Shown here piece after piece: positions 1 to 49,210 of a stretch of 49,210 bases of DNA. Source of the stretch: an uncultured delta proteobacterium (lineage in GTDB: Bacteria > Myxococcota_A > UBA9160 > JAFDET01); contig CAMYLJ010000036.1 in the NCBI GenBank assembly GCA_947259215.1, forward strand, positions 34,140 through 83,349. Reading direction: 5' to 3'. Under the pieces are notes generated by a model. The model did no database searches. It had not been told where the DNA came from and saw only the letters and a program-made list of their open reading frames with translations. The first letter of the stretch is position 1, and every line of letters begins with the position of its first letter. A program made the translations under genes and the position numbers.

Positions 1-2
1 AC

Positions 3-1049
3 TCGACGGGCGTGGTCGTCTCCGGACTCGTGCGCGATCTCGACGCCCTGTCGGACCTGCTGGCGGATGCGGTGCTCCACCCGCGCTTCGACCCGACCGA
101 GGCGGAGCGCGTGCGGTCCCAGCGGCTGGCCGCGCTCGAGCGGGCCAAGGACAGCCCCGGCACGCTCGCCCGCTGGCATCTGGCACGCGCTCTCTATCCC
201 GGGCACCCCTTCGGCCTGCCGACCGAAGGCTCGCCGGAGACGGCCGCGCGTCTGGACGCCGCCGCCGCGCGCGCGTGGCACACCCAGGTCTTCGTTCCCG
301 GCAACGCCCTCTTCTTCGCCACCGGCGACGTGGATCGCAGCGACATCGAGGCGCGCGCCGAGGCGCTCTTCGGAGGCTGGCGCGGCGGCGACGCGCCGGA
401 GCCCGTCGGCGCACCCGCGACGCCCGCGCCCCCTGCGCGGAAGGTGGTGGTGGTGGATCGGCCGGAGCTCGTGCAGGCCCAGATCCTGCTGGGCCACGAA
501 GGCATCACGCGCAGCGCGGACGACCGGCTCGAGGTCAGCATCATGAACAGCATCCTCGGCGGTGGTGGCTTCTCGTCGCGCATCATGGGAAGAGTGCGGG
601 AGGACGCAGGGCTGGCCTACTTCGCGTATTCCGGCTTCGGACAGCGACGGCGCGGCGGCACCTTCGTGGCGGCTACGGGCACGCGCGTGCCGGAGACGGC
701 CCGCGCCGTGGAGATGCTGCTCGACGAGATCGAGGGCGCCCGCACGCGTCCCTTCAGCGCCGAGGAGATCCGCGACGCCAAGAGCCTGGCCGCGGGACGC
801 TTCGCCCTGAGTCTCGAGACCTCCCAGGCCATGGCGGCGGGTCTGGTGGACCTGGACGTGCAGGGGCTGCCCGCGGACAGCCTCGACACCTACCGCGCGC
901 GGGTGGCGCGGCTGTCTCCCGACGCGATCCAGCAGGCGGCAGTCGATCACCTGCATCCGGAGCGCGCCGCCATCGTGGTGGTGGGTCCGGCCGAGGCCCT
1001 GCGCCCCCAGCTGGAGCGCTTCGGCGAGGTCGAGGTCGTCGCGCCTTAG
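3..1049 (+). CDS. M16 family zinc-peptidase-like protein, C-terminal part
   Basis: The reading frame is open to the left edge, so this is the 3' part of a longer gene. The visible part holds the end of a first M16 domain (a PGNALFFATGDV strand, about residues 98-110) and a second M16_C domain with the family hallmark GGGGFSSRIMGRVRE followed by GLAYFAYS. Any catalytic HxxEH would lie upstream and cannot be judged. M16 proteins of this type are usually periplasmic, often encoded as an active and an inactive partner. The stop codon overlaps the stop of the convergent rmuC gene, leaving no room for a terminator between them. Family assignment is secure; activity is unknown. Confidence 0.85.
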   Translation, partial: STGVVVSGLVRDLDALSDLLADAVLHPRFDPTEAERVRSQRLAALERAKDSPGTLARWHLARALYPGHPFGLPTEGSPETAARLDAAAARAWHTQVFVPGNALFFATGDVDRSDIEARAEALFGGWRGGDAPEPVGAPATPAPPARKVVVVDRPELVQAQILLGHEGITRSADDRLEVSIMNSILGGGGFSSRIMGRVREDAGLAYFAYSGFGQRRRGGTFVAATGTRVPETARAVEMLLDEIEGARTRPFSAEEIRDAKSLAAGRFALSLETSQAMAAGLVDLDVQGLPADSLDTYRARVARLSPDAIQQAAVDHLHPERAAIVVVGPAEALRPQLERFGEVEVVAP

Positions 1050-2140
1050 TTGGCGTGCTCCGGGATCTGCGGGTCGCGCGGCACGCTCTCCACGGGCGCG
1101 ATCTCGGGCATCTCCTTCTTGGCGGAAGCGCCGAGCTCGCGGATCTTGCGCGACTGCGGCAGCACCCGGGTCTCGAGCGAGCCGAGCGACTTGTTGTAGT
1201 GGTCCACGGTCTTGTCGATCGAGTCGCGCAGCCGCGAGAAGTGTCCGGCGAACGTGACCAGCCGGTCCTGCATCTCCTCGGCCAGCGCCACGATCTCGTC
1301 GGCGTTGTGCGCCAGCTGCTCCTCGCGCCAGCCGTGGGCCACGGTCTTGAGCAGGGCGAAGAGGGTGCTCGGCGTGGCGAAGACCACCCCGCGCCCGAGG
1401 GCGTACTCCACCAGGTCGCGCTGCCGCTCGCAGGCCGACGACAGCAGCGCGTCGTGGGGCAGGAAGAGCACCACGAACTCGAGCGCCTCCGACAGGCGCG
1501 TCTGGTACTCGCGCGACGCCAGCGTGTCCACGTGGCGCTTGAGCTTGGTGGTGTGGTCGTCCAGGTGGGCCGCGCGCTCGTCGTCGCCGCCGGCGTCGAT
1601 GGCCTTCAGGTAGCCGTCCAACGGCACCTTGGCGTCGATCACGATCTCGCGGCCGGCGGGCAGGTGCACGCGCATGTCGGGACGCATGCGACCGCCCTCC
1701 GCGCCCAGCTGCTCGCTGAAGTCGCAGTGCGCCGAGAGACCCGCGAGCTCGGCACTGCGGCGCAGCGTGATCTCGCCCCAGCGACCGCGGGTGTGGGTGG
1801 ACTGGAGGGCGCTCGCGATGCGCTGGGTCTGCCCGGTCAGGGCGCTCAGGTGGTCCTTGACCAGGCCGAGGTCCTGGAGCCGCAGGCTCTCCAGCTCCGC
1901 GGTCCGCTCGCGGTAGCCCTGGAGCTGCGCGGCCAGTGGCCGGACCAGCTCTTCGATGGCCTTCTGGCGGCCGTCGAGGTCGTCGTTCAGGGTCTGCTGG
2001 TGCGCCCCCACCTGCTCCAGGGTGCCCGCGCGCGCCTCGGCCGCCGCCACCCGGGCTTCCGCCCGCGCGCGGAGCACCACCCATGCGAGCGCCGCACCGA
2101 GCGCGAGACCGCCAATGAACCAGACGGGACCCAACTCCAT
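1046..2140 (-). CDS. rmuC: DNA recombination protein RmuC
   Basis: The product has 364 residues. It opens with one membrane segment (about residues 4-22) and a long Ala/Glu/Arg-rich coiled coil to about residue 110. The RmuC nuclease-like core follows, with the signature MRPDMRVHLPAGREIVIDAK and the downstream FLPHDALLSSA and GVVFATPSTLFALLKTV blocks. RmuC limits DNA inversions at short inverted repeats and is thought to be a PD-(D/E)xK-like nuclease. The ATG at 2140 was chosen because GGAGGAGG lies just upstream and the membrane anchor starts there; longer in-frame extensions run antisense through the tetR gene. The gene is divergent from tetR. Confidence 0.93.
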   Translation of the reverse strand: MELGPVWFIGGLALGAALAWVVLRARAEARVAAAEARAGTLEQVGAHQQTLNDDLDGRQKAIEELVRPLAAQLQGYRERTAELESLRLQDLGLVKDHLSALTGQTQRIASALQSTHTRGRWGEITLRRSAELAGLSAHCDFSEQLGAEGGRMRPDMRVHLPAGREIVIDAKVPLDGYLKAIDAGGDDERAAHLDDHTTKLKRHVDTLASREYQTRLSEALEFVVLFLPHDALLSSACERQRDLVEYALGRGVVFATPSTLFALLKTVAHGWREEQLAHNADEIVALAEEMQDRLVTFAGHFSRLRDSIDKTVDHYNKSLGSLETRVLPQSRKIRELGASAKKEMPEIAPVESVPRDPQIPEHAN

Positions 2141-2286
2141 GACACCCTCCTCCTGTCGATCCGAGGATCGGCCGGGGATGTGTCGGAAGCGGTCACGAGC
2201 GGAGAAGGGTGGAGGACCCGTCTCCGAGGGTACCGGCTCGGGGGCTGCGGGGCACGGGCGGATTCCGACTTCCGGGGCCCCCCGCC

Positions 2287-2316
2287 TTGCCGACCGACCG
2301 CTCGGTCGGGTATAAA
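2287..2316 (+). promoter_or_regulatory. Predicted sigma-70 promoter of tetR
   Basis: TTGCCG (2287-2292) and TATAAA (2311-2316) are separated by 18 nt. The spacer holds the first palindromic operator, the classical layout for steric repression by a TetR protein. The start of transcription has not been measured; it would fall near 2323. Confidence 0.6.
2296..2307. promoter_or_regulatory. TetR-type operator 1 (GACCGNNCGGTC)
   Basis: This is the palindrome GACCGCTCGGTC, extendable to CCGACCG-CT-CGGTCGG at 2294-2309. It sits between the predicted -35 and -10 boxes of the tetR gene. It shares the GACCGNNCGGTC core with a second site 36 bp downstream, centre to centre. Confidence 0.65.
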
Positions 2317-2331
2317 GCCCGGGCGCCGTCC

Positions 2332-2343
2332 GACCGATCGGTC
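2332..2343. promoter_or_regulatory. TetR-type operator 2 (GACCGNNCGGTC)
   Basis: This is the perfect 12-bp palindrome GACCGATCGGTC. It lies just downstream of the expected transcription start and 61 bp before the tetR ATG. It has the same core as operator 1, so a dimer of the adjacent regulator probably binds at both places. Confidence 0.65.
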
Positions 2344-2404
2344 TGCCTGGAGGGTGGGGATCGGTCCATGCGTGTCCGGATGCGTCCGGGCCCCCGGAGA
2401 GCGG

Positions 2405-3058
2405 ATGACCGACGAAGCCCAGAGCGCGGGCTCCCGCGAGAAGATCCTGGAGGTGGCCGAGGCCCTCTTCGCCCGCCGCGGCTTCGCGGGGGTGGGGCTG
2501 CGCGAGGTCGCCGAGACGGCCGGCCTCGGCAAGTCGTCCCTCTTCCATCATTTCCGGAGCAAGGTCCAGCTCTACTTCGACGTCCTCGGCCGGGCCCTGG
2601 GGCGGATCGAAGCGCGCCTGCTGCCGACCCTGGCGGGCGGCGGGGAGCCCATGGCGCGGCTCGACCGCGCCGTCGACACCATGATCGACAGCCTGGCCGA
2701 GCAGCCCGCCACGGCGCGGCTGCTGCTGCGCAGCATCTTCGAGGACGACGACTTCGCGCCCGACCCGATCCCCGAAGCCGAGCCCGCCGAGCGCGCGCTC
2801 GAGGCCATGATCGCCGGCCTCGAGGCGCTGTTGCGCGACGGAGTCACCTGCGGGGCCTTCCGACCGGTGTCCGCGCGGCACATGGTCCAGACGCTGATCG
2901 GCGCCACCGTCTACCACTTCGCGTCCGGAGACTTCGGCGAGCAGCTCGTGGGTGGCTCGCTCTTCTCCGCCGACGAGGTGCGGCGGCGCAAGGACGAAGT
3001 GAAATCCCTTTTGCACCACGGGCTGGCGGCCACCGCCCCGGTCCCGACAGGAGGCTGA
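2405..3058 (+). CDS. TetR/AcrR family transcriptional regulator
   Basis: The product has 217 residues. The N-terminal helix-turn-helix (about residues 12-58) contains the typical GFAGVGLREVAE and GLGKSSLFHHFRSK elements. A variable, ligand-binding alpha-helical C-terminal domain follows. Members usually bind short palindromes and repress their own operon. Two GACCGNNCGGTC palindromes lie in and just after its predicted promoter, so autoregulation is likely. The stop codon is 5 bp from the ATG of the diiron gene, whose Shine-Dalgarno GGAGG overlaps the end of this gene, so the two are co-transcribed. The ligand cannot be told from the sequence. Confidence 0.93.
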   Translation: MTDEAQSAGSREKILEVAEALFARRGFAGVGLREVAETAGLGKSSLFHHFRSKVQLYFDVLGRALGRIEARLLPTLAGGGEPMARLDRAVDTMIDSLAEQPATARLLLRSIFEDDDFAPDPIPEAEPAERALEAMIAGLEALLRDGVTCGAFRPVSARHMVQTLIGATVYHFASGDFGEQLVGGSLFSADEVRRRKDEVKSLLHHGLAATAPVPTGG

Positions 3059-3063
3059 GAGCC

Positions 3064-4155
3064 ATGAAGAAGCTGATGCAGGAACAGCGGGAGAAGTTCG
3101 GCAACTTCGAGGTGATCGACTTCGTCGACGAGGGCGAGATCAAGCGCCTGCGCGACCAGCTCGACGTCGAGGCGCCGGTGGCGCTGCACTGGACCTGGAC
3201 CTACGGCCAGGAGGTGGAGGAGCTCCGCAACCTGTACGAGAAGGGCAAGGTCAACCAGTGGAACGCCGAGACGGACCTCGACTGGGACACGCCCGTCAGC
3301 AAGGACGAGTGGGTGCTCGAGCCGGAGGGCTCCATCCTGGCCATGATGCTCGGCATGATGGGCGCGGACGAGGCCACCCGCAAAGCCGCGGCCTTCGACG
3401 AGCTCAACTACATCCTGTCCCAGCTGCTCCACGGCGAGCAGGCCGCGCTCCAGCTCTGCGGCCAGCTCACCAACGTGTGCCAGACCATGGACGAGAAGTG
3501 GTACGCCGCCAGCCAGGTGACCGACGAGGCGCGCCACATCGAGGCCATCGCCAAGTTCCAGGAGCGCAAGCTCGGCACGATCTACCCGATCGGCCCCACC
3601 CTGAAAGTGCTGCTGGACGAGCTGCTGAGGGCGCCCGACGCCCAGACCAAGACCCTCGGCATGCAGTGCCTCTTCGAGGGCACGGCCGTCGGGATCTTCG
3701 AGCTGCTGCGCGAGACCTCCCAGAACGCCCTGCTGACCGACATGGTCCGTCGGGTGGAGCAGGACGAGGCGCGCCACGCGGCCTTCGGCGTGCTCTGCAT
3801 GCGCCGGGTGGTGCGCGAGGCCGCCCCCGAGGAGATGGAGCGGATGGAGGACTGGGCCTTCAGCATCCTCGAGGCCCTGAACGCCAACCAGCAGCTCGAC
3901 ATGCTCCACGTCCTGGGCCCCAAGTACGGCCTCGACCCCAAGAACATGGTGCTGGCCATGACGTCCATGCCCAACTGGGTCGACTTCAACAGCATGCTCT
4001 TCATGCACACGGTCATTCCCAACCTGAAGAGCCTGGGGCTCATCACCGAGCGCACCGAGAGCGAGTGGCGCCGGCTGGGCATGATGACCGACCGGCGCAA
4101 GACGCTGGCCGAGCTGAGGGCCGAGGGCGAGGCGGCCGCCGCCCGCGCCAACTAG
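3064..4155 (+). CDS. Ferritin-like diiron-carboxylate protein
   Basis: The product has 363 residues and is mostly helical. Six candidate iron ligands have the ribonucleotide-reductase R2/ferritin-like spacing: E125 (HGEQ), E155 and H158 (DEARH), E205 (LFEGTA), and E235 and H238 (QDEARHAAF). This arrangement supports a four-helix-bundle diiron oxidase or oxygenase. It is the only structural gene tightly linked to the TetR regulator. That linkage and the surrounding lipid genes make an oxidation of a hydrophobic substrate plausible, but this is inference. A GGAGG 10 nt before the ATG fixes the start. No radical-transfer partner or electron-donor gene is adjacent. Confidence 0.8.
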   Translation: MKKLMQEQREKFGNFEVIDFVDEGEIKRLRDQLDVEAPVALHWTWTYGQEVEELRNLYEKGKVNQWNAETDLDWDTPVSKDEWVLEPEGSILAMMLGMMGADEATRKAAAFDELNYILSQLLHGEQAALQLCGQLTNVCQTMDEKWYAASQVTDEARHIEAIAKFQERKLGTIYPIGPTLKVLLDELLRAPDAQTKTLGMQCLFEGTAVGIFELLRETSQNALLTDMVRRVEQDEARHAAFGVLCMRRVVREAAPEEMERMEDWAFSILEALNANQQLDMLHVLGPKYGLDPKNMVLAMTSMPNWVDFNSMLFMHTVIPNLKSLGLITERTESEWRRLGMMTDRRKTLAELRAEGEAAAARAN

Positions 4156-4180
4156 CCGCGGCGGACCGGCGCCGAACCGG

Positions 4181-5536
4181 GTGGCTGTCGCCGGCGACGA
4201 GCTGAAGCGATCGATCGGCCTGCGATCGGCGGTGGCGATCGTCATCGCCAACATGATCGGCGCCGGCATCTTCACCACCACGGGCTTCCAGGCCGAGGCC
4301 CTGGGCGATCCCGGGACGATCTACCTGCTGTGGATCGTCGGCGGTGCCCTGGCGCTGTGCGGGGCCCTCGCCTACGCCGAGCTGGGCGCGGCGATGCCCC
4401 AGGCGGGCGGCGAGTACGTCTACCTGCGGGAGTCGTACGGCGGTGCCTTCGCTTTCATGAGCGCGCTGGTGTCGCTCACCGCCGGCTTCTCGGCTCCGAT
4501 CGCGGCGGCCCTGAAGAGCCTGGTCCGCTACGCGAGCCACTTCGTTCCGTCCCTCGCCGAGGAGCCCGCCCTGGTGGGGGGGTTGTCTCAGAACGACGCC
4601 CTGGCGATCGCGCTGGTGTGGCTGCTCGTCGGGGTCCACACGCGCAGGCTGGGAGCCGGCCTCGCGTTCAACGACGCGGTGACCGTCTTCAAGGTGGTGG
4701 GTGTGCTCGGCATCGTGCTGGGTGCCGCCCTGTTCGGAGACGGCGACCGCGCCAACCTGCTGGCCACGTCGGAGACCCTCACGCCTCCGTCGGGAGCGCC
4801 GCTCTTCGCAGCCTTCGGCACCTCGCTCATCTTCGTGATGTTCTGCTACGCGGGTTGGAACGCCGCCGCCTACCTGGCCGGCGAGATCCGCGAGCCCCAG
4901 CGCACCCTGCCCCGGGCGCTGCTCATCGGAACCGCGACGGTGGGGGTGCTCTACCTGGCCCTGAACCTCGTCTACTTCTACGGCGCGGGGGTCGACGGTC
5001 TGGCGGGCCGGGTCGAGGTGGGCCTGGTCGCGTCCCGCGGCCTGTTCGGTCCGACCGGGGTGACGCTCACCAGCGTGGTGCTGCTGGTCTCGCTGCTCGC
5101 GTCGGCGTCGGCCATGACCATCGCCGGGCCCCGGGTCTACTACGCCGCGGGTCGGGACTGGGCGCCGCTTCGCAAGCTGGCGCGCACGCGAGGCGAGACG
5201 GGCGTGCCCGCGCTGGCCCTGGTGGTCCAGGGTCTCGTGACGTCGGGGATGATCGTCGCCGGCCGGGTGGACCAGATCCAGCAGTACGCCGGCTTCACCC
5301 TCAGCCTGTTCGCGACGCTGGCGGTCTCCTGCGTGATCGTGCTGCGCGTCCGGCGCCCGGACCTGCCGCGGCCGTTCCGGACCTGGGGCTACCCGCTCAC
5401 GCCGCTGGCCTTCATCGGGATCTCGCTGTGGATGATGTACTGGGCCTTCCAGGGACGTCCCGTCGAATCCGGCCTGGGACTGCTCACCGTCGCTGTCGGC
5501 GGCATCGTCCACCGCTTCGCTCGCCCCCGCGCGTAG
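4181..5536 (+). CDS. APC-superfamily amino-acid permease
   Basis: The product has 451 residues and about twelve hydrophobic segments. The family signature NMIGAGIFTT is in the first membrane segment (about residues 24-33), and conserved PQAGGEYVYLRE and PRVYYAAGRD stretches follow. It belongs to the amino acid-polyamine-organocation superfamily, LAT/basic permease type, in the inner membrane. The likely start is the GTG at 4181, placed right before the conserved KRSIGLRSAVAI stretch. It begins 25 bp after the diiron gene and may share its transcript. The substrate cannot be inferred. Confidence 0.9.
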   Translation: MAVAGDELKRSIGLRSAVAIVIANMIGAGIFTTTGFQAEALGDPGTIYLLWIVGGALALCGALAYAELGAAMPQAGGEYVYLRESYGGAFAFMSALVSLTAGFSAPIAAALKSLVRYASHFVPSLAEEPALVGGLSQNDALAIALVWLLVGVHTRRLGAGLAFNDAVTVFKVVGVLGIVLGAALFGDGDRANLLATSETLTPPSGAPLFAAFGTSLIFVMFCYAGWNAAAYLAGEIREPQRTLPRALLIGTATVGVLYLALNLVYFYGAGVDGLAGRVEVGLVASRGLFGPTGVTLTSVVLLVSLLASASAMTIAGPRVYYAAGRDWAPLRKLARTRGETGVPALALVVQGLVTSGMIVAGRVDQIQQYAGFTLSLFATLAVSCVIVLRVRRPDLPRPFRTWGYPLTPLAFIGISLWMMYWAFQGRPVESGLGLLTVAVGGIVHRFARPRA

Positions 5537-5575
5537 GGGTATCATCGCCGCCTTCGCAAGCCGAGGAGGTGCGGA

Positions 5576-6730
5576 ATGGCGGAGCTGTCCTTCGACGCCG
5601 AGTCCCTGATGGCGGCGGCGCGGGAGGCCACGGGCCTCGCGGACTTCGGCGACGACCGCTTCCGCGAGGGGCTCGACGTCCTGCTCGAGACCTACCAGAA
5701 GACCGCGAACTTCGGCGCCAAGGGACGCAAGCGGCAGGCGGGCCGCGTGCTCCAGTTGCTCGGCACCCGGCTGCGCATCGAGGAGGCGTTCCGCAAGCAC
5801 CCGGAGATCCGCGAGCGGGAGATCCGTCGCCCCGTGTACCTGACGGGGCTGCCGCGCACGGGCACCTCGGCGCTCTTCAATCTGCTGGCCGCCGATCCCG
5901 CGGCGCGTCCCCTGCTGCTGTGGGAGGGAACCTTCCCCGATCCCGCCGAGAACCTGGCGCCCGGCGAGACCGACCCGCGCTACCTGGCGGTGAAGGCGTA
6001 CTACGAGCGTGCCCGGGAGAAGGACCCGGAGTTCACGAAGATCCACTTCGCCGACGCGGACACCCCCGAGGAGTGCGTGCTGCTCCAGGCCCACGCCTTC
6101 TGCGACGTGCAGATGGGGATCGAGGTGCTGATGGAGCCCTACGCCTCCTGGTTCCAGCGCCAGGACCTGCACCACGCCTACGCCTACTACGCCGACCTGC
6201 TGCGCCTGCTGGACTGGCAGCGGCCGGGAGAGCGCTGGCTGCTGAAGAGCCCGGCGCACCTGTGGGCCGTCGACGTGCTGGCGGAGCTCTTCCCCGACGT
6301 CTGCCTGGTCTTCACCCACCGCAACCCGCTGGAGTCGATGGCCTCCATGTGCAGCATGATGGAGGCGCTGATGAAGGATCGGGAGGGCTTCGACCTGCGG
6401 GAGCTGGGACCCGTGGTGGTCGAGTACTACGCGCGCTCCCTCGAGCGCGGCCTGGCGGCCCGCGACGCGCTCGATCCCGCGCGCTACGTCGACGTGGACT
6501 ACCTCACCTTCATCGACGACAACCTGGCGGCGGCGCGGCGCATCTACGACCACTTCGAGCTGCCGCTGCCGCCGGAGAGCGAGGCCGCGCTGGTGGCGCA
6601 CGCGGCCAGCCACACCCAGGGCCAGCACGGCCGCCACGAGTACGAGCTCGACAAGTACGGGCTCGACGGGGAGCGGGTGAGGACGCGTCTGGCGGCCTAC
6701 ATCGAGCGCTTCGGGCTGCCGTCGGACTGA
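5576..6730 (+). CDS. Sulfotransferase family protein
   Basis: The product has 384 residues. The 5'-phosphosulfate loop is GLPRTGTS (residues 91-98), and the 3'-phosphate motif corresponds to the VFTHRNPLESMASM stretch with its conserved Arg and Ser. LLKSPAHL lies between them. Such PAPS-dependent enzymes transfer sulfate to hydroxyl groups of lipids, sterols or glycans. This soluble bacterial subgroup is common near lipid genes; the acceptor is unknown. The ATG is preceded by GAGGAGG-like sequence at about 5563-5569. A TATCAT box at 5540-5545 could be a -10 element, so it may have its own promoter. The 3' end faces the DUF1214 gene. Confidence 0.88.
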   Translation: MAELSFDAESLMAAAREATGLADFGDDRFREGLDVLLETYQKTANFGAKGRKRQAGRVLQLLGTRLRIEEAFRKHPEIREREIRRPVYLTGLPRTGTSALFNLLAADPAARPLLLWEGTFPDPAENLAPGETDPRYLAVKAYYERAREKDPEFTKIHFADADTPEECVLLQAHAFCDVQMGIEVLMEPYASWFQRQDLHHAYAYYADLLRLLDWQRPGERWLLKSPAHLWAVDVLAELFPDVCLVFTHRNPLESMASMCSMMEALMKDREGFDLRELGPVVVEYYARSLERGLAARDALDPARYVDVDYLTFIDDNLAAARRIYDHFELPLPPESEAALVAHAASHTQGQHGRHEYELDKYGLDGERVRTRLAAYIERFGLPSD

Positions 6731-6745
6731 GCCGGCCTGCGGGCT

Positions 6746-7843
6746 TCAGCGCAGCTCGTCGATCGGGACGACGCCCACGCTCGGCTCCACGTCCTGCTTC
6801 GCCTGGTTCCAGCGCAGCCCCATGGCGCCGTGGCGATGGCCGGCGGTGTCCATCCAGTTGCCGACGCCCGGGTCGCGGTGGGCGACGACGATGCGCACCG
6901 ATCCGTCGGGCTCCGTCTCGACCGAGTGGGCGTTCACGGTCACCGGGAGCCAGCGGTAGTCCAGGGACTCCATCCAGCGGTTGTCGAGCTGGAAGTTCCA
7001 GTAGAAGCAGTCGGGCGGCGTGAACTCGATCAGGAGGGCCTCGTCGTCGGCCAGGTGGTAGTAGCCGTGGCGGAAGATCTGGTTCGGGTCGCCCCAGGCG
7101 CCCTGGGCCTCGGGGGCGTCGGTGGTGAAGGCGTTCCGCGCGTTCTTCGCCAGGTCGTCCACCCAGTTCGTGAAGAGCGTCGAGCAGCCGGCCACGAAGG
7201 CGGCCGCGCCGTCCAGGGCCTTCCCGAGCTTCTCCGGCGCCAGGGGCTCCAGGGTCTCGTTCGTGTCCAGGCACTCGATCTTGAGCTGAGCCGGCGTCTC
7301 GTTCTCGCGGTCGAGGAAGAACTGGCGAATGGCCAGCATGCCCGGCTCGGGACGGGTCTCGACCCAGTTGTCGCCCTCACGCTTGGGGCCGACGAAGACC
7401 TCGAAGCGGCCGTCGTCGTCCACGACCAGGTTGCCGCCGTCGATGAAGCCCATCACGCCCAAGCGGTCCTGGCGGGCACCGTAGTTGCCGGCGAAGGCGC
7501 TGAAGGACAGGTAGCGGACCGTGCCCCGGGTGCCGTGCACGCGGTAGCGGAGCGACCCATCGATGGTGGCCGTCTGGTAGAGCGAGTCCGGGTTGTCGGA
7601 CCCGATCTTGACCTGGTCGGGCAGCGAGCGGATGCGGGGGAAGCGGGTGTCGCCCGCCTCGACGAAGCTCTCCAGGCCGCCGCGCAGGAGCCGGGAGAGG
7701 AACCGGAATCCCTCGCTGCGGTCGAGGTCGCTCTCCGAGCGTTCCAGCACCAGCGCCCCCGTCTCCTTGAGCCGGTCGCAGAACTCCGCCCAGGCGCGGC
7801 CCTCGACGACGCGTGCCGCCGCTTCGGATCGTTCGTCGCTCAT
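6746..7843 (-). CDS. DUF1214 domain-containing protein
   Basis: The product has 365 residues without signal peptide or membrane segments. The C-terminal half carries the DUF1214 pattern, including FYWNFQLDNRWMESLDY and, near the end, RIVVAHRDPGVGNWMDTAGH. Its biochemical role is not established. The gene follows the alcohol dehydrogenase by only 3 nt, with the Shine-Dalgarno GAGGAG overlapping that gene's end. It is therefore the last cistron of an acyl-CoA synthetase / dehydrogenase / DUF1214 operon. The context suggests a part in oxidation or handling of a lipid or alcohol substrate; this is inference. Confidence 0.85.
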   Translation of the reverse strand: MSDERSEAAARVVEGRAWAEFCDRLKETGALVLERSESDLDRSEGFRFLSRLLRGGLESFVEAGDTRFPRIRSLPDQVKIGSDNPDSLYQTATIDGSLRYRVHGTRGTVRYLSFSAFAGNYGARQDRLGVMGFIDGGNLVVDDDGRFEVFVGPKREGDNWVETRPEPGMLAIRQFFLDRENETPAQLKIECLDTNETLEPLAPEKLGKALDGAAAFVAGCSTLFTNWVDDLAKNARNAFTTDAPEAQGAWGDPNQIFRHGYYHLADDEALLIEFTPPDCFYWNFQLDNRWMESLDYRWLPVTVNAHSVETEPDGSVRIVVAHRDPGVGNWMDTAGHRHGAMGLRWNQAKQDVEPSVGVVPIDELR

Positions 7844-7846
7844 CGT

Positions 7847-8938
7847 CTACTCCTCGAAGATCACGACGGATCGGGCTGCGGAGCCCCGTCGCAGCTCGTC
7901 GAGGGCCGTGTTCACCTCGTCGAGCCCGAGCCGGGCCGAGATCATCTCGTCGAGCTTGAGCCGGCCGTCCAGGTAGAAGTCCACGTACTTGGGCATGTCC
8001 AGGCGGAAGCGGTTCGAGCCCATCATGGAGCCGACGATCCGCTTCTCCTGGAGCGTGATGTCCGCCGCGTGGAGTCCGACGAAGGTGCCGACCGGGACGA
8101 CTCCCACCAGCACCGCGGTGCCGCCGCGCTTGATCATGGTGGCCGCCTGCTGGACGGTCTTCTCGAGCCCGATGCACTCGAAGGCGAAGTCCACGCCCCC
8201 GCCGGTGAGCTCCAGGACCTTCCCGGCCGCGTCGCCGTCGGAGGCGTCCACCCCGTCGCTGGCTCCCAGCTTCTGGGCCAGCTCGAGCTTCCAGGCCTGG
8301 GCGTCCACCGCCAGGATGCGGCTGGCGCCGGCGATGCGGCAGCCCTGGAGCGCGGCCAGGCCGACCCCGCCGCAGCCGATCACGGCGACGCTGCTTCCGG
8401 CCGGCACCCGCGCGGTGTTCAGCGCCGCGCCGAGCCCGGTGGTGACGCCGCAGCCGATCAGCGCCGCGCGGTCGAGCGGCATGTCGTCGCGGATCTTCAC
8501 CAGGGAGCGGTCGGGTGTGAGCATGCGCTCGGCGAACGACGACAGGTTGGCGAACTGCGGGATCGGCGTGCCGTCCTTGGAGAGGCGCGGCGTCGCGTCC
8601 GGCGGGCGCTGGAAGCTCGCCATGTTGGCGCAGATGGAGGGCCGGCCGACCAGACAGAACTCGCAGCGGCCGCACCAGGCGGAGATGCAGCCGATCACGT
8701 GGTCGCCGGGGGCGAAGTCGCTGACGCCCTCGCCCACGGCCTCGACCACGCCGGCGGGCTCGTGGCCCAGGATCGTCGGCGGCGGCATCGGCAGCCCGCC
8801 CTCGATCACGTGCAGGTCGCTGTGGCAGACGCCCGACGCGACGGTGCGCACCAGCACCTCGCCCGGGCCCGGCGCGTCGATCTGCACCTCCTCGATCGCG
8901 AGCGGCTGCTCGCGCTCCCACATCACGGCGGCCTTCAT
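7847..8938 (-). CDS. Zinc-dependent alcohol dehydrogenase (MDR family)
   Basis: The product has 363 residues. Catalytic-zinc ligands C38 and H59 (GHEPAG) are present, with the third Cys in LIGCGVTTG. The structural-zinc lobe has C89, C92, C95 and C103 in the normal C-x2-C-x2-C-x7-C spacing. The Rossmann motif VIGCGGVGLAA follows at about residue 184. It resembles class III and NDMA-type dehydrogenases that oxidise alcohols or aldehydes with NAD. AGGAGG lies right before the ATG, inside the 10-nt gap from the acyl-CoA synthetase. In the operon it could convert an alcohol or aldehyde linked to the acid activated by the synthetase. Confidence 0.92.
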   Translation of the reverse strand: MKAAVMWEREQPLAIEEVQIDAPGPGEVLVRTVASGVCHSDLHVIEGGLPMPPPTILGHEPAGVVEAVGEGVSDFAPGDHVIGCISAWCGRCEFCLVGRPSICANMASFQRPPDATPRLSKDGTPIPQFANLSSFAERMLTPDRSLVKIRDDMPLDRAALIGCGVTTGLGAALNTARVPAGSSVAVIGCGGVGLAALQGCRIAGASRILAVDAQAWKLELAQKLGASDGVDASDGDAAGKVLELTGGGVDFAFECIGLEKTVQQAATMIKRGGTAVLVGVVPVGTFVGLHAADITLQEKRIVGSMMGSNRFRLDMPKYVDFYLDGRLKLDEMISARLGLDEVNTALDELRRGSAARSVVIFEE

Positions 8939-8948
8939 GGCGCCCTCC

Positions 8949-10583
8949 TCAGCTCCGGACCTGCTCCCGGGCCCAGCGGTAGTCGGGCTTCCCGCTCGGG
9001 CTGCGCTCGACCCGTTCGCAGTAGACGAACGCCTTGGGCAGCTTGTAGCGGGCCACGTGCTTGCCGGCCTCGGCCAGCAGTGCCGGGTCGCCCGGCTGCT
9101 CGCCTTCCCGCAGCTGGACGATGGCCACGACCTCCTCGCCCCAGCGTTCGCTGGGGCGGCCGGCGACCACCACGTCGTAGACGCCCGGATGCTGCTTCAG
9201 CGCGTGCTCCACCTCCTCGGCGAAGATCTTCTCGCCGCCGGAGTTGATGGTCACCGAATCGCGCCCGAGCACGTCGATGCTGCCGTCCGCGCGGTAGCGG
9301 GCGCGATCGCCGGGCACCGAGAAGCGCGTGCCGTCGACCTCGGGAAAGGTCTTCGCCGTCTTCTCCGGATCGCCCAGGTAGCCGAGGGGCACGCGGCCGC
9401 GCTGGGCGAACCAGCCCATCTCGTCGTCGCCGGGCTCGAGCACCCGATCGAGCTCGGCCGAGAGCACGCAGGCGCCGGGGCCGGGCGTGAAGTCTCCCGT
9501 CGAGATCTCGCTGCCCTTGCTGGACGGGTTGGTGGCCTGGGTCCCGGTCTCCGAGGAGCCGATGCCGTCGATCACGGTGGCTTCGGGCAGGTGCTCGAGC
9601 AGCGCCCGCTTGTTGGCGGTGGAGAGCGGGGCGCCGCCCGAGCCGACGATCCGCAGGCTCGAGAGGTCGCGGCCGCCGCGGGCCATCTCGTCGAGCAGCG
9701 GCCGCGCGAAGGCGTCACCCACGATCGTGATGGCCACCGCCTTCTCGCGCTCGATCACCGCCAGGAAGTCCGCCGGATCGAGCTTCTTCACCACGTCGGG
9801 GAAGATCACGGTGGCGCCGCTCGTGAGCATCAAGAAGCTCACCCACTGGGCGGCGCCGTGCATCAGGGGCGGCCCCATCACGCTGCGCATGGCGCCGCCC
9901 AGGGCGGTGCCCGCGACGATGGTCTCCAGCGACTCGTGCTCGGTCCCGCCGAGCGGGCGGCCGCCCATGGCGGCCACGAAGATGTCGGCCGAGCGCCACA
10001 GGACGCCCTTGGGCATGCCGGTGGTGCCGCCGGTGTAGAGGATGTAGAGGTCGTCCGGCGAATGGGCGACGTCGGGCAGGGCGGGCGAGGCGGCGGCCAG
10101 CGCTTCCTCGTAGTCGACCGCGCCCGGCAGCAGGGCGTTGCCCGACTCGTCGGCCACCTGGATCAGCACCTCGAGCTGGGGGAGCTTCCGGCGCACCGCG
10201 GCGACGCGGGGCGCGAACTCCGCGTGGTAGAGCAGGGCGCGCGCCCGGGAGTTGTCGAACAGGTAGAGGAGCTCCTCCTCCACGTAGCGGTAGTTCACGT
10301 TGAGGGGCGCCACGCGCGCCTTGAACGCTCCCAGCATGCCCTCCAGGTACTCGTTGCCGTTGTGGAGGTAGATGGCCAGGTGATCCTGGCCCGACTCGTG
10401 GGGCGCCAGCTCCGCGCGCTCCTGCGACACGTGCAGGCCCCGCGACAGCAGCACGCCCGCGAGCCGCCGGCTGCGCTCGGCCAGCTGGGCGTAGCTGATG
10501 CGGCGATCCCGGAACACGATGGCCTCGCGGTCCGGAATCGCGGCTGCGATCGCTTCGTGCACCTCGGGGAAGTGGAAGTCCAA
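8949..10583 (-). CDS. Acyl-CoA synthetase (AMP-forming, ANL superfamily)
   Basis: The product has 544 residues. The AMP-binding P-loop is YTGGTTGMPKG (residues 183-193). It is followed by IDGIGSSETG, the GDRARYRADGSIDVLGR hinge region and the C-terminal SPSGKPDYR with the catalytic Lys. It forms an acyl-CoA from a free carboxylic acid, ATP and CoA; chain length is not predictable. The start is the TTG at 10583, because GAGGAG is correctly spaced before it and the N-terminal MDFHFPEVHEAIA block begins there; no ATG or GTG fits. It is the first gene of a three-gene minus-strand operon. Confidence 0.93.
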   Translation of the reverse strand: MDFHFPEVHEAIAAAIPDREAIVFRDRRISYAQLAERSRRLAGVLLSRGLHVSQERAELAPHESGQDHLAIYLHNGNEYLEGMLGAFKARVAPLNVNYRYVEEELLYLFDNSRARALLYHAEFAPRVAAVRRKLPQLEVLIQVADESGNALLPGAVDYEEALAAASPALPDVAHSPDDLYILYTGGTTGMPKGVLWRSADIFVAAMGGRPLGGTEHESLETIVAGTALGGAMRSVMGPPLMHGAAQWVSFLMLTSGATVIFPDVVKKLDPADFLAVIEREKAVAITIVGDAFARPLLDEMARGGRDLSSLRIVGSGGAPLSTANKRALLEHLPEATVIDGIGSSETGTQATNPSSKGSEISTGDFTPGPGACVLSAELDRVLEPGDDEMGWFAQRGRVPLGYLGDPEKTAKTFPEVDGTRFSVPGDRARYRADGSIDVLGRDSVTINSGGEKIFAEEVEHALKQHPGVYDVVVAGRPSERWGEEVVAIVQLREGEQPGDPALLAEAGKHVARYKLPKAFVYCERVERSPSGKPDYRWAREQVRS

Positions 10584-10641
10584 TGGGGGGTCTCCTCGAC
10601 GGAATGGAACTCGGGAACCACGGCTTCGGTCACGGAACCCG

Positions 10642-10670
10642 TTGAAATTGCAAGGGTTAACCGCAATAGT
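10642..10670 (+). promoter_or_regulatory. Predicted promoter of the glycosyltransferase gene
   Basis: TTGAAA (10642-10647), a 17-nt spacer and AATAGT (10665-10670) lie in the only AT-rich part of the divergent intergenic region between the acyl-CoA synthetase and the glycosyltransferase. The remaining bases of this gap show no other feature. Confidence 0.45.
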
Positions 10671-10742
10671 ACACGCTCGGCGAAACGATTCAATCCGAGG
10701 GCTGCCCACGTCGATCCGAACCCGTTGCGAGCTGTGTCGAGC

Positions 10743-11939
10743 GTGACGCGCGCGCCGGACGCAGGGCCCTTCCTCCCGGACGTGGGCGTGCTGGCGCTGG
10801 ACGTGGAGCCCTGGAGTCCGCGCTGGCAGAGCCGCCAGCACGTTCTCAGCCGGCTCGCGCGGCGCTTCCAGGTCCTGCACCTGCCGCGCGCGCCCGACTG
10901 GCGGGAGGCGCTTCGCGCCGCGCCGGCCGGCGGCGATCTGCACACGCTTCCGCCCGGGCTGCATCTGCACCGCTCGCCCGCCTGGCTGCCCCGCTTCTAC
11001 CGTCCGCGCTGGCTCGCCGGGCTGGCCGAGCGAGCGCGGCTGGCGGAGGCGCGCTCGGCGCTGCGCGCCGCCGGCTGTCGCCGCTTGGTGGCGTACCTGT
11101 GGCGGCCGGAGTTCGAAGCCGCGCTCGACGCGCCGGGATTCGACCTCCGCTGCTATCACGTGGACGACGAGTACTCCTTCTCCGAGGAAGAGCTGCCGAT
11201 CTCGGCGCAGGAGGAGCGGGTGCTGCGCGGCGTCGACCGCGTCTTCCTGACCTCGCCCGCCCTGTACGAGAAGAAGGGCGGCTTGAACCCCCGGAGCCTG
11301 CAGATTCCGAACGGCGTGGACGCGGCGCTCTTCAGCCGCGCGTGTCCGATGCCGGCGGATCTGGCGACGGTCCCGCGGCCGCGCATCGGCTACACGGGCT
11401 GGCTGAAGCGCCAGCTCGACTGGCCCCTGCTGCAGGGGCTGGCCCACAAGCATCCCGAGTGGTCGTTCGTGTTCGTGGGCGCGCGCGCCGAGGATCCCGA
11501 CCTAGACGCGCCCCTGGCGGAGCTCGGGGCCCTGCCCAACGTGCACCTGCTGGGCGCCAAGACCAGCGAGCAGCTGGCGGCCTACCCCCAGCACCTCGAC
11601 GTCTGCCTGCTGCCCTACCGCAGGAATGCCTACACCCACTACATCTATCCGCTGAAGGTCCACGAGTACCTGGCGGGCGGACGGCCGGTCGTCGGCGCTC
11701 CGCTACGCAGCCTGCAGGACCTGGGCGACGCGCTGGAGCTGGCCGATTCGCTGGACGGCTGGTCCGACGCCCTGGCGCGCGCTCTGGCCCCGGAGTCGTG
11801 CGCGCCGGCGCGCGTGGAGGCGAGGCGGGCCGTCGCCCGTCGCCACGACTGGGACGGGCTCGTCGCGCGGATCGCGGCGTCGCTCGCCGAGGGACTGGGC
11901 CCGGACGTGGCCGAGCGCCTCGCCCGCGCGGGTCCGTAG
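10743..11939 (+). CDS. Glycosyltransferase, GT4-like
   Basis: The product has 398 residues. An N-terminal half with the VDDEYSFSEEELP stretch is followed by a GT-B C-terminal half. The second half has the linker PRPRIGYTGWLKRQLDW, the FVFVGARAEDPDLD strand, NVHLLGAKTSEQLAAYPQHL and the acceptor-type PLKVHEYLAGGRPVV motif of GT4 enzymes. It probably transfers a nucleotide-activated sugar in exopolysaccharide or glycolipid assembly in the cytoplasm. The GTG at 10743 is the best start (GTG at 10734 is also possible); neither has a strong Shine-Dalgarno. The gene ends tail-to-tail with a flippase gene. A CGCGCGGG/CCCGCGCG hairpin (11925-11948) spans its stop codon but lacks a T-tract. Confidence 0.82.
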   Translation: MTRAPDAGPFLPDVGVLALDVEPWSPRWQSRQHVLSRLARRFQVLHLPRAPDWREALRAAPAGGDLHTLPPGLHLHRSPAWLPRFYRPRWLAGLAERARLAEARSALRAAGCRRLVAYLWRPEFEAALDAPGFDLRCYHVDDEYSFSEEELPISAQEERVLRGVDRVFLTSPALYEKKGGLNPRSLQIPNGVDAALFSRACPMPADLATVPRPRIGYTGWLKRQLDWPLLQGLAHKHPEWSFVFVGARAEDPDLDAPLAELGALPNVHLLGAKTSEQLAAYPQHLDVCLLPYRRNAYTHYIYPLKVHEYLAGGRPVVGAPLRSLQDLGDALELADSLDGWSDALARALAPESCAPARVEARRAVARRHDWDGLVARIAASLAEGLGPDVAERLARAGP

Positions 11940-11968
11940 TCCCGCGCGAGGCGCGGAGGCTCTCTCTG

Positions 11969-13450
11969 CTACCCGCGCAGGCGGCGCAGGATGGGTAGCG
12001 CGGCGCGCAGGCGGGCGCGGTGCAGCGTGAACAGCGCGCCGGCGTACACCGCCACGCCCACGGCGATCTCCAGCGTGAGGCGCGTCGCGTCCGGATCCCC
12101 CGCCGGCAGCCCGCGGCGGAGCGCTTCGACGGCGGCCGCCATGGCCAGCGAGCTCGAGACCGCCGGCCACAGGGCCCGGGCGTAGGCGCCCGCGGAGATG
12201 TCGAGGGTGCGGAAGACGCGCACGTAGTTGGGGAGCGTGACCAGCGGGTGGAGCACCAGCCACGCCAGGGCGATTCCCGCGACGCCCCAGCGGCTGCCCA
12301 CCAGGAAGCCCGTCGGCAGGACCAGCGCGGAGAGCACCCCCACCCACATCCCGAAGCGCGTGTCGCCGGTGACGTTGAGCACGTTGGCCAGCACCGGCGT
12401 GAGGCAGCGGAAGGAGGCGTAGAAGGCCAGGATCCGGAGCGGGACCACGGCGCCGAGCCACTTCTCCCCCAGCAGGACCGGGATGAGCTCCTGGGCTACG
12501 AGCGCGAGCCCCCAGGTGGCGGGCATCGTCACCAGGGCCAGGGCTTCGCTCAGGCCGAGCACGTAGCGGCGCAGGGCAGGGCGGTCGTCCTGGACCGCGG
12601 AGAACACCGCGGGCGTCACCTGCTGCACCATGGCCGCCACGCGATCCAGCGGGATGTGCGCGAGGCTGAGCGCGAAGGAGTAGAACCCCAGCGCCTCCTT
12701 GCCGAGCAGCCGACCGGCCACCAGGAAGTCGGCGTGGGAGTAGACGTACCACGAGACGCGCCCGACCAGGATGTGCCAGCCGACCACGACCGTGGAGCGC
12801 AGGGTGGCGGGGCGCGGCAGGGAGAACGCCTGGGGACGCACGGCCACCGCCAGGGCGCTGGCCACGCTCGTCCCCACCAGGGGCCCGACAACGAGGGCCC
12901 AGTACCCGAGGCCCGACCGGGCCGCCACGACGGTGGCGACGGCCGCGACGATGCTCTGCGCCGCCTCGATGAAGGCCAGCCCCCGGAACTGGAGGTCGCG
13001 CTCGAGCAGGGCGCCCGGGACCGTGCGGAACGGTGCGATCAGGAACCCCAGGCTCATGAACAGGACGATCCCCGTCAGCTCAGGCGCGCGGTAGAACTGC
13101 GCGATCGGCTCGGCCAGCAGCCACGAGAGACCGAACCAGACGCCTCCGAGCAGCAGCGCCAGACCGTTCAGCTGACGGATCGCTGCCGGCGGCAGCTCGC
13201 GCAGGATCACGATGGCCGACCCCAGGCCGAACTCGTTCACGATGCGCACGAATCCGAGGTACACGACGGCCATGCCGAGGAGGCCGTAGTCCGAGGGCTG
13301 GAGCAGCCGCGCCACGTAGATGGTGGCGATCCAGGTCAGGATCTGGCTGGCCCAGCGGATGCCGCCGGTCCACGCCACACCGCGCACGAACGAGCGGTCG
13401 AGCTCGTCGCGGGCCGACCCGCCTCCCGGCTCGCCGGACGCGCCGCTCAT
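11969..13450 (-). CDS. Wzx-like polysaccharide flippase
   Basis: The product has 493 residues with about twelve to fourteen hydrophobic segments. The N-terminal pattern GVAWTGGIRWASQILTW and YVARLLQPSDYGLLGMA is typical of the polysaccharide transporter (PST/MOP) family. Such proteins move lipid-linked saccharides across the inner membrane. The ATG overlaps the stop of the upstream YbhN-like gene as ATGA, so translation is coupled. It is the last gene of the minus-strand run efp, WYL regulator, YbhN-like gene, flippase, and it faces a glycosyltransferase gene. Together these suggest an exopolysaccharide or glycolipid export function. Confidence 0.9.
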   Translation of the reverse strand: MSGASGEPGGGSARDELDRSFVRGVAWTGGIRWASQILTWIATIYVARLLQPSDYGLLGMAVVYLGFVRIVNEFGLGSAIVILRELPPAAIRQLNGLALLLGGVWFGLSWLLAEPIAQFYRAPELTGIVLFMSLGFLIAPFRTVPGALLERDLQFRGLAFIEAAQSIVAAVATVVAARSGLGYWALVVGPLVGTSVASALAVAVRPQAFSLPRPATLRSTVVVGWHILVGRVSWYVYSHADFLVAGRLLGKEALGFYSFALSLAHIPLDRVAAMVQQVTPAVFSAVQDDRPALRRYVLGLSEALALVTMPATWGLALVAQELIPVLLGEKWLGAVVPLRILAFYASFRCLTPVLANVLNVTGDTRFGMWVGVLSALVLPTGFLVGSRWGVAGIALAWLVLHPLVTLPNYVRVFRTLDISAGAYARALWPAVSSSLAMAAAVEALRRGLPAGDPDATRLTLEIAVGVAVYAGALFTLHRARLRAALPILRRLRG

Positions 13451-14388
13451 CCGCGGGTTCCGTCGGGCGCGGTCGGATCGCCCTCGCCGAAGCGGCCGAG
13501 CGCCGCTTCCACCTCGCGCGCGCTGGGCTCAGCGTGCGCGCCGAGCTGGCGCCAGCCGATGCCCTCGCGTGCGGCGCAGAAGCCGCCGATCCCCATCACC
13601 ACCACGAGCTGCACCGCGTGCGTCACCAGCGAGAAGCTGAGCGCCGGATCCTTGGGCACGCCGTACAGTCCGAGCGCCAGGATGCAGCCCGCCTGGAAGG
13701 TGCCGACGAAGCCGGGCGCCGCGGGCAGCATCAGGAACACGGCCACCAGGGCGTCGAGGGAGGCCAGGCCGGCGTGCAGCGTGTGGCGGGCGGCATCCTC
13801 CAGCCGCCGCGGGAGCCACGCCAGCGCCCGCTCCGCGAGGCGCCCCAGCAGATCGCGGCGAAAAAAGAGCACGACCAGCACCGCCACCGCCGCGACGAGC
13901 CCCCCGGCCAGGATCCGGAGCGCGGTCTCCAGGCGGTCGCCGGCGCCTTCGGGCAGGGGCGCCCAGCGGGCGGTGAGGGCCAGCAGCAGCACCAGCATCG
14001 CTACGTCGAGCAGGCGCTCCACGATCACCGTCGCGAACGTCATCACGAAGGGCAGCCCTTCCTTGCGCCCCAGGGACCCGGCGCGCAGCGGCTCGCCGAC
14101 GCGGATCGGGATCACGTGGTTGGCCGCGTTGCCGATCATGGTCGAGCTGAAGAGCGACGCCGTCGCGATGCGCTTGCGATGCCGGAAGAGGACGCCCCAG
14201 CGACCGGAGCGCGTCCAGTTGGCGTAGGTCGAGGCCGCGAAGCCCGCCGCGACCCAACGCCAGTCGGCGCCGCGCAGGTCGTTGGCCACGCGCCCGAGGT
14301 CGACCCCCGACAGGGCGAATGCCACCAGACCGAGGCTCGCCACGAGGCCCAGCGCGATCTGGAGCGTCTTCTTCGCGGCGTCCCGCAC
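13447..14388 (-). CDS. YbhN/UPF0104-type integral membrane protein (lysylphosphatidylglycerol synthase TM-like)
   Basis: The product is about 313 residues with seven or more hydrophobic segments. The family-typical GNAANHVIPIRVGEPLRAG motif and a late AAPGFVGTFQAGCILALGL stretch are present. Members are flippase-like membrane proteins related to the MprF membrane domain. I chose the GTG at 14388 because the first membrane helix follows it. Upstream residues to an alternative ATG at 14526 are Pro/Arg-rich and lie inside the WYL gene. No clear Shine-Dalgarno precedes it, so coupling to the upstream gene is likely. Its 3' end overlaps the flippase start by four bases. Confidence 0.82.
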   Translation of the reverse strand: MRDAAKKTLQIALGLVASLGLVAFALSGVDLGRVANDLRGADWRWVAAGFAASTYANWTRSGRWGVLFRHRKRIATASLFSSTMIGNAANHVIPIRVGEPLRAGSLGRKEGLPFVMTFATVIVERLLDVAMLVLLLALTARWAPLPEGAGDRLETALRILAGGLVAAVAVLVVLFFRRDLLGRLAERALAWLPRRLEDAARHTLHAGLASLDALVAVFLMLPAAPGFVGTFQAGCILALGLYGVPKDPALSFSLVTHAVQLVVVMGIGGFCAAREGIGWRQLGAHAEPSAREVEAALGRFGEGDPTAPDGTRG

Positions 14389-14443
14389 CCAGGGCCGCAG
14401 TCTAGGGGACTCCCGTGCCCCCCGCAGACGACGAACCGTCGGC

Positions 14444-15472
14444 TCAGCGCGATGCGCGGGCGTCGGCCTTCCCGCGCCGTCGGCCGCGCCGGCCGGCAGG
14501 GGAGGCGTAAGGCTCCAGAGCGGCACGGAGCTCGCGCGCCACGTCTTCGCGCAGGCTCTCGGGCTCCAGCACCTCGGCCCCGGCCCCGAACGACAGGATC
14601 CACTGGCGCAGCTCCTCGACGCCGCCCACCTCCATCTGCAACTCCACCCCGCCAGCGGGGGCGGGGGCGAGGGTCTGGCTCGGATGCCAGGTGCGCTCGC
14701 GCACGTGGGTCGCCCAGCGTCGGTCGAAGCGGATGCGCACGGCCAACGCGGGCTCGGCGACGACGCCGAACGCGCTGGCGGTCCAGGCCTCGAAGTCGAA
14801 GTCGTCGCGCGGCCGGAAGCGCCGCTCGGTGGCCGAGAGCGCCTCGATGCGGTCCACGGCGAAGGTACGGATCTCGTCGGACTTGTGGTCGAAGCCCACG
14901 ACGTAGAGTCCGCCAGCCCGGTACCAGACCCGGTAGGGATCGAGGTCGCGGGTGGCGCGCTTGCCCGTGCGCCCGGTGCGGTAGCGCATGCGCAGGGTGC
15001 GTCGGCCGAGCACTGCCGCGTTCAGGGTCTGGATGGTGTCGCGAAACTCTGCGTAGCGCTTGTGTGGCCCCGGCAGCACCCGGAACGACTCCCCCAGGCG
15101 CTCCAGGAACCCGCTCAGCTCCGGCCCGAGGCCGGCCCGGATCTTGCGCAGGGCCGAGTGCACCGAGTCGTGGAAGACCGTGCCCTCCAGGGTGCGCAGC
15201 AGGTCCTCGGAGAAGGCCAGGGCCAGCACCTCGTCCGCCGTGAAGGGGGCGTCGCCCAGCCGGAAGGTGTCGAGGAAGCGGTAGAAGACGCGGCCGTCGC
15301 GCTTCTCGGACACCACCGGGAAGCCGGCGTACTGGAGCGCGTCGAGATCGCGGTAGACCGTGCGCCGCGTGCACTCCAGGTCGCGGGCCAGCACGTCCAG
15401 CCCCACGCCGGCCCGGCTGTGTGCCAGCCGTTGGATCAGCTGCCACTGGCGCGCGAGCTGGTCCCCCCGCAT
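14444..15472 (-). CDS. HTH-WYL domain transcriptional regulator
   Basis: The product has 342 residues. An N-terminal winged helix (about residues 8-60) contains DLECTRRTVYRDLDALQYAG. A central WYL domain (about residues 155-215) holds RVWYRAGGLYVVGFDHKSDE, and a WCX-type C-terminal domain follows. WYL regulators sense ligands, often nucleic acid or nucleotides. The C-terminus is Arg/Lys-rich. The ATG lies at the centre of a perfect 16-bp palindrome and has no Shine-Dalgarno. It starts 15 bp after efp ends, so translation may depend on efp. Targets are unknown; the next genes encode envelope export proteins. Confidence 0.9.
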   Translation of the reverse strand: MRGDQLARQWQLIQRLAHSRAGVGLDVLARDLECTRRTVYRDLDALQYAGFPVVSEKRDGRVFYRFLDTFRLGDAPFTADEVLALAFSEDLLRTLEGTVFHDSVHSALRKIRAGLGPELSGFLERLGESFRVLPGPHKRYAEFRDTIQTLNAAVLGRRTLRMRYRTGRTGKRATRDLDPYRVWYRAGGLYVVGFDHKSDEIRTFAVDRIEALSATERRFRPRDDFDFEAWTASAFGVVAEPALAVRIRFDRRWATHVRERTWHPSQTLAPAPAGGVELQMEVGGVEELRQWILSFGAGAEVLEPESLREDVARELRAALEPYASPAGRRGRRRGKADARASR

Positions 15473-15479
15473 GCGGGGG
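15464..15479. promoter_or_regulatory. 16-bp palindrome around the WYL start codon
   Basis: CCCCCGCATGCGGGGG is a perfect palindrome. On the minus-strand transcript it would form a six-pair GC stem with the loop CAUG, placing the start codon of the WYL regulator in the loop. It could act as a DNA operator or as a translation-limiting hairpin; neither is shown. Confidence 0.45.
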
Positions 15480-15487
15480 AGTCTAGA

Positions 15488-16051
15488 TCAGTTCACCCGC
15501 TCGACGTACTCGCCGCTGCGCGTGTCGACCCGGACCCGCTCGCCCTCCTTGATGAAGAGCGGAACCTGCACGGTGGCGCCGGTCTCGAGGGTCGCCGGCT
15601 TGGTGGCGCCCGAGGCCGTGTCGCCCTTCATACCGGGGTCGGTCTGCGTGATCTCGGCCTCGATGAAGGACGGAAGCTCCACGTTCACGGGCTTGCCTCG
15701 CCAGAACAGCACGCTGACCTCGATGTTCTCCTTCAGGAACTTGACCCCGTCACCCACGACCTCGGACGGAAACGGGGTCTGCTCGTAGCTCTGGTTGTCC
15801 ATGAACACGAGATCCTCGCCGTCCCGGTAGAGGAACTGCATCTGCTTGTCCTCGACGTCCGCCTCCTGCACGCGCTCGCCGGCCCGGAAGGTCTTGTCCT
15901 GGCTGCGGCCCGTCAGCAGGTTCTTCACCTTGGTGCGCACGAACGCCCCGCCCTTGCCGGGCTTCACGTGCTGGAAGTAGGTGATGGCGAACGGCTCGCC
16001 GTCGAGCTCGATCCGGAGCCCGTTGCGGAACTGCGAGGTGTCGAGAGCCAT
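15488..16051 (-). CDS. efp: Elongation factor P
   Basis: The product has 187 residues, the usual EF-P length. The three beta-barrel domains are recognisable: the KOW-like domain with the loop VKPGKGGAFVRTK, the OB domain with YEQTPFP, and a C-terminal domain with GDTASGATKPATLETGATVQ. The modifiable lysine at the tip of the loop is K33. EF-P relieves ribosome stalling at proline runs, which suits a genome with many proline-rich stretches. GGAGGAG precedes the ATG with good spacing. The gene heads a minus-strand run with the WYL regulator. A dispersed repeat copy lies 79 bp upstream of the start codon. Confidence 0.97.
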   Translation of the reverse strand: MALDTSQFRNGLRIELDGEPFAITYFQHVKPGKGGAFVRTKVKNLLTGRSQDKTFRAGERVQEADVEDKQMQFLYRDGEDLVFMDNQSYEQTPFPSEVVGDGVKFLKENIEVSVLFWRGKPVNVELPSFIEAEITQTDPGMKGDTASGATKPATLETGATVQVPLFIKEGERVRVDTRSGEYVERVN

Positions 16052-16130
16052 GGCGTCTCCTCCGAGGACGGCGGAAGTTAGCGAATGGGACGGGGGGCTC
16101 TAGGTGCGGTTGGATGGCGGCGGTGGCGCG

Positions 16131-16252
16131 CGCGGGGTGGGGAGGGGCATGGCTGCGCTCCTTCGGTTCGCGCGCTTCGGCCTCCGGAGGGCACGCCGGG
16201 TCCGTCAGCGCGCTCACAGGCGTCGCTCCGCCACGCCCCTCCCCACCCCGCG
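16131..16252 (+). repeat. Dispersed structured repeat, module A, copy 1
   Basis: A 23-nt GC-rich arm (16131-16153) pairs with 16230-16252 with one mismatch. The 76-nt loop is nearly identical to those of copies 2 and 3. Inside it, two GCGCGC strings can pair and enclose a small CCTC-GAGG hairpin. The copy sits in the 431-bp gap between efp and the degenerate SDR gene. The rest of that gap is module B (16302-16413) and sequence without visible features. It lacks any protein-like frame shared at fixed length by all copies. Confidence 0.85.
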
Positions 16253-16301
16253 GTCACGCGACGGCTCGCCCAACCCAAGCCCCGGAGTCGTCACGACCCT
16301 G

Positions 16302-16413
16302 CCCCAAGCCCTGACCGAGTCCGGAGTCAACATGGGAGGTTGTGGCCGCAAGCGCGGGCCTTCCAGCCCCGCGCGCGCAGCGAGGCGAAGCCGAGCGGAG
16401 TCACGATAAATGG
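16302..16413 (+). repeat. Dispersed repeat, module B, copy 1
   Basis: This stretch matches 31572-31745: CCCCAAGCCCTGACCGA, then CATGGGAGG, GGCCGCAAG, a hairpin and the terminal box TCACGATAAATGG (16401-16413). The hairpin here is GCGCGGG (16352-16358) with CCCGCGC (16368-16374). The other copy has a different but equally paired stem at the same place. From 16414 to 16482 I see no feature. Confidence 0.7.
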
Positions 16414-16482
16414 GAGCCACCGCGTTCCGTTGACCTACCGGAGCCCCGCGGCCCGACGAGACCGCCCCGCCCACCTCGGCGC

Positions 16483-17484
16483 TTACAACGCCGACGTCTC
16501 GAGCCGCGACCTCCCGTCGCCGCTGCGAGCCATGCCGATCCGGTACCCGGGCCGGAAGCCCAGCTCGCGCTGGGCGCGGGTCGTGTCGAGGCTGAAGCCG
16601 AAGCGCAGGTGGGGCCCGTCGAGGGTTGCCGAGCCGGCGCCGAGCAGGGCGGCCCCGCGCGCGGCCCAGCGCAGCGCGCTGCCCGGGAGCGGCAGGCGCG
16701 GACGCCGGGTCCAGCGCTCGAGCTGCGAGAGCGGCACCAGCTCGTGTCCGGCCAGGTTGAAGACGCCGCGGGCGCGGCGCTCGATCGCGGCCTGGATGCC
16801 CTTGGCCACGTCCTTGTCGCTGATGAGGGCGCACAGGGGGTCGAAGCCCAGAGGGCGCAGCTGCGGGCGCGGGGGGCCCTCCAGCGCGGGGTTCAGGTAG
16901 ATGGCGCCGCCCGAGGCGACCACCGTCGGTACGCGCAGGAGCGCCGTGTGCAGGCGCTCGCTTCCGATCTCGGCGTGGAACAGCATGTCGCAGTCGATCC
17001 AGGCGCGGATCTCGGCCGGAACGTCCGGGTCCAGGTCGAGGGCGCAGCTCTCGTCCAGCCGGTTGGCGTTGCCGGGCTCGAGCCGGTAGACGAAGGCGCT
17101 TCCCAGGGCGACCAGGTGGCGGATCGACGCCACCTCGAGCGAATGCTGGAGCACCAGGCGCGCCTCGGCTGTGCGCTCGGCCACGCCCGCGGCCAGCGCT
17201 GCGCCGGGCGTGGCGCCGTGGCGCGGCACGTGCACGACCGTGTCGATGCCCAGGTCGCGCACCCGGCGCGCGTGGAAGAGGTCCGCCACCGAGCGGTGGC
17301 GGGCCAGGTCGACGCAAGCGTACGCGAGGCGCGGCGGCGTCTCCGAGAGGAAGCGGTCGAACGCGCGAGGCGCAGGTCCATCGCCCACCGCCAGCAGCGA
17401 CGCGACGCCGGGATCGTGGTAGAGGGACTTCACCAGCCGCCGGCCGAGCGGCTCGTCCGCATGCGTGATCAGCACTCCCGTCAT
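16483..17484 (-). CDS. Degenerate NAD-epimerase-like (SDR) protein
   Basis: The product has 333 residues. The fold is that of extended SDR/epimerase proteins: [26 protein letters not shown], and [15 protein letters not shown] followed by GVFNLAG. Two hallmarks are missing. The N-terminal TGxxGxxG reads THADEPLG, and no YxxxK is seen in the expected central region. It may therefore not be a functional dehydrogenase. Its ATG overlaps the acyltransferase stop as ATGA. It is the third gene of the ParA-like / acyltransferase / SDR operon and resembles the SDR at 25955-26872, which also sits beside an acyltransferase. Confidence 0.78.
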
Positions 17485-18560
17485 CGCGTGCGATCCAGCA
17501 GCTGCTGCACGGCGCGTCGCACCTGGTTGGCGAGGTAGCGCACGAGCCGGGGGTCCTCGGCGTCCTCGGGCCCGAAGCGCGTGTGGAATTCGAGGGGCTC
17601 GCCGTACGCGATCCGGTAGCGAACCGGGTAGGGCAGCAGGCCCAGGGGACCCAGCCACGGGAAGGTCGGGGTCAGCGGCGCGGCCGGCAGGCGCAGGAGC
17701 CGGGCCAGGGGCCGCACGTCGTACAGGATGGGCGTCTGGTCGTCGCTCCCGGCGATCGCCATCGGTACGATCGGAACTCGCGCGCGCAGGGCCTCTTCCA
17801 CGAACCCCTTGCGGAAGTGCTGGAGCCGGTAGCGCTGGGTCACCGGCTTGCGCGCGCCTTCCATGCCCTCGGGAAAGACCAGCACGAGCTGGTCGTCTTG
17901 CAGCAGGTCGATCAGGTTGCGGCGGGTGCCCACCACCTGGCCCACCCGCGCCAGGAAGACGTTCACCCACGGCAGGCTGCCGCCCCAGCGGTCCACCACC
18001 GTGCGCAGCAGCCGCGGAGGATCGCTGTGGAGCAGCACGTCGAGCACCGCCATGGCGCCGTCGAAGGGGAGCAGGCCGGCGTGGTTCCCTGCGACGACCG
18101 CGCCGCCCCGGCGCGGGAGGTGTTCGTGCCCCTGGGCCTGGACGCGGAACCAGCCCCGGTAGAGCGCCAGGAAGAAGGGCAGCGAGTTGCGCAGGGCGCG
18201 GGGCGACATACCGAAGCGGTCGTAGTCGGAGCCCGTCTCTGCCAGCCCGGCCAGGGCCGAGACCCGCCGCAGCGCGTCTTCATCCACCAGGCGTTCCAGC
18301 CAGCCCCGGGGCTCGGGCGGCTCCAGGTCCGCGAGCGGCGGCGCGCCCCGACGACCCGGGCGCGGCGGCGCGGGGGCGGGGCGCCGCGGCGGCGCCTCGC
18401 GCGCCGGCTGCGGCGTCGGCTCGGGCAGCCGCGCCAGGAAGGGATCCGGCCCGGCGGGCTCGGCGAACGGATCGCCGCCGAGCACGCGGCGTCCGGGGGG
18501 CGGCAGCGGAATCGTCTCGCCCTCGACTCCGTCCAGCAGGATCGGCGGGCGCTCGCTCAT
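17481..18560 (-). CDS. PlsC-like lysophospholipid acyltransferase with proline-rich N-terminus
   Basis: The product has 359 residues. The first 85 or so are Pro/Arg-rich and probably disordered. The acyltransferase domain has [10 protein letters not shown] (residues 158-167), an H-x6-D variant of the usual H-x4-D, then VFPEGMEG and a [13 protein letters not shown] stretch. The spacing resembles the MGAT/DGAT-like branch of the family. It would esterify a lysophospholipid or glycerolipid at the inner membrane. Both ends overlap neighbouring genes by ATGA: the ParA-like gene upstream and the SDR gene downstream. A paralogue is at 26882-27766. Confidence 0.87.
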
Positions 18561-19426
18561 GCTCCCATCCCCTCGGCCGTGCGGAGCTCCAGCTCTTCCG
18601 CCAGGGCCGCCAACGCGACGGCGCCGCGGTCCTTCGGCGCGTACTCGAAGATGGAGAGGCCCCGCGATTGGGCCTCGTCGATCTTCACGTGGAGGCCCAG
18701 CACGGTGTGGGCGATCTGCTTGGGAAAGCGGTCTTGCAGCCGCTCCAGAATCTCGTGGGCCAGTCGCGTGCGGCGGTAGAAGGTGGGGATCACCATCGCG
18801 ATCCGGAGCTCCCGGTGGCCGTAGCGGCTGCGCACCGTGGCCAGCGTGCGCTCGAGCTCCGCGCAGCCATCGAGGGCCAGGTAGGTGAGCGGCACTGGGA
18901 TGACGACCTCCTCCACCGCCCGCAGGGCGTTCAAGGTGAGCGGCCCGAACGACGGCGGCGCGTCGACCAGCACGAAGTCGTAGTCCGACAGCTCGCGGGC
19001 GCGGTCGAGGCTCGCGCGCAGGCGGCCCGTGGGGTCTGCGGCACCGCCCTCCAGGCCGGGCGCCAGCCCCAGTGCCTTGTTGGCCACCACCAGGTCGAGC
19101 CCCGGGATGCGCGTGCGCAGCCGCGGCAGATCGCCCGGCAGCTCCTCGGGGGACGGCGGGCCGTCGAGCGCCGCGTCGTCCAGCACCTGGTCCAGCAGCA
19201 GGTCCACGGCGGAGCGCTGGGGCGTGCGCACGTCGACGCCGAGTGCCTTGCCGAGCTGCCCCTGGGGATCGAGATCGATGGCCAGGACGCGCCTGCCCCG
19301 CCGCAGGGCCCAGAAGGCCGCGGTGCTGGCGGTCAGGGTGGTCTTCCCACTCCCGCCCTTCTCGTTGATGAACGCGATACGTCGCGGAATGGCGTCCCCC
19401 CCTACGAAACGCCGTTCAACCCACAA
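18557..19426 (-). CDS. ParA/MinD-family ATPase (orphan)
   Basis: The product is about 289 residues. The deviant Walker [11 protein letters not shown] (signature Lys K23, P-loop Lys K28) is followed by [15 protein letters not shown] and [16 protein letters not shown], so dimerisation on ATP is expected. No parB gene or parS site is nearby, so this is not an ordinary plasmid or chromosome partition locus. The stop overlaps the start of the acyltransferase (ATGA). I give the TTG at 19426 as start; it has only a weak Shine-Dalgarno. A shorter start just before the [11 protein letters not shown] stretch, after AGGGGGGG, is possible. Confidence 0.85.
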
Positions 19427-19473
19427 TTACGCCGGCACTCGAACGATGGCAACGCAAAACCGCTGCGCTGCGG

Positions 19474-19512
19474 AAAAAGCGACGAGCGGGGTGAGGGACC
19501 CACCCCGCTCGT
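19474..19512 (-). terminator. Intrinsic terminator of etfBA
   Basis: A perfect 12-bp stem ACGAGCGGGGTG / CACCCCGCTCGT (19482-19493 with 19501-19512) has a 7-nt loop. On the minus strand it is followed by GCTTTTT (19474-19480). It lies 28 bp after the etfA stop. Confidence 0.9.
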
Positions 19513-19539
19513 ACGTGCTTCTTCTGAGGCGTGGAGCGC

Positions 19540-20514
19540 TCAGCCGCCCTTGGCTGCCTTCACGGCGCTGGTCAGCGCCGGAACGATCTCGAACAGGTCG
19601 CCCACGACGCCGACGTCGGCCACCTCGAAGATCGGGGCGTCGGGGTCCTTGTTGATGGCGACGATGAAGTTCGAGGTCTTCATGCCCACCAGGTGCTGGA
19701 TCGCCCCGGAGATGCCGACCGCGATGTAGAGCTTCGGGGACACGACCTGGCCCGAGGAGCCCACCTGGTACTCGTGGGGAAGCCAGCCGGCGTCCACGAC
19801 GGGGCGCGAGGCGCCCATGGCGCCGCCCAGGGCTTCGGCCAGGGGCTGGATCACCTCCGGGAACTTCTCCGGGTCGCCCACGCCGCGGCCGCCGGAGACG
19901 ATGATGTCGGCCTTGGTGAGGTCGACGCCCTTGGACTCCGCCACCTTGGTCTCCACGAACTTGGCGCGCAGGCCGGACAGGTCCACCTTCAGCTCGCTGG
20001 TCTTGCCGTCGCCCGAACCCTCGTAGGCCGAGGTCGCGCCCGGCTGCATCGTGGCCACCACCCGGCCTTCCGACGCCGTCAGGCGGGCGTCGAGCTTGCC
20101 GTTGAAGACCCGGCGCAGGAAGACGAGCCCGCCGCCCTCCGCCTGGATGTCGAAGCAGTCCGACACGAAGGCGGCGTCGAGGCCCGCGGCCACCCGCGGC
20201 GCCACGTCCCAGCCGGTGGGCGTGTTGGACATCAGCACGAGATCGGCGCCGGCGGCCTCCACGGCCGCGCGGATCGCCTTCGTGTAGCCGTCCACGTTGT
20301 AGTTTGCGAGCGCTGCGTCGTCGGCGACGAAGACTTCGCCCCCGCCCTTGGAGGCCAGCGTGCCGGCCAGGTCGGCGACGCCGCTCCCGACCACCAGGCT
20401 CTTGACCTCGCTTCCGTTGGCGTCGGCCAGCTTGCGGGCGAATGCGACCAGCTCGAAGGTCGCCTCGCGCAGCGCGCCCTTCTGGATCTCCGCGACGATG
20501 AGGATGCTGCCCAT
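19540..20514 (-). CDS. etfA: Electron transfer flavoprotein alpha subunit
   Basis: The product has 324 residues. An N-terminal Rossmann-like domain is followed by the FAD-binding C-terminal domain with [51 protein letters not shown] and [14 protein letters not shown], the family signature. With EtfB it carries electrons from acyl-CoA and related dehydrogenases to the membrane quinone pool. It starts 21 bp after etfB and ends at a clear intrinsic terminator. No ETF-quinone oxidoreductase or acyl-CoA dehydrogenase gene is in the window, so partners are encoded elsewhere. Confidence 0.97.
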
Positions 20515-20535
20515 CGGTACTGCTCCCTCGGGCCC

Positions 20536-21318
20536 CTAGAGGAGGCCCAGCTCCTTGACCTTGTTCATCAGGCTGCCCACCACGTCGTCGGTGGAGCCCT
20601 CCAGCAGCTCGGCACCCTCGCCCTTCGGGGGCTGGTAGACCTTCTCCATGCGCACCTTGGCGGCGCCCGCACCCACCTGGTCGCCCACCCCGAGGTCGGC
20701 CGCCGTCTTCACGTCGATCGGCTTCTTCTTGGCGGCCATGATGCCCTTCAGGGACGCGTAGCGGACCTGGTTGAGACCGGTCTGCACCGCCAGCAGGCAG
20801 GGCTTGGGCAGCTCCACCACCTCCATGGCGCCGCCCTCGAGCTCGCGCTCGACGGTGAGGCTGCCGTTGGCGCCGTCCACCTTCAGCACCGACGTGGCCG
20901 AGGGCATGTCGCAGAGCTCGGCGATCATCGGCGGTACGGCGGAGAAGTTCCCGTCGTCGCTCATCAGGCCGGTGACCACGAGGTCCGGGCTCTCCGCCTT
21001 CACGATCGCCGCCAGCACCTTGGCGATGCCGAGGGCGTCGGAGCCCTCGACGGCGGAGTCGTTCACGTGCACCGCCCGGTCGGCGCCCATGCCGAGCGCC
21101 GTGCGCAGGGCCTGGGTCACGCGGTCCGGGCCGATCGAGACCACCACCACCTCCGCCTCGCCCGCGTCCTTGATGCGCAGCGCTTCTTCGAGAGCGTAGG
21201 TGTCGTAGCTGTTGATCTCGAACTTGAGGTTGTCTTCCTGGATCCAGGTGCCGTCCCCGTTGATGTCCAGGCGGGCATCGGAATGAGGAACCTGCTTGAG
21301 GCACACCACGATCTTCAT
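20536..21318 (-). CDS. etfB: Electron transfer flavoprotein beta subunit
   Basis: The product has 260 residues. It opens with MKIVVCLKQVPHSDA and shows NSYDTYALEEALRIKDAG and the C-terminal EtfB signature region VRYASLKGIMAAKKKPI. It binds AMP and forms the heterodimer with EtfA. The ATG at 21318 has GGAG upstream and begins the conserved first strand; an upstream in-frame ATG at 21432 would add a Pro-rich leader unlike the family. The 256-bp gap to the divergent cupredoxin-like gene should hold its promoter; I do not see a convincing -35/-10 pair on this strand. Confidence 0.97.
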   Translation of the reverse strand: MKIVVCLKQVPHSDARLDINGDGTWIQEDNLKFEINSYDTYALEEALRIKDAGEAEVVVVSIGPDRVTQALRTALGMGADRAVHVNDSAVEGSDALGIAKVLAAIVKAESPDLVVTGLMSDDGNFSAVPPMIAELCDMPSATSVLKVDGANGSLTVERELEGGAMEVVELPKPCLLAVQTGLNQVRYASLKGIMAAKKKPIDVKTAADLGVGDQVGAGAAKVRMEKVYQPPKGEGAELLEGSTDDVVGSLMNKVKELGLL

Positions 21319-21537
21319 GGGGGTCTTCTCCGCCTCCGGAATTGGAAGGCCCCGAGGCGGACACCCCGGGGACCTTGAAAGCGCGCCAACGGTAATGGAC
21401 GGGGGGGCGCCTCGCAACCGCGGCCAGCGCAAAAGTGACTCGGATTCAGGGCGTTAGCCCGATCTGGAGGAAATCGGGGGGGAGTCGAATCCCCTCGGAC
21501 GGCCTGCGTCAAAAGAGTGCTAACCCATTGAAGGGTC

Positions 21538-21546
21538 TGGTATAAC
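21538..21546 (+). promoter_or_regulatory. Extended -10 promoter of the cupredoxin-like gene
   Basis: TGGTATAAC (21538-21546) matches the extended -10 form TGnTATAAT. It lies 28 bp before the ATG, with a poor -35 (TGCTAA at 21518). The rest of the gap to etfB holds a small CCCGAT/ATCGGG hairpin near 21458-21478 and nothing else that I recognise. Confidence 0.55.
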
Positions 21547-21574
21547 TGCCCAAACCGCACATTCGGAGGGACCC

Positions 21575-22132
21575 ATGGCCCGTTTCACCCCGTTCCGTCA
21601 CCTCGGTCTCGCGGCTGCGATCGTCGGGCTGGCCCTCGCAGTCGCCCCGGGCTCGCGCGCCGAGGAGGCGGAGGACGCCCGGCCGACGGAGCTGCCCTAC
21701 GACACGCCGGAGGAGTTCCCGCAGCTGGACCCCTCGTACCGGATGACCTCGCACAAGATCGTGCTGATCCTGGACCACGCGCTGAATCCGCGCTTCGTGC
21801 AGCTCGCGCCCGGGGATCTGGTGGCGTGGATCAGCTACGCCAAGCAGCCCTCGCTCGTCGTGTTCGAGCGCGAGACCGCCAAGAAGATGGTCTGCCACAG
21901 CCTCGTGAACTTCAAGATCCAGGACGACGAGATCCGCTCGGCGCCCATCCACGCCGGCGAGTTCGCGAGCTTCTGTCAGCTCAAGCCCGGCCGCTACACC
22001 TACAAGGTGCGGCGACCCGACGCCGGCCAGATCCGCGCCTCGTCGGCGAAGCAGCTCGATGGCACGATCTGCGTGTACCCGGAGTCGGGGCCGGCCCCGG
22101 CCGAGTGCCCGGAGCGCAAGAAGAAGGGGTAG
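21575..22132 (+). CDS. Secreted cupredoxin-like protein
   Basis: The product has 185 residues with a signal peptide ending near GSRA (residue 29). The body resembles a cupredoxin beta-barrel: NPRFVQLAPGDLVAWIS and GEFASFCQLKPGRYTYKV. C134 sits where the copper Cys would be, but the His before it and the His after the GRYTY strand are missing. A type-1 copper site is therefore doubtful. C107 and C134 could form a disulfide. GGAGGG precedes the ATG. The gene is monocistronic and ends 4 bp before repeat copy 2. Confidence 0.7.
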   Translation: MARFTPFRHLGLAAAIVGLALAVAPGSRAEEAEDARPTELPYDTPEEFPQLDPSYRMTSHKIVLILDHALNPRFVQLAPGDLVAWISYAKQPSLVVFERETAKKMVCHSLVNFKIQDDEIRSAPIHAGEFASFCQLKPGRYTYKVRRPDAGQIRASSAKQLDGTICVYPESGPAPAECPERKKKG

Positions 22133-22135
22133 TCG

Positions 22136-22255
22136 CGCGGGGCGGGGGCGGCGTGGCTGCGCTCCTTCGGTTCGCGCGCGTCGGCCTCTCGAGGGCACGC
22201 CGGGTCCGTCGGCGCGCTCACAGGCGTCGCTCCGCCACGCCGCCCCCGCCCCGCG
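22136..22255 (+). repeat. Dispersed structured repeat, module A, copy 2
   Basis: Perfect 22-bp arms (22136-22157 with 22234-22255) flank a 76-nt loop. The element sits between the 3' ends of the convergent cupredoxin-like and MBL genes, starting 4 bp after the stop codon of the former. Only a trace of module B (GTCTGACCGGGATC near 22285) follows. It could work as a terminator for both genes, but there is no T-tract. Confidence 0.85.
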
Positions 22256-22332
22256 GTCGTGGTAGAGCACGCAGAGGCTCCGAGGTCTGACCGGGATCGC
22301 GGCGTCAGGCCCGGAGTCCCCCAGCGGGCCGC

Positions 22333-23040
22333 TCAGCCCAGGCCGAGAAAGCCCAGGAACGTTTCGAGCCCGGACACCCGCAGGTAGGGGTTGGTGCGCT
22401 TCTGCTCGCCGAGGGTCGACTCGGGCTCGCTCGCGTAGAGGTGGCCCGGGTAGAGCAGGGTCTCGTCCGGCAGCTTCTTCAGCACCCCGTGCAGACTGTG
22501 GTAGAGGGCCTCGGGGTCGCCGCCGGGCAGATCCACGCGCCCGCAGCTTCCGAGGAAGAGGGTGTCGCCGGAGACGAGGCGTCCGGGCGCCCCGGACTCC
22601 TCGACCAGGAAGCACTGGGAGCCCGGCGTGTGGCCCGGCGTGTGGAGCAGGCGCACCCGCAGGCGATCTCCCAGGGCCACGACGTCGCCGCCGGCGTGGC
22701 GCACCAGGTCCGACTCGGACACGCCGGTCACCCGCTTCAGTCCCTCGGCCTCGTGCTCGTTCACGTGGACGGGCACGGGGCGGCGGGCCAGCAGGCGGTC
22801 GAGCCCCTCGATGGCGTGGCCGAAGATCTCGCCGCCCACGTGGTCCTGGTGGTAGTGGGTCACGAGGGCTCCCACCACGGTCACGCCGTCGGCCTCGCAG
22901 GCGTCGAGGAGCGCGTCGACGCTCCAGGCGGGGTCCACCAGCAGCGCCTCGCGGGTCTCCCGGCTCCCCACCACGTAGGCGAAGTTCGCCATCTCCCCGA
23001 CGGACTCCTGGCGGAAGTAGAGGTCGCTTGTGGCCGTCAC
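22333..23040 (-). CDS. MBL-fold metallo-hydrolase (glyoxalase II / persulfide dioxygenase-like)
   Basis: The product has 235 residues. The metal-binding motif THYHQDHVGG, the HTPGHTPGSQ stretch, SGDTLFLGSCGRVDLPGG and a late YPGHLY give a full metallo-beta-lactamase metal site. The compact size and the GRVDLPGG stretch recall ETHE1 and glyoxalase II enzymes. The substrate is not certain. The GTG start overlaps the lipase stop as GTGA, so the gene is the last of a five-gene minus-strand run. Its 3' end faces repeat copy 2. Confidence 0.88.
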   Translation of the reverse strand: MTATSDLYFRQESVGEMANFAYVVGSRETREALLVDPAWSVDALLDACEADGVTVVGALVTHYHQDHVGGEIFGHAIEGLDRLLARRPVPVHVNEHEAEGLKRVTGVSESDLVRHAGGDVVALGDRLRVRLLHTPGHTPGSQCFLVEESGAPGRLVSGDTLFLGSCGRVDLPGGDPEALYHSLHGVLKKLPDETLLYPGHLYASEPESTLGEQKRTNPYLRVSGLETFLGFLGLG

Positions 23041-24281
23041 CGTCCGTCGTCTCCGGGTGCGTCGGGATCCGGATCGGGAAGCGGCGACGGCAGCAAGGGC
23101 GCGCGCGACCAGGCCTCGCTGAAGAGCCGCAGCCCTGCCGCCAGCACGCGGGAGCCGAGCGGCCCCAGGCCGGCGCGGCTCAAGATCTCGCGGGCGAAGC
23201 CCCCCGTCTGCCCGGCCAGGTGGCGTCCCAACGCCGAGCGCTCCTCCGGGTAGTCGAGCCCCAGCAGCTCGAAGTAGGCGAGGGTGTGCTGATAGAGCAC
23301 CTGGGCGGTGAGGTTCAGCAGGGGCGGCGCCCAGGACCAGACCAGCTCCCGCTTCACGTTTCCGTCCAGCAGCACCGGGCTGGGATCGAGCTGGCGGTAC
23401 TGGATCCCGTTGGTCCACGCGATGGCGACGTCGGCCGCTGTGTCCCAGAGCGGGTCGCGCTGGATCTCTGGCGTGTAGACGGCCTTCATGGCGGCGAGGT
23501 CGTCCACGTTCCAGGCGAGGGTCGCCACGTCGAGCGGGTTGGCGATCCGGTGCAGACGATCGCCGAAGCGGCCGTCAACGTAGGCGGCGAAGTCGTCGTT
23601 GCCCGGCGTGGGCCCCGCGTAGGCGTACACGGACATCAGCGCGCGACCGTGCTGGTCCCACTCCTTCTGAGTGTCCAGCAGCCAGAGCGCCAGGGTCGGC
23701 GAGAGGGCGCCGCCCAGGCTGTGACCGCTCACCGTCACCTCGACGGGGTCGCCCTCCACGGCGAATCGCTCGCTGAGGAAGTCGACGAGGGTCGTGTTCT
23801 CCCCCGGGATTCCACTGGGCGGCACCATGCCCTGGAGCGCGAGCAGGCCCTTCAGGGTGCCCTTGGAGAGAGCCACGCTCTCGGGAGCGTCGCCGTGGCC
23901 CCAGGCGCGGGTCTCGCTGACCTGGAAGTCCTCGACGAACCAGGCGTAGGCGGAGAAGGGGTTGGTGCCGGCGATGGCGACGAAGAGCTCGCCGGTCTCC
24001 TCGTGCTCCGCGACGAACAGGGTGTTGGCGGCCACGGCGCCCGGCACGACCTGGAAGACGCCGGGTCCCCAGACCAGCGTCCAGGGCCCGATCAGCGGTC
24101 GGAAGAAGTCGAGGCCGGCCGTGACCAGCGCGCAGGCCTTCTCGCTGACGTCGGGCCCCGCAAGCGGGACTCCGAGGTAGGGCAGGAAGGCCATGACCAG
24201 GTTGCGCCGGGTCGGATGGCAGACACCGAGCCTCTCTCCCATCTCGCGCAGTTGCGGATTGAACTCGACCGAGGACGTCAC
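23037..24281 (-). CDS. Class 3 lipase-like protein
   Basis: The product has 414 residues with the nucleophile elbow GHSLGG (S188) and a preceding LFVAIAGTNP oxyanion region, as in class 3 lipases. YAYAGPTPGNDDF and the later HRIANPLDVATL fit the downstream Asp/His part of the triad. No signal peptide is visible. The GTG at 24281 is supported by AGGAGG with 7-nt spacing. It follows the Rieske gene by 76 bp and overlaps the MBL gene by GTGA. The substrate is probably an acylglycerol or other ester. Confidence 0.85.
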   Translation of the reverse strand: MTSSVEFNPQLREMGERLGVCHPTRRNLVMAFLPYLGVPLAGPDVSEKACALVTAGLDFFRPLIGPWTLVWGPGVFQVVPGAVAANTLFVAEHEETGELFVAIAGTNPFSAYAWFVEDFQVSETRAWGHGDAPESVALSKGTLKGLLALQGMVPPSGIPGENTTLVDFLSERFAVEGDPVEVTVSGHSLGGALSPTLALWLLDTQKEWDQHGRALMSVYAYAGPTPGNDDFAAYVDGRFGDRLHRIANPLDVATLAWNVDDLAAMKAVYTPEIQRDPLWDTAADVAIAWTNGIQYRQLDPSPVLLDGNVKRELVWSWAPPLLNLTAQVLYQHTLAYFELLGLDYPEERSALGRHLAGQTGGFAREILSRAGLGPLGSRVLAAGLRLFSEAWSRAPLLPSPLPDPDPDAPGDDGR

Positions 24282-24357
24282 GGCTGCGCCTCCTGTTGCG
24301 GGAAGTGGCGGACTATGCCGAATCTCCTCACTGCCCGCCGTCATCCGCGCGACGCCC

Positions 24358-24672
24358 TCACTCCCCGCCGAGCCGCACCCCCACCACGCCGTCGCGCACC
24401 TCCACCGGGTAGCTCCGCAGGTGGCACGACGGGTCTTCGTCGCAGCGACCGCTGGCGACGTCGAAGGTGTAGGCGTGGACGGGACACAGCAGGAGGCCGT
24501 CGTCGACGCTGCCGTCGCCGAGGACGGCGCCGGCGTGGGGACAGATCCCGTCGAGGGCGAACAAGACGTCGCCGGTCCTGCCCACCGCGAGGCGCACACC
24601 CGCCACCCGGGCGGGGCGGACGCTCTCGGGCGCGAAGTCGGCCACGGGTCCGATCGCGCGCCAGTCGCTCAG
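24358..24672 (-). CDS. Rieske [2Fe-2S] ferredoxin-like protein
   Basis: The product is about 104 residues. The Rieske ligands are C44 and H46 (CPHAG) and C63 and H66 (CPVHAYTFD), as in NirD-like and dioxygenase-ferredoxin small proteins. It would carry electrons in the cytoplasm. No ATG, GTG or TTG exists in frame near the conserved N-terminus. The best start is a CTG at 24672 that overlaps the stop of the Yip1 gene as CTGA, so coupled translation from a non-standard start is likely. Its redox partner is unknown. Confidence 0.8.
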   Translation of the reverse strand: MSDWRAIGPVADFAPESVRPARVAGVRLAVGRTGDVLFALDGICPHAGAVLGDGSVDDGLLLCPVHAYTFDVASGRCDEDPSCHLRSYPVEVRDGVVGVRLGGE

Positions 24673-25154
24673 AAGACGATCCCCACCCCGAGGCGGGCGA
24701 GCGCCAGGCCCACCAACACGACGCCGGCCGCCGGCAGGGCCTCCGCCCGCGACACGGCGCGCAGCGCGACCGTGCCGGCGGCGGCCGTGGCGAGCCACTG
24801 CGCCAGGGCCACGAGCCCGCCCAGTAGCGGGAGTCCCGCGAACAGGCCCAGGGCGAAGGGCGCCGCGGCGAAGCCGAGGGCGCGGAACTGGGGAGCCAGG
24901 CCCGCGTCGAGACCCAGGCTGCGTGCGCCCGCATGGACCGCCGCCAGCCACAGGCCCCACCCCAGGCTGTGGGCGGCGAAGCCGAGCAGGATGCCGTCGA
25001 GCCCGCCGCCGCGTCCCGTCGCGGCCAGGAATGCGGCGGCCAGCACCACCACCAGCGCCGCCCCGGTGGCGCCCTCGTCGCGCCCCACCTCCTGGAAGAC
25101 CTCGGGCTCCAGCCGGGCCACCCGCGGCAACCGGTCCAGGACGGCGTCGGACAC
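24669..25154 (-). CDS. Yip1-family integral membrane protein
   Basis: The product has 161 residues. A short soluble N-terminus with RLEPEVFQEVGRDEGATGAA is followed by four to five hydrophobic segments, the layout of bacterial YIP1 (DUF1282-like) proteins. The function of these small membrane proteins is not known. It starts 3 bp after the hydrolase gene and overlaps the Rieske gene by four bases, inside a compact minus-strand operon. Confidence 0.78.
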   Translation of the reverse strand: MSDAVLDRLPRVARLEPEVFQEVGRDEGATGAALVVVLAAAFLAATGRGGGLDGILLGFAAHSLGWGLWLAAVHAGARSLGLDAGLAPQFRALGFAAAPFALGLFAGLPLLGGLVALAQWLATAAAGTVALRAVSRAEALPAAGVVLVGLALARLGVGIVF

Positions 25155-25157
25155 GGG

Positions 25158-25874
25158 CTAGGTCCCGAGCACCTTGGCGACCCAGGCCTCCATGGTGGCG
25201 AGCACCTCGGCCACCACCTCCTCCTGGCTGCGCCCGGACTTCTTCAGCACCTTGAACTGGTGATCCGCCTCGGCCACCACGTGCAGGGAGGTCGGCGCGC
25301 CGACCCTCGCCAGGGTGCGGCGCAGGGTCTCGAGGTCGCAGTAGCGGTCACGGGTGCCGCAGCAGAAGAGCATGGGCGAGATGATCCGGTAGAGGTGGTC
25401 CGCTTCCACCTTCTCGGGCTTGTCCGCGGGGTGCAGGGGGTGGCCGAGGAAGAAGAGGCCTTCCACCCGCAGGCGGGCCGTGGCCATCTGGGCGGCCACC
25501 TTGCCCCCGAGGCCCTTGCCGCCCAGAAAGAGATGGGCCGGCGCGGCGGTCGGGTCGCGTCCCAGCAGCGAGACGGCCTCGGCGAAGGCCCGCTCCAGCA
25601 CCGCGTCCTTGTCCGGGCGGCGCTTGCCCGCCTGGGCGAAGGGGAAGTTGAAGCGCAGGGAGAGGAAGCCGTGCTCGGTCAGGCTTCGCTGCAGGCCCTC
25701 GATCACGGGGTCCGTCATGTCCCCGGATCGGTCGTGGGCCAGCACGACCCCCACCCGCGACCCGGTGGGCCACCACTCGGGGATTCCGAGGACCCCGGGG
25801 ACCGACTTCAGGCCGCAGAGATCCGCCGGCAGGGGGATCTCGACGTCCTCGTAGCGGGATGCGGGCTCGACCAA
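25158..25874 (-). CDS. Alpha/beta hydrolase-like protein (KANL3/Tex30 type) lacking the nucleophile Ser
   Basis: The product has 238 residues. The fold elements are clear: VGVVLAHDRSGDM, LSLRFNFPFAQAGKRRPD, and the elbow LFLGGKGLGGKVAAQ. Later LFCCGTRDRYCDLETL and VVAEADHQFKV supply the acid and His positions. In the elbow the usual Ser is Gly (G121; codon GGC, one base from AGC), so normal esterase chemistry looks lost. It may be a binding or scaffold protein. It is the first gene of the minus-strand run; TATAAA on that strand at 25900-25895 could be its -10. Confidence 0.8.
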   Translation of the reverse strand: MVEPASRYEDVEIPLPADLCGLKSVPGVLGIPEWWPTGSRVGVVLAHDRSGDMTDPVIEGLQRSLTEHGFLSLRFNFPFAQAGKRRPDKDAVLERAFAEAVSLLGRDPTAAPAHLFLGGKGLGGKVAAQMATARLRVEGLFFLGHPLHPADKPEKVEADHLYRIISPMLFCCGTRDRYCDLETLRRTLARVGAPTSLHVVAEADHQFKVLKKSGRSQEEVVAEVLATMEAWVAKVLGT

Positions 25875-25954
25875 GGCTCCCTCCGGGGCGGCCCTTTATA
25901 GCACGGCCCCGTCGTGCCGATGCTACCCTCAGGGGCTAAGCCCTCGGAGAATCG

Positions 25955-26872
25955 ATGGAAAAAGTGTTGATCACCGGCATCTCGGGCGGTCAGGGGCGAC
26001 TCCTCGCCCGCCGGCTGCTGGAGAGCTACGAGGTCTGCGGGGTGGACCGTGTGGCCTGGGAGGGGCGCCCGCGGGGCGTCTCCATCCACACCGTCGACCT
26101 GCGCAAGAAGAAGTTCGAGGACGTGATCCGGACCGAGCTGCCCACGGCCATCGTCCACATGGGCTTCGTCCGCCACTTCCGCAGCGGCGAGGATCTGCGC
26201 CACGAGGTGAACGTCCGGGGCACGAAGCAGCTCCTGGACCACTGCACCCACTACGGGGTCCAGAAACTGGTGGTGCTCTCCAGCGGCTACGTCTACGGCG
26301 CCTTCCCGGAGAACCCCTTCGCGATGGACGAAGACCAGCCCCTCTCCGCCAGCCGCTCCTATCCGGAGATCCGCGACCTGGTGGAGGTGGACACCCTGGC
26401 CAGCGCGTTCATCTGGAAGTACCCGCACATCCGCACCTGCGTGCTGCGGCCGGTGAACACGCTCGGCGCCTTCGTGCACAGCATGATCGGCGAGTACCTG
26501 CGCCTGCCGCGCCAGATCACGATGATGGGCTTCGATCCGATGATGCAGTTCATCCACGAGGAGGACGTGTCGGAGTCGATCGCCCTGGCGCTGGAGCACG
26601 GACTCCAGGGCGTGTTCAACGTGGTGGGGCCGGGCGAGGTGCCGCTGCACGTGGCGATCGAGGAGACGGGCGGACAATCGCTCGGGCTGCCCGAGCCGCT
26701 GGTGCGGCCGCTCCTGCGGCGCCTGTTCGACTGGGGCCTGTGGCCCTACCCGGAGGGCGCGCTCGACTTCCTGAAGTACCCGGTGACGCTGTCGGGCAAG
26801 CGCTTCGTCGACGCCACGGGTTTCCGGCCGCTTTTCGGTCTGGAAGAGATCTTCCACAGCGTGCAGCGGTAG
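25955..26872 (+). CDS. NAD-dependent epimerase/dehydratase (extended SDR)
   Basis: The product has 305 residues. The Rossmann motif TGISGGQG (residues 7-14) is intact. VHMGFVRHF, VLSSGYVYGAFPENP and LRPVNTLGAFVHS follow the extended SDR order. The catalytic pair looks altered: SYPEIR has Arg where YxxxK has Lys. IHEEDVSESIALALEHGLQGVFNVVG matches the C-terminal part of the other SDR at 16483-17484. It opens a plus-strand lipid operon; the next gene, an acyltransferase, begins 9 bp later. The substrate is unknown. Confidence 0.85.
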   Translation: MEKVLITGISGGQGRLLARRLLESYEVCGVDRVAWEGRPRGVSIHTVDLRKKKFEDVIRTELPTAIVHMGFVRHFRSGEDLRHEVNVRGTKQLLDHCTHYGVQKLVVLSSGYVYGAFPENPFAMDEDQPLSASRSYPEIRDLVEVDTLASAFIWKYPHIRTCVLRPVNTLGAFVHSMIGEYLRLPRQITMMGFDPMMQFIHEEDVSESIALALEHGLQGVFNVVGPGEVPLHVAIEETGGQSLGLPEPLVRPLLRRLFDWGLWPYPEGALDFLKYPVTLSGKRFVDATGFRPLFGLEEIFHSVQR

Positions 26873-26881
26873 GGAGCGCGA

Positions 26882-27766
26882 GTGTTCGCGGGGCTGAGAC
26901 AGGCGTTGAAAGATCTCGTGGGAGCGGGGATCCCGATGGCGTGGCGCGAACTGCAGGGCGAGCTGGCCGATCGCATCGCCAAGGCGCCGGTGCAGCTGAA
27001 CGAGTACGGCTACGACCCCTACGGGATGCACCCCGCGACCATGGCGGAGAGCATCCTTCCCTCGGCGCTGCTCTACCGCCACTACTTCCGGGCCGAGACC
27101 TACGACGTCGACCGCGTGCCGGAGGGCCGGGTGCTCCTGATCGCGAACCACGCGGGACAGGTGCCCTACGACGGCATGATGCTGACCATCGCCATGCTGC
27201 TCGAGGCGAACCCGCCGCGGATCTGCCGCGCCATGGGCGAGTACTTCATCGCGCGTCTCCCCTTCCTGAGCACCCTGGCCGCGCGCGGCGGGGTCATGTC
27301 GGGCACGCCCGAGAACTGCGTGCAGATGCTCGAGAACGGCGAGTGCGTGATGGTCTTCCCGGAAGGCGCCCGCGGCATCAACAAGCCCTACTCCAAGGCC
27401 TACCAGCTCCAGCGCTTCGGTCTCGGTTTCATGCGGCTCGCCCTCGAGACCGACACGCCGATCGTGCCCGTGGCCATCGTCGGCTCCGAGGAGCAGCAGC
27501 CGGGCCTGGCGAACTTCGAGGGGCTCGGCCACAGCCTGGGCCTGCCGTCGTTGCCCATCACCGCGACCTTCCCGTTGCTGGGCCCCGCCGGCCTGCTGGT
27601 GGCGCTGCCCGTCAAGTACCACATCTACTTCGGGGAGCCGCTGCGCTTCGAGGGACATCCCTCGGACGAGGACGCCGTGATGCAGCAGCGCGTCGACGTG
27701 GTGCGCGACTCGATCCACGCGATGTTCGAGCGCGGGCTGGCCGAGCGCGCGGGAATCTTCCGCTGA
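26882..27766 (+). CDS. Lysophospholipid acyltransferase (PlsC/MGAT-like)
   Basis: The product has 294 residues. Motif I is ANHAGQVPYD (H-x6-D), motif III VFPEGARGINKP, and motif IV the TPIVPVAIVGSEEQQP stretch. The last part (FPLLGPAGLLVALPVKYHIYFGEPL) closely parallels the acyltransferase at 17481-18560, so the two are paralogues. This copy lacks the long proline-rich N-terminus. The GTG start has GGGAG just upstream, overlapping the end of the SDR gene. Its stop shares one base with the patatin ATG (TGATG). It probably acylates a lysophospholipid, perhaps re-using lipid released by the patatin. Confidence 0.9.
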   Translation: MFAGLRQALKDLVGAGIPMAWRELQGELADRIAKAPVQLNEYGYDPYGMHPATMAESILPSALLYRHYFRAETYDVDRVPEGRVLLIANHAGQVPYDGMMLTIAMLLEANPPRICRAMGEYFIARLPFLSTLAARGGVMSGTPENCVQMLENGECVMVFPEGARGINKPYSKAYQLQRFGLGFMRLALETDTPIVPVAIVGSEEQQPGLANFEGLGHSLGLPSLPITATFPLLGPAGLLVALPVKYHIYFGEPLRFEGHPSDEDAVMQQRVDVVRDSIHAMFERGLAERAGIFR

Positions 27767-28695
27767 TGGCCCGCGCCCCCAAGCGCGTCTTCATCCTGGG
27801 AGGTGGCGCGAGCCTCGGCGCGCACCAGGTCGGCGCCATCCGCTGCCTGGAAGAGAAGGGCATCCGCCCGGACGCGATCGTGGGCTCGTCGATCGGCGTG
27901 ATCAACGCCTGCCTCTACGCCAGCGGTGGCGCGGACCACATGGAGCAGGCCTGGGCGGAGTTCCGGACCGGCTCCAAGGTCTTCCGCCCGAGCCTGCGCC
28001 ACAACCCGATCGCCGGGCTCTCGCTCTTCTCCATGGAGGCCCTGGCCGCGTCCGTCGAGGAGCACCTGGATTTCGAGACGATCCTGGCCTCGCCGCTCGA
28101 TCTGTCGTTCATCGTACTCAACCTCTCGCGCGGCGAGGGGCAGTTCGTCTCGAACCGGAGTGCGAAGAGCGCGCGCGAGCTCCAGAAGTTCGCGCGCGCC
28201 GGCTACGCCATCCCGCCGCTCTTTCCGCCGGTCAAGATCCGAGGCGAGTACTACGTGGACGGCGGCTTCGCCTGGAACGTGCCGCTGCTCCAGGCCGTGG
28301 ACATGGGCGCCAGCGAGATCTACGTGCTGGCCGTGATCGCACCGCAGCTCCCCTTCAAGCGGAAGTTCTCGAGCTTCGCGGACTACTCGACCCGGCTGAT
28401 GGACGTGATGTGGCGCACGCTCGGCAACGTCGGCTACGTGACGACGCGGATCGAGGCGGACGGCACCTACCGCGGCGTGCCGGTGACCGTGATCCACCCG
28501 ACCGAGGAGCACGCCGGGTTCAGCCTGCTGAACCTGCTCTCGTCGAGCCCGCGGCGCACGCGCCAGCTCGTGACGGCGGGCTACCGAGACGCCAAGCGCG
28601 AGCTGGCTCGCCGCGCCCGCGCCCGCAAGCGCGGCTCGCAGGCCGGCGAGCCCCTGGGCGAGGTGGAGCCCGCCTTTCGACACGAGGTTGCGTGA
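27766..28695 (+). CDS. Patatin-like phospholipase
   Basis: The product has 309 residues. The oxyanion motif LGGGASLGAH, the nucleophile elbow GSSIG (S42) and the catalytic Asp in DGG (D165) form a complete patatin dyad. No signal peptide is present, so it acts in the cytoplasm or on the inner leaflet. The C-terminus is Arg/Lys-rich. The ATG overlaps the acyltransferase stop and the stop overlaps the next GTG, so translation is coupled on both sides. A deacylase beside an acyltransferase suggests phospholipid remodelling. Confidence 0.93.
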   Translation: MARAPKRVFILGGGASLGAHQVGAIRCLEEKGIRPDAIVGSSIGVINACLYASGGADHMEQAWAEFRTGSKVFRPSLRHNPIAGLSLFSMEALAASVEEHLDFETILASPLDLSFIVLNLSRGEGQFVSNRSAKSARELQKFARAGYAIPPLFPPVKIRGEYYVDGGFAWNVPLLQAVDMGASEIYVLAVIAPQLPFKRKFSSFADYSTRLMDVMWRTLGNVGYVTTRIEADGTYRGVPVTVIHPTEEHAGFSLLNLLSSSPRRTRQLVTAGYRDAKRELARRARARKRGSQAGEPLGEVEPAFRHEVA

Positions 28696-30149
28696 GGCGA
28701 GCCGGGGACCTCGCCCTCGGGCTCGGGATCGGCCTGGCGCTCGCCGGCTGTCTCGGCCGCGGCGCCGCGCCGCCGCCCGCGGGCGCACCGCCGGAGCCCG
28801 GGAAACCCGACAGGATCAGCGCGGCGGAGCCCGGGCCCTCGCAGCCGGGTCGTCCCGCGCTGGTGCTGCTGGTGGCGGTCAGCGGGCTCGAGCCGGGCGC
28901 CTACGCCGGAGACGCTCCGGTCATGCCCACCCTGGCGCGGCTGGCCGCGGGCGGCGCCGCGGCCGACGACCTCGAGCCCGTGGCGCCCGCAACGCGCGCC
29001 CCCGCCCACGCGAGCCTCGTGACCGGACGCCGTCCTGCGCGACACGGAATCATGTCGGACCGGTTGCTGGGCGAGAAGGGGGTCCGGCGCGCCGGCTTCG
29101 ACCACGCCAGCTACCTGCGCGGTCCGAGCCTGTGGTCCGAGGGGGTGGCGGCGGGCCGCTCCGTGGCGGCCCTCGGCTGGCCGACGACCCTGGGGGCCGC
29201 GATCCCGCTGCTGATCCCCGACCTCCCGCCCTCGCGCACCGGGCTGTCGTGGCTCTCCCAGCTCGGCGACACATCGACGCCGTGGCTGGTGGAGCTGGCG
29301 GGCCGCTCCGGGGGCTCGGAGGCCGGTACGGATCTCAGGGGTCCCGAGCGCGACGCGGCGCTGGTGGGCGTGGCGTGCGAGCTCGTGCGCGCGCCACGGC
29401 CCCCCGAGCTGCTGCTGCTTCAGCTCGCCCAGACGGCAGGCGCGTTGGCGCGTGCGGGCGCTGGCTCGCCGGAGGCGCGGGCCGCGTTCGCGAGCGCCGA
29501 TGCGGAGCTCGGCCGGCTGCTCGACTGCCTGGCTGCTACGGGCCGCCTCGCGTCCGCGAGCGTCGTGGTCGTTGGGGACGCCGCCTTCGCGCCCGTCCAC
29601 ACGGCGCTGGCCCCGAATGCGATCCTCGAACGCCAGGGGCTGCTCTCGCGCGCGAGTCCGCGGGAGCTGCGTGGCTGGCGCGCCATCGCGCGGGCCAACG
29701 GGGGCTCGGCGTTCGTCTACGCCCGCAGCGAGGGGGACGCGCTGCGGGCGCGGCGCGTCCTCGAGGCGGAGGCGGAGGAGGGCGGCCTCTTCCGCGTGGT
29801 TCCGGCCCAGGTGATGCTCGAGCTCGGAGCCGATCCCGAGGCCTGGTTCGGGATGGAGGCCCGGCCGGGCTACGTGTTCGTGGACTTCCCCGACGCCGCC
29901 CCGGCGGCCGCGTCGGCGCGGCGCGCCGCTGCCGGCTACCTTCCAGGGCGCCCGGACGTGCGCGCCGGCTTCGTCGCGTGGGGCCGGGGGGTCCGAGCCC
30001 GCGTGCGCGTGCCCTGGCTGCGTCAGATCGACGTGGCGCCGACGCTGGCGCGGCTGGCGGGCCTGGAGCTTCCGGAGGCAGAAGGCCGCGCCGTGGAAGG
30101 CGTCCTCGACCTGCCGCAGGTCGCGAGCCCGCGCCCCGGCGGGCCGTGA
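28692..30149 (+). CDS. Lipoprotein of the alkaline phosphatase/phosphodiesterase superfamily, probably inactive
   Basis: The product has 485 residues. A lipobox LAGC (C20) predicts an envelope lipoprotein. The fold is that of nucleotide pyrophosphatase-like proteins: PATRAPAHASLVTG with the catalytic Thr T101, MPTLARLAAGG, and the C-terminal GYLPGRPDVRAGFVAWG. Several metal ligands are absent. The usual first Asp reads AVSGLEPG, the D-H pair reads GDAAF (D296 kept, His lost), the D-x-x-GH stretch is missing, and the His before GYLP is gone. The GTG start overlaps the patatin stop (GTGA). A substrate-binding or scaffolding role is likelier than catalysis. Confidence 0.78.
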   Translation: MRRAGDLALGLGIGLALAGCLGRGAAPPPAGAPPEPGKPDRISAAEPGPSQPGRPALVLLVAVSGLEPGAYAGDAPVMPTLARLAAGGAAADDLEPVAPATRAPAHASLVTGRRPARHGIMSDRLLGEKGVRRAGFDHASYLRGPSLWSEGVAAGRSVAALGWPTTLGAAIPLLIPDLPPSRTGLSWLSQLGDTSTPWLVELAGRSGGSEAGTDLRGPERDAALVGVACELVRAPRPPELLLLQLAQTAGALARAGAGSPEARAAFASADAELGRLLDCLAATGRLASASVVVVGDAAFAPVHTALAPNAILERQGLLSRASPRELRGWRAIARANGGSAFVYARSEGDALRARRVLEAEAEEGGLFRVVPAQVMLELGADPEAWFGMEARPGYVFVDFPDAAPAAASARRAAAGYLPGRPDVRAGFVAWGRGVRARVRVPWLRQIDVAPTLARLAGLELPEAEGRAVEGVLDLPQVASPRPGGP

Positions 30150-30163
30150 AGGAGGGGCGGGCG

Positions 30164-30952
30164 GTGTTGGAACCCGGCTGGTGTCTGATCCTGGGAGCGT
30201 CGAGCGGCTTTGGCGCCGCGGCGGCGCGCGCGTTTGCGGCTGCCGGTCTCGACGTGGCGGGCGTGCACCTCGATCGCAAGGCGACCCTGCCGGCGGCCGA
30301 GGCCGTGCGCGCCGACGTGGAGGCGGCCGGGCGCCGTGCGCTCTTCCTGAACCGCAACGCGGTGGATCCGGAGGCGCGGGCCGAGCTGATCGAGCGGCTC
30401 TCGAAGGCCTGCGACGGGGGGCCGCGTGTTCGCGTGTTGCTTCACTCGCTGGCGTTCGGGACCCTGAAGCCCGTGGTGGCCGAGGTGCAGAAGGACGCCG
30501 TCTCCCGCGCCCAGATGGCGATGACGCTGGACGTGATGGCGACGAGCCTGGTGGACTGGACCCAGGCGCTGCTGGCCGCCGGGCTGCTGGAGCGCGGCGG
30601 GCGGGTGTTCAGCATGACGAGCGCCGGCGGCCGTCGCGCCTGGCAGGCCTACGGCCCGGTGTCGGCGGCGAAGGCGGCGCTGGAGGCTCTGACGCGACAG
30701 CTGGCGCTCGAGCTGGCGCCCTGGGAGATCACCGCCAACGCGGTCTGCGCCGGCGTCACCGAGACCCCGGCCCTGGCCAAGATCCCGGGCTCCGACCGCA
30801 TGCTCGACATGGCGCGCGAGCGGAACCCGCGCGGCCGCCTGACCACGCCCGAGGACGTGGCCGGGGCGCTCGTGGCCCTGTCCCGGCCCGAGGCCGGCTG
30901 GATCTCCGGCAACGTGATCAACGTGGACGGCGGGGAAGAGGTGGTGGCGTGA
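30164..30952 (+). CDS. SDR oxidoreductase resembling enoyl-ACP reductase FabL
   Basis: The product has 262 residues. The cofactor motif LGASSGFG (residues 10-17), the LLHSLAFG stretch and a Tyr-x6-Lys pair (Y163, K170, in YGPVSAAK) follow the FabL/FabI pattern, unlike the Y-x3-K of ordinary SDRs. GWISGNVINVDGG ends the fold. It probably reduces an enoyl-ACP or enoyl-CoA. The GTG at 30164 is preferred because AAGGAGG lies 8 nt before it; a GTG at 30146 overlapping the previous stop is the alternative. The gene belongs to the 26-31 kb lipid operon. Confidence 0.82.
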   Translation: MLEPGWCLILGASSGFGAAAARAFAAAGLDVAGVHLDRKATLPAAEAVRADVEAAGRRALFLNRNAVDPEARAELIERLSKACDGGPRVRVLLHSLAFGTLKPVVAEVQKDAVSRAQMAMTLDVMATSLVDWTQALLAAGLLERGGRVFSMTSAGGRRAWQAYGPVSAAKAALEALTRQLALELAPWEITANAVCAGVTETPALAKIPGSDRMLDMARERNPRGRLTTPEDVAGALVALSRPEAGWISGNVINVDGGEEVVA

Positions 30953-30962
30953 GGCGGGCAGC

Positions 30963-31418
30963 GTGACCAACCCGGTCGTGATCGAGCTGAACCCGCGCGA
31001 GCGGCGGCTCTACGACCGCATGCGGGCGAAGCTGGTGGCACCCCGCGTCGGTCGCGGCTCGGGCCTGACGGACCTGATGCTGCTGCTGCCGGACCTGACG
31101 GTCCTGCTGGCCCGGCTCCTGCGCGACGAGCGGGTGCCCGTCAGCTCGAAGCTCATCGCCCTGCTCGGCGTGGGCTACGTGCTCTCGCCCATCGATCTGC
31201 TGCCCGAGGCGATCCTGGGACCGATCGGCCTGGTGGACGACCTGCTGGTGGTGGGCGCGGCGCTGTCGCGTCTGCTCGGCGACGTGCACCCCGACGTGGT
31301 GCGCTCGCACTGGTCGGGACAGGGCGACGCCCTCGACGCCATCCACCGCGTCACCGCCTGGTCCGACGGCTTCGTCCGCGTGCGCCTGCTCGGCGCCGTC
31401 CGCCGCATCTTCGGCTAG
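30963..31418 (+). CDS. DUF1232 (YkvA-like) membrane protein
   Basis: The product has 151 residues. The DUF1232 core is present: LRDERVPVSSKLIALLGVGY, then VLSPIDLLPEAI and GLVDDLLVVGAAL. The middle is hydrophobic and probably membrane-embedded. Function is unknown. The GTG starts 10 bp after the FabL-like gene, so it closes the operon. A hairpin followed by a pyrimidine-rich run lies about 260 bp downstream, beyond repeat copy 3. Confidence 0.85.
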   Translation: MTNPVVIELNPRERRLYDRMRAKLVAPRVGRGSGLTDLMLLLPDLTVLLARLLRDERVPVSSKLIALLGVGYVLSPIDLLPEAILGPIGLVDDLLVVGAALSRLLGDVHPDVVRSHWSGQGDALDAIHRVTAWSDGFVRVRLLGAVRRIFG

Positions 31419-31429
31419 AGGGTGGCGCG

Positions 31430-31549
31430 CGCGGAGCGGGGGCGGCGTGGCTGCGCTCCTTCGGTTTGCGCGCATCGCCCTCCCGAGGGCGCACCCGGTC
31501 CGTCGGCGCGCTCACAGGCGTCGCTCTGCCACGCCGCCCCCGCCCCGCG
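31430..31549 (+). repeat. Dispersed structured repeat, module A, copy 3
   Basis: A 22-nt arm (31430-31451) pairs with 31528-31549 with one mismatch around a 76-nt loop, the same length as in copies 1 and 2. The inner hairpin here is GCCCTC-CC-GAGGGC, a longer version of that in the other copies. It lies between the convergent DUF1232 and thioesterase genes. The 314-bp gap between those genes is filled by this module, module B and a terminator-like hairpin. Confidence 0.85.
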
Positions 31550-31571
31550 GTCTCGAGATACCGCGACGAAG

Positions 31572-31745
31572 CCCCAAGCCCTGACCGATCCCGCAGCCAG
31601 CATGGGAGGCGGAGGCCGCAAGTCCGGGCCTCCGGCCCGGGCGCGCAGCGGTCTCAGCGACAGCGCCAAGCGGGCTGGGGAGTCGGCCTTGGGCCGACTC
31701 CCGACCCTTCCTCTTTCCAACGGCGAGCGAAGTCACGATAAATGG
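31572..31745 (+). repeat. Dispersed repeat, module B, copy 3
   Basis: It matches 16302-16413 at both ends: CCCCAAGCCCTGACCGA at the left and TCACGATAAATGG at the right (31733-31745). Its hairpin is CCGGGCC-TCC-GGCCCGG (31624-31640), paired like the one in copy 1 but of different sequence. A further hairpin is inserted here (31678-31702). The right end overlaps the thioesterase gene and supplies its stop codon. Confidence 0.7.
31678..31716 (+). terminator. Terminator-like hairpin after the lipid operon
   Basis: GGGAGTCGGCC-TTG-GGCCGACTCCC is a perfect 11-bp stem (31678-31702). On the plus strand a pyrimidine-rich run, CCTTCCTCTTTCC, follows. The T-tract is interrupted, so termination would be partial. 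Confidence 0.5.
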
Positions 31746-32176
31746 AGCGCTGCGCGCAGGCGGTCCCGGTGCTCGCGGGGGATGCGCCGCGGGCGGCCGT
31801 CGCCGTCCACCATGGCGTGCTCGGTGGCGGCGACCGCGACCGCCGCCTCCCCGCAGCGCAGCGCGTACCCCATGCGCAGGGAGGCCCCGCGCAGGGTCTC
31901 GATCCAGACGTGGACGACCAGCACGTCGTCGAAGCGCACGGGGCGCAGGTAGTCGACCTCGACGCGGGTGGTGGCGAAGTGCAGGCCGCGCTCGATGTAC
32001 TCGCGGTAGGGGCGGTCGTGCTCGTCCATGTAGACGACCCGGGCCCGCTCCAGGAAGTTCACGAAGTTGGCGTGGTGCACGATGCCCATGGCGTCGGTCT
32101 CGTAGAATGAGACACGGTGCTTCACGCTCGAAGTGGCGGCGCCGGCGGGCGGCCCGACGGGCTCGCGCCGTGCCAC
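31733..32176 (-). CDS. YbgC-like acyl-CoA thioesterase (hotdog fold)
   Basis: The product has up to 147 residues. The 4HBT motif FYETDAMGIVHHANFVNFLE has the catalytic Asp, and TTRVEVDYLRPVRFDD matches the second conserved block. It hydrolyses short-chain acyl-CoA or acyl-ACP. Two starts are possible: the GTG at 32176, 3 bp after gloB, and the GTG at 32125; neither has a Shine-Dalgarno. The last three codons and the TGA stop lie within the right end of a dispersed repeat (module B), so the natural C-terminus may have been replaced by the repeat. Confidence 0.87.
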   Translation of the reverse strand: MARREPVGPPAGAATSSVKHRVSFYETDAMGIVHHANFVNFLERARVVYMDEHDRPYREYIERGLHFATTRVEVDYLRPVRFDDVLVVHVWIETLRGASLRMGYALRCGEAAVAVAATEHAMVDGDGRPRRIPREHRDRLRAALHLS

Positions 32177-32179
32177 TGG

Positions 32180-32935
32180 CTAGAAGCTGTCCTTGGCCGC
32201 GCGCCGCTGCCCGAGCACGTCCACGCTCTCCGCGCGCATGAACGGGTTGGTCTCGTGCTCCTCGGCGATGGTGGAGGGGACGGTCATCTCGGCGGGCGTG
32301 GCGTCGTGCCAGTCGGCGGCGGCGTTCTTGCGGATCGTGCGCACGCGCTCGAGCTTTGCCGCCACGGCGGCGTTGTCGGGCTCGGCGTGGGCCGCGTAGG
32401 CCAGGTTGCTCTCGGTGTACTCGTGGCCGCAGAAGACCCGCGTCGCGCCGGGCAGGGCGCCGAGCTTGCGCATGGCGTCGAACATCATCTGCGGGTCGCC
32501 TTCGAACAGGCGGCCGCAGCCGCCCGCGAAGAGCGTGTCGCCGCAGAAGACCGCGTCGTCGTCGTCGAAGACGTAGGCGATGTGGCCGCGGGTGTGGGCC
32601 GGGATGAAGAGGATGTGCGCCTGGCAGTCGCCCACCGCGAGGCTGTCGCCTTCCTCCAGGCCGTCCGTGAAGCCCGGGATGCGCTCGCGGTCCGAGACGT
32701 GCCCGAACACCGGCGCTCCGTAGCGTTCCGCCAGCTCCGGGTTGGCGCCGGAATGGTCCCAGTGGTGGTGCGTCGAGAGGATCTTCGTGACCCGCGCGCC
32801 CGTCTCGTCGACGCGCTTCACCACGGGCTCGGCTTCCGGTGCGTCCACCACCGCCGCCTCGCCGCTGGATTCGCACACGAGCAGGTAGGTGTAGTTGTCT
32901 CCGAGGGTGGGAATGCGTTCGATCCGAAGGGCCAT
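32180..32935 (-). CDS. gloB: Hydroxyacylglutathione hydrolase (glyoxalase II)
   Basis: The product has 251 residues, typical for GloB. Metal ligands are in THHHWDHSG, PAHTRGH and GDTLFAGGCGRLFEG, and substrate-binding VFCGHEYTESNL and NPFMR are present. It hydrolyses S-lactoylglutathione in methylglyoxal detoxification. The gene lies 3 bp before the thioesterase start, so the two probably form one transcript. The C-terminus RAAKDSF is normal for the family. Confidence 0.95.
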   Translation of the reverse strand: MALRIERIPTLGDNYTYLLVCESSGEAAVVDAPEAEPVVKRVDETGARVTKILSTHHHWDHSGANPELAERYGAPVFGHVSDRERIPGFTDGLEEGDSLAVGDCQAHILFIPAHTRGHIAYVFDDDDAVFCGDTLFAGGCGRLFEGDPQMMFDAMRKLGALPGATRVFCGHEYTESNLAYAAHAEPDNAAVAAKLERVRTIRKNAAADWHDATPAEMTVPSTIAEEHETNPFMRAESVDVLGQRRAAKDSF

Positions 32936-32975
32936 GGGCCGGGAGGCTAGCCGATCGACCGGCGGGTGGCCCCGC

Positions 32976-33797
32976 CTAGAGGAGCGAGCGCTGCGCGGGC
33001 TGCGACGGCGGCGGCGCTGGCGAAGCAGCCCGCGTGCGCCCGCTGGCGGGGCAGCGCTCGCCGTACTCGCACCAGCCGCACAGGGGGCTCGGGCGGGCGG
33101 GGTATTCCTCCTCGCGCTCGATCCGCCCGATCAGGTCCATCACGTCGCTGCGCAGGCGCTCGAGCTGCTCGGCACTGCGGGTGGAGACCCGGGTGGCCCC
33201 GAACACCAGGTAGTGCCACACGAGCCGGAACGGACGCTCGGGGTACTCGCGCGCGACCGCCAGCTGGTACAGGGCGAGCTGGCGGTCCGCGTCGAGCCGT
33301 TTCTGGGACGGGATGCGCTGGCTCGTCTTGTAGTCGTGGATCTCGATGGCTCCGTCACGAGCGCGCACCAGCCGGTCGATGATTCCCCGCAGCCGGTAGC
33401 CGCGTTCGGCGTCGAGGTCGAAGCGCACGTGCTGCTCCAGGCCCAGGGTCTCGTCGGCGTCGAACGGGTAGTGCTGGCGGTAGAAGCGATCCAGGCAGCG
33501 CTCGCCGATGTCCAGGTAGAACTTGTCGTCGTTCTCCTGCCGTACGATGCGCACCCGGGAAGGGTCGTAGCGCTCCTCCCAGTTGACCCGGAAGCGGCTC
33601 ACCACCTTGGCCAGGGAGGGCACGAGTCCGCGGTCCGCGAACTGCTGCAGCCGCTCCAGCACCTCGTGCACGCGCTTGCCCAGGAAGGCCTCGATCGACT
33701 CGCTCTCGGCCGGGAGCTTCAGGACGTAGCGGTAGTGGAACTGCTTGGGGCAGTTCTCGAAGCAGGACAGACGCGAATGACTGTAGAGCGGCGGCAC
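32976..33797 (-). CDS. PD-(D/E)XK nuclease of the RecB/Cas4-like family
   Basis: The product has 273 residues. Motifs are GKRVHEVLE, RGIIDRL, EIHDYKTS (the D-x-K core) and QLALYQLA. N-terminal CFENCPKQF (C12, C16) and a C-terminal C-x2-C-x5-C (CGWCEYGERC) suggest the iron-sulfur cluster of AddB and Cas4 nucleases. A 5'-end-processing exonuclease role in repair is likely. No CRISPR array or cas gene is nearby, so I do not call it Cas4. The GTG at 33797 has GAGG upstream; an earlier GTG at 33836 has no ribosome-binding site. A Pro/Ala-rich tail ends the protein. Confidence 0.83.
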   Translation of the reverse strand: MPPLYSHSRLSCFENCPKQFHYRYVLKLPAESESIEAFLGKRVHEVLERLQQFADRGLVPSLAKVVSRFRVNWEERYDPSRVRIVRQENDDKFYLDIGERCLDRFYRQHYPFDADETLGLEQHVRFDLDAERGYRLRGIIDRLVRARDGAIEIHDYKTSQRIPSQKRLDADRQLALYQLAVAREYPERPFRLVWHYLVFGATRVSTRSAEQLERLRSDVMDLIGRIEREEEYPARPSPLCGWCEYGERCPASGRTRAASPAPPPSQPAQRSLL

Positions 33798-33915
33798 GGT
33801 GCACCTCGGCAGCAACCGAAAAGCGATCGGCGTCACCCGCGGGGTGGCCGGGTGCGCACCGTGGAGGAGACGCGCCTGGGGGAGCGCGCCGTCGCCCAGT
33901 ATACGCGATTCGCGC

Positions 33916-33921
33916 TAGAAT
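33916..33921 (+). promoter_or_regulatory. Possible -10 box of cysE
   Basis: TAGAAT lies 35 bp upstream of the cysE ATG in a locally AT-rich stretch (GTATACGCGATT before, TCGTGTTTTA after). No good -35 hexamer is present at 16-18 nt, so an activator may be needed. Confidence 0.35.
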
Positions 33922-33955
33922 CGTGTTTTACTGCGCGTTCCTGCGAGGAGATCCC

Positions 33956-34831
33956 ATGCCGAACCGTCCGGACGGACTGGACGACGTGCTAGAGCCCACG
34001 ATCCGGGCGCTGGCGGCCAGTGGCGACGACGCCCTGTCCAAGGCGGCCGCCGAGGTCTGCGTGGACTGGGGCGAGGCCGTGGAGTGGACGGAGCGCGTGA
34101 AGCAGGTGGTGCTCCGTGAGCGCCGGCCCGACGTGCTGCGCGCCGAGATCCCCGCGTTGGCGGAGCGCCTCCAGCGTCTGCTGGCGGGGGTGTCCGCCCT
34201 GGAGGAGATCGATCCCGCGGCCCTGGCGGCGCGCTTCGTGTCCGGCCTGCCGGCGATCCGGGCCAGCCTGGCGGAGGACGTGGAGGCGGCGTTCGAAGGC
34301 GATCCGGCCGCCCGCAGCTTCGCCGAGATCGTGGTGGCCTACCCGTCGATCCACGCGATTGCGATCCACCGGCTGGCCCACGCGCTCTTCGGGATGGGCG
34401 CGCGCGTGCTGTCCCGCATCATGGCCGAGCACGCCCACGCCCGCACCGGGATCGACATCCACCCGGGCGCGACCATCGGGCGGCGCTTCTTCGTGGACCA
34501 CGGCACCGGCGTCGTGATCGGCGAGACGGCGGTGATCGGCGACCGGGTGCAGATCTACCAGGGCGTGACCCTGGGCGCGCTCTCGCCCCGGCGCGGCCAG
34601 CAGGTGCGCGGGACGAAGCGCCATCCCACCCTCGAGGACGACGTCACCGTGTACGCGGGCGCCACCATCCTGGGAGGCGACACCGTGATCGGTCGCGGGA
34701 GCGTGATCGGAGGGAACGTGTGGCTCACGCGCCCGGTTCCCGCCGACAGCCGGGTGGTGATCGAGCTGCCGCGGCTCAGCGTGCGCGGCAGCGGCCCGAG
34801 CGACCCGGGCGCACCCGACTGGGACATCTAG
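33956..34831 (+). CDS. cysE: Serine O-acetyltransferase
   Basis: The product has 291 residues. An alpha-helical N-terminal half is followed by the left-handed beta-helix with hexapeptide repeats: IDIHPGATIG, FVDHGTGVVIGETAVIG, YQGVTLGALSP and GATILGGDTVIGRGSVIGGNVW. The HPT in KRHPTLEDDV and the early FAEIVVAYPSIHAIAIHRLAH are characteristic. It makes O-acetylserine from serine and acetyl-CoA, the cysteine precursor. GAGGAG precedes the ATG. No cysK is adjacent; the neighbouring Mrp Fe-S carrier gene begins 9 bp downstream. Confidence 0.93.
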   Translation: MPNRPDGLDDVLEPTIRALAASGDDALSKAAAEVCVDWGEAVEWTERVKQVVLRERRPDVLRAEIPALAERLQRLLAGVSALEEIDPAALAARFVSGLPAIRASLAEDVEAAFEGDPAARSFAEIVVAYPSIHAIAIHRLAHALFGMGARVLSRIMAEHAHARTGIDIHPGATIGRRFFVDHGTGVVIGETAVIGDRVQIYQGVTLGALSPRRGQQVRGTKRHPTLEDDVTVYAGATILGGDTVIGRGSVIGGNVWLTRPVPADSRVVIELPRLSVRGSGPSDPGAPDWDI

Positions 34832-34840
34832 GAGCCTCGG

Positions 34841-35707
34841 GTGAGCGAGCCCGCGGTCGAGGACGCGGAGGTCGTCCGCGATCGCGTTCGCGCGGCCCTG
34901 GCCGGCGTCTCGCGCGTGGTCGCGGTGATGAGCGGCAAGGGCGGCGTCGGCAAGAGCGCCGTCGCGGTCAACCTGGCCCTGGCCCTGGCGGCGCGCGGCC
35001 AGCGCGTCGGTCTGCTCGACGCGGACCTGCATGGTCCGAGCGTGGGCCTGATGCTCGGCTTGCGCGGGCAGCCGGTGCGCGTGCAGGGGGAGATGCTCTC
35101 GCCGATCCCCGGACCCGCGGGCCTCGCCGTGCAGAGCATGGACTTCTTCCTCCAGGGCTCGCAGCCCCTGGACTGGGACGGTGCGGGGGGCGAGGGCGCG
35201 CTCGTGCGCAGCGCCCTGGAGCAGTCGGCCCTCGGCGACCTGCTGGGACGCACGCGCTGGGGAGAGCTGGAGACGCTGGTGGTCGACCTGGCGCCCGGGG
35301 CCGATCGCCTGCCGGCGTTCTCGCAGCTCGTGCCGTTCCTCTCCGGCACGCTGGCCGTTACCATCCCCACCGACGTGGCCCTGCTGGCGGTGGAGCGCTC
35401 GATCCGCAGGGCCCACGAGGCCCGGATCCCCGTGATCGGGCTGGTGGAGAACCTGGGAAGCGCGGTCTGCGGCGCCTGCGGCGTCGAGGGGCCGCTCTTT
35501 CGCGAGGCCGACCTGGGCGTCCTCGCCCGGCGACTGGATGTGGAGATCGTGGCACGGATTCCCTTCGATCCCGAGCTGGCGCGCGCAGCCGACCAGGGGC
35601 GCCCGTTCGTCCTCGAGTCCGGCGACACGCCGGCGGGTCGGGCGTTCCGCGCGCTGGCCGCGCGGGTGGTGCTGCGGGCCGACGAGACGCGCGAGGTGTC
35701 GGCGTGA
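34841..35707 (+). CDS. Mrp/ApbC-family Fe-S cluster carrier ATPase
   Basis: The product has 288 residues. The deviant Walker A is VMSGKGGVGKSAVAVNLA, followed by GLLDADLHGPSVGLMLG and VVDLAPGA. A CGAC (C-x2-C) motif in the last third fits the bridging cluster site, and NLGSAV precedes it. Mrp/Nbp35 proteins deliver Fe-S clusters to apoproteins in the cytoplasm. The N-terminal DUF59 domain common in Mrp is absent. The GTG begins 9 bp after cysE; the stop overlaps the next GTG. Cysteine supply and cluster delivery in one transcript make sense together. Confidence 0.88.
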   Translation: MSEPAVEDAEVVRDRVRAALAGVSRVVAVMSGKGGVGKSAVAVNLALALAARGQRVGLLDADLHGPSVGLMLGLRGQPVRVQGEMLSPIPGPAGLAVQSMDFFLQGSQPLDWDGAGGEGALVRSALEQSALGDLLGRTRWGELETLVVDLAPGADRLPAFSQLVPFLSGTLAVTIPTDVALLAVERSIRRAHEARIPVIGLVENLGSAVCGACGVEGPLFREADLGVLARRLDVEIVARIPFDPELARAADQGRPFVLESGDTPAGRAFRALAARVVLRADETREVSA

Positions 35708-36162
35708 AGGTCGCGGGCGGACTCGGGCTGCTGGTCGCGCTGGCCCTGGCTGGGCCCGCCCTTGCGGCGGAGGACGCGCCCTGGCGCTTCGACGTCTACA
35801 ACGAGCTCATGAGCCCCTACTGCCCGGGCCGCAGCCTGAACGACTGTCCCAGCGGCCAGGCCGAGGAGCTGCGCGAGTGGATCGGCGCCCAGGAGGACGC
35901 CGGGCGCCCGCGCGCCGAGGTGGTGGACCAGCTCTATCGCCTCTATGGCGACGGCATGCGCTCCGCGCCGCGGGTGCAGGGCTGGGGCCTGGCCGCCTAC
36001 CTGATTCCCGTCGTCGGGACCCTGGTCGTGGGCGGCGTGATCGCGCTCTTCCTGCGCCGGCAGACGGCCGCTCCGGTCGAGGCCGCGCCCGCTGCGCCCG
36101 AGCCGCTCGATCCCGAGCTGGAGCGCCTGCTGGACGAGGAGCTGAGGGGCGGTCGTCCGTGA
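35704..36162 (+). CDS. CcmH-like cytochrome c biogenesis protein
   Basis: The product has 152 residues. It has a signal peptide (about residues 1-21), a periplasmic domain with NELMSPYCPGRSLNDCPSG and EELREWIGAQEDAGRP, and a C-terminal membrane segment (about residues 97-117). The layout and the QLYRLYGDGMRSAPR stretch match CcmH. The usual CxxC redox pair is replaced by C40 and C48 (C-x7-C). It would reduce apocytochrome or hold a heme-ligation complex in the periplasm. The GTG overlaps the Mrp stop, and its own stop overlaps the adenosyltransferase start (both GTGA). Confidence 0.8.
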   Translation: MKVAGGLGLLVALALAGPALAAEDAPWRFDVYNELMSPYCPGRSLNDCPSGQAEELREWIGAQEDAGRPRAEVVDQLYRLYGDGMRSAPRVQGWGLAAYLIPVVGTLVVGGVIALFLRRQTAAPVEAAPAAPEPLDPELERLLDEELRGGRP

Positions 36163-36713
36163 AGATCTATACCCGCCGCGGCGACGCGGGCGAGACGGAT
36201 CTCCTGGGTGGCCGCGTGGGCAAGGACGACCTGCGCGTCGAGGCCTACGGCGCCGTCGACGAGCTGAACGCCGCGCTGGGAGCGGCGCTGGCGGCGTCCT
36301 CACAGGGCGACGTCGGCGAGCTCGGGCAGCGGCTCCAGAGCGAGCTCTTCGACCTGGGCTCCCAGCTCGCCGCGGTCGACCCGGAGAAGCACCGCCAGAC
36401 GGGGCTGCCCGAGCTGGGCGACGCGGAGGTCGAGCACCTGGAGGCGCGCATCGACGCCTTCGAGGAAGAGCTCGCGCCGCTGGAGCGGTTCGTCCTGCCC
36501 GGCGGCACGCCGGCCGCCGCCGCGTTTCACGTGGCGCGCACGGTCTGCCGGCGCGCCGAGCGCCGCACCGTCGCGCTCGGGCGGACGGCCGCGCTGGAGC
36601 CGGCGGCCCTCCGCTACCTGAACCGCCTGTCCGACCTGCTCTTCACCCTGGCGCGGCTCGAGAACCGGCGCGCGGGCGTGGACGACGTGGAGTGGCGCGG
36701 TCGCCGGCGCTAG
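36159..36713 (+). CDS. Cob(I)alamin adenosyltransferase (PduO type)
   Basis: The product has 184 residues. The ATP site YTRRGDAGETDLLGG (residues 4-18) and LRVEAYGAVDELNAALG at the N-terminus, with the late CRRAERR and YLNRLSDLLFTLAR, define the PduO/MMAB family. It converts cob(I)alamin plus ATP to adenosylcobalamin. That cofactor is needed by the MeaA mutase encoded 2.5 kb further on, whose chaperone MeaB is also here. The GTG overlaps the stop of the CcmH-like gene by four bases. Confidence 0.95.
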   Translation: MKIYTRRGDAGETDLLGGRVGKDDLRVEAYGAVDELNAALGAALAASSQGDVGELGQRLQSELFDLGSQLAAVDPEKHRQTGLPELGDAEVEHLEARIDAFEEELAPLERFVLPGGTPAAAAFHVARTVCRRAERRTVALGRTAALEPAALRYLNRLSDLLFTLARLENRRAGVDDVEWRGRRR

Positions 36714-36824
36714 GCCCAGGTAGGAGCGAGGGCGCTCCATCCGCAGCCGCAGCCAAGTCCCGATCGCCAGCCCGAAGAGCAGCGAGAAGAGCATCGCCAG
36801 CAGAAACGCGCGCAGCGCCTTCAC
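36714..36824 (-). other. Possible 5' remnant of a small membrane protein gene
   Basis: A minus-strand frame from the GTG at 36824 encodes MKALRAFLLAMLFSLLFGLA and a further LRLRMERPRSYLG: one membrane helix with a basic end. The frame then runs on antisense through the adenosyltransferase gene without a proper stop, so it may be a truncated gene or chance coding. The start lies 17 bp from the inverted-repeat element at 36842. Confidence 0.25.
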
Positions 36825-36841
36825 CGAACGGCACCCCCCAA

Positions 36842-36954
36842 CAGAAGGGGACGTTCCATGGAATCTGCGTTCGGGGACACTCCTCGGTGCATGAACTGCG
36901 GATGGTTCCCCAGGAGTGGCACCAAGCGCAAATTCCATGGAACGTCCCCTTCTG
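36842..36954. repeat. 113-bp inverted-repeat (MITE/REP-like) element
   Basis: Perfect 23-bp termini (36842-36864 with 36932-36954) start with CAGAAGGGGACGTTCC. Inside, a second imperfect arm pair continues (GGGGACACTCCTCGG against CCCAGGAGTGGCACC), so the whole element can form one long hairpin. GGGGAC occurs at the terminus and again inside. Its right end abuts the stop codon of the M42 gene. No target-site duplication and no transposase are seen. Confidence 0.75.
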
Positions 36955-38084
36955 CTAGGCGAAGGGGTCGCGGCGGAGTTCGTGGCGGCGGCTCGCCAGG
37001 AGGCGGTCCAGCCGGGCGCGCAGGGGGTCGCGCGCGCCCGGGCGGGGGGCGCGGTGGTCGTCGCGGACCATCGCCTCGAGCAGGCGCGCCATGCCGACCA
37101 GGTCCGAGAGACGGATGGTCTCCGGGGCGATGCGGCGGCGGGCGCCCATGTTGTGGTAGTTGCCCAGCGCGACGCACAGCGCCGCCGACGGGTGACCGAA
37201 GCGCTGGAAGACCGTGGCCTCGCAGGTGCCGCCGTCCATCAGCCGGCGCTGCCAGCGGAAGCGCGTGCCCGTGGGACCCGCCAGGCCTGCCGCCAGGCCG
37301 CCGATCCAGCGCGTGAGCGCGTCGTCGAAGATGCTGGTGCGGTCCCCGACGCGAAGGATCGGCCCCGCGCCCTGGGGCGCGTGGGGCAGGGCCTTGCTGG
37401 CCTCGAGAGCGACGATGCGCGCCGCGCGCGGCAGGCGCCGGCCGTGCATGGCGGCCAGCGCGCCGACGAAGCCTTCTTCCTCGCCGCGGGTGAGCGCGGG
37501 TCGCTGCGATCGGCGGCGTCGAAGACGGCCAGGATCGCGGTCACCCCGGCCAGGTCGTCGGCCACCCGCGCCACCAGCAGATCGGGATCCCCGGGCGCGC
37601 GGGTGAAGGCCGGCAGGTCCCACATGCCGAAAGCGCCCGGCGTCACCGGACGGCGCGCGTGCAGGCTGACCCGCGGGTAGCCCCGGCCCCGGGCGGGTCG
37701 TCGGCGCAGGACCCGCGCCGGCACCTCGTCCCCGTCGTCGCCGAAGAAGCGCGCGCGGGCGCCCGGGAAGTAGCCGGGCGTCACGCCGCCCAGGAAGTGC
37801 GCCTCGACGCGCCAGTCCCGGCCGCTGCGGGTCGAGCGGATCGCCCGGAAGCCGGGGTGATCCATGTGCGCGCTGAACACGAGTGGAGAGCGATCGGCGC
37901 GCACGCCGCGGCGGCGCAGATGCAGGTTGCCGTCGGCGTCTTCGCGCAGCCGCAGCTGCGGGCGCGCCTCGCAGAAGGCGCGCACCCAGGCGATCACCGC
38001 GCCTTCCCGGAAGGGTGCGGTGGGGCAGGCGAGGGTGCGCCGCGCCAGACGCAGGACGGTGTCGCGTCGGATGGCCGACGCCAT
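36955..38084 (-). pseudogene. M42/M20-like metallo-aminopeptidase with a frameshift
   Basis: The intact protein would have about 376 residues. The first frame (from ATG 38084) carries SAHMDHPGFR (H73, D75) and VADDLAGVTAIL (metal ligands). After about residue 195 the homology continues in another frame with TRGEEEGFVGALA (catalytic Glu) and ends in GNYHNMGARRRIAPETI. The switch is near 37497, where one base appears to be missing. No slippery heptamer is visible, so a recent mutation or an assembly error is likelier than programmed frameshifting. The start overlaps the meaB stop by one base; the end abuts an inverted-repeat element. Confidence 0.8.
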
Positions 38085-39058
38085 CAGGACTTGCGCAGCG
38101 CCTCTTCGACCTCGGCCCCGAGCGCACGCAGCACGGAGAAGGCGGCCCGGTCGAGATCCGCGGGCAGGCGCTCGCGCAACGCCTCGGCGCCGCCCAGGGC
38201 CTCCAGTCCGAAGCTCCCGTAGCGGCGACTGAGCCCCTCCAGCACGAAGGCCTCGGCCCCCGCGCGGCGGCGCGCGGGGAGGGCGTCGCGTGCGAGGAGG
38301 TGCTCGCGGTGGGCTTCCAGGCGGTCGAGCAGCGCGTCGATCCCACTGCCCGTTGTGGCCGAGATGCAGAGCACGGGCCGGGTCCAGCCCGCGTCCTCGG
38401 CGCCGCCGAGCCCGAGCCCGGACTCCAGCTCGCCCGCCGTGCGCTGGGCCGGCGCGCCCTGGTCGGCCTTGTTCACGGCGAAGACGTCCGGCAGCTCCAG
38501 CAGGCCGGCCTTCATGAACTGGAGCGTATCGCCGGCACCGGGCTGGGCCACGTAGACCAGCGTGTCGGAGAGGCCCGCCACGTCGGTCTCCGACTGTCCG
38601 ACGCCCACGGTCTCGACGAACACGCGGTCGAACACGCAGGCCAGCACCAGCACGCTCGCGCGGGTGGCGTCGGCCAGCCCGCCCAGGCGGTCGCGGGCCG
38701 CCATGGACCGGAAGAAGACGCCCGGGTCGGCGCCCCGGGAGCGCAGGCGGATGCGGTCCCCGAGCAGCGCGCCTCCCGAGCGGCGGCTCGACGGATCGAC
38801 GGCGACGACGCCCACGCTCTCGCCGCGCTCGCGCAGCACTCGCACCAGCGCGTCGAGCAGGGTCGACTTGCCCGCGCCCGGGGCGCCCGTCACGCCCACC
38901 CGAACCGCGCCGGGGAAGGGCGCCTCGCGCTCGAGCGTCTCGAGCAGCTCCAGCGCCTCGCGCCGGCGGGCGGGACGCGCGTCGTCCACCAGGTTCAGGG
39001 CCTCGGCGACGGCGTCGCGCTCCCGGGCCAGCAGGCGTCTGGCGAGCTCAGGCGGCAG
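38084..39058 (-). CDS. meaB: MeaB/ArgK-family GTPase, mutase chaperone
   Basis: The product is about 324 residues. The P-loop GVTGAPGAGKS (about residues 56-66), VVAVDPSSRRSGGALLGDR, VFVETVGVGQSETDV, and the VNKAD guanine motif identify the MeaB family. It protects and reloads adenosylcobalamin mutases. A GTG at 38989 would drop the conserved helix ELARRLLARERDAVAEAL. I therefore start at a CTG (39058), preceded by GGAG inside the end of meaA, which gives a normal family length. It overlaps meaA by eleven bases. Confidence 0.85.
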   Translation of the reverse strand: MPPELARRLLARERDAVAEALNLVDDARPARRREALELLETLEREAPFPGAVRVGVTGAPGAGKSTLLDALVRVLRERGESVGVVAVDPSSRRSGGALLGDRIRLRSRGADPGVFFRSMAARDRLGGLADATRASVLVLACVFDRVFVETVGVGQSETDVAGLSDTLVYVAQPGAGDTLQFMKAGLLELPDVFAVNKADQGAPAQRTAGELESGLGLGGAEDAGWTRPVLCISATTGSGIDALLDRLEAHREHLLARDALPARRRAGAEAFVLEGLSRRYGSFGLEALGGAEALRERLPADLDRAAFSVLRALGAEVEEALRKS

Positions 39059-41027
39059 CGGCCGACTCCGCCACCACGTCGACCACCTCGCCCATGATGC
39101 GGACCAGATCGTAGTCCTTGGGCGTGTACACGCGGCGCACGCCGGCGCGCCGCAGCAGGTCGGCGTCCTCGTCGGGAATGATGCCGCCCACGACCACCGG
39201 GACGTCCCCGAGCCCCTGGGCGCGAAGCTGCTCCAGGGTGTCGATCACGAGCACACCGTGGGAGCCCGAGAGGATCGAGAGGCCGATCACGTGCACGCCC
39301 TCGTCCCGGGCGGACTGGGCGATCTCCTGGGGGGTCAGGCGGATTCCCTCGTAGACCACCTCCATGCCCACGTCGCGCGCCTTCACGGCGATCTGCTCGG
39401 CGCCGTTGCTGTGGCCGTCGAGCCCGGGCTTGCCCACCAGGATCTTGAGCGGCCGGCCGAGGTGCTCGGACACCGCGCGCACCCGTTCACGCACGCGCCC
39501 GGCGCTCTCGCCCAGCTCGGCGGAGGCGCGGTCCGCCACGCCCGTCGGCGCCCGGTACTCGCCGAAGACGTCGCGCAGGGCGTCGGCCCACTCGCCGGTG
39601 GTGACGCCGGTCTCGGCGCAGCGGATGGACGCCGGCATCACGTTGGCGCCGGACTTGACGGCGTCGCTGAGGCCCCGCAGCGCGGCCTCCGCGTCGGCGG
39701 CGTTGCGGCGCTTGCGGAAGGCCTCGAGCCGCTCGATCTGCGCCCGCTCGGCGGCGTCGTCCACCTTGAGGACCGACTGGCTGCCCTCGAGCAGCGGCGA
39801 CGGCTCGCTCTCGCTGTAGCAGTTGACGCCGATCACCTGGAGCTCGCCGCTCTCGATGGCCTTCACGCGCGCGGTGTGCGACTCCACGAGCTTCCGCTTC
39901 ATGTAGGCGTTCTCGACCGCGGCCACCGCGCCGCCCAGCTCGAGCACCTTGTGCAGCTCGGCCTGGGCCTCCTCCAGCAGCTCGGCGGTGCGGCTCTCGA
40001 TCACCGTCGAGCCGTCGAAGATGTCGCCGTACTCGAGCAGGTCCGTCTCGTAGGCCAGGATCTGCTGGATGCGCAGCGACCACTGCTGGTCCCACGGGCG
40101 CGGCAGTCCGAGGGCCTCGTTCCAGGCCGGCAGCTGGAGCGCTCGGCAGCGCGCCTTCTTCGAGAGCGTGACGCCCAGCGCCTCCAGCACGATTCGGATC
40201 ACGTTGTTCTCGGGCTGGGCCTCGGTCAGGCCCAGGCTGTTCACCTGCACGCCGTAGCGGAAGCGCCGCAGCTTCTCGTCCTGGACGCCGTAGCGCTCGC
40301 GCGCCAGCTCGTCCCAGATCTCGGCCATCGCCCGGCACTTGCAGACTTCTTCCAGGAAGCGGATGCCCGCGTTCAGGAAGAAGGAGATGCGGCCGAAGAC
40401 GCGCGGGATCGCCTCGTCGGGCACGTCGTCGCGGGCCCGCACGGCGTCCAGCACCGCCACCGCGGTGGCCATGCTGTAGGCGATCTCCTGGGCGGGCGTC
40501 GCCCCGGCTTCCTGGAGGTGGTACGAGCACACGTTGACGGGATTCCACTTGGGGATCGCATCCACCGTGAACGCCACCATGTCGCTGATGAGCCGCAGCG
40601 AGGGCTCCGGCGGGAAGACGTAGGTCCCGCGCGACAGGTACTCCTTGATGATGTCGTTCTGGGTGGTGCCCTGGAGCTGCGCGGGCGCCACGCCCTGGCG
40701 CTCGCCGGCGGCGACGTACAGCGCCAGCAGCCAGGCGGCGGTGGCGTTGATCGTCATCGAGGTGTTCATGCGGTCGAGGGGGATCTCCTCGAACAGGGCC
40801 TGCATGTCCTCGATCGAGCCGACGGGAACGCCGACCTTGCCCACCTCGCCCCGGGCCAGGGGATGGTCGGCGTCGTAGCCGGTCTGGGTCGGGAGGTCGA
40901 AGGCCACCGAGAGGCCGGTCTGGCCCTTGGCCAGATTGCTGCGGTAGAGCTCGTTGCTTGCCCGGGCCGAGGAATGGCCCGAGTACGTGCGGAAGACCCA
41001 GGGTCGAGCGCGCTCCGGTCGCGACAT
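39048..41027 (-). CDS. meaA: Ethylmalonyl-CoA mutase-like protein MeaA
   Basis: The product has 659 residues. The N-terminal TIM barrel contains FDLPTQTGYDADHPLARGEV, LQGTTQNDIIKEYLSRGTY and VNVCSYHLQEAGATP. The C-terminal cobalamin domain has GKPGLDGHSNGAEQIA with the cobalt-ligating H539. Single-chain length and overall pattern fit MeaA (ethylmalonyl-CoA mutase) better than methylmalonyl-CoA mutase, which it could still be. It rearranges a branched acyl-CoA in acetyl-CoA or propionyl-CoA metabolism. AGGAG precedes the ATG. It overlaps meaB, and an adenosyltransferase gene lies 2.5 kb away. Confidence 0.92.
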   Translation of the reverse strand: MSRPERARPWVFRTYSGHSSARASNELYRSNLAKGQTGLSVAFDLPTQTGYDADHPLARGEVGKVGVPVGSIEDMQALFEEIPLDRMNTSMTINATAAWLLALYVAAGERQGVAPAQLQGTTQNDIIKEYLSRGTYVFPPEPSLRLISDMVAFTVDAIPKWNPVNVCSYHLQEAGATPAQEIAYSMATAVAVLDAVRARDDVPDEAIPRVFGRISFFLNAGIRFLEEVCKCRAMAEIWDELARERYGVQDEKLRRFRYGVQVNSLGLTEAQPENNVIRIVLEALGVTLSKKARCRALQLPAWNEALGLPRPWDQQWSLRIQQILAYETDLLEYGDIFDGSTVIESRTAELLEEAQAELHKVLELGGAVAAVENAYMKRKLVESHTARVKAIESGELQVIGVNCYSESEPSPLLEGSQSVLKVDDAAERAQIERLEAFRKRRNAADAEAALRGLSDAVKSGANVMPASIRCAETGVTTGEWADALRDVFGEYRAPTGVADRASAELGESAGRVRERVRAVSEHLGRPLKILVGKPGLDGHSNGAEQIAVKARDVGMEVVYEGIRLTPQEIAQSARDEGVHVIGLSILSGSHGVLVIDTLEQLRAQGLGDVPVVVGGIIPDEDADLLRRAGVRRVYTPKDYDLVRIMGEVVDVVAESAAAA

Positions 41028-41223
41028 CCTCTATGCTCCTAAGTATCCGGCGAAACTAACGAAATCGTTCGCTCACGGCAAACCGGCCGAATCGGGCGCC
41101 GGCCGGCCGGGCGCGCGCAGCCGCTCCCGGGCCGTCGAGTATCTTCTGGTGGGGCGTCCCCGACAGGGCGGGTCCACAGCGGAGGGCCGTAGGCTGCAGT
41201 CTCCCGCATCCAAGGCCGAGTTC

Positions 41224-42114
41224 ATGCGGCTGCGCGGCGAGCGGCGCAACAGCGCGCTCGTCGGGCTGACGGCCAGCTACGCCATCCTGGTCCTGGCCGT
41301 GGCGGCGGCCGCCGTCCGCCCGGGGCTCGCCACCGGGATTCCGGCCTTCCTGCTGATCGGGCTGATGCAGTACCGGCTCGTGGTCGCCGTGCACGAGGCG
41401 ACCCACCGCACCTTCCTGCAGCCGGCCTGGCTGAACGAGCTCTCGGGCGTCGTGAACGCGGCCCTGGTGGGAACCAACTTCACACGGCACCGGCGCGAGC
41501 ACCTCGCGCACCACGAGACGCGGGAGCTGGCGAAGGATCCGATCGGCTACATCTACCATCCCATCCTGCGAGCGCGTCCGGGCTGGCGGCGGCTCGGGGT
41601 GCTGATCTTCGGCACGGCGTTCGAGGCGCTCGAGAAGCTGCGGCAGCAGGGCGCCGGGGCCGGTTTCGAACGCGATCGCCCGCGCGCCGAGCGGCGCGAT
41701 TCGCTCGTGCTGCTGGCTCTGCACGCGCTGCTCTTCGGCGTGTTCTGGGGGCTCTTCGGGTGGTGGGGCTGGCTGGTCTTCTGGATGGCGCCGGTCGCGA
41801 CCGTGGCGCTGTTCATGAATCGCGTGCGCATCTTCGTCGAGCACGGCATTCCCTATGCCGGCCGCGAGCACTACGGGAGACCGCTCGGCAGCGCGCCGCT
41901 CCTCACGGTGGACCTGGCGTCGAACCCGGTCGAGCGCTTCTTCGTCGCGGGCTTCTGGATGAACTACCACAACGCCCACCACCACGTGCCGAGCATCCCC
42001 CACTACCACGTGCCGCGGCTGCGCGAGATCCTCGAGCAAGAAGAGCCCGGCTACCCCGGCGTCGTCGCCACGACCTACGCGGTGAGCCTCGTGCGCATGG
42101 TCCGGGGCGTCTAG
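41224..42114 (+). CDS. Membrane fatty-acid desaturase-like protein
   Basis: The product has 296 residues. The three His boxes are HEATH (57-61), HLAHH (93-97) and HNAHHH (249-254), so a diiron hydroxylase/desaturase site is complete. Four to five hydrophobic segments place it in the inner membrane. It may desaturate or hydroxylate fatty acyl chains or a carotenoid- or sterol-like lipid. The ATG at 41224 has only a weak Shine-Dalgarno; upstream GTG codons in frame would add a non-conserved leader. TATCTT at 41139 may be a -10 box. The gene is divergent from meaA. Confidence 0.87.
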   Translation: MRLRGERRNSALVGLTASYAILVLAVAAAAVRPGLATGIPAFLLIGLMQYRLVVAVHEATHRTFLQPAWLNELSGVVNAALVGTNFTRHRREHLAHHETRELAKDPIGYIYHPILRARPGWRRLGVLIFGTAFEALEKLRQQGAGAGFERDRPRAERRDSLVLLALHALLFGVFWGLFGWWGWLVFWMAPVATVALFMNRVRIFVEHGIPYAGREHYGRPLGSAPLLTVDLASNPVERFFVAGFWMNYHNAHHHVPSIPHYHVPRLREILEQEEPGYPGVVATTYAVSLVRMVRGV

Positions 42115-42165
42115 GGCGCGACGCGCCTTGGCAGGGCGCGGCTCCTGCGGTACCCGAGAGGAGCC

Positions 42166-43836
42166 ATGCACGCCGGGGTACAGAGTGCAGCGCCGGCCCG
42201 CGGCGTGGGTGCCACGCTGGCTCTCGCTCTGGCCTTCGTGATCGTGGCCCTCGGGCTGGCGGCGCCGGCCTTCGACGGGGTCTTCCTGTCGGACGACTAC
42301 CTCTACATCGTCAACAACGCCTACGTGCACGGGCTCAGCTGGGAAAACCTGCGCGTGCTGGTCGATCCCTGGGGCCCGCCGACGACCTACACCCTGAACT
42401 ACGCCCCGGTCCATCTGATCCTGCACGCCGCGGAGTGGCACGTGTTCGGGCCCGAGGCCATGTGGGGCTGGCACGTGGTCAACGCGCTGGCCCACGCGGG
42501 AGTCTCGCTGCTGCTGGTGGCGCTCTTCTCCCGTTCGGGCCTGCCGCGCGCGGCGGCGGTCTTCGGGGCGGCCCTCTTCCTGGTGCACCCGGCCAACGTC
42601 GAGACGGTGTGCTGGATCTTCCAGCTCAAGACCATCGTGGCGTTGGGCCTGTCCGTGGCGGCGCTGGTGCTGCACGAGCGTCGGCCCGGCTGGGCCGCCT
42701 TGCTCTTCGCGCTGGCCGTCCTGACCAAGATCACCGCCATCGCGACGCTTCCGGCGGTTGCGGTGCAGGCGTGGATCCGGAGCCGCAACGAGGGGGCCCC
42801 GGCGAACTGGGCCTGGATCGGCGTGTGGCTCGTCTTCCTGGCCGCTGTTTCGGTGCCGGAGTTCGCGGCCTTCCAGCGCCAGGCCGACAGCCGCATCGTG
42901 ATCCACGAGGACGTGCTGGTGCACGCGCGCACGGTCGTCGCGATCGCCGGCCGCTACCTGGCGATGGCCGCGACGGGCTGGGGCGTGTCGACCTTCCACG
43001 AGCCCGCTCCGGCCACGTCCCTGGCCGATCCGTGGTGGCTGGCAGGCCTGGCGGGGCTGGCCGCGCTGGCGGCGCGCAGCGTGTGGGCGCTGCGCAACCG
43101 GCGCGAGGAGGCCGTCTACTGGGTCCTCGCCGCGGCCGGCTTCGCGCCGGTGTCGCAGGTCTTCCCGTTCATCTTCCCAATGGCCGATCGCTATCTCTAT
43201 CCGATCCTGCCCGGCCTGATCGGCGGCGTTTTGCTGGCGCTGCGGCCCGGCGCCGACTGGCTGTGGCAGCGCGCCGGGGCCTGGGCGGGGAACGATGCGC
43301 GACGCAGCGCCGCGGTCGTCGTCGCCGCACTGCTGCTGGCGTTCCTGGCCGCCACCAGCCGCGCGCGGGCGCCGGTCTTCGCGGACCAGGACGCCATGTC
43401 CATGGACTCGGCCCTGAACTACCCGGACGGCCTGCAGGCGGCCCTGCTGCGCGCGCGACACGCGGTCCGCGTGGGCGACGCGCCCGCCGCGGCTGCGGCC
43501 TACCGACGCGCGGTGGAGCTCGGCTACTCGGACCTGGGGGTCCTGGTGGGAAACCCGGCGTACGCCCGGGTGCGTGCGCATCCCGACTTCCAGGCGATGC
43601 TGCGCGACCTGGCGGACCGCGACATCGAGCGGCTCTCGCGCCACGAGGAACCCGACCAGTCCGAGCTGATGGGGCTGGCGCTCGCGTACACGCTCCGCGG
43701 CGAGCCCGCGACGGCGCTGCGTCTGCTGGAGCGTGCCCTCGCACTCGAAGGGCCCTTCCGCCAGCAGATCCGCGAGCAGATCCGCGTGCTGCGCGCGCAG
43801 CACCCGGATGCGGGGGACGCGGTCGGTCCGAGCTGA
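42166..43836 (+). CDS. GT-C-like membrane protein with C-terminal TPR
   Basis: The product has 556 residues. The N-terminal loop LSDDYLYIVNNAYVHGL and HLILHAAEWHVFG, then HVVNALAHAG and FLVHPANVETVCWI, are typical of GT-C (TMTC/PMT-like) membrane glycosyltransferases. About ten membrane segments run to residue 405. The last 140 residues form TPR helices, probably periplasmic. It may glycosylate proteins or move sugars from a lipid carrier. The ATG has GAGAGGAG upstream. It faces the TPR lipoprotein gene 7 bp away, tail to tail. Confidence 0.8.
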   Translation: MHAGVQSAAPARGVGATLALALAFVIVALGLAAPAFDGVFLSDDYLYIVNNAYVHGLSWENLRVLVDPWGPPTTYTLNYAPVHLILHAAEWHVFGPEAMWGWHVVNALAHAGVSLLLVALFSRSGLPRAAAVFGAALFLVHPANVETVCWIFQLKTIVALGLSVAALVLHERRPGWAALLFALAVLTKITAIATLPAVAVQAWIRSRNEGAPANWAWIGVWLVFLAAVSVPEFAAFQRQADSRIVIHEDVLVHARTVVAIAGRYLAMAATGWGVSTFHEPAPATSLADPWWLAGLAGLAALAARSVWALRNRREEAVYWVLAAAGFAPVSQVFPFIFPMADRYLYPILPGLIGGVLLALRPGADWLWQRAGAWAGNDARRSAAVVVAALLLAFLAATSRARAPVFADQDAMSMDSALNYPDGLQAALLRARHAVRVGDAPAAAAAYRRAVELGYSDLGVLVGNPAYARVRAHPDFQAMLRDLADRDIERLSRHEEPDQSELMGLALAYTLRGEPATALRLLERALALEGPFRQQIREQIRVLRAQHPDAGDAVGPS

Positions 43837-43843
43837 AGCGCTG

Positions 43844-46303
43844 CTAGGAGCCCGCGCCGGCGCCGCTCGCGTTCGCCAGCTCCGCCTGGGCGCGGCGTGC
43901 GCCTTCGTGCTCCGGATCGACGGCCAACGCCCGCTCCAGCTCGGCTCGCGCCTCGTCGGTGCGGTCGAGCCCCTGGAGCGCGAGCCCCAGGTGGTAGTGG
44001 AAGTCCGCGGGGACCGGACGGCCCCTGTCCTTCAGCTGGGCGATCGCCTCCCGGAACTCGACCACGGCGGGCTCGTTCAGGCCGCGCCGGTAGTACACCC
44101 AGCCCAGGGTGTCGGCGACCGCCGGGCTGTCGGGCATGGCGGACTTGGCCTGGCCGGCCAGGTCGAGGGCGCGGTCGAGATCGCTGCCCAGCTCGGCGAG
44201 CGTGTAGGCCAGGTCGTTGCGCGCCACGTGGAGCTGGGGGTCGCGCTCGAGGGCCTCCTCCAGGGCCGCCCGGGCCTTCGGCAGGTTTCCCGACTCCATG
44301 TAGAGGCGGCCGAGCTGCCACAGATCCAGGGCCCGCAGGTTCGCGCGGTTCTCCTCGTAGACCGCGATCGCCTCGTCCGCGCGGCCCTCGATCTCGAGGA
44401 TTCCGGCCAGCAGGGCAGGCGCGCGCTCGGAGCCCTGGCTGACGAGTGCGCGCGCATCGCGCTCTGCCTCCTCGGTTCGGCCGAGCTCCGCCAGCAGCTG
44501 CGCCCGCAGGAAGCGCAGATCGCCCGAGCGCGTCTCCTCCCGCGTGCCCTCGTCGAGGCGCGCCAGCGCCTGCTCGAGCTTGCCCTCGAGCCGGTCGAGA
44601 CGTACCAGCGCGGTGATCACGCCCTGGGCGCCCGGCCGCTGGGCCAGGATCGCCTCCAGCAGCTCGCGAGAGCGTTCGGGATTCGTGCCGGCCTCGAACT
44701 GGGTGTAGACCAGGACGGCCGCGGTGTTGGGCGGGTCCTCTCGAAACAAGGGTTCGAGGACGCGACGCGCGCGCGGGTGCTCGCCGCGGTGGTAGAGGGC
44801 GCGAGCCATGTACAGGCGCTCCAGCGGGTCGAACGAGTGTCCTCGCCGTCGCATCTCGCGCAGGGTCTCGAGCACCGCGTCCCAGTCTCCGCGCAGGGCC
44901 AGGATGCGGAGACGCCGGCGCAGGTTGAGCTGGCTGACGTAGCCGCGCAGCTCGATCGACTGCTCGAGTGCACGCAGGGCGGCGTCCGTGTCGCCCAACG
45001 CGAGCTCGGCCTCCGACAGGAGCAGGTAGATGTCCGCGCGCTCGATCTCGGTGGAGAGCACCCGGAGCAGGTCGGCCGCCTCCTCGGCGCGCCCGGCCTC
45101 CATGGCGATCCGGGCCCGGGCGTAGCGGCTGTACGGCCCGCCGGGATCGTCGGCCTGCATCTCGGCCAGCAGGGCGCCGGCACGGTCCGTCTGCCCGTCC
45201 GCGAGCCAGGTCTCGAGCAGGCGTACACGGATCGCCGGGTCCGCCGCAAGGCCCGGATCGAGGGCTTCCAGATGGCTCAGGGCGTCCGCGCGCCGTCCCG
45301 ACTGCACCAGATAGCGCGCGAATGCCGCGTGCCGGTTCGGGTCCGCCGGATCGCTGGCCATGGCCTCGCGCCAGATCGCCTCGCCGGCTCCAGCCTCCTC
45401 CTCGTCGGCCAGCTGGGCCAGCCGCATCACCGTGGCAAGGTGTCCGGGATCCATTGCGATCCGCTGCTCGAGGGCCCAGCGCACCAGCGCCCGGTCGCGG
45501 GTGATCCTGCCGTAGCGGGCGGCCGAGTTCGCGCAGATGCGCATCCCCGGCCCGGCCTCTGCCGCACGGGCGGCCGCGAAGGCGTCGCGCCACGCCTGCT
45601 TGGCATCCTCCTCGTGGCCCTCCCAGTGCTCGTAGACGAGCGCGATCTCGTGGCGATCCCACCAGTGGTTGTCGCCGACCTCGGCGGCCGCCTGGAAGGC
45701 CGCGAGGGCTTCCTCGTGGATCGACGGGTCGAGGGCTTCCTCGCGCAGCAGCTTCGCGCGCACGATGGAGCGGTACACGGTGCCGACCGCCCGGTGCGAG
45801 CGCGGGTCTCCGGGCGCCAGCTCGCGCGCCGTCAGGGCCGCCGCGAGCGCGGCGTCGGTATCCGCCCCGAGCAGCGCCAGCTCGGAGCGGAGGATGTAGG
45901 CGTTCGCGTTGGACGGGTCGCGTGCGAGCACTTCTTCGATCAGCTTGTCCGCCGCCGCCGGATCGCTCTGGTAGAGCGCGGGAGCCTGCATGATGGCTGC
46001 GTCCGTCAGGGTCGGGTCGAGGCGGTAGGCCTCGCCGTAGAAGAACGCCGCGTCCTGGCGCAGACCCATGGCGGTGTAGGTCTCGGCGATCCGGAGGTTG
46101 ATCTGCGGATCCCGCGGGTCGACCTGAAGGGCCTTTCGCAGCAGGATCAACGCCTCGCGCCACTCGCGATCCTCGCGCTTCTGCTCGGCCTGGATCAGGT
46201 AGCGTTCGACCTTGTCCTCGTCCGAGGTGCAGCCCGCCAGGCACAGCGCCAGCGCGGCCACCGTCAGCAGGGCGCCCGTGGAGCGCCGCGTTCCCATCCT
46301 CAT
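43844..46303 (-). CDS. TPR-repeat lipoprotein 1
   Basis: The product has 819 residues. Lipobox LAGC (C25) follows a signal peptide. The rest is a long array of TPR-type helix pairs from about residue 35 to the end. The last quarter (RNDLAYTLAELGSDLDRAL, VADTLGWVYYRRG) parallels the neighbouring lipoprotein and resembles the TPR protein (PrsT) of PEP-CTERM/exosortase polysaccharide loci. That association is inference. GGAGG before the ATG lies over the end of the upstream gene, 14 bp away, so both lipoproteins are made from one transcript. Confidence 0.85.
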   Translation of the reverse strand: MRMGTRRSTGALLTVAALALCLAGCTSDEDKVERYLIQAEQKREDREWREALILLRKALQVDPRDPQINLRIAETYTAMGLRQDAAFFYGEAYRLDPTLTDAAIMQAPALYQSDPAAADKLIEEVLARDPSNANAYILRSELALLGADTDAALAAALTARELAPGDPRSHRAVGTVYRSIVRAKLLREEALDPSIHEEALAAFQAAAEVGDNHWWDRHEIALVYEHWEGHEEDAKQAWRDAFAAARAAEAGPGMRICANSAARYGRITRDRALVRWALEQRIAMDPGHLATVMRLAQLADEEEAGAGEAIWREAMASDPADPNRHAAFARYLVQSGRRADALSHLEALDPGLAADPAIRVRLLETWLADGQTDRAGALLAEMQADDPGGPYSRYARARIAMEAGRAEEAADLLRVLSTEIERADIYLLLSEAELALGDTDAALRALEQSIELRGYVSQLNLRRRLRILALRGDWDAVLETLREMRRRGHSFDPLERLYMARALYHRGEHPRARRVLEPLFREDPPNTAAVLVYTQFEAGTNPERSRELLEAILAQRPGAQGVITALVRLDRLEGKLEQALARLDEGTREETRSGDLRFLRAQLLAELGRTEEAERDARALVSQGSERAPALLAGILEIEGRADEAIAVYEENRANLRALDLWQLGRLYMESGNLPKARAALEEALERDPQLHVARNDLAYTLAELGSDLDRALDLAGQAKSAMPDSPAVADTLGWVYYRRGLNEPAVVEFREAIAQLKDRGRPVPADFHYHLGLALQGLDRTDEARAELERALAVDPEHEGARRAQAELANASGAGAGS

Positions 46304-46317
46304 CCGCGTCGACCTCC

Positions 46318-48762
46318 TCAGGACCCGCTCGGGGCGAGGCGGGCCAGCTGCTCGCGGGCCGCCTCCTCTTCCGGGAACGTGCCGGTGTCGAGAGCCTCTC
46401 GCAGCAGCGCGCGGGCGCGCTCCTCCCCGCCCGTCTGCAACAGGGCCAGGCTCAGGCGGTAGGCGATCGAGGGGGACTCCGGCTGCATGAGATGCGCCTT
46501 GCCCAGCGCATCGGCCGCGGCTTCGTAGTCGCCGCGCTTGAAGTGCACCCAACCCAACGTGTCGAGGGTTTCGGCAGAGGGGGCGCCCTGAGTCCCGCGG
46601 CGCGCCAACACCAGCGCCCGCTTCAGGTCCCCGCCCTGCTCGGCCAGGATCCAGGCCAGGTCGTTGTTCGCCTGGGCGTGGAGCGGGTCGAGGGCCAGGA
46701 CCTCGCCGAGCCAGCGTTCGGCTGCCTTCACGTCGCCGGCGGCGAGGTCGCGCTGGGCGACCGCGTAGAGGCGTGCAGCGTCTCGGGGCTCGATCTCGGC
46801 GGCCTGTACCCGCAACTCGCGGGCTCGGGCCTCGTCGCCACTCGCATCGGCCAGCTGGGCCAGGCCGAGCATGGGGGCCGGATCGTCGGGGTTCAGGGCC
46901 AGGGCCTGCTCGAACTCCGCGTGCGCTGCGTCCGGCTGTCCCGAGGCCGCCAGGATCCGCGCCCGCAGGTCGTGGAAGGCGGCCGCCTCGGGATGGGCCT
47001 CGACGGCGCGATCGGCCAGGGCCAGGGCGCGCTGGGGCTCACCGGCGGCGATCCAGCGATCGGAGGCCTGCCGCAGGAAGCTCTCGTTGCTGGGATGGGT
47101 CAGATCGAGGCCGGGCGTCGTCTCGATGGATTCGGCCGCGGCCGACGGCCCCTGGGTGCGGGCCAACAGCTCGCCACGCAGCGCCACGACCGCTGCTGCG
47201 CTCCCCGGAGTCCGGCCGAGCACGCGCAGGCTGTCGGCTGCGGCCTCGTAGTCGCCGAGCTCCAGCTGGGCGCGCGCGGCGATCGCTGCGGCGTCCCGCG
47301 TCCGCTCGGGGTTCCGACGCGCGTTCGGGTCCTGAAGGACCAGGGCCGCGTACCCCAGGGCGCGCGCCGGGCGTCCGCGCCCCAGCTCGATCCGCGCCAG
47401 ATCGACGCCCGCGTTGGTGGCACCGACGTCGATGCGGACCGCTTCGCGCAGCTCCGACAGCATCCGCTCCACGTCCCCGAGGCGGTAGGCCGCCATGCCC
47501 GCCAGGTAGCGGGCGCCGGCGTTGTTGGGCCAGGGACGCAGGCCGCGGTCCAGGTGCGCGAGCGCCGAAGCCATGTCGCCGCGCTCGAACGCGATCTGCC
47601 CGAGCATGAGGTCCCGGTAGTCCTCCTGCTCGATCTCGCCGGCCACCTGCTCCGCGGCGTCGAGGTCTCCCGTGGCCAGCAGGATGGCCGCGTGCTTGAA
47701 GCGCAGGGGGTCGGTCTGGGACGGGACCCGCTCGAGGGTGTGCCGCATGGCCTCGAGGGCTGCCGGGTAGCGTCCCGCGCTGCTGCGATACTCGGCCAGG
47801 GTCAGCCAGGCCTCGGGAGAGTCCGACCGCTCGCTGGCCTCCAGCAGGACCGTATCGCCCGCGGCGGTGTCTCCGCGTGCGCGCAGCCGCTCGGCCAGCA
47901 GCGTCCTCAGCTCCAGCTGCGTCGGCGCCTCCGCGATCGCATCCCGATAGGTGGCGTCCCCGCGGTCCGGCAGGCCGCGCAGGTCCCAGTACGCGACCAG
48001 GGCCTCCAGGGCCCGCGGCTGTTGCGGGAACCGCGCCACCAGGTCGGCCGCGTGGGCCTCCGCGCGTCCCTCGTCGTCGAGCTGCCGCTGGTAGAGCCGC
48101 AGCAGACCGATTCCTGCCTGCAGGGTCGCGTCCGGGTCCTGCTCGGCGTAGCTCTGCCAGATCGCGAGCAGGGTCTTCTCCGCGTCGCCGGGGCGCTCGG
48201 CGCCGATCAGCGCGTGGGCGCGCAGGGCGAGGGGCCCAGCGCTCTCGGGCTCCAGCGCCAGCAGGCGGTCGGCGTCCTCGATCGCCGCATCCCACTCTTC
48301 GGTCGCCAACTGGACGCCCGTGCGCAGCCGCAGGGCGCCGAGGCGGGTCGCCCGGTCGGGCTCGCCTGCCAGCACGCGGTCCGCCGCCTCCAGGGCCTGA
48401 ACGTACTGGGCCAGAGACAGGTAGGCGCCGCCCAGCATCAGCTCCGCCTCGCCGGCCGTGTCCGGGGCGCGGCTCGCGATCTGCAGCGGGAAGATGGCGA
48501 GCGACGGACGGCCGAGCCGCAGCTGCGCGGTTCCCAGCAGGAGGTTCGCGCCGGGGTCGTCCGGATGCTCGTGAAGGATGCGACGCAGCTCCTCCACGGA
48601 CTCCTCGAAGGCTCCTCTCTCATAGAGGTCGCGCACCCCGTCGACGCGTTCCTCGAGACTCTGCCTGCACGCGAGAGCCAGCAACCCCAGCAGCAGCAAG
48701 GGGATCAGCGTCACCCGGCTGGGGGACGCGCGCCGCCAAGTCGGCGTCTCGAGCTCGTTCAT
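46318..48762 (-). CDS. TPR-repeat lipoprotein 2
   Basis: The product has 814 residues. A signal peptide with LLALAC (C32) predicts lipidation. TPR units fill the whole mature chain, ending with NNDLAWILAEQGGDLKRAL and LDTLGWVHFKRGDYEAA. It is similar in length and layout to the downstream lipoprotein, so the pair probably arose by duplication. TPR lipoproteins usually scaffold envelope complexes. GGAGG lies 11 nt before the ATG. It is divergent from the secreted protein gene at 49110. Confidence 0.85.
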   Translation of the reverse strand: MNELETPTWRRASPSRVTLIPLLLLGLLALACRQSLEERVDGVRDLYERGAFEESVEELRRILHEHPDDPGANLLLGTAQLRLGRPSLAIFPLQIASRAPDTAGEAELMLGGAYLSLAQYVQALEAADRVLAGEPDRATRLGALRLRTGVQLATEEWDAAIEDADRLLALEPESAGPLALRAHALIGAERPGDAEKTLLAIWQSYAEQDPDATLQAGIGLLRLYQRQLDDEGRAEAHAADLVARFPQQPRALEALVAYWDLRGLPDRGDATYRDAIAEAPTQLELRTLLAERLRARGDTAAGDTVLLEASERSDSPEAWLTLAEYRSSAGRYPAALEAMRHTLERVPSQTDPLRFKHAAILLATGDLDAAEQVAGEIEQEDYRDLMLGQIAFERGDMASALAHLDRGLRPWPNNAGARYLAGMAAYRLGDVERMLSELREAVRIDVGATNAGVDLARIELGRGRPARALGYAALVLQDPNARRNPERTRDAAAIAARAQLELGDYEAAADSLRVLGRTPGSAAAVVALRGELLARTQGPSAAAESIETTPGLDLTHPSNESFLRQASDRWIAAGEPQRALALADRAVEAHPEAAAFHDLRARILAASGQPDAAHAEFEQALALNPDDPAPMLGLAQLADASGDEARARELRVQAAEIEPRDAARLYAVAQRDLAAGDVKAAERWLGEVLALDPLHAQANNDLAWILAEQGGDLKRALVLARRGTQGAPSAETLDTLGWVHFKRGDYEAAADALGKAHLMQPESPSIAYRLSLALLQTGGEERARALLREALDTGTFPEEEAAREQLARLAPSGS

Positions 48763-49109
48763 CCCTGGGCGGTCCTCCGGCAAAGCCCCGCAGTATAGCC
48801 GTGCCCTTCCGCGTTCCCTTCCGAGTCGGCGGTCGCTCGCGGGTGCGCGTGAGGGTCCGGGTCCGGCTCGGAGGTGACGCCTCGCCGGACCGACCCGCAC
48901 CGCCGCCACCCGGGCGCACCGGGAGGCAGCTTTCAGCGTAGATTGGCCTCCCCGAGGGGGGAAATCGCTCAGAACGCCCGTGCGGGCTGAAGAATGCCCC
49001 ACGGGGAATGACACGATTGCCCACGTGCACCCACTTACACACAAAACGTCGGCAGCCTGCCCGTCACGGATCGTGCCCCCGGCAGGGCCGTCTTCGGAAG
49101 GAGTGAAAC
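48763..49109. other. Divergent intergenic region with three small palindromes
   Basis: This 347-bp gap separates the TPR lipoprotein operon from the secreted protein gene. It holds CCCC-GA-GGGG (48950-48959), GCCCGTGCGGGC (48976-48987) and CCCC-AC-GGGG (48997-49006), then a CTGCC/GGCAG pair around 49055-49085 before the Shine-Dalgarno. They would lie in the upstream region or leader of the plus-strand gene. I found no convincing -35/-10 or -24/-12 promoter. Confidence 0.4.
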
Positions 49110-49210
49110 ATGCGCAAGTTGTTCGGTATCGCGGCTTCGGCCGCCCTGCTGGTTGCAAGCACCGCGAACGCCGCCCCGGTGGTGCGTTCCGCAGACGTGT
49201 TCCTCGGCAT
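49110..49210 (+). CDS. Secreted protein, N-terminal fragment
   Basis: Only about 33 codons are inside the window. AAGGAG lies 6 nt before the ATG. The start MRKLFGIAASAALLVASTAN is a classical Sec signal peptide, with likely cleavage after ANA (residue 22). The mature part begins APVVRSADVFLG. The family cannot be told. A secreted protein divergent from PrsT-like TPR lipoproteins could be a PEP-CTERM substrate; that is a guess to be settled by the missing C-terminus. Confidence 0.75.
   Translation, partial: MRKLFGIAASAALLVASTANAAPVVRSADVFLG

Follow-up and report, generated by a model that had tools for sequence, protein, structure and literature searches.

A ParA-type ATPase encoded with a tailed PlsC-fold acyltransferase and a predicted non-catalytic SDR-fold protein in uncultured Myxococcota: a candidate ParA/MinD partner system

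ParA/MinD ATPases have diverse partners, which dock on them through short N-terminal segments (PMC12204374, PMC10241942), and the N-termini of the known partners are basic. Chromosomal partition systems of the ParABS type (Soj-Spo0J) combine ParA with ParB and parS. McdAB and other ParA/MinD (A/D) cargo systems have a ParA-type ATPase without ParB/parS and, next to it, a gene for a protein whose N-terminal segment is disordered; in McdAB this partner is a carboxysome-binding adaptor. Lipid acyltransferases enter the comparison through PlsC and through an adjacent SDR-acyltransferase gene pair of Actinobacteria (Rv0501-Rv0502 type), and the literature that we searched assigns no function to such pairs. 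Many ParA-like ATPases are without a known partner or cargo; for one subfamily in Myxococcota, conserved and overlapping genes together with a tail motif point to a candidate partner that is a lipid enzyme and not DNA, a chemoreceptor cluster or a microcompartment. A search of the open-access literature found no paper joining a ParA family ATPase with a lysophospholipid acyltransferase or reporting a system made up in this way.

The window (the whole 49,210-nucleotide stretch of DNA analyzed) carries on its reverse strand three consecutive genes encoding a ParA-type ATPase, a PlsC-fold acyltransferase (AT), and an SDR-fold protein (Table 1). Both the gene coordinates originally given for this trio and the ATGA overlaps at its two junctions were borne out when the positions were re-read in the window. 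An intrinsic terminator behind etfA closes the upstream etfBA unit, and the trio therefore appears to be a transcription unit of its own; an elongation factor P-like gene follows it downstream on the same strand. The ParA-AT overlap is not a chance feature, since among the 26 relatives with a readable junction the AT start lies at exactly -4 in 22 and the genes overlap in 24. AT-SDR junctions in relatives are mostly at -4 or -1.

Table 1. Features of the trio, of the second SDR-AT pair in the window, and of the phasin-like genes at three other loci (window positions unless a locus is named).
Feature	Position	Strand	Remarks
ParA/Soj-type ATPase	18557..19426	(-)	289 aa, TTG start; subfamily motifs INEKGG, HVKIDEAQS
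PlsC-fold acyltransferase (AT), PF01553	17481..18560	(-)	359 aa; NHxGxxPxD box and PEG block conserved
Extended-SDR-fold protein, predicted non-catalytic	16483..17484	(-)	333 aa
ATGA stop/start overlap, ParA-AT junction	18557..18560	(-)	
ATGA stop/start overlap, AT-SDR junction	17481..17484	(-)	
AT N-terminal tail, residues 1-85	18306..18560	(-)	low-confidence/disordered to about residue 70 in model
LGxDPF motif of tail, residues 27-32 (LGGDPF)	18465..18482	(-)	tracks ParA adjacency
NHAGLLPFD box of AT, residues 159-167	18060..18086	(-)	HX6D spacing instead of HX4D
Intrinsic terminator behind etfA	19482..19512	(-)	14-pair stem, then CGCTTTTT; fold z-score -4.9
Paralogous SDR, intact glycine motif	25955..26872	(+)	second pair, 6.5 kb away, opposite strand
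Paralogous AT of second pair	26882..27766	(+)	38% identical to trio AT; no tail motif
Phasin-like coiled-coil ORFs, Lys-rich end	L140 3610-3999; L141 828-1247; L142 3748-4134		directly before ParA

Within one lineage of uncultured Myxococcota the trio holds up as a genuine, conserved unit. The original prediction hinged on the three genes occurring together in other genomes, and they do so widely: a search for the AT in 61 related genomes, with the flanks checked, gave the order ParA-AT-SDR in nearly every top-scoring AT locus, with identities to the window's proteins of 60-77% (ParA), 48-73% (AT), and 50-65% (SDR). Of the order's 80 genomes, 36 (belonging to 26 of 44 genera) carry the ParA gene, each in one copy, and wherever the contig continues the AT follows directly, usually with a 4-base overlap and with the SDR next. 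The arrangement is spread over many families of the order and recurs in a sister order and in family f12, another group of the class (L094-L100, L145). At three loci (L035, L036, L144) the SDR is absent while ParA and the tailed AT stay paired, and within the class, on contigs that ran on, no ParA of the subfamily was seen without a tailed AT beside it. More than half of the order's 80 genomes lack the trio, among them those of the sister genus within the family of the window, so that its function must be dispensable or replaceable. Whole-genome searches for ParA-AT adjacency covered the window's own phylum, Myxococcota.

Motifs and whole-domain similarity assign the ATPase to the ParA/Soj family of deviant Walker A ATPases. 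Its Walker A motif, KGGSGKTT, is of the deviant type with the signature lysine, as had been predicted, and the DPQG and DAPPSFG motifs are likewise intact. The pattern KGGS[A/G/T]KT holds in 23/23 aligned trio ParA relatives; the most frequent form is KGGSAKT (16/23), with Ala before the catalytic Lys, and KGGSGKT accounts for 6/23, the window included. Similarity to Soj extends over the whole domain (1wcv, E 3e-44; Pfam AAA_31, 98 bits), and the closest solved structures are 1wcv and 2bej, which are listed just as "segregation protein" and which we take to be Soj of Thermus thermophilus. The Walker variant of McdA, SGGQGKT (PMC9178275), was not found in the trio ParA. At the DNA-binding positions described for Soj, R189 and R218 (PMC3778016, PMC7229837), the ATPase keeps the R189-equivalent Arg and has Lys at the R218-equivalent position; the PRN-loop Arg is missing. 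Close as its ParA is to Soj, the trio differs from a chromosomal ParABS system in having neither ParB nor parS. No parS with ≤3 mismatches occurs anywhere in the window, and the sole PF02195 ParB found in the window's genome adjoins its own ParA at a separate locus. A ParABS partition system was rejected on these grounds, and the orphan status originally proposed for the ATPase stands, with no parB/parS locus found elsewhere that it clearly serves.

The AT is placed in the PlsC/AGPAT family (PF01553) by its domain score (54.8 bits, gathering score 23) and its predicted fold, the best Foldseek match of the catalytic domain being the PlsC lysophosphatidate acyltransferase 5kym (E 6e-6). Fold and PF01553 are common to the two proteins, whereas the trio AT is only 18-20% identical to PlsC, carries an N-terminal tail, and has HX6D in place of the HX4D motif usual in PlsC. 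This spacing (NHxGxxPxD) is present in 26/26 trio ATs and in 113/117 AT-family reading frames of the fetched loci, where HX4D occurs in 0/117, and it characterizes the whole AT family, Actinomycetota included. The enzyme had been described as a membrane acyltransferase, which a hydropathy scan does not support: no transmembrane segment was detected (maximum 19-residue mean, 1.27), and the protein is therefore predicted to be peripheral at most.

The third protein has no Pfam match, and its AF2 model (pLDDT 86) is closest by Foldseek to UDP-galactose 4-epimerase (GalE) and dTDP-glucose dehydratase (RmlB), with E of about 1e-14, indicating that an extended-SDR fold of the NAD-dependent epimerase/dehydratase type is kept. 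The glycine motif TGxxGxxG and the YxxxK active site are each found in 0/24 trio SDRs, and (S/T)HxDxP(L/I)G stands in place of the former, fixed in the order (24/24). YxxxK is also missing from ParA-less relatives and from the Actinomycetota SDRs shown; its loss predates the arrival of ParA and is ancestral for the AT-linked SDR family as a whole. Within the glycine motif, the middle Gly is missing phylum-wide, and His in place of the first Gly is a trait of the ParA-bearing class alone. The label "degenerate SDR" was thus right about the two lost motifs and wrong about decay. A decaying pseudogene was rejected, as the protein is intact and its replacement motif fixed, and the motif record argues for a conserved non-catalytic fold, that is, a pseudo-enzyme.

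The AT-SDR pair is found well beyond the trio. The SDR profile recovers full-length relatives across the phylum, and beyond the class the 29 loci examined (L102-L130) all have the SDR directly after an AT, with no ParA alongside. Adjacent SDR-AT pairs also occur in three Actinomycetota (Tsukamurella, Nocardia, and Nonomuraea). In Tsukamurella the gene order is proC, HTH, AURKAIP1/COX24, epimerase-family protein, lysophospholipid acyltransferase, and this AT shares 40.6% identity with the trio AT over 308 residues (SDR, 25-29%); we take this locus to be the one that mycobacteria have as Rv0500-Rv0502. In PMC10593935, Rv0502 appears only as a conserved PlsC homologue. An SDR-fold protein without YxxxK next to an HX6D AT is common to the actinobacterial pair and the trio; in the actinobacterial pair, however, the SDR precedes the AT, there is no ParA nearby, and the AT tail lacks LGxDPF. 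The window itself holds a second SDR-AT pair, followed by a patatin-like phospholipase gene (25955-28695), and in many relatives the second pair is likewise linked with the trio. A further AT-SDR pair lies on contig C1 of genome G000, near a PhaR-like gene. The pair is thus old and has been duplicated; ParA came as the addition. The original claim that no system of this composition had been described therefore needs dividing: the ParA and the tail motif are new, but they join an AT-SDR pair that is old and widespread. The comparison also draws attention to this pair of an AT and a pseudo-SDR, common to Myxococcota and Actinomycetota, in which LGxDPF marks the ParA-linked form.

The Pro/Arg-rich N-terminus of about 85 residues ascribed to the AT is real; 31% of the tail is Pro, and the model shows it disordered to about residue 70. 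Its most telling element is a short motif, LGxDPF. A DPF-type motif is present in 40/40 checked ATs directly behind ParA, where 35 have the strict LGxDPF pattern, 3 a looser one (L010, L022, L146), and the last two LGGADPF (L095) and ERDPFL (L019). It is present in 0/42 ATs without an adjacent ParA, a set from which L025, with both ParA and motif, was kept out. The motif of the ParA-bearing class stands about 120-175 residues N-terminal of the NHxG box, and most ParA-less Myxococcota ATs appear to begin about 80 residues before that box (start codons inferred). Since actinobacterial ATs have N-terminal extensions without the motif, it is the motif that tells the ParA-linked form apart and not the presence of a tail. 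From these comparisons, the class-specific addition is ParA together with a disordered AT tail bearing LGxDPF. A genome-wide DNA pattern for the motif gave nine matches in the window's genome, the AT among them. No other convincing motif-bearing client emerged; an HtrA-like protease match lies in a likely coding frame, and DPF is ordinary in HtrA-like proteases. The proposal that the tail is an ATPase-interaction element gains support from the way LGxDPF follows ParA adjacency.

The same ParA subfamily appears to have a second, more distant AT association. Complete class members score about 337-510 bits against the ParA profile; the G061 protein scores 298 and those of G062 and G067 about 260, and all other ParAs among the matches listed in 379 genomes score ≤165 bits, contig-end fragments aside. 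In G061 the subfamily ParA is followed by an AT whose tail (VLGNDPFERLGRVKPKTGKK...) carries VLGNDPF, and an ordinary AT-SDR pair sits elsewhere in the genome. The G061 tail is strongly basic, unlike the polyampholyte tails of the order. In the AT tree the ParA-linked ATs of the class form one clade (support 100) with the G061 AT outside it, and forcing that AT into the class clade is rejected (AU p 0.0003), subject to a long-branch caveat. Since motif and ParA share one AT clade in the class, a single event in evolution may account for their association there; an AT of another lineage with the motif beside the same ParA subfamily suggests that the motif went with ParA. By this sequence comparison, G061 represents a single, long-branched second case of ParA-motif pairing.

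We regard the trio as a candidate ParA/MinD partner system, of which ParA and the tail motif would be the novel part. Our preferred reading, to which we give about an even chance, is that of a ParA/MinD-type module, spatial or gating, with the AT itself in the role of ParB and docking via its tail. Judging from its family and conserved residues, ParA would bind ATP, dimerize, and coat the nucleoid or another surface. The AT would act as a PlsC-like enzyme at a membrane or lipid surface, held together with the pseudo-SDR, which its ancient pairing and lost motifs suggest to be a non-catalytic regulatory or scaffold subunit. The co-occurrence of motif and ParA is consistent with a tail that docks on the ParA dimer via LGxDPF and stimulates ATP hydrolysis and release, so that the AT would be distributed along the cell or its activity coupled to the state of ParA. 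Translational coupling would presumably hold the three proteins at a fixed ratio. Were this so, bacteria would place or gate lipid acylation with a ParA motor. Against the module stand the tail, which is not basic in the order, the lost PRN-loop Arg, and the absence of the trio from most of the order's genomes.

The comparison with described A/D systems is mixed in the same way. The trio resembles McdAB and its relatives in having a ParA-type ATPase without ParB/parS and a neighboring gene whose product, the candidate partner, has a disordered N-terminal segment; the tailed AT of the class is also encoded beside the ATPase and conserved with it, as partners in A/D systems are. It differs from McdAB in that the partner would be a lipid acyltransferase and in that the conserved element is LGxDPF. 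Where known ParA/MinD partners have basic N-termini, the trio AT tail, examined for this feature, is not net basic; tails in the order are polyampholytes, often acidic before the motif. Because this feature is lacking, we do not assign the trio to a named positioning system.

How far the module might be spelled out is more tentative. ParA may have been recruited to place a lipid-synthesizing enzyme, the AT being both cargo and ATPase-stimulating adaptor and the pseudo-SDR a regulator, with acyl-lipid synthesis distributed as a result; we think this possible, with chances clearly below even. Phospholipid or other acyl-lipid synthesis would then be spread along the nucleoid or membrane by ParA. 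We know of no other ParA system with a lipid-biosynthetic enzyme as cargo, and this one would then be the first.

The strongest rival, which we nonetheless consider unlikely, has ParA acting as an ATP-dependent switch on AT activity by direct binding, with no spatial gradient and no movement of cargo. Coupled expression from overlapping genes, the co-occurrence of motif and ParA, and the loss of one DNA-contact Arg fit such a switch equally well, but basic residues are kept at the two main DNA-binding positions, and most ParA-family proteins of this type that have been studied act as spatial regulators (PMC9178275). It is improbable that the genes are merely co-transcribed, with ParA riding in the operon and serving an unrelated cargo: unrelated genes can share operons, yet ParA-AT adjacency is kept across two orders, also when the SDR is lost, and in our sample no AT other than the ParA-linked ones has the tail motif.

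In G061, G062, and G067 a gene for a phasin-like, Lys-tailed coiled-coil protein precedes the subfamily ParA; two of these three proteins match Pfam phasin families, with scores below the curated cut-off. This protein is possibly another partner of the same ParA subfamily. Its presence beside that subfamily in distant Myxococcota, along with several WS/DGAT wax/TAG synthases in most genomes of the order, would suit a module for the positioning or partitioning of storage inclusions, of lipid or polymer, with the AT as surface-bound adaptor, but this is the least probable reading, as the phasin matches are sub-threshold, PHA synthase (PhaC_N) occurs in 2/80 genomes of the order, both of which lack the trio, and WS/DGAT is undetectable in six trio genomes (G017, G023, G036, G051, G054, G341). 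PHA granules as cargo in the order and WS/DGAT wax/TAG droplets as obligatory cargo were both rejected on these counts, and inclusions are therefore optional at best. WS/DGAT genes number up to 18 per genome of the order, with 13 in the window's genome; PHA synthase is almost absent.

The window also contains repeats. A dispersed intergenic repeat with imperfect inverted arms of about 45 nt lies at 16130-16289, 22134-22293, and 31428-31587; a 301-base query gave 48 matches in the window's genome, and the element looks MITE- or REP-like. At 36837-36959 there is a 51-nt inverted repeat, 84% complementary with 21 nt between the arms, whose GGAACGTCCCC core looks REP-like.
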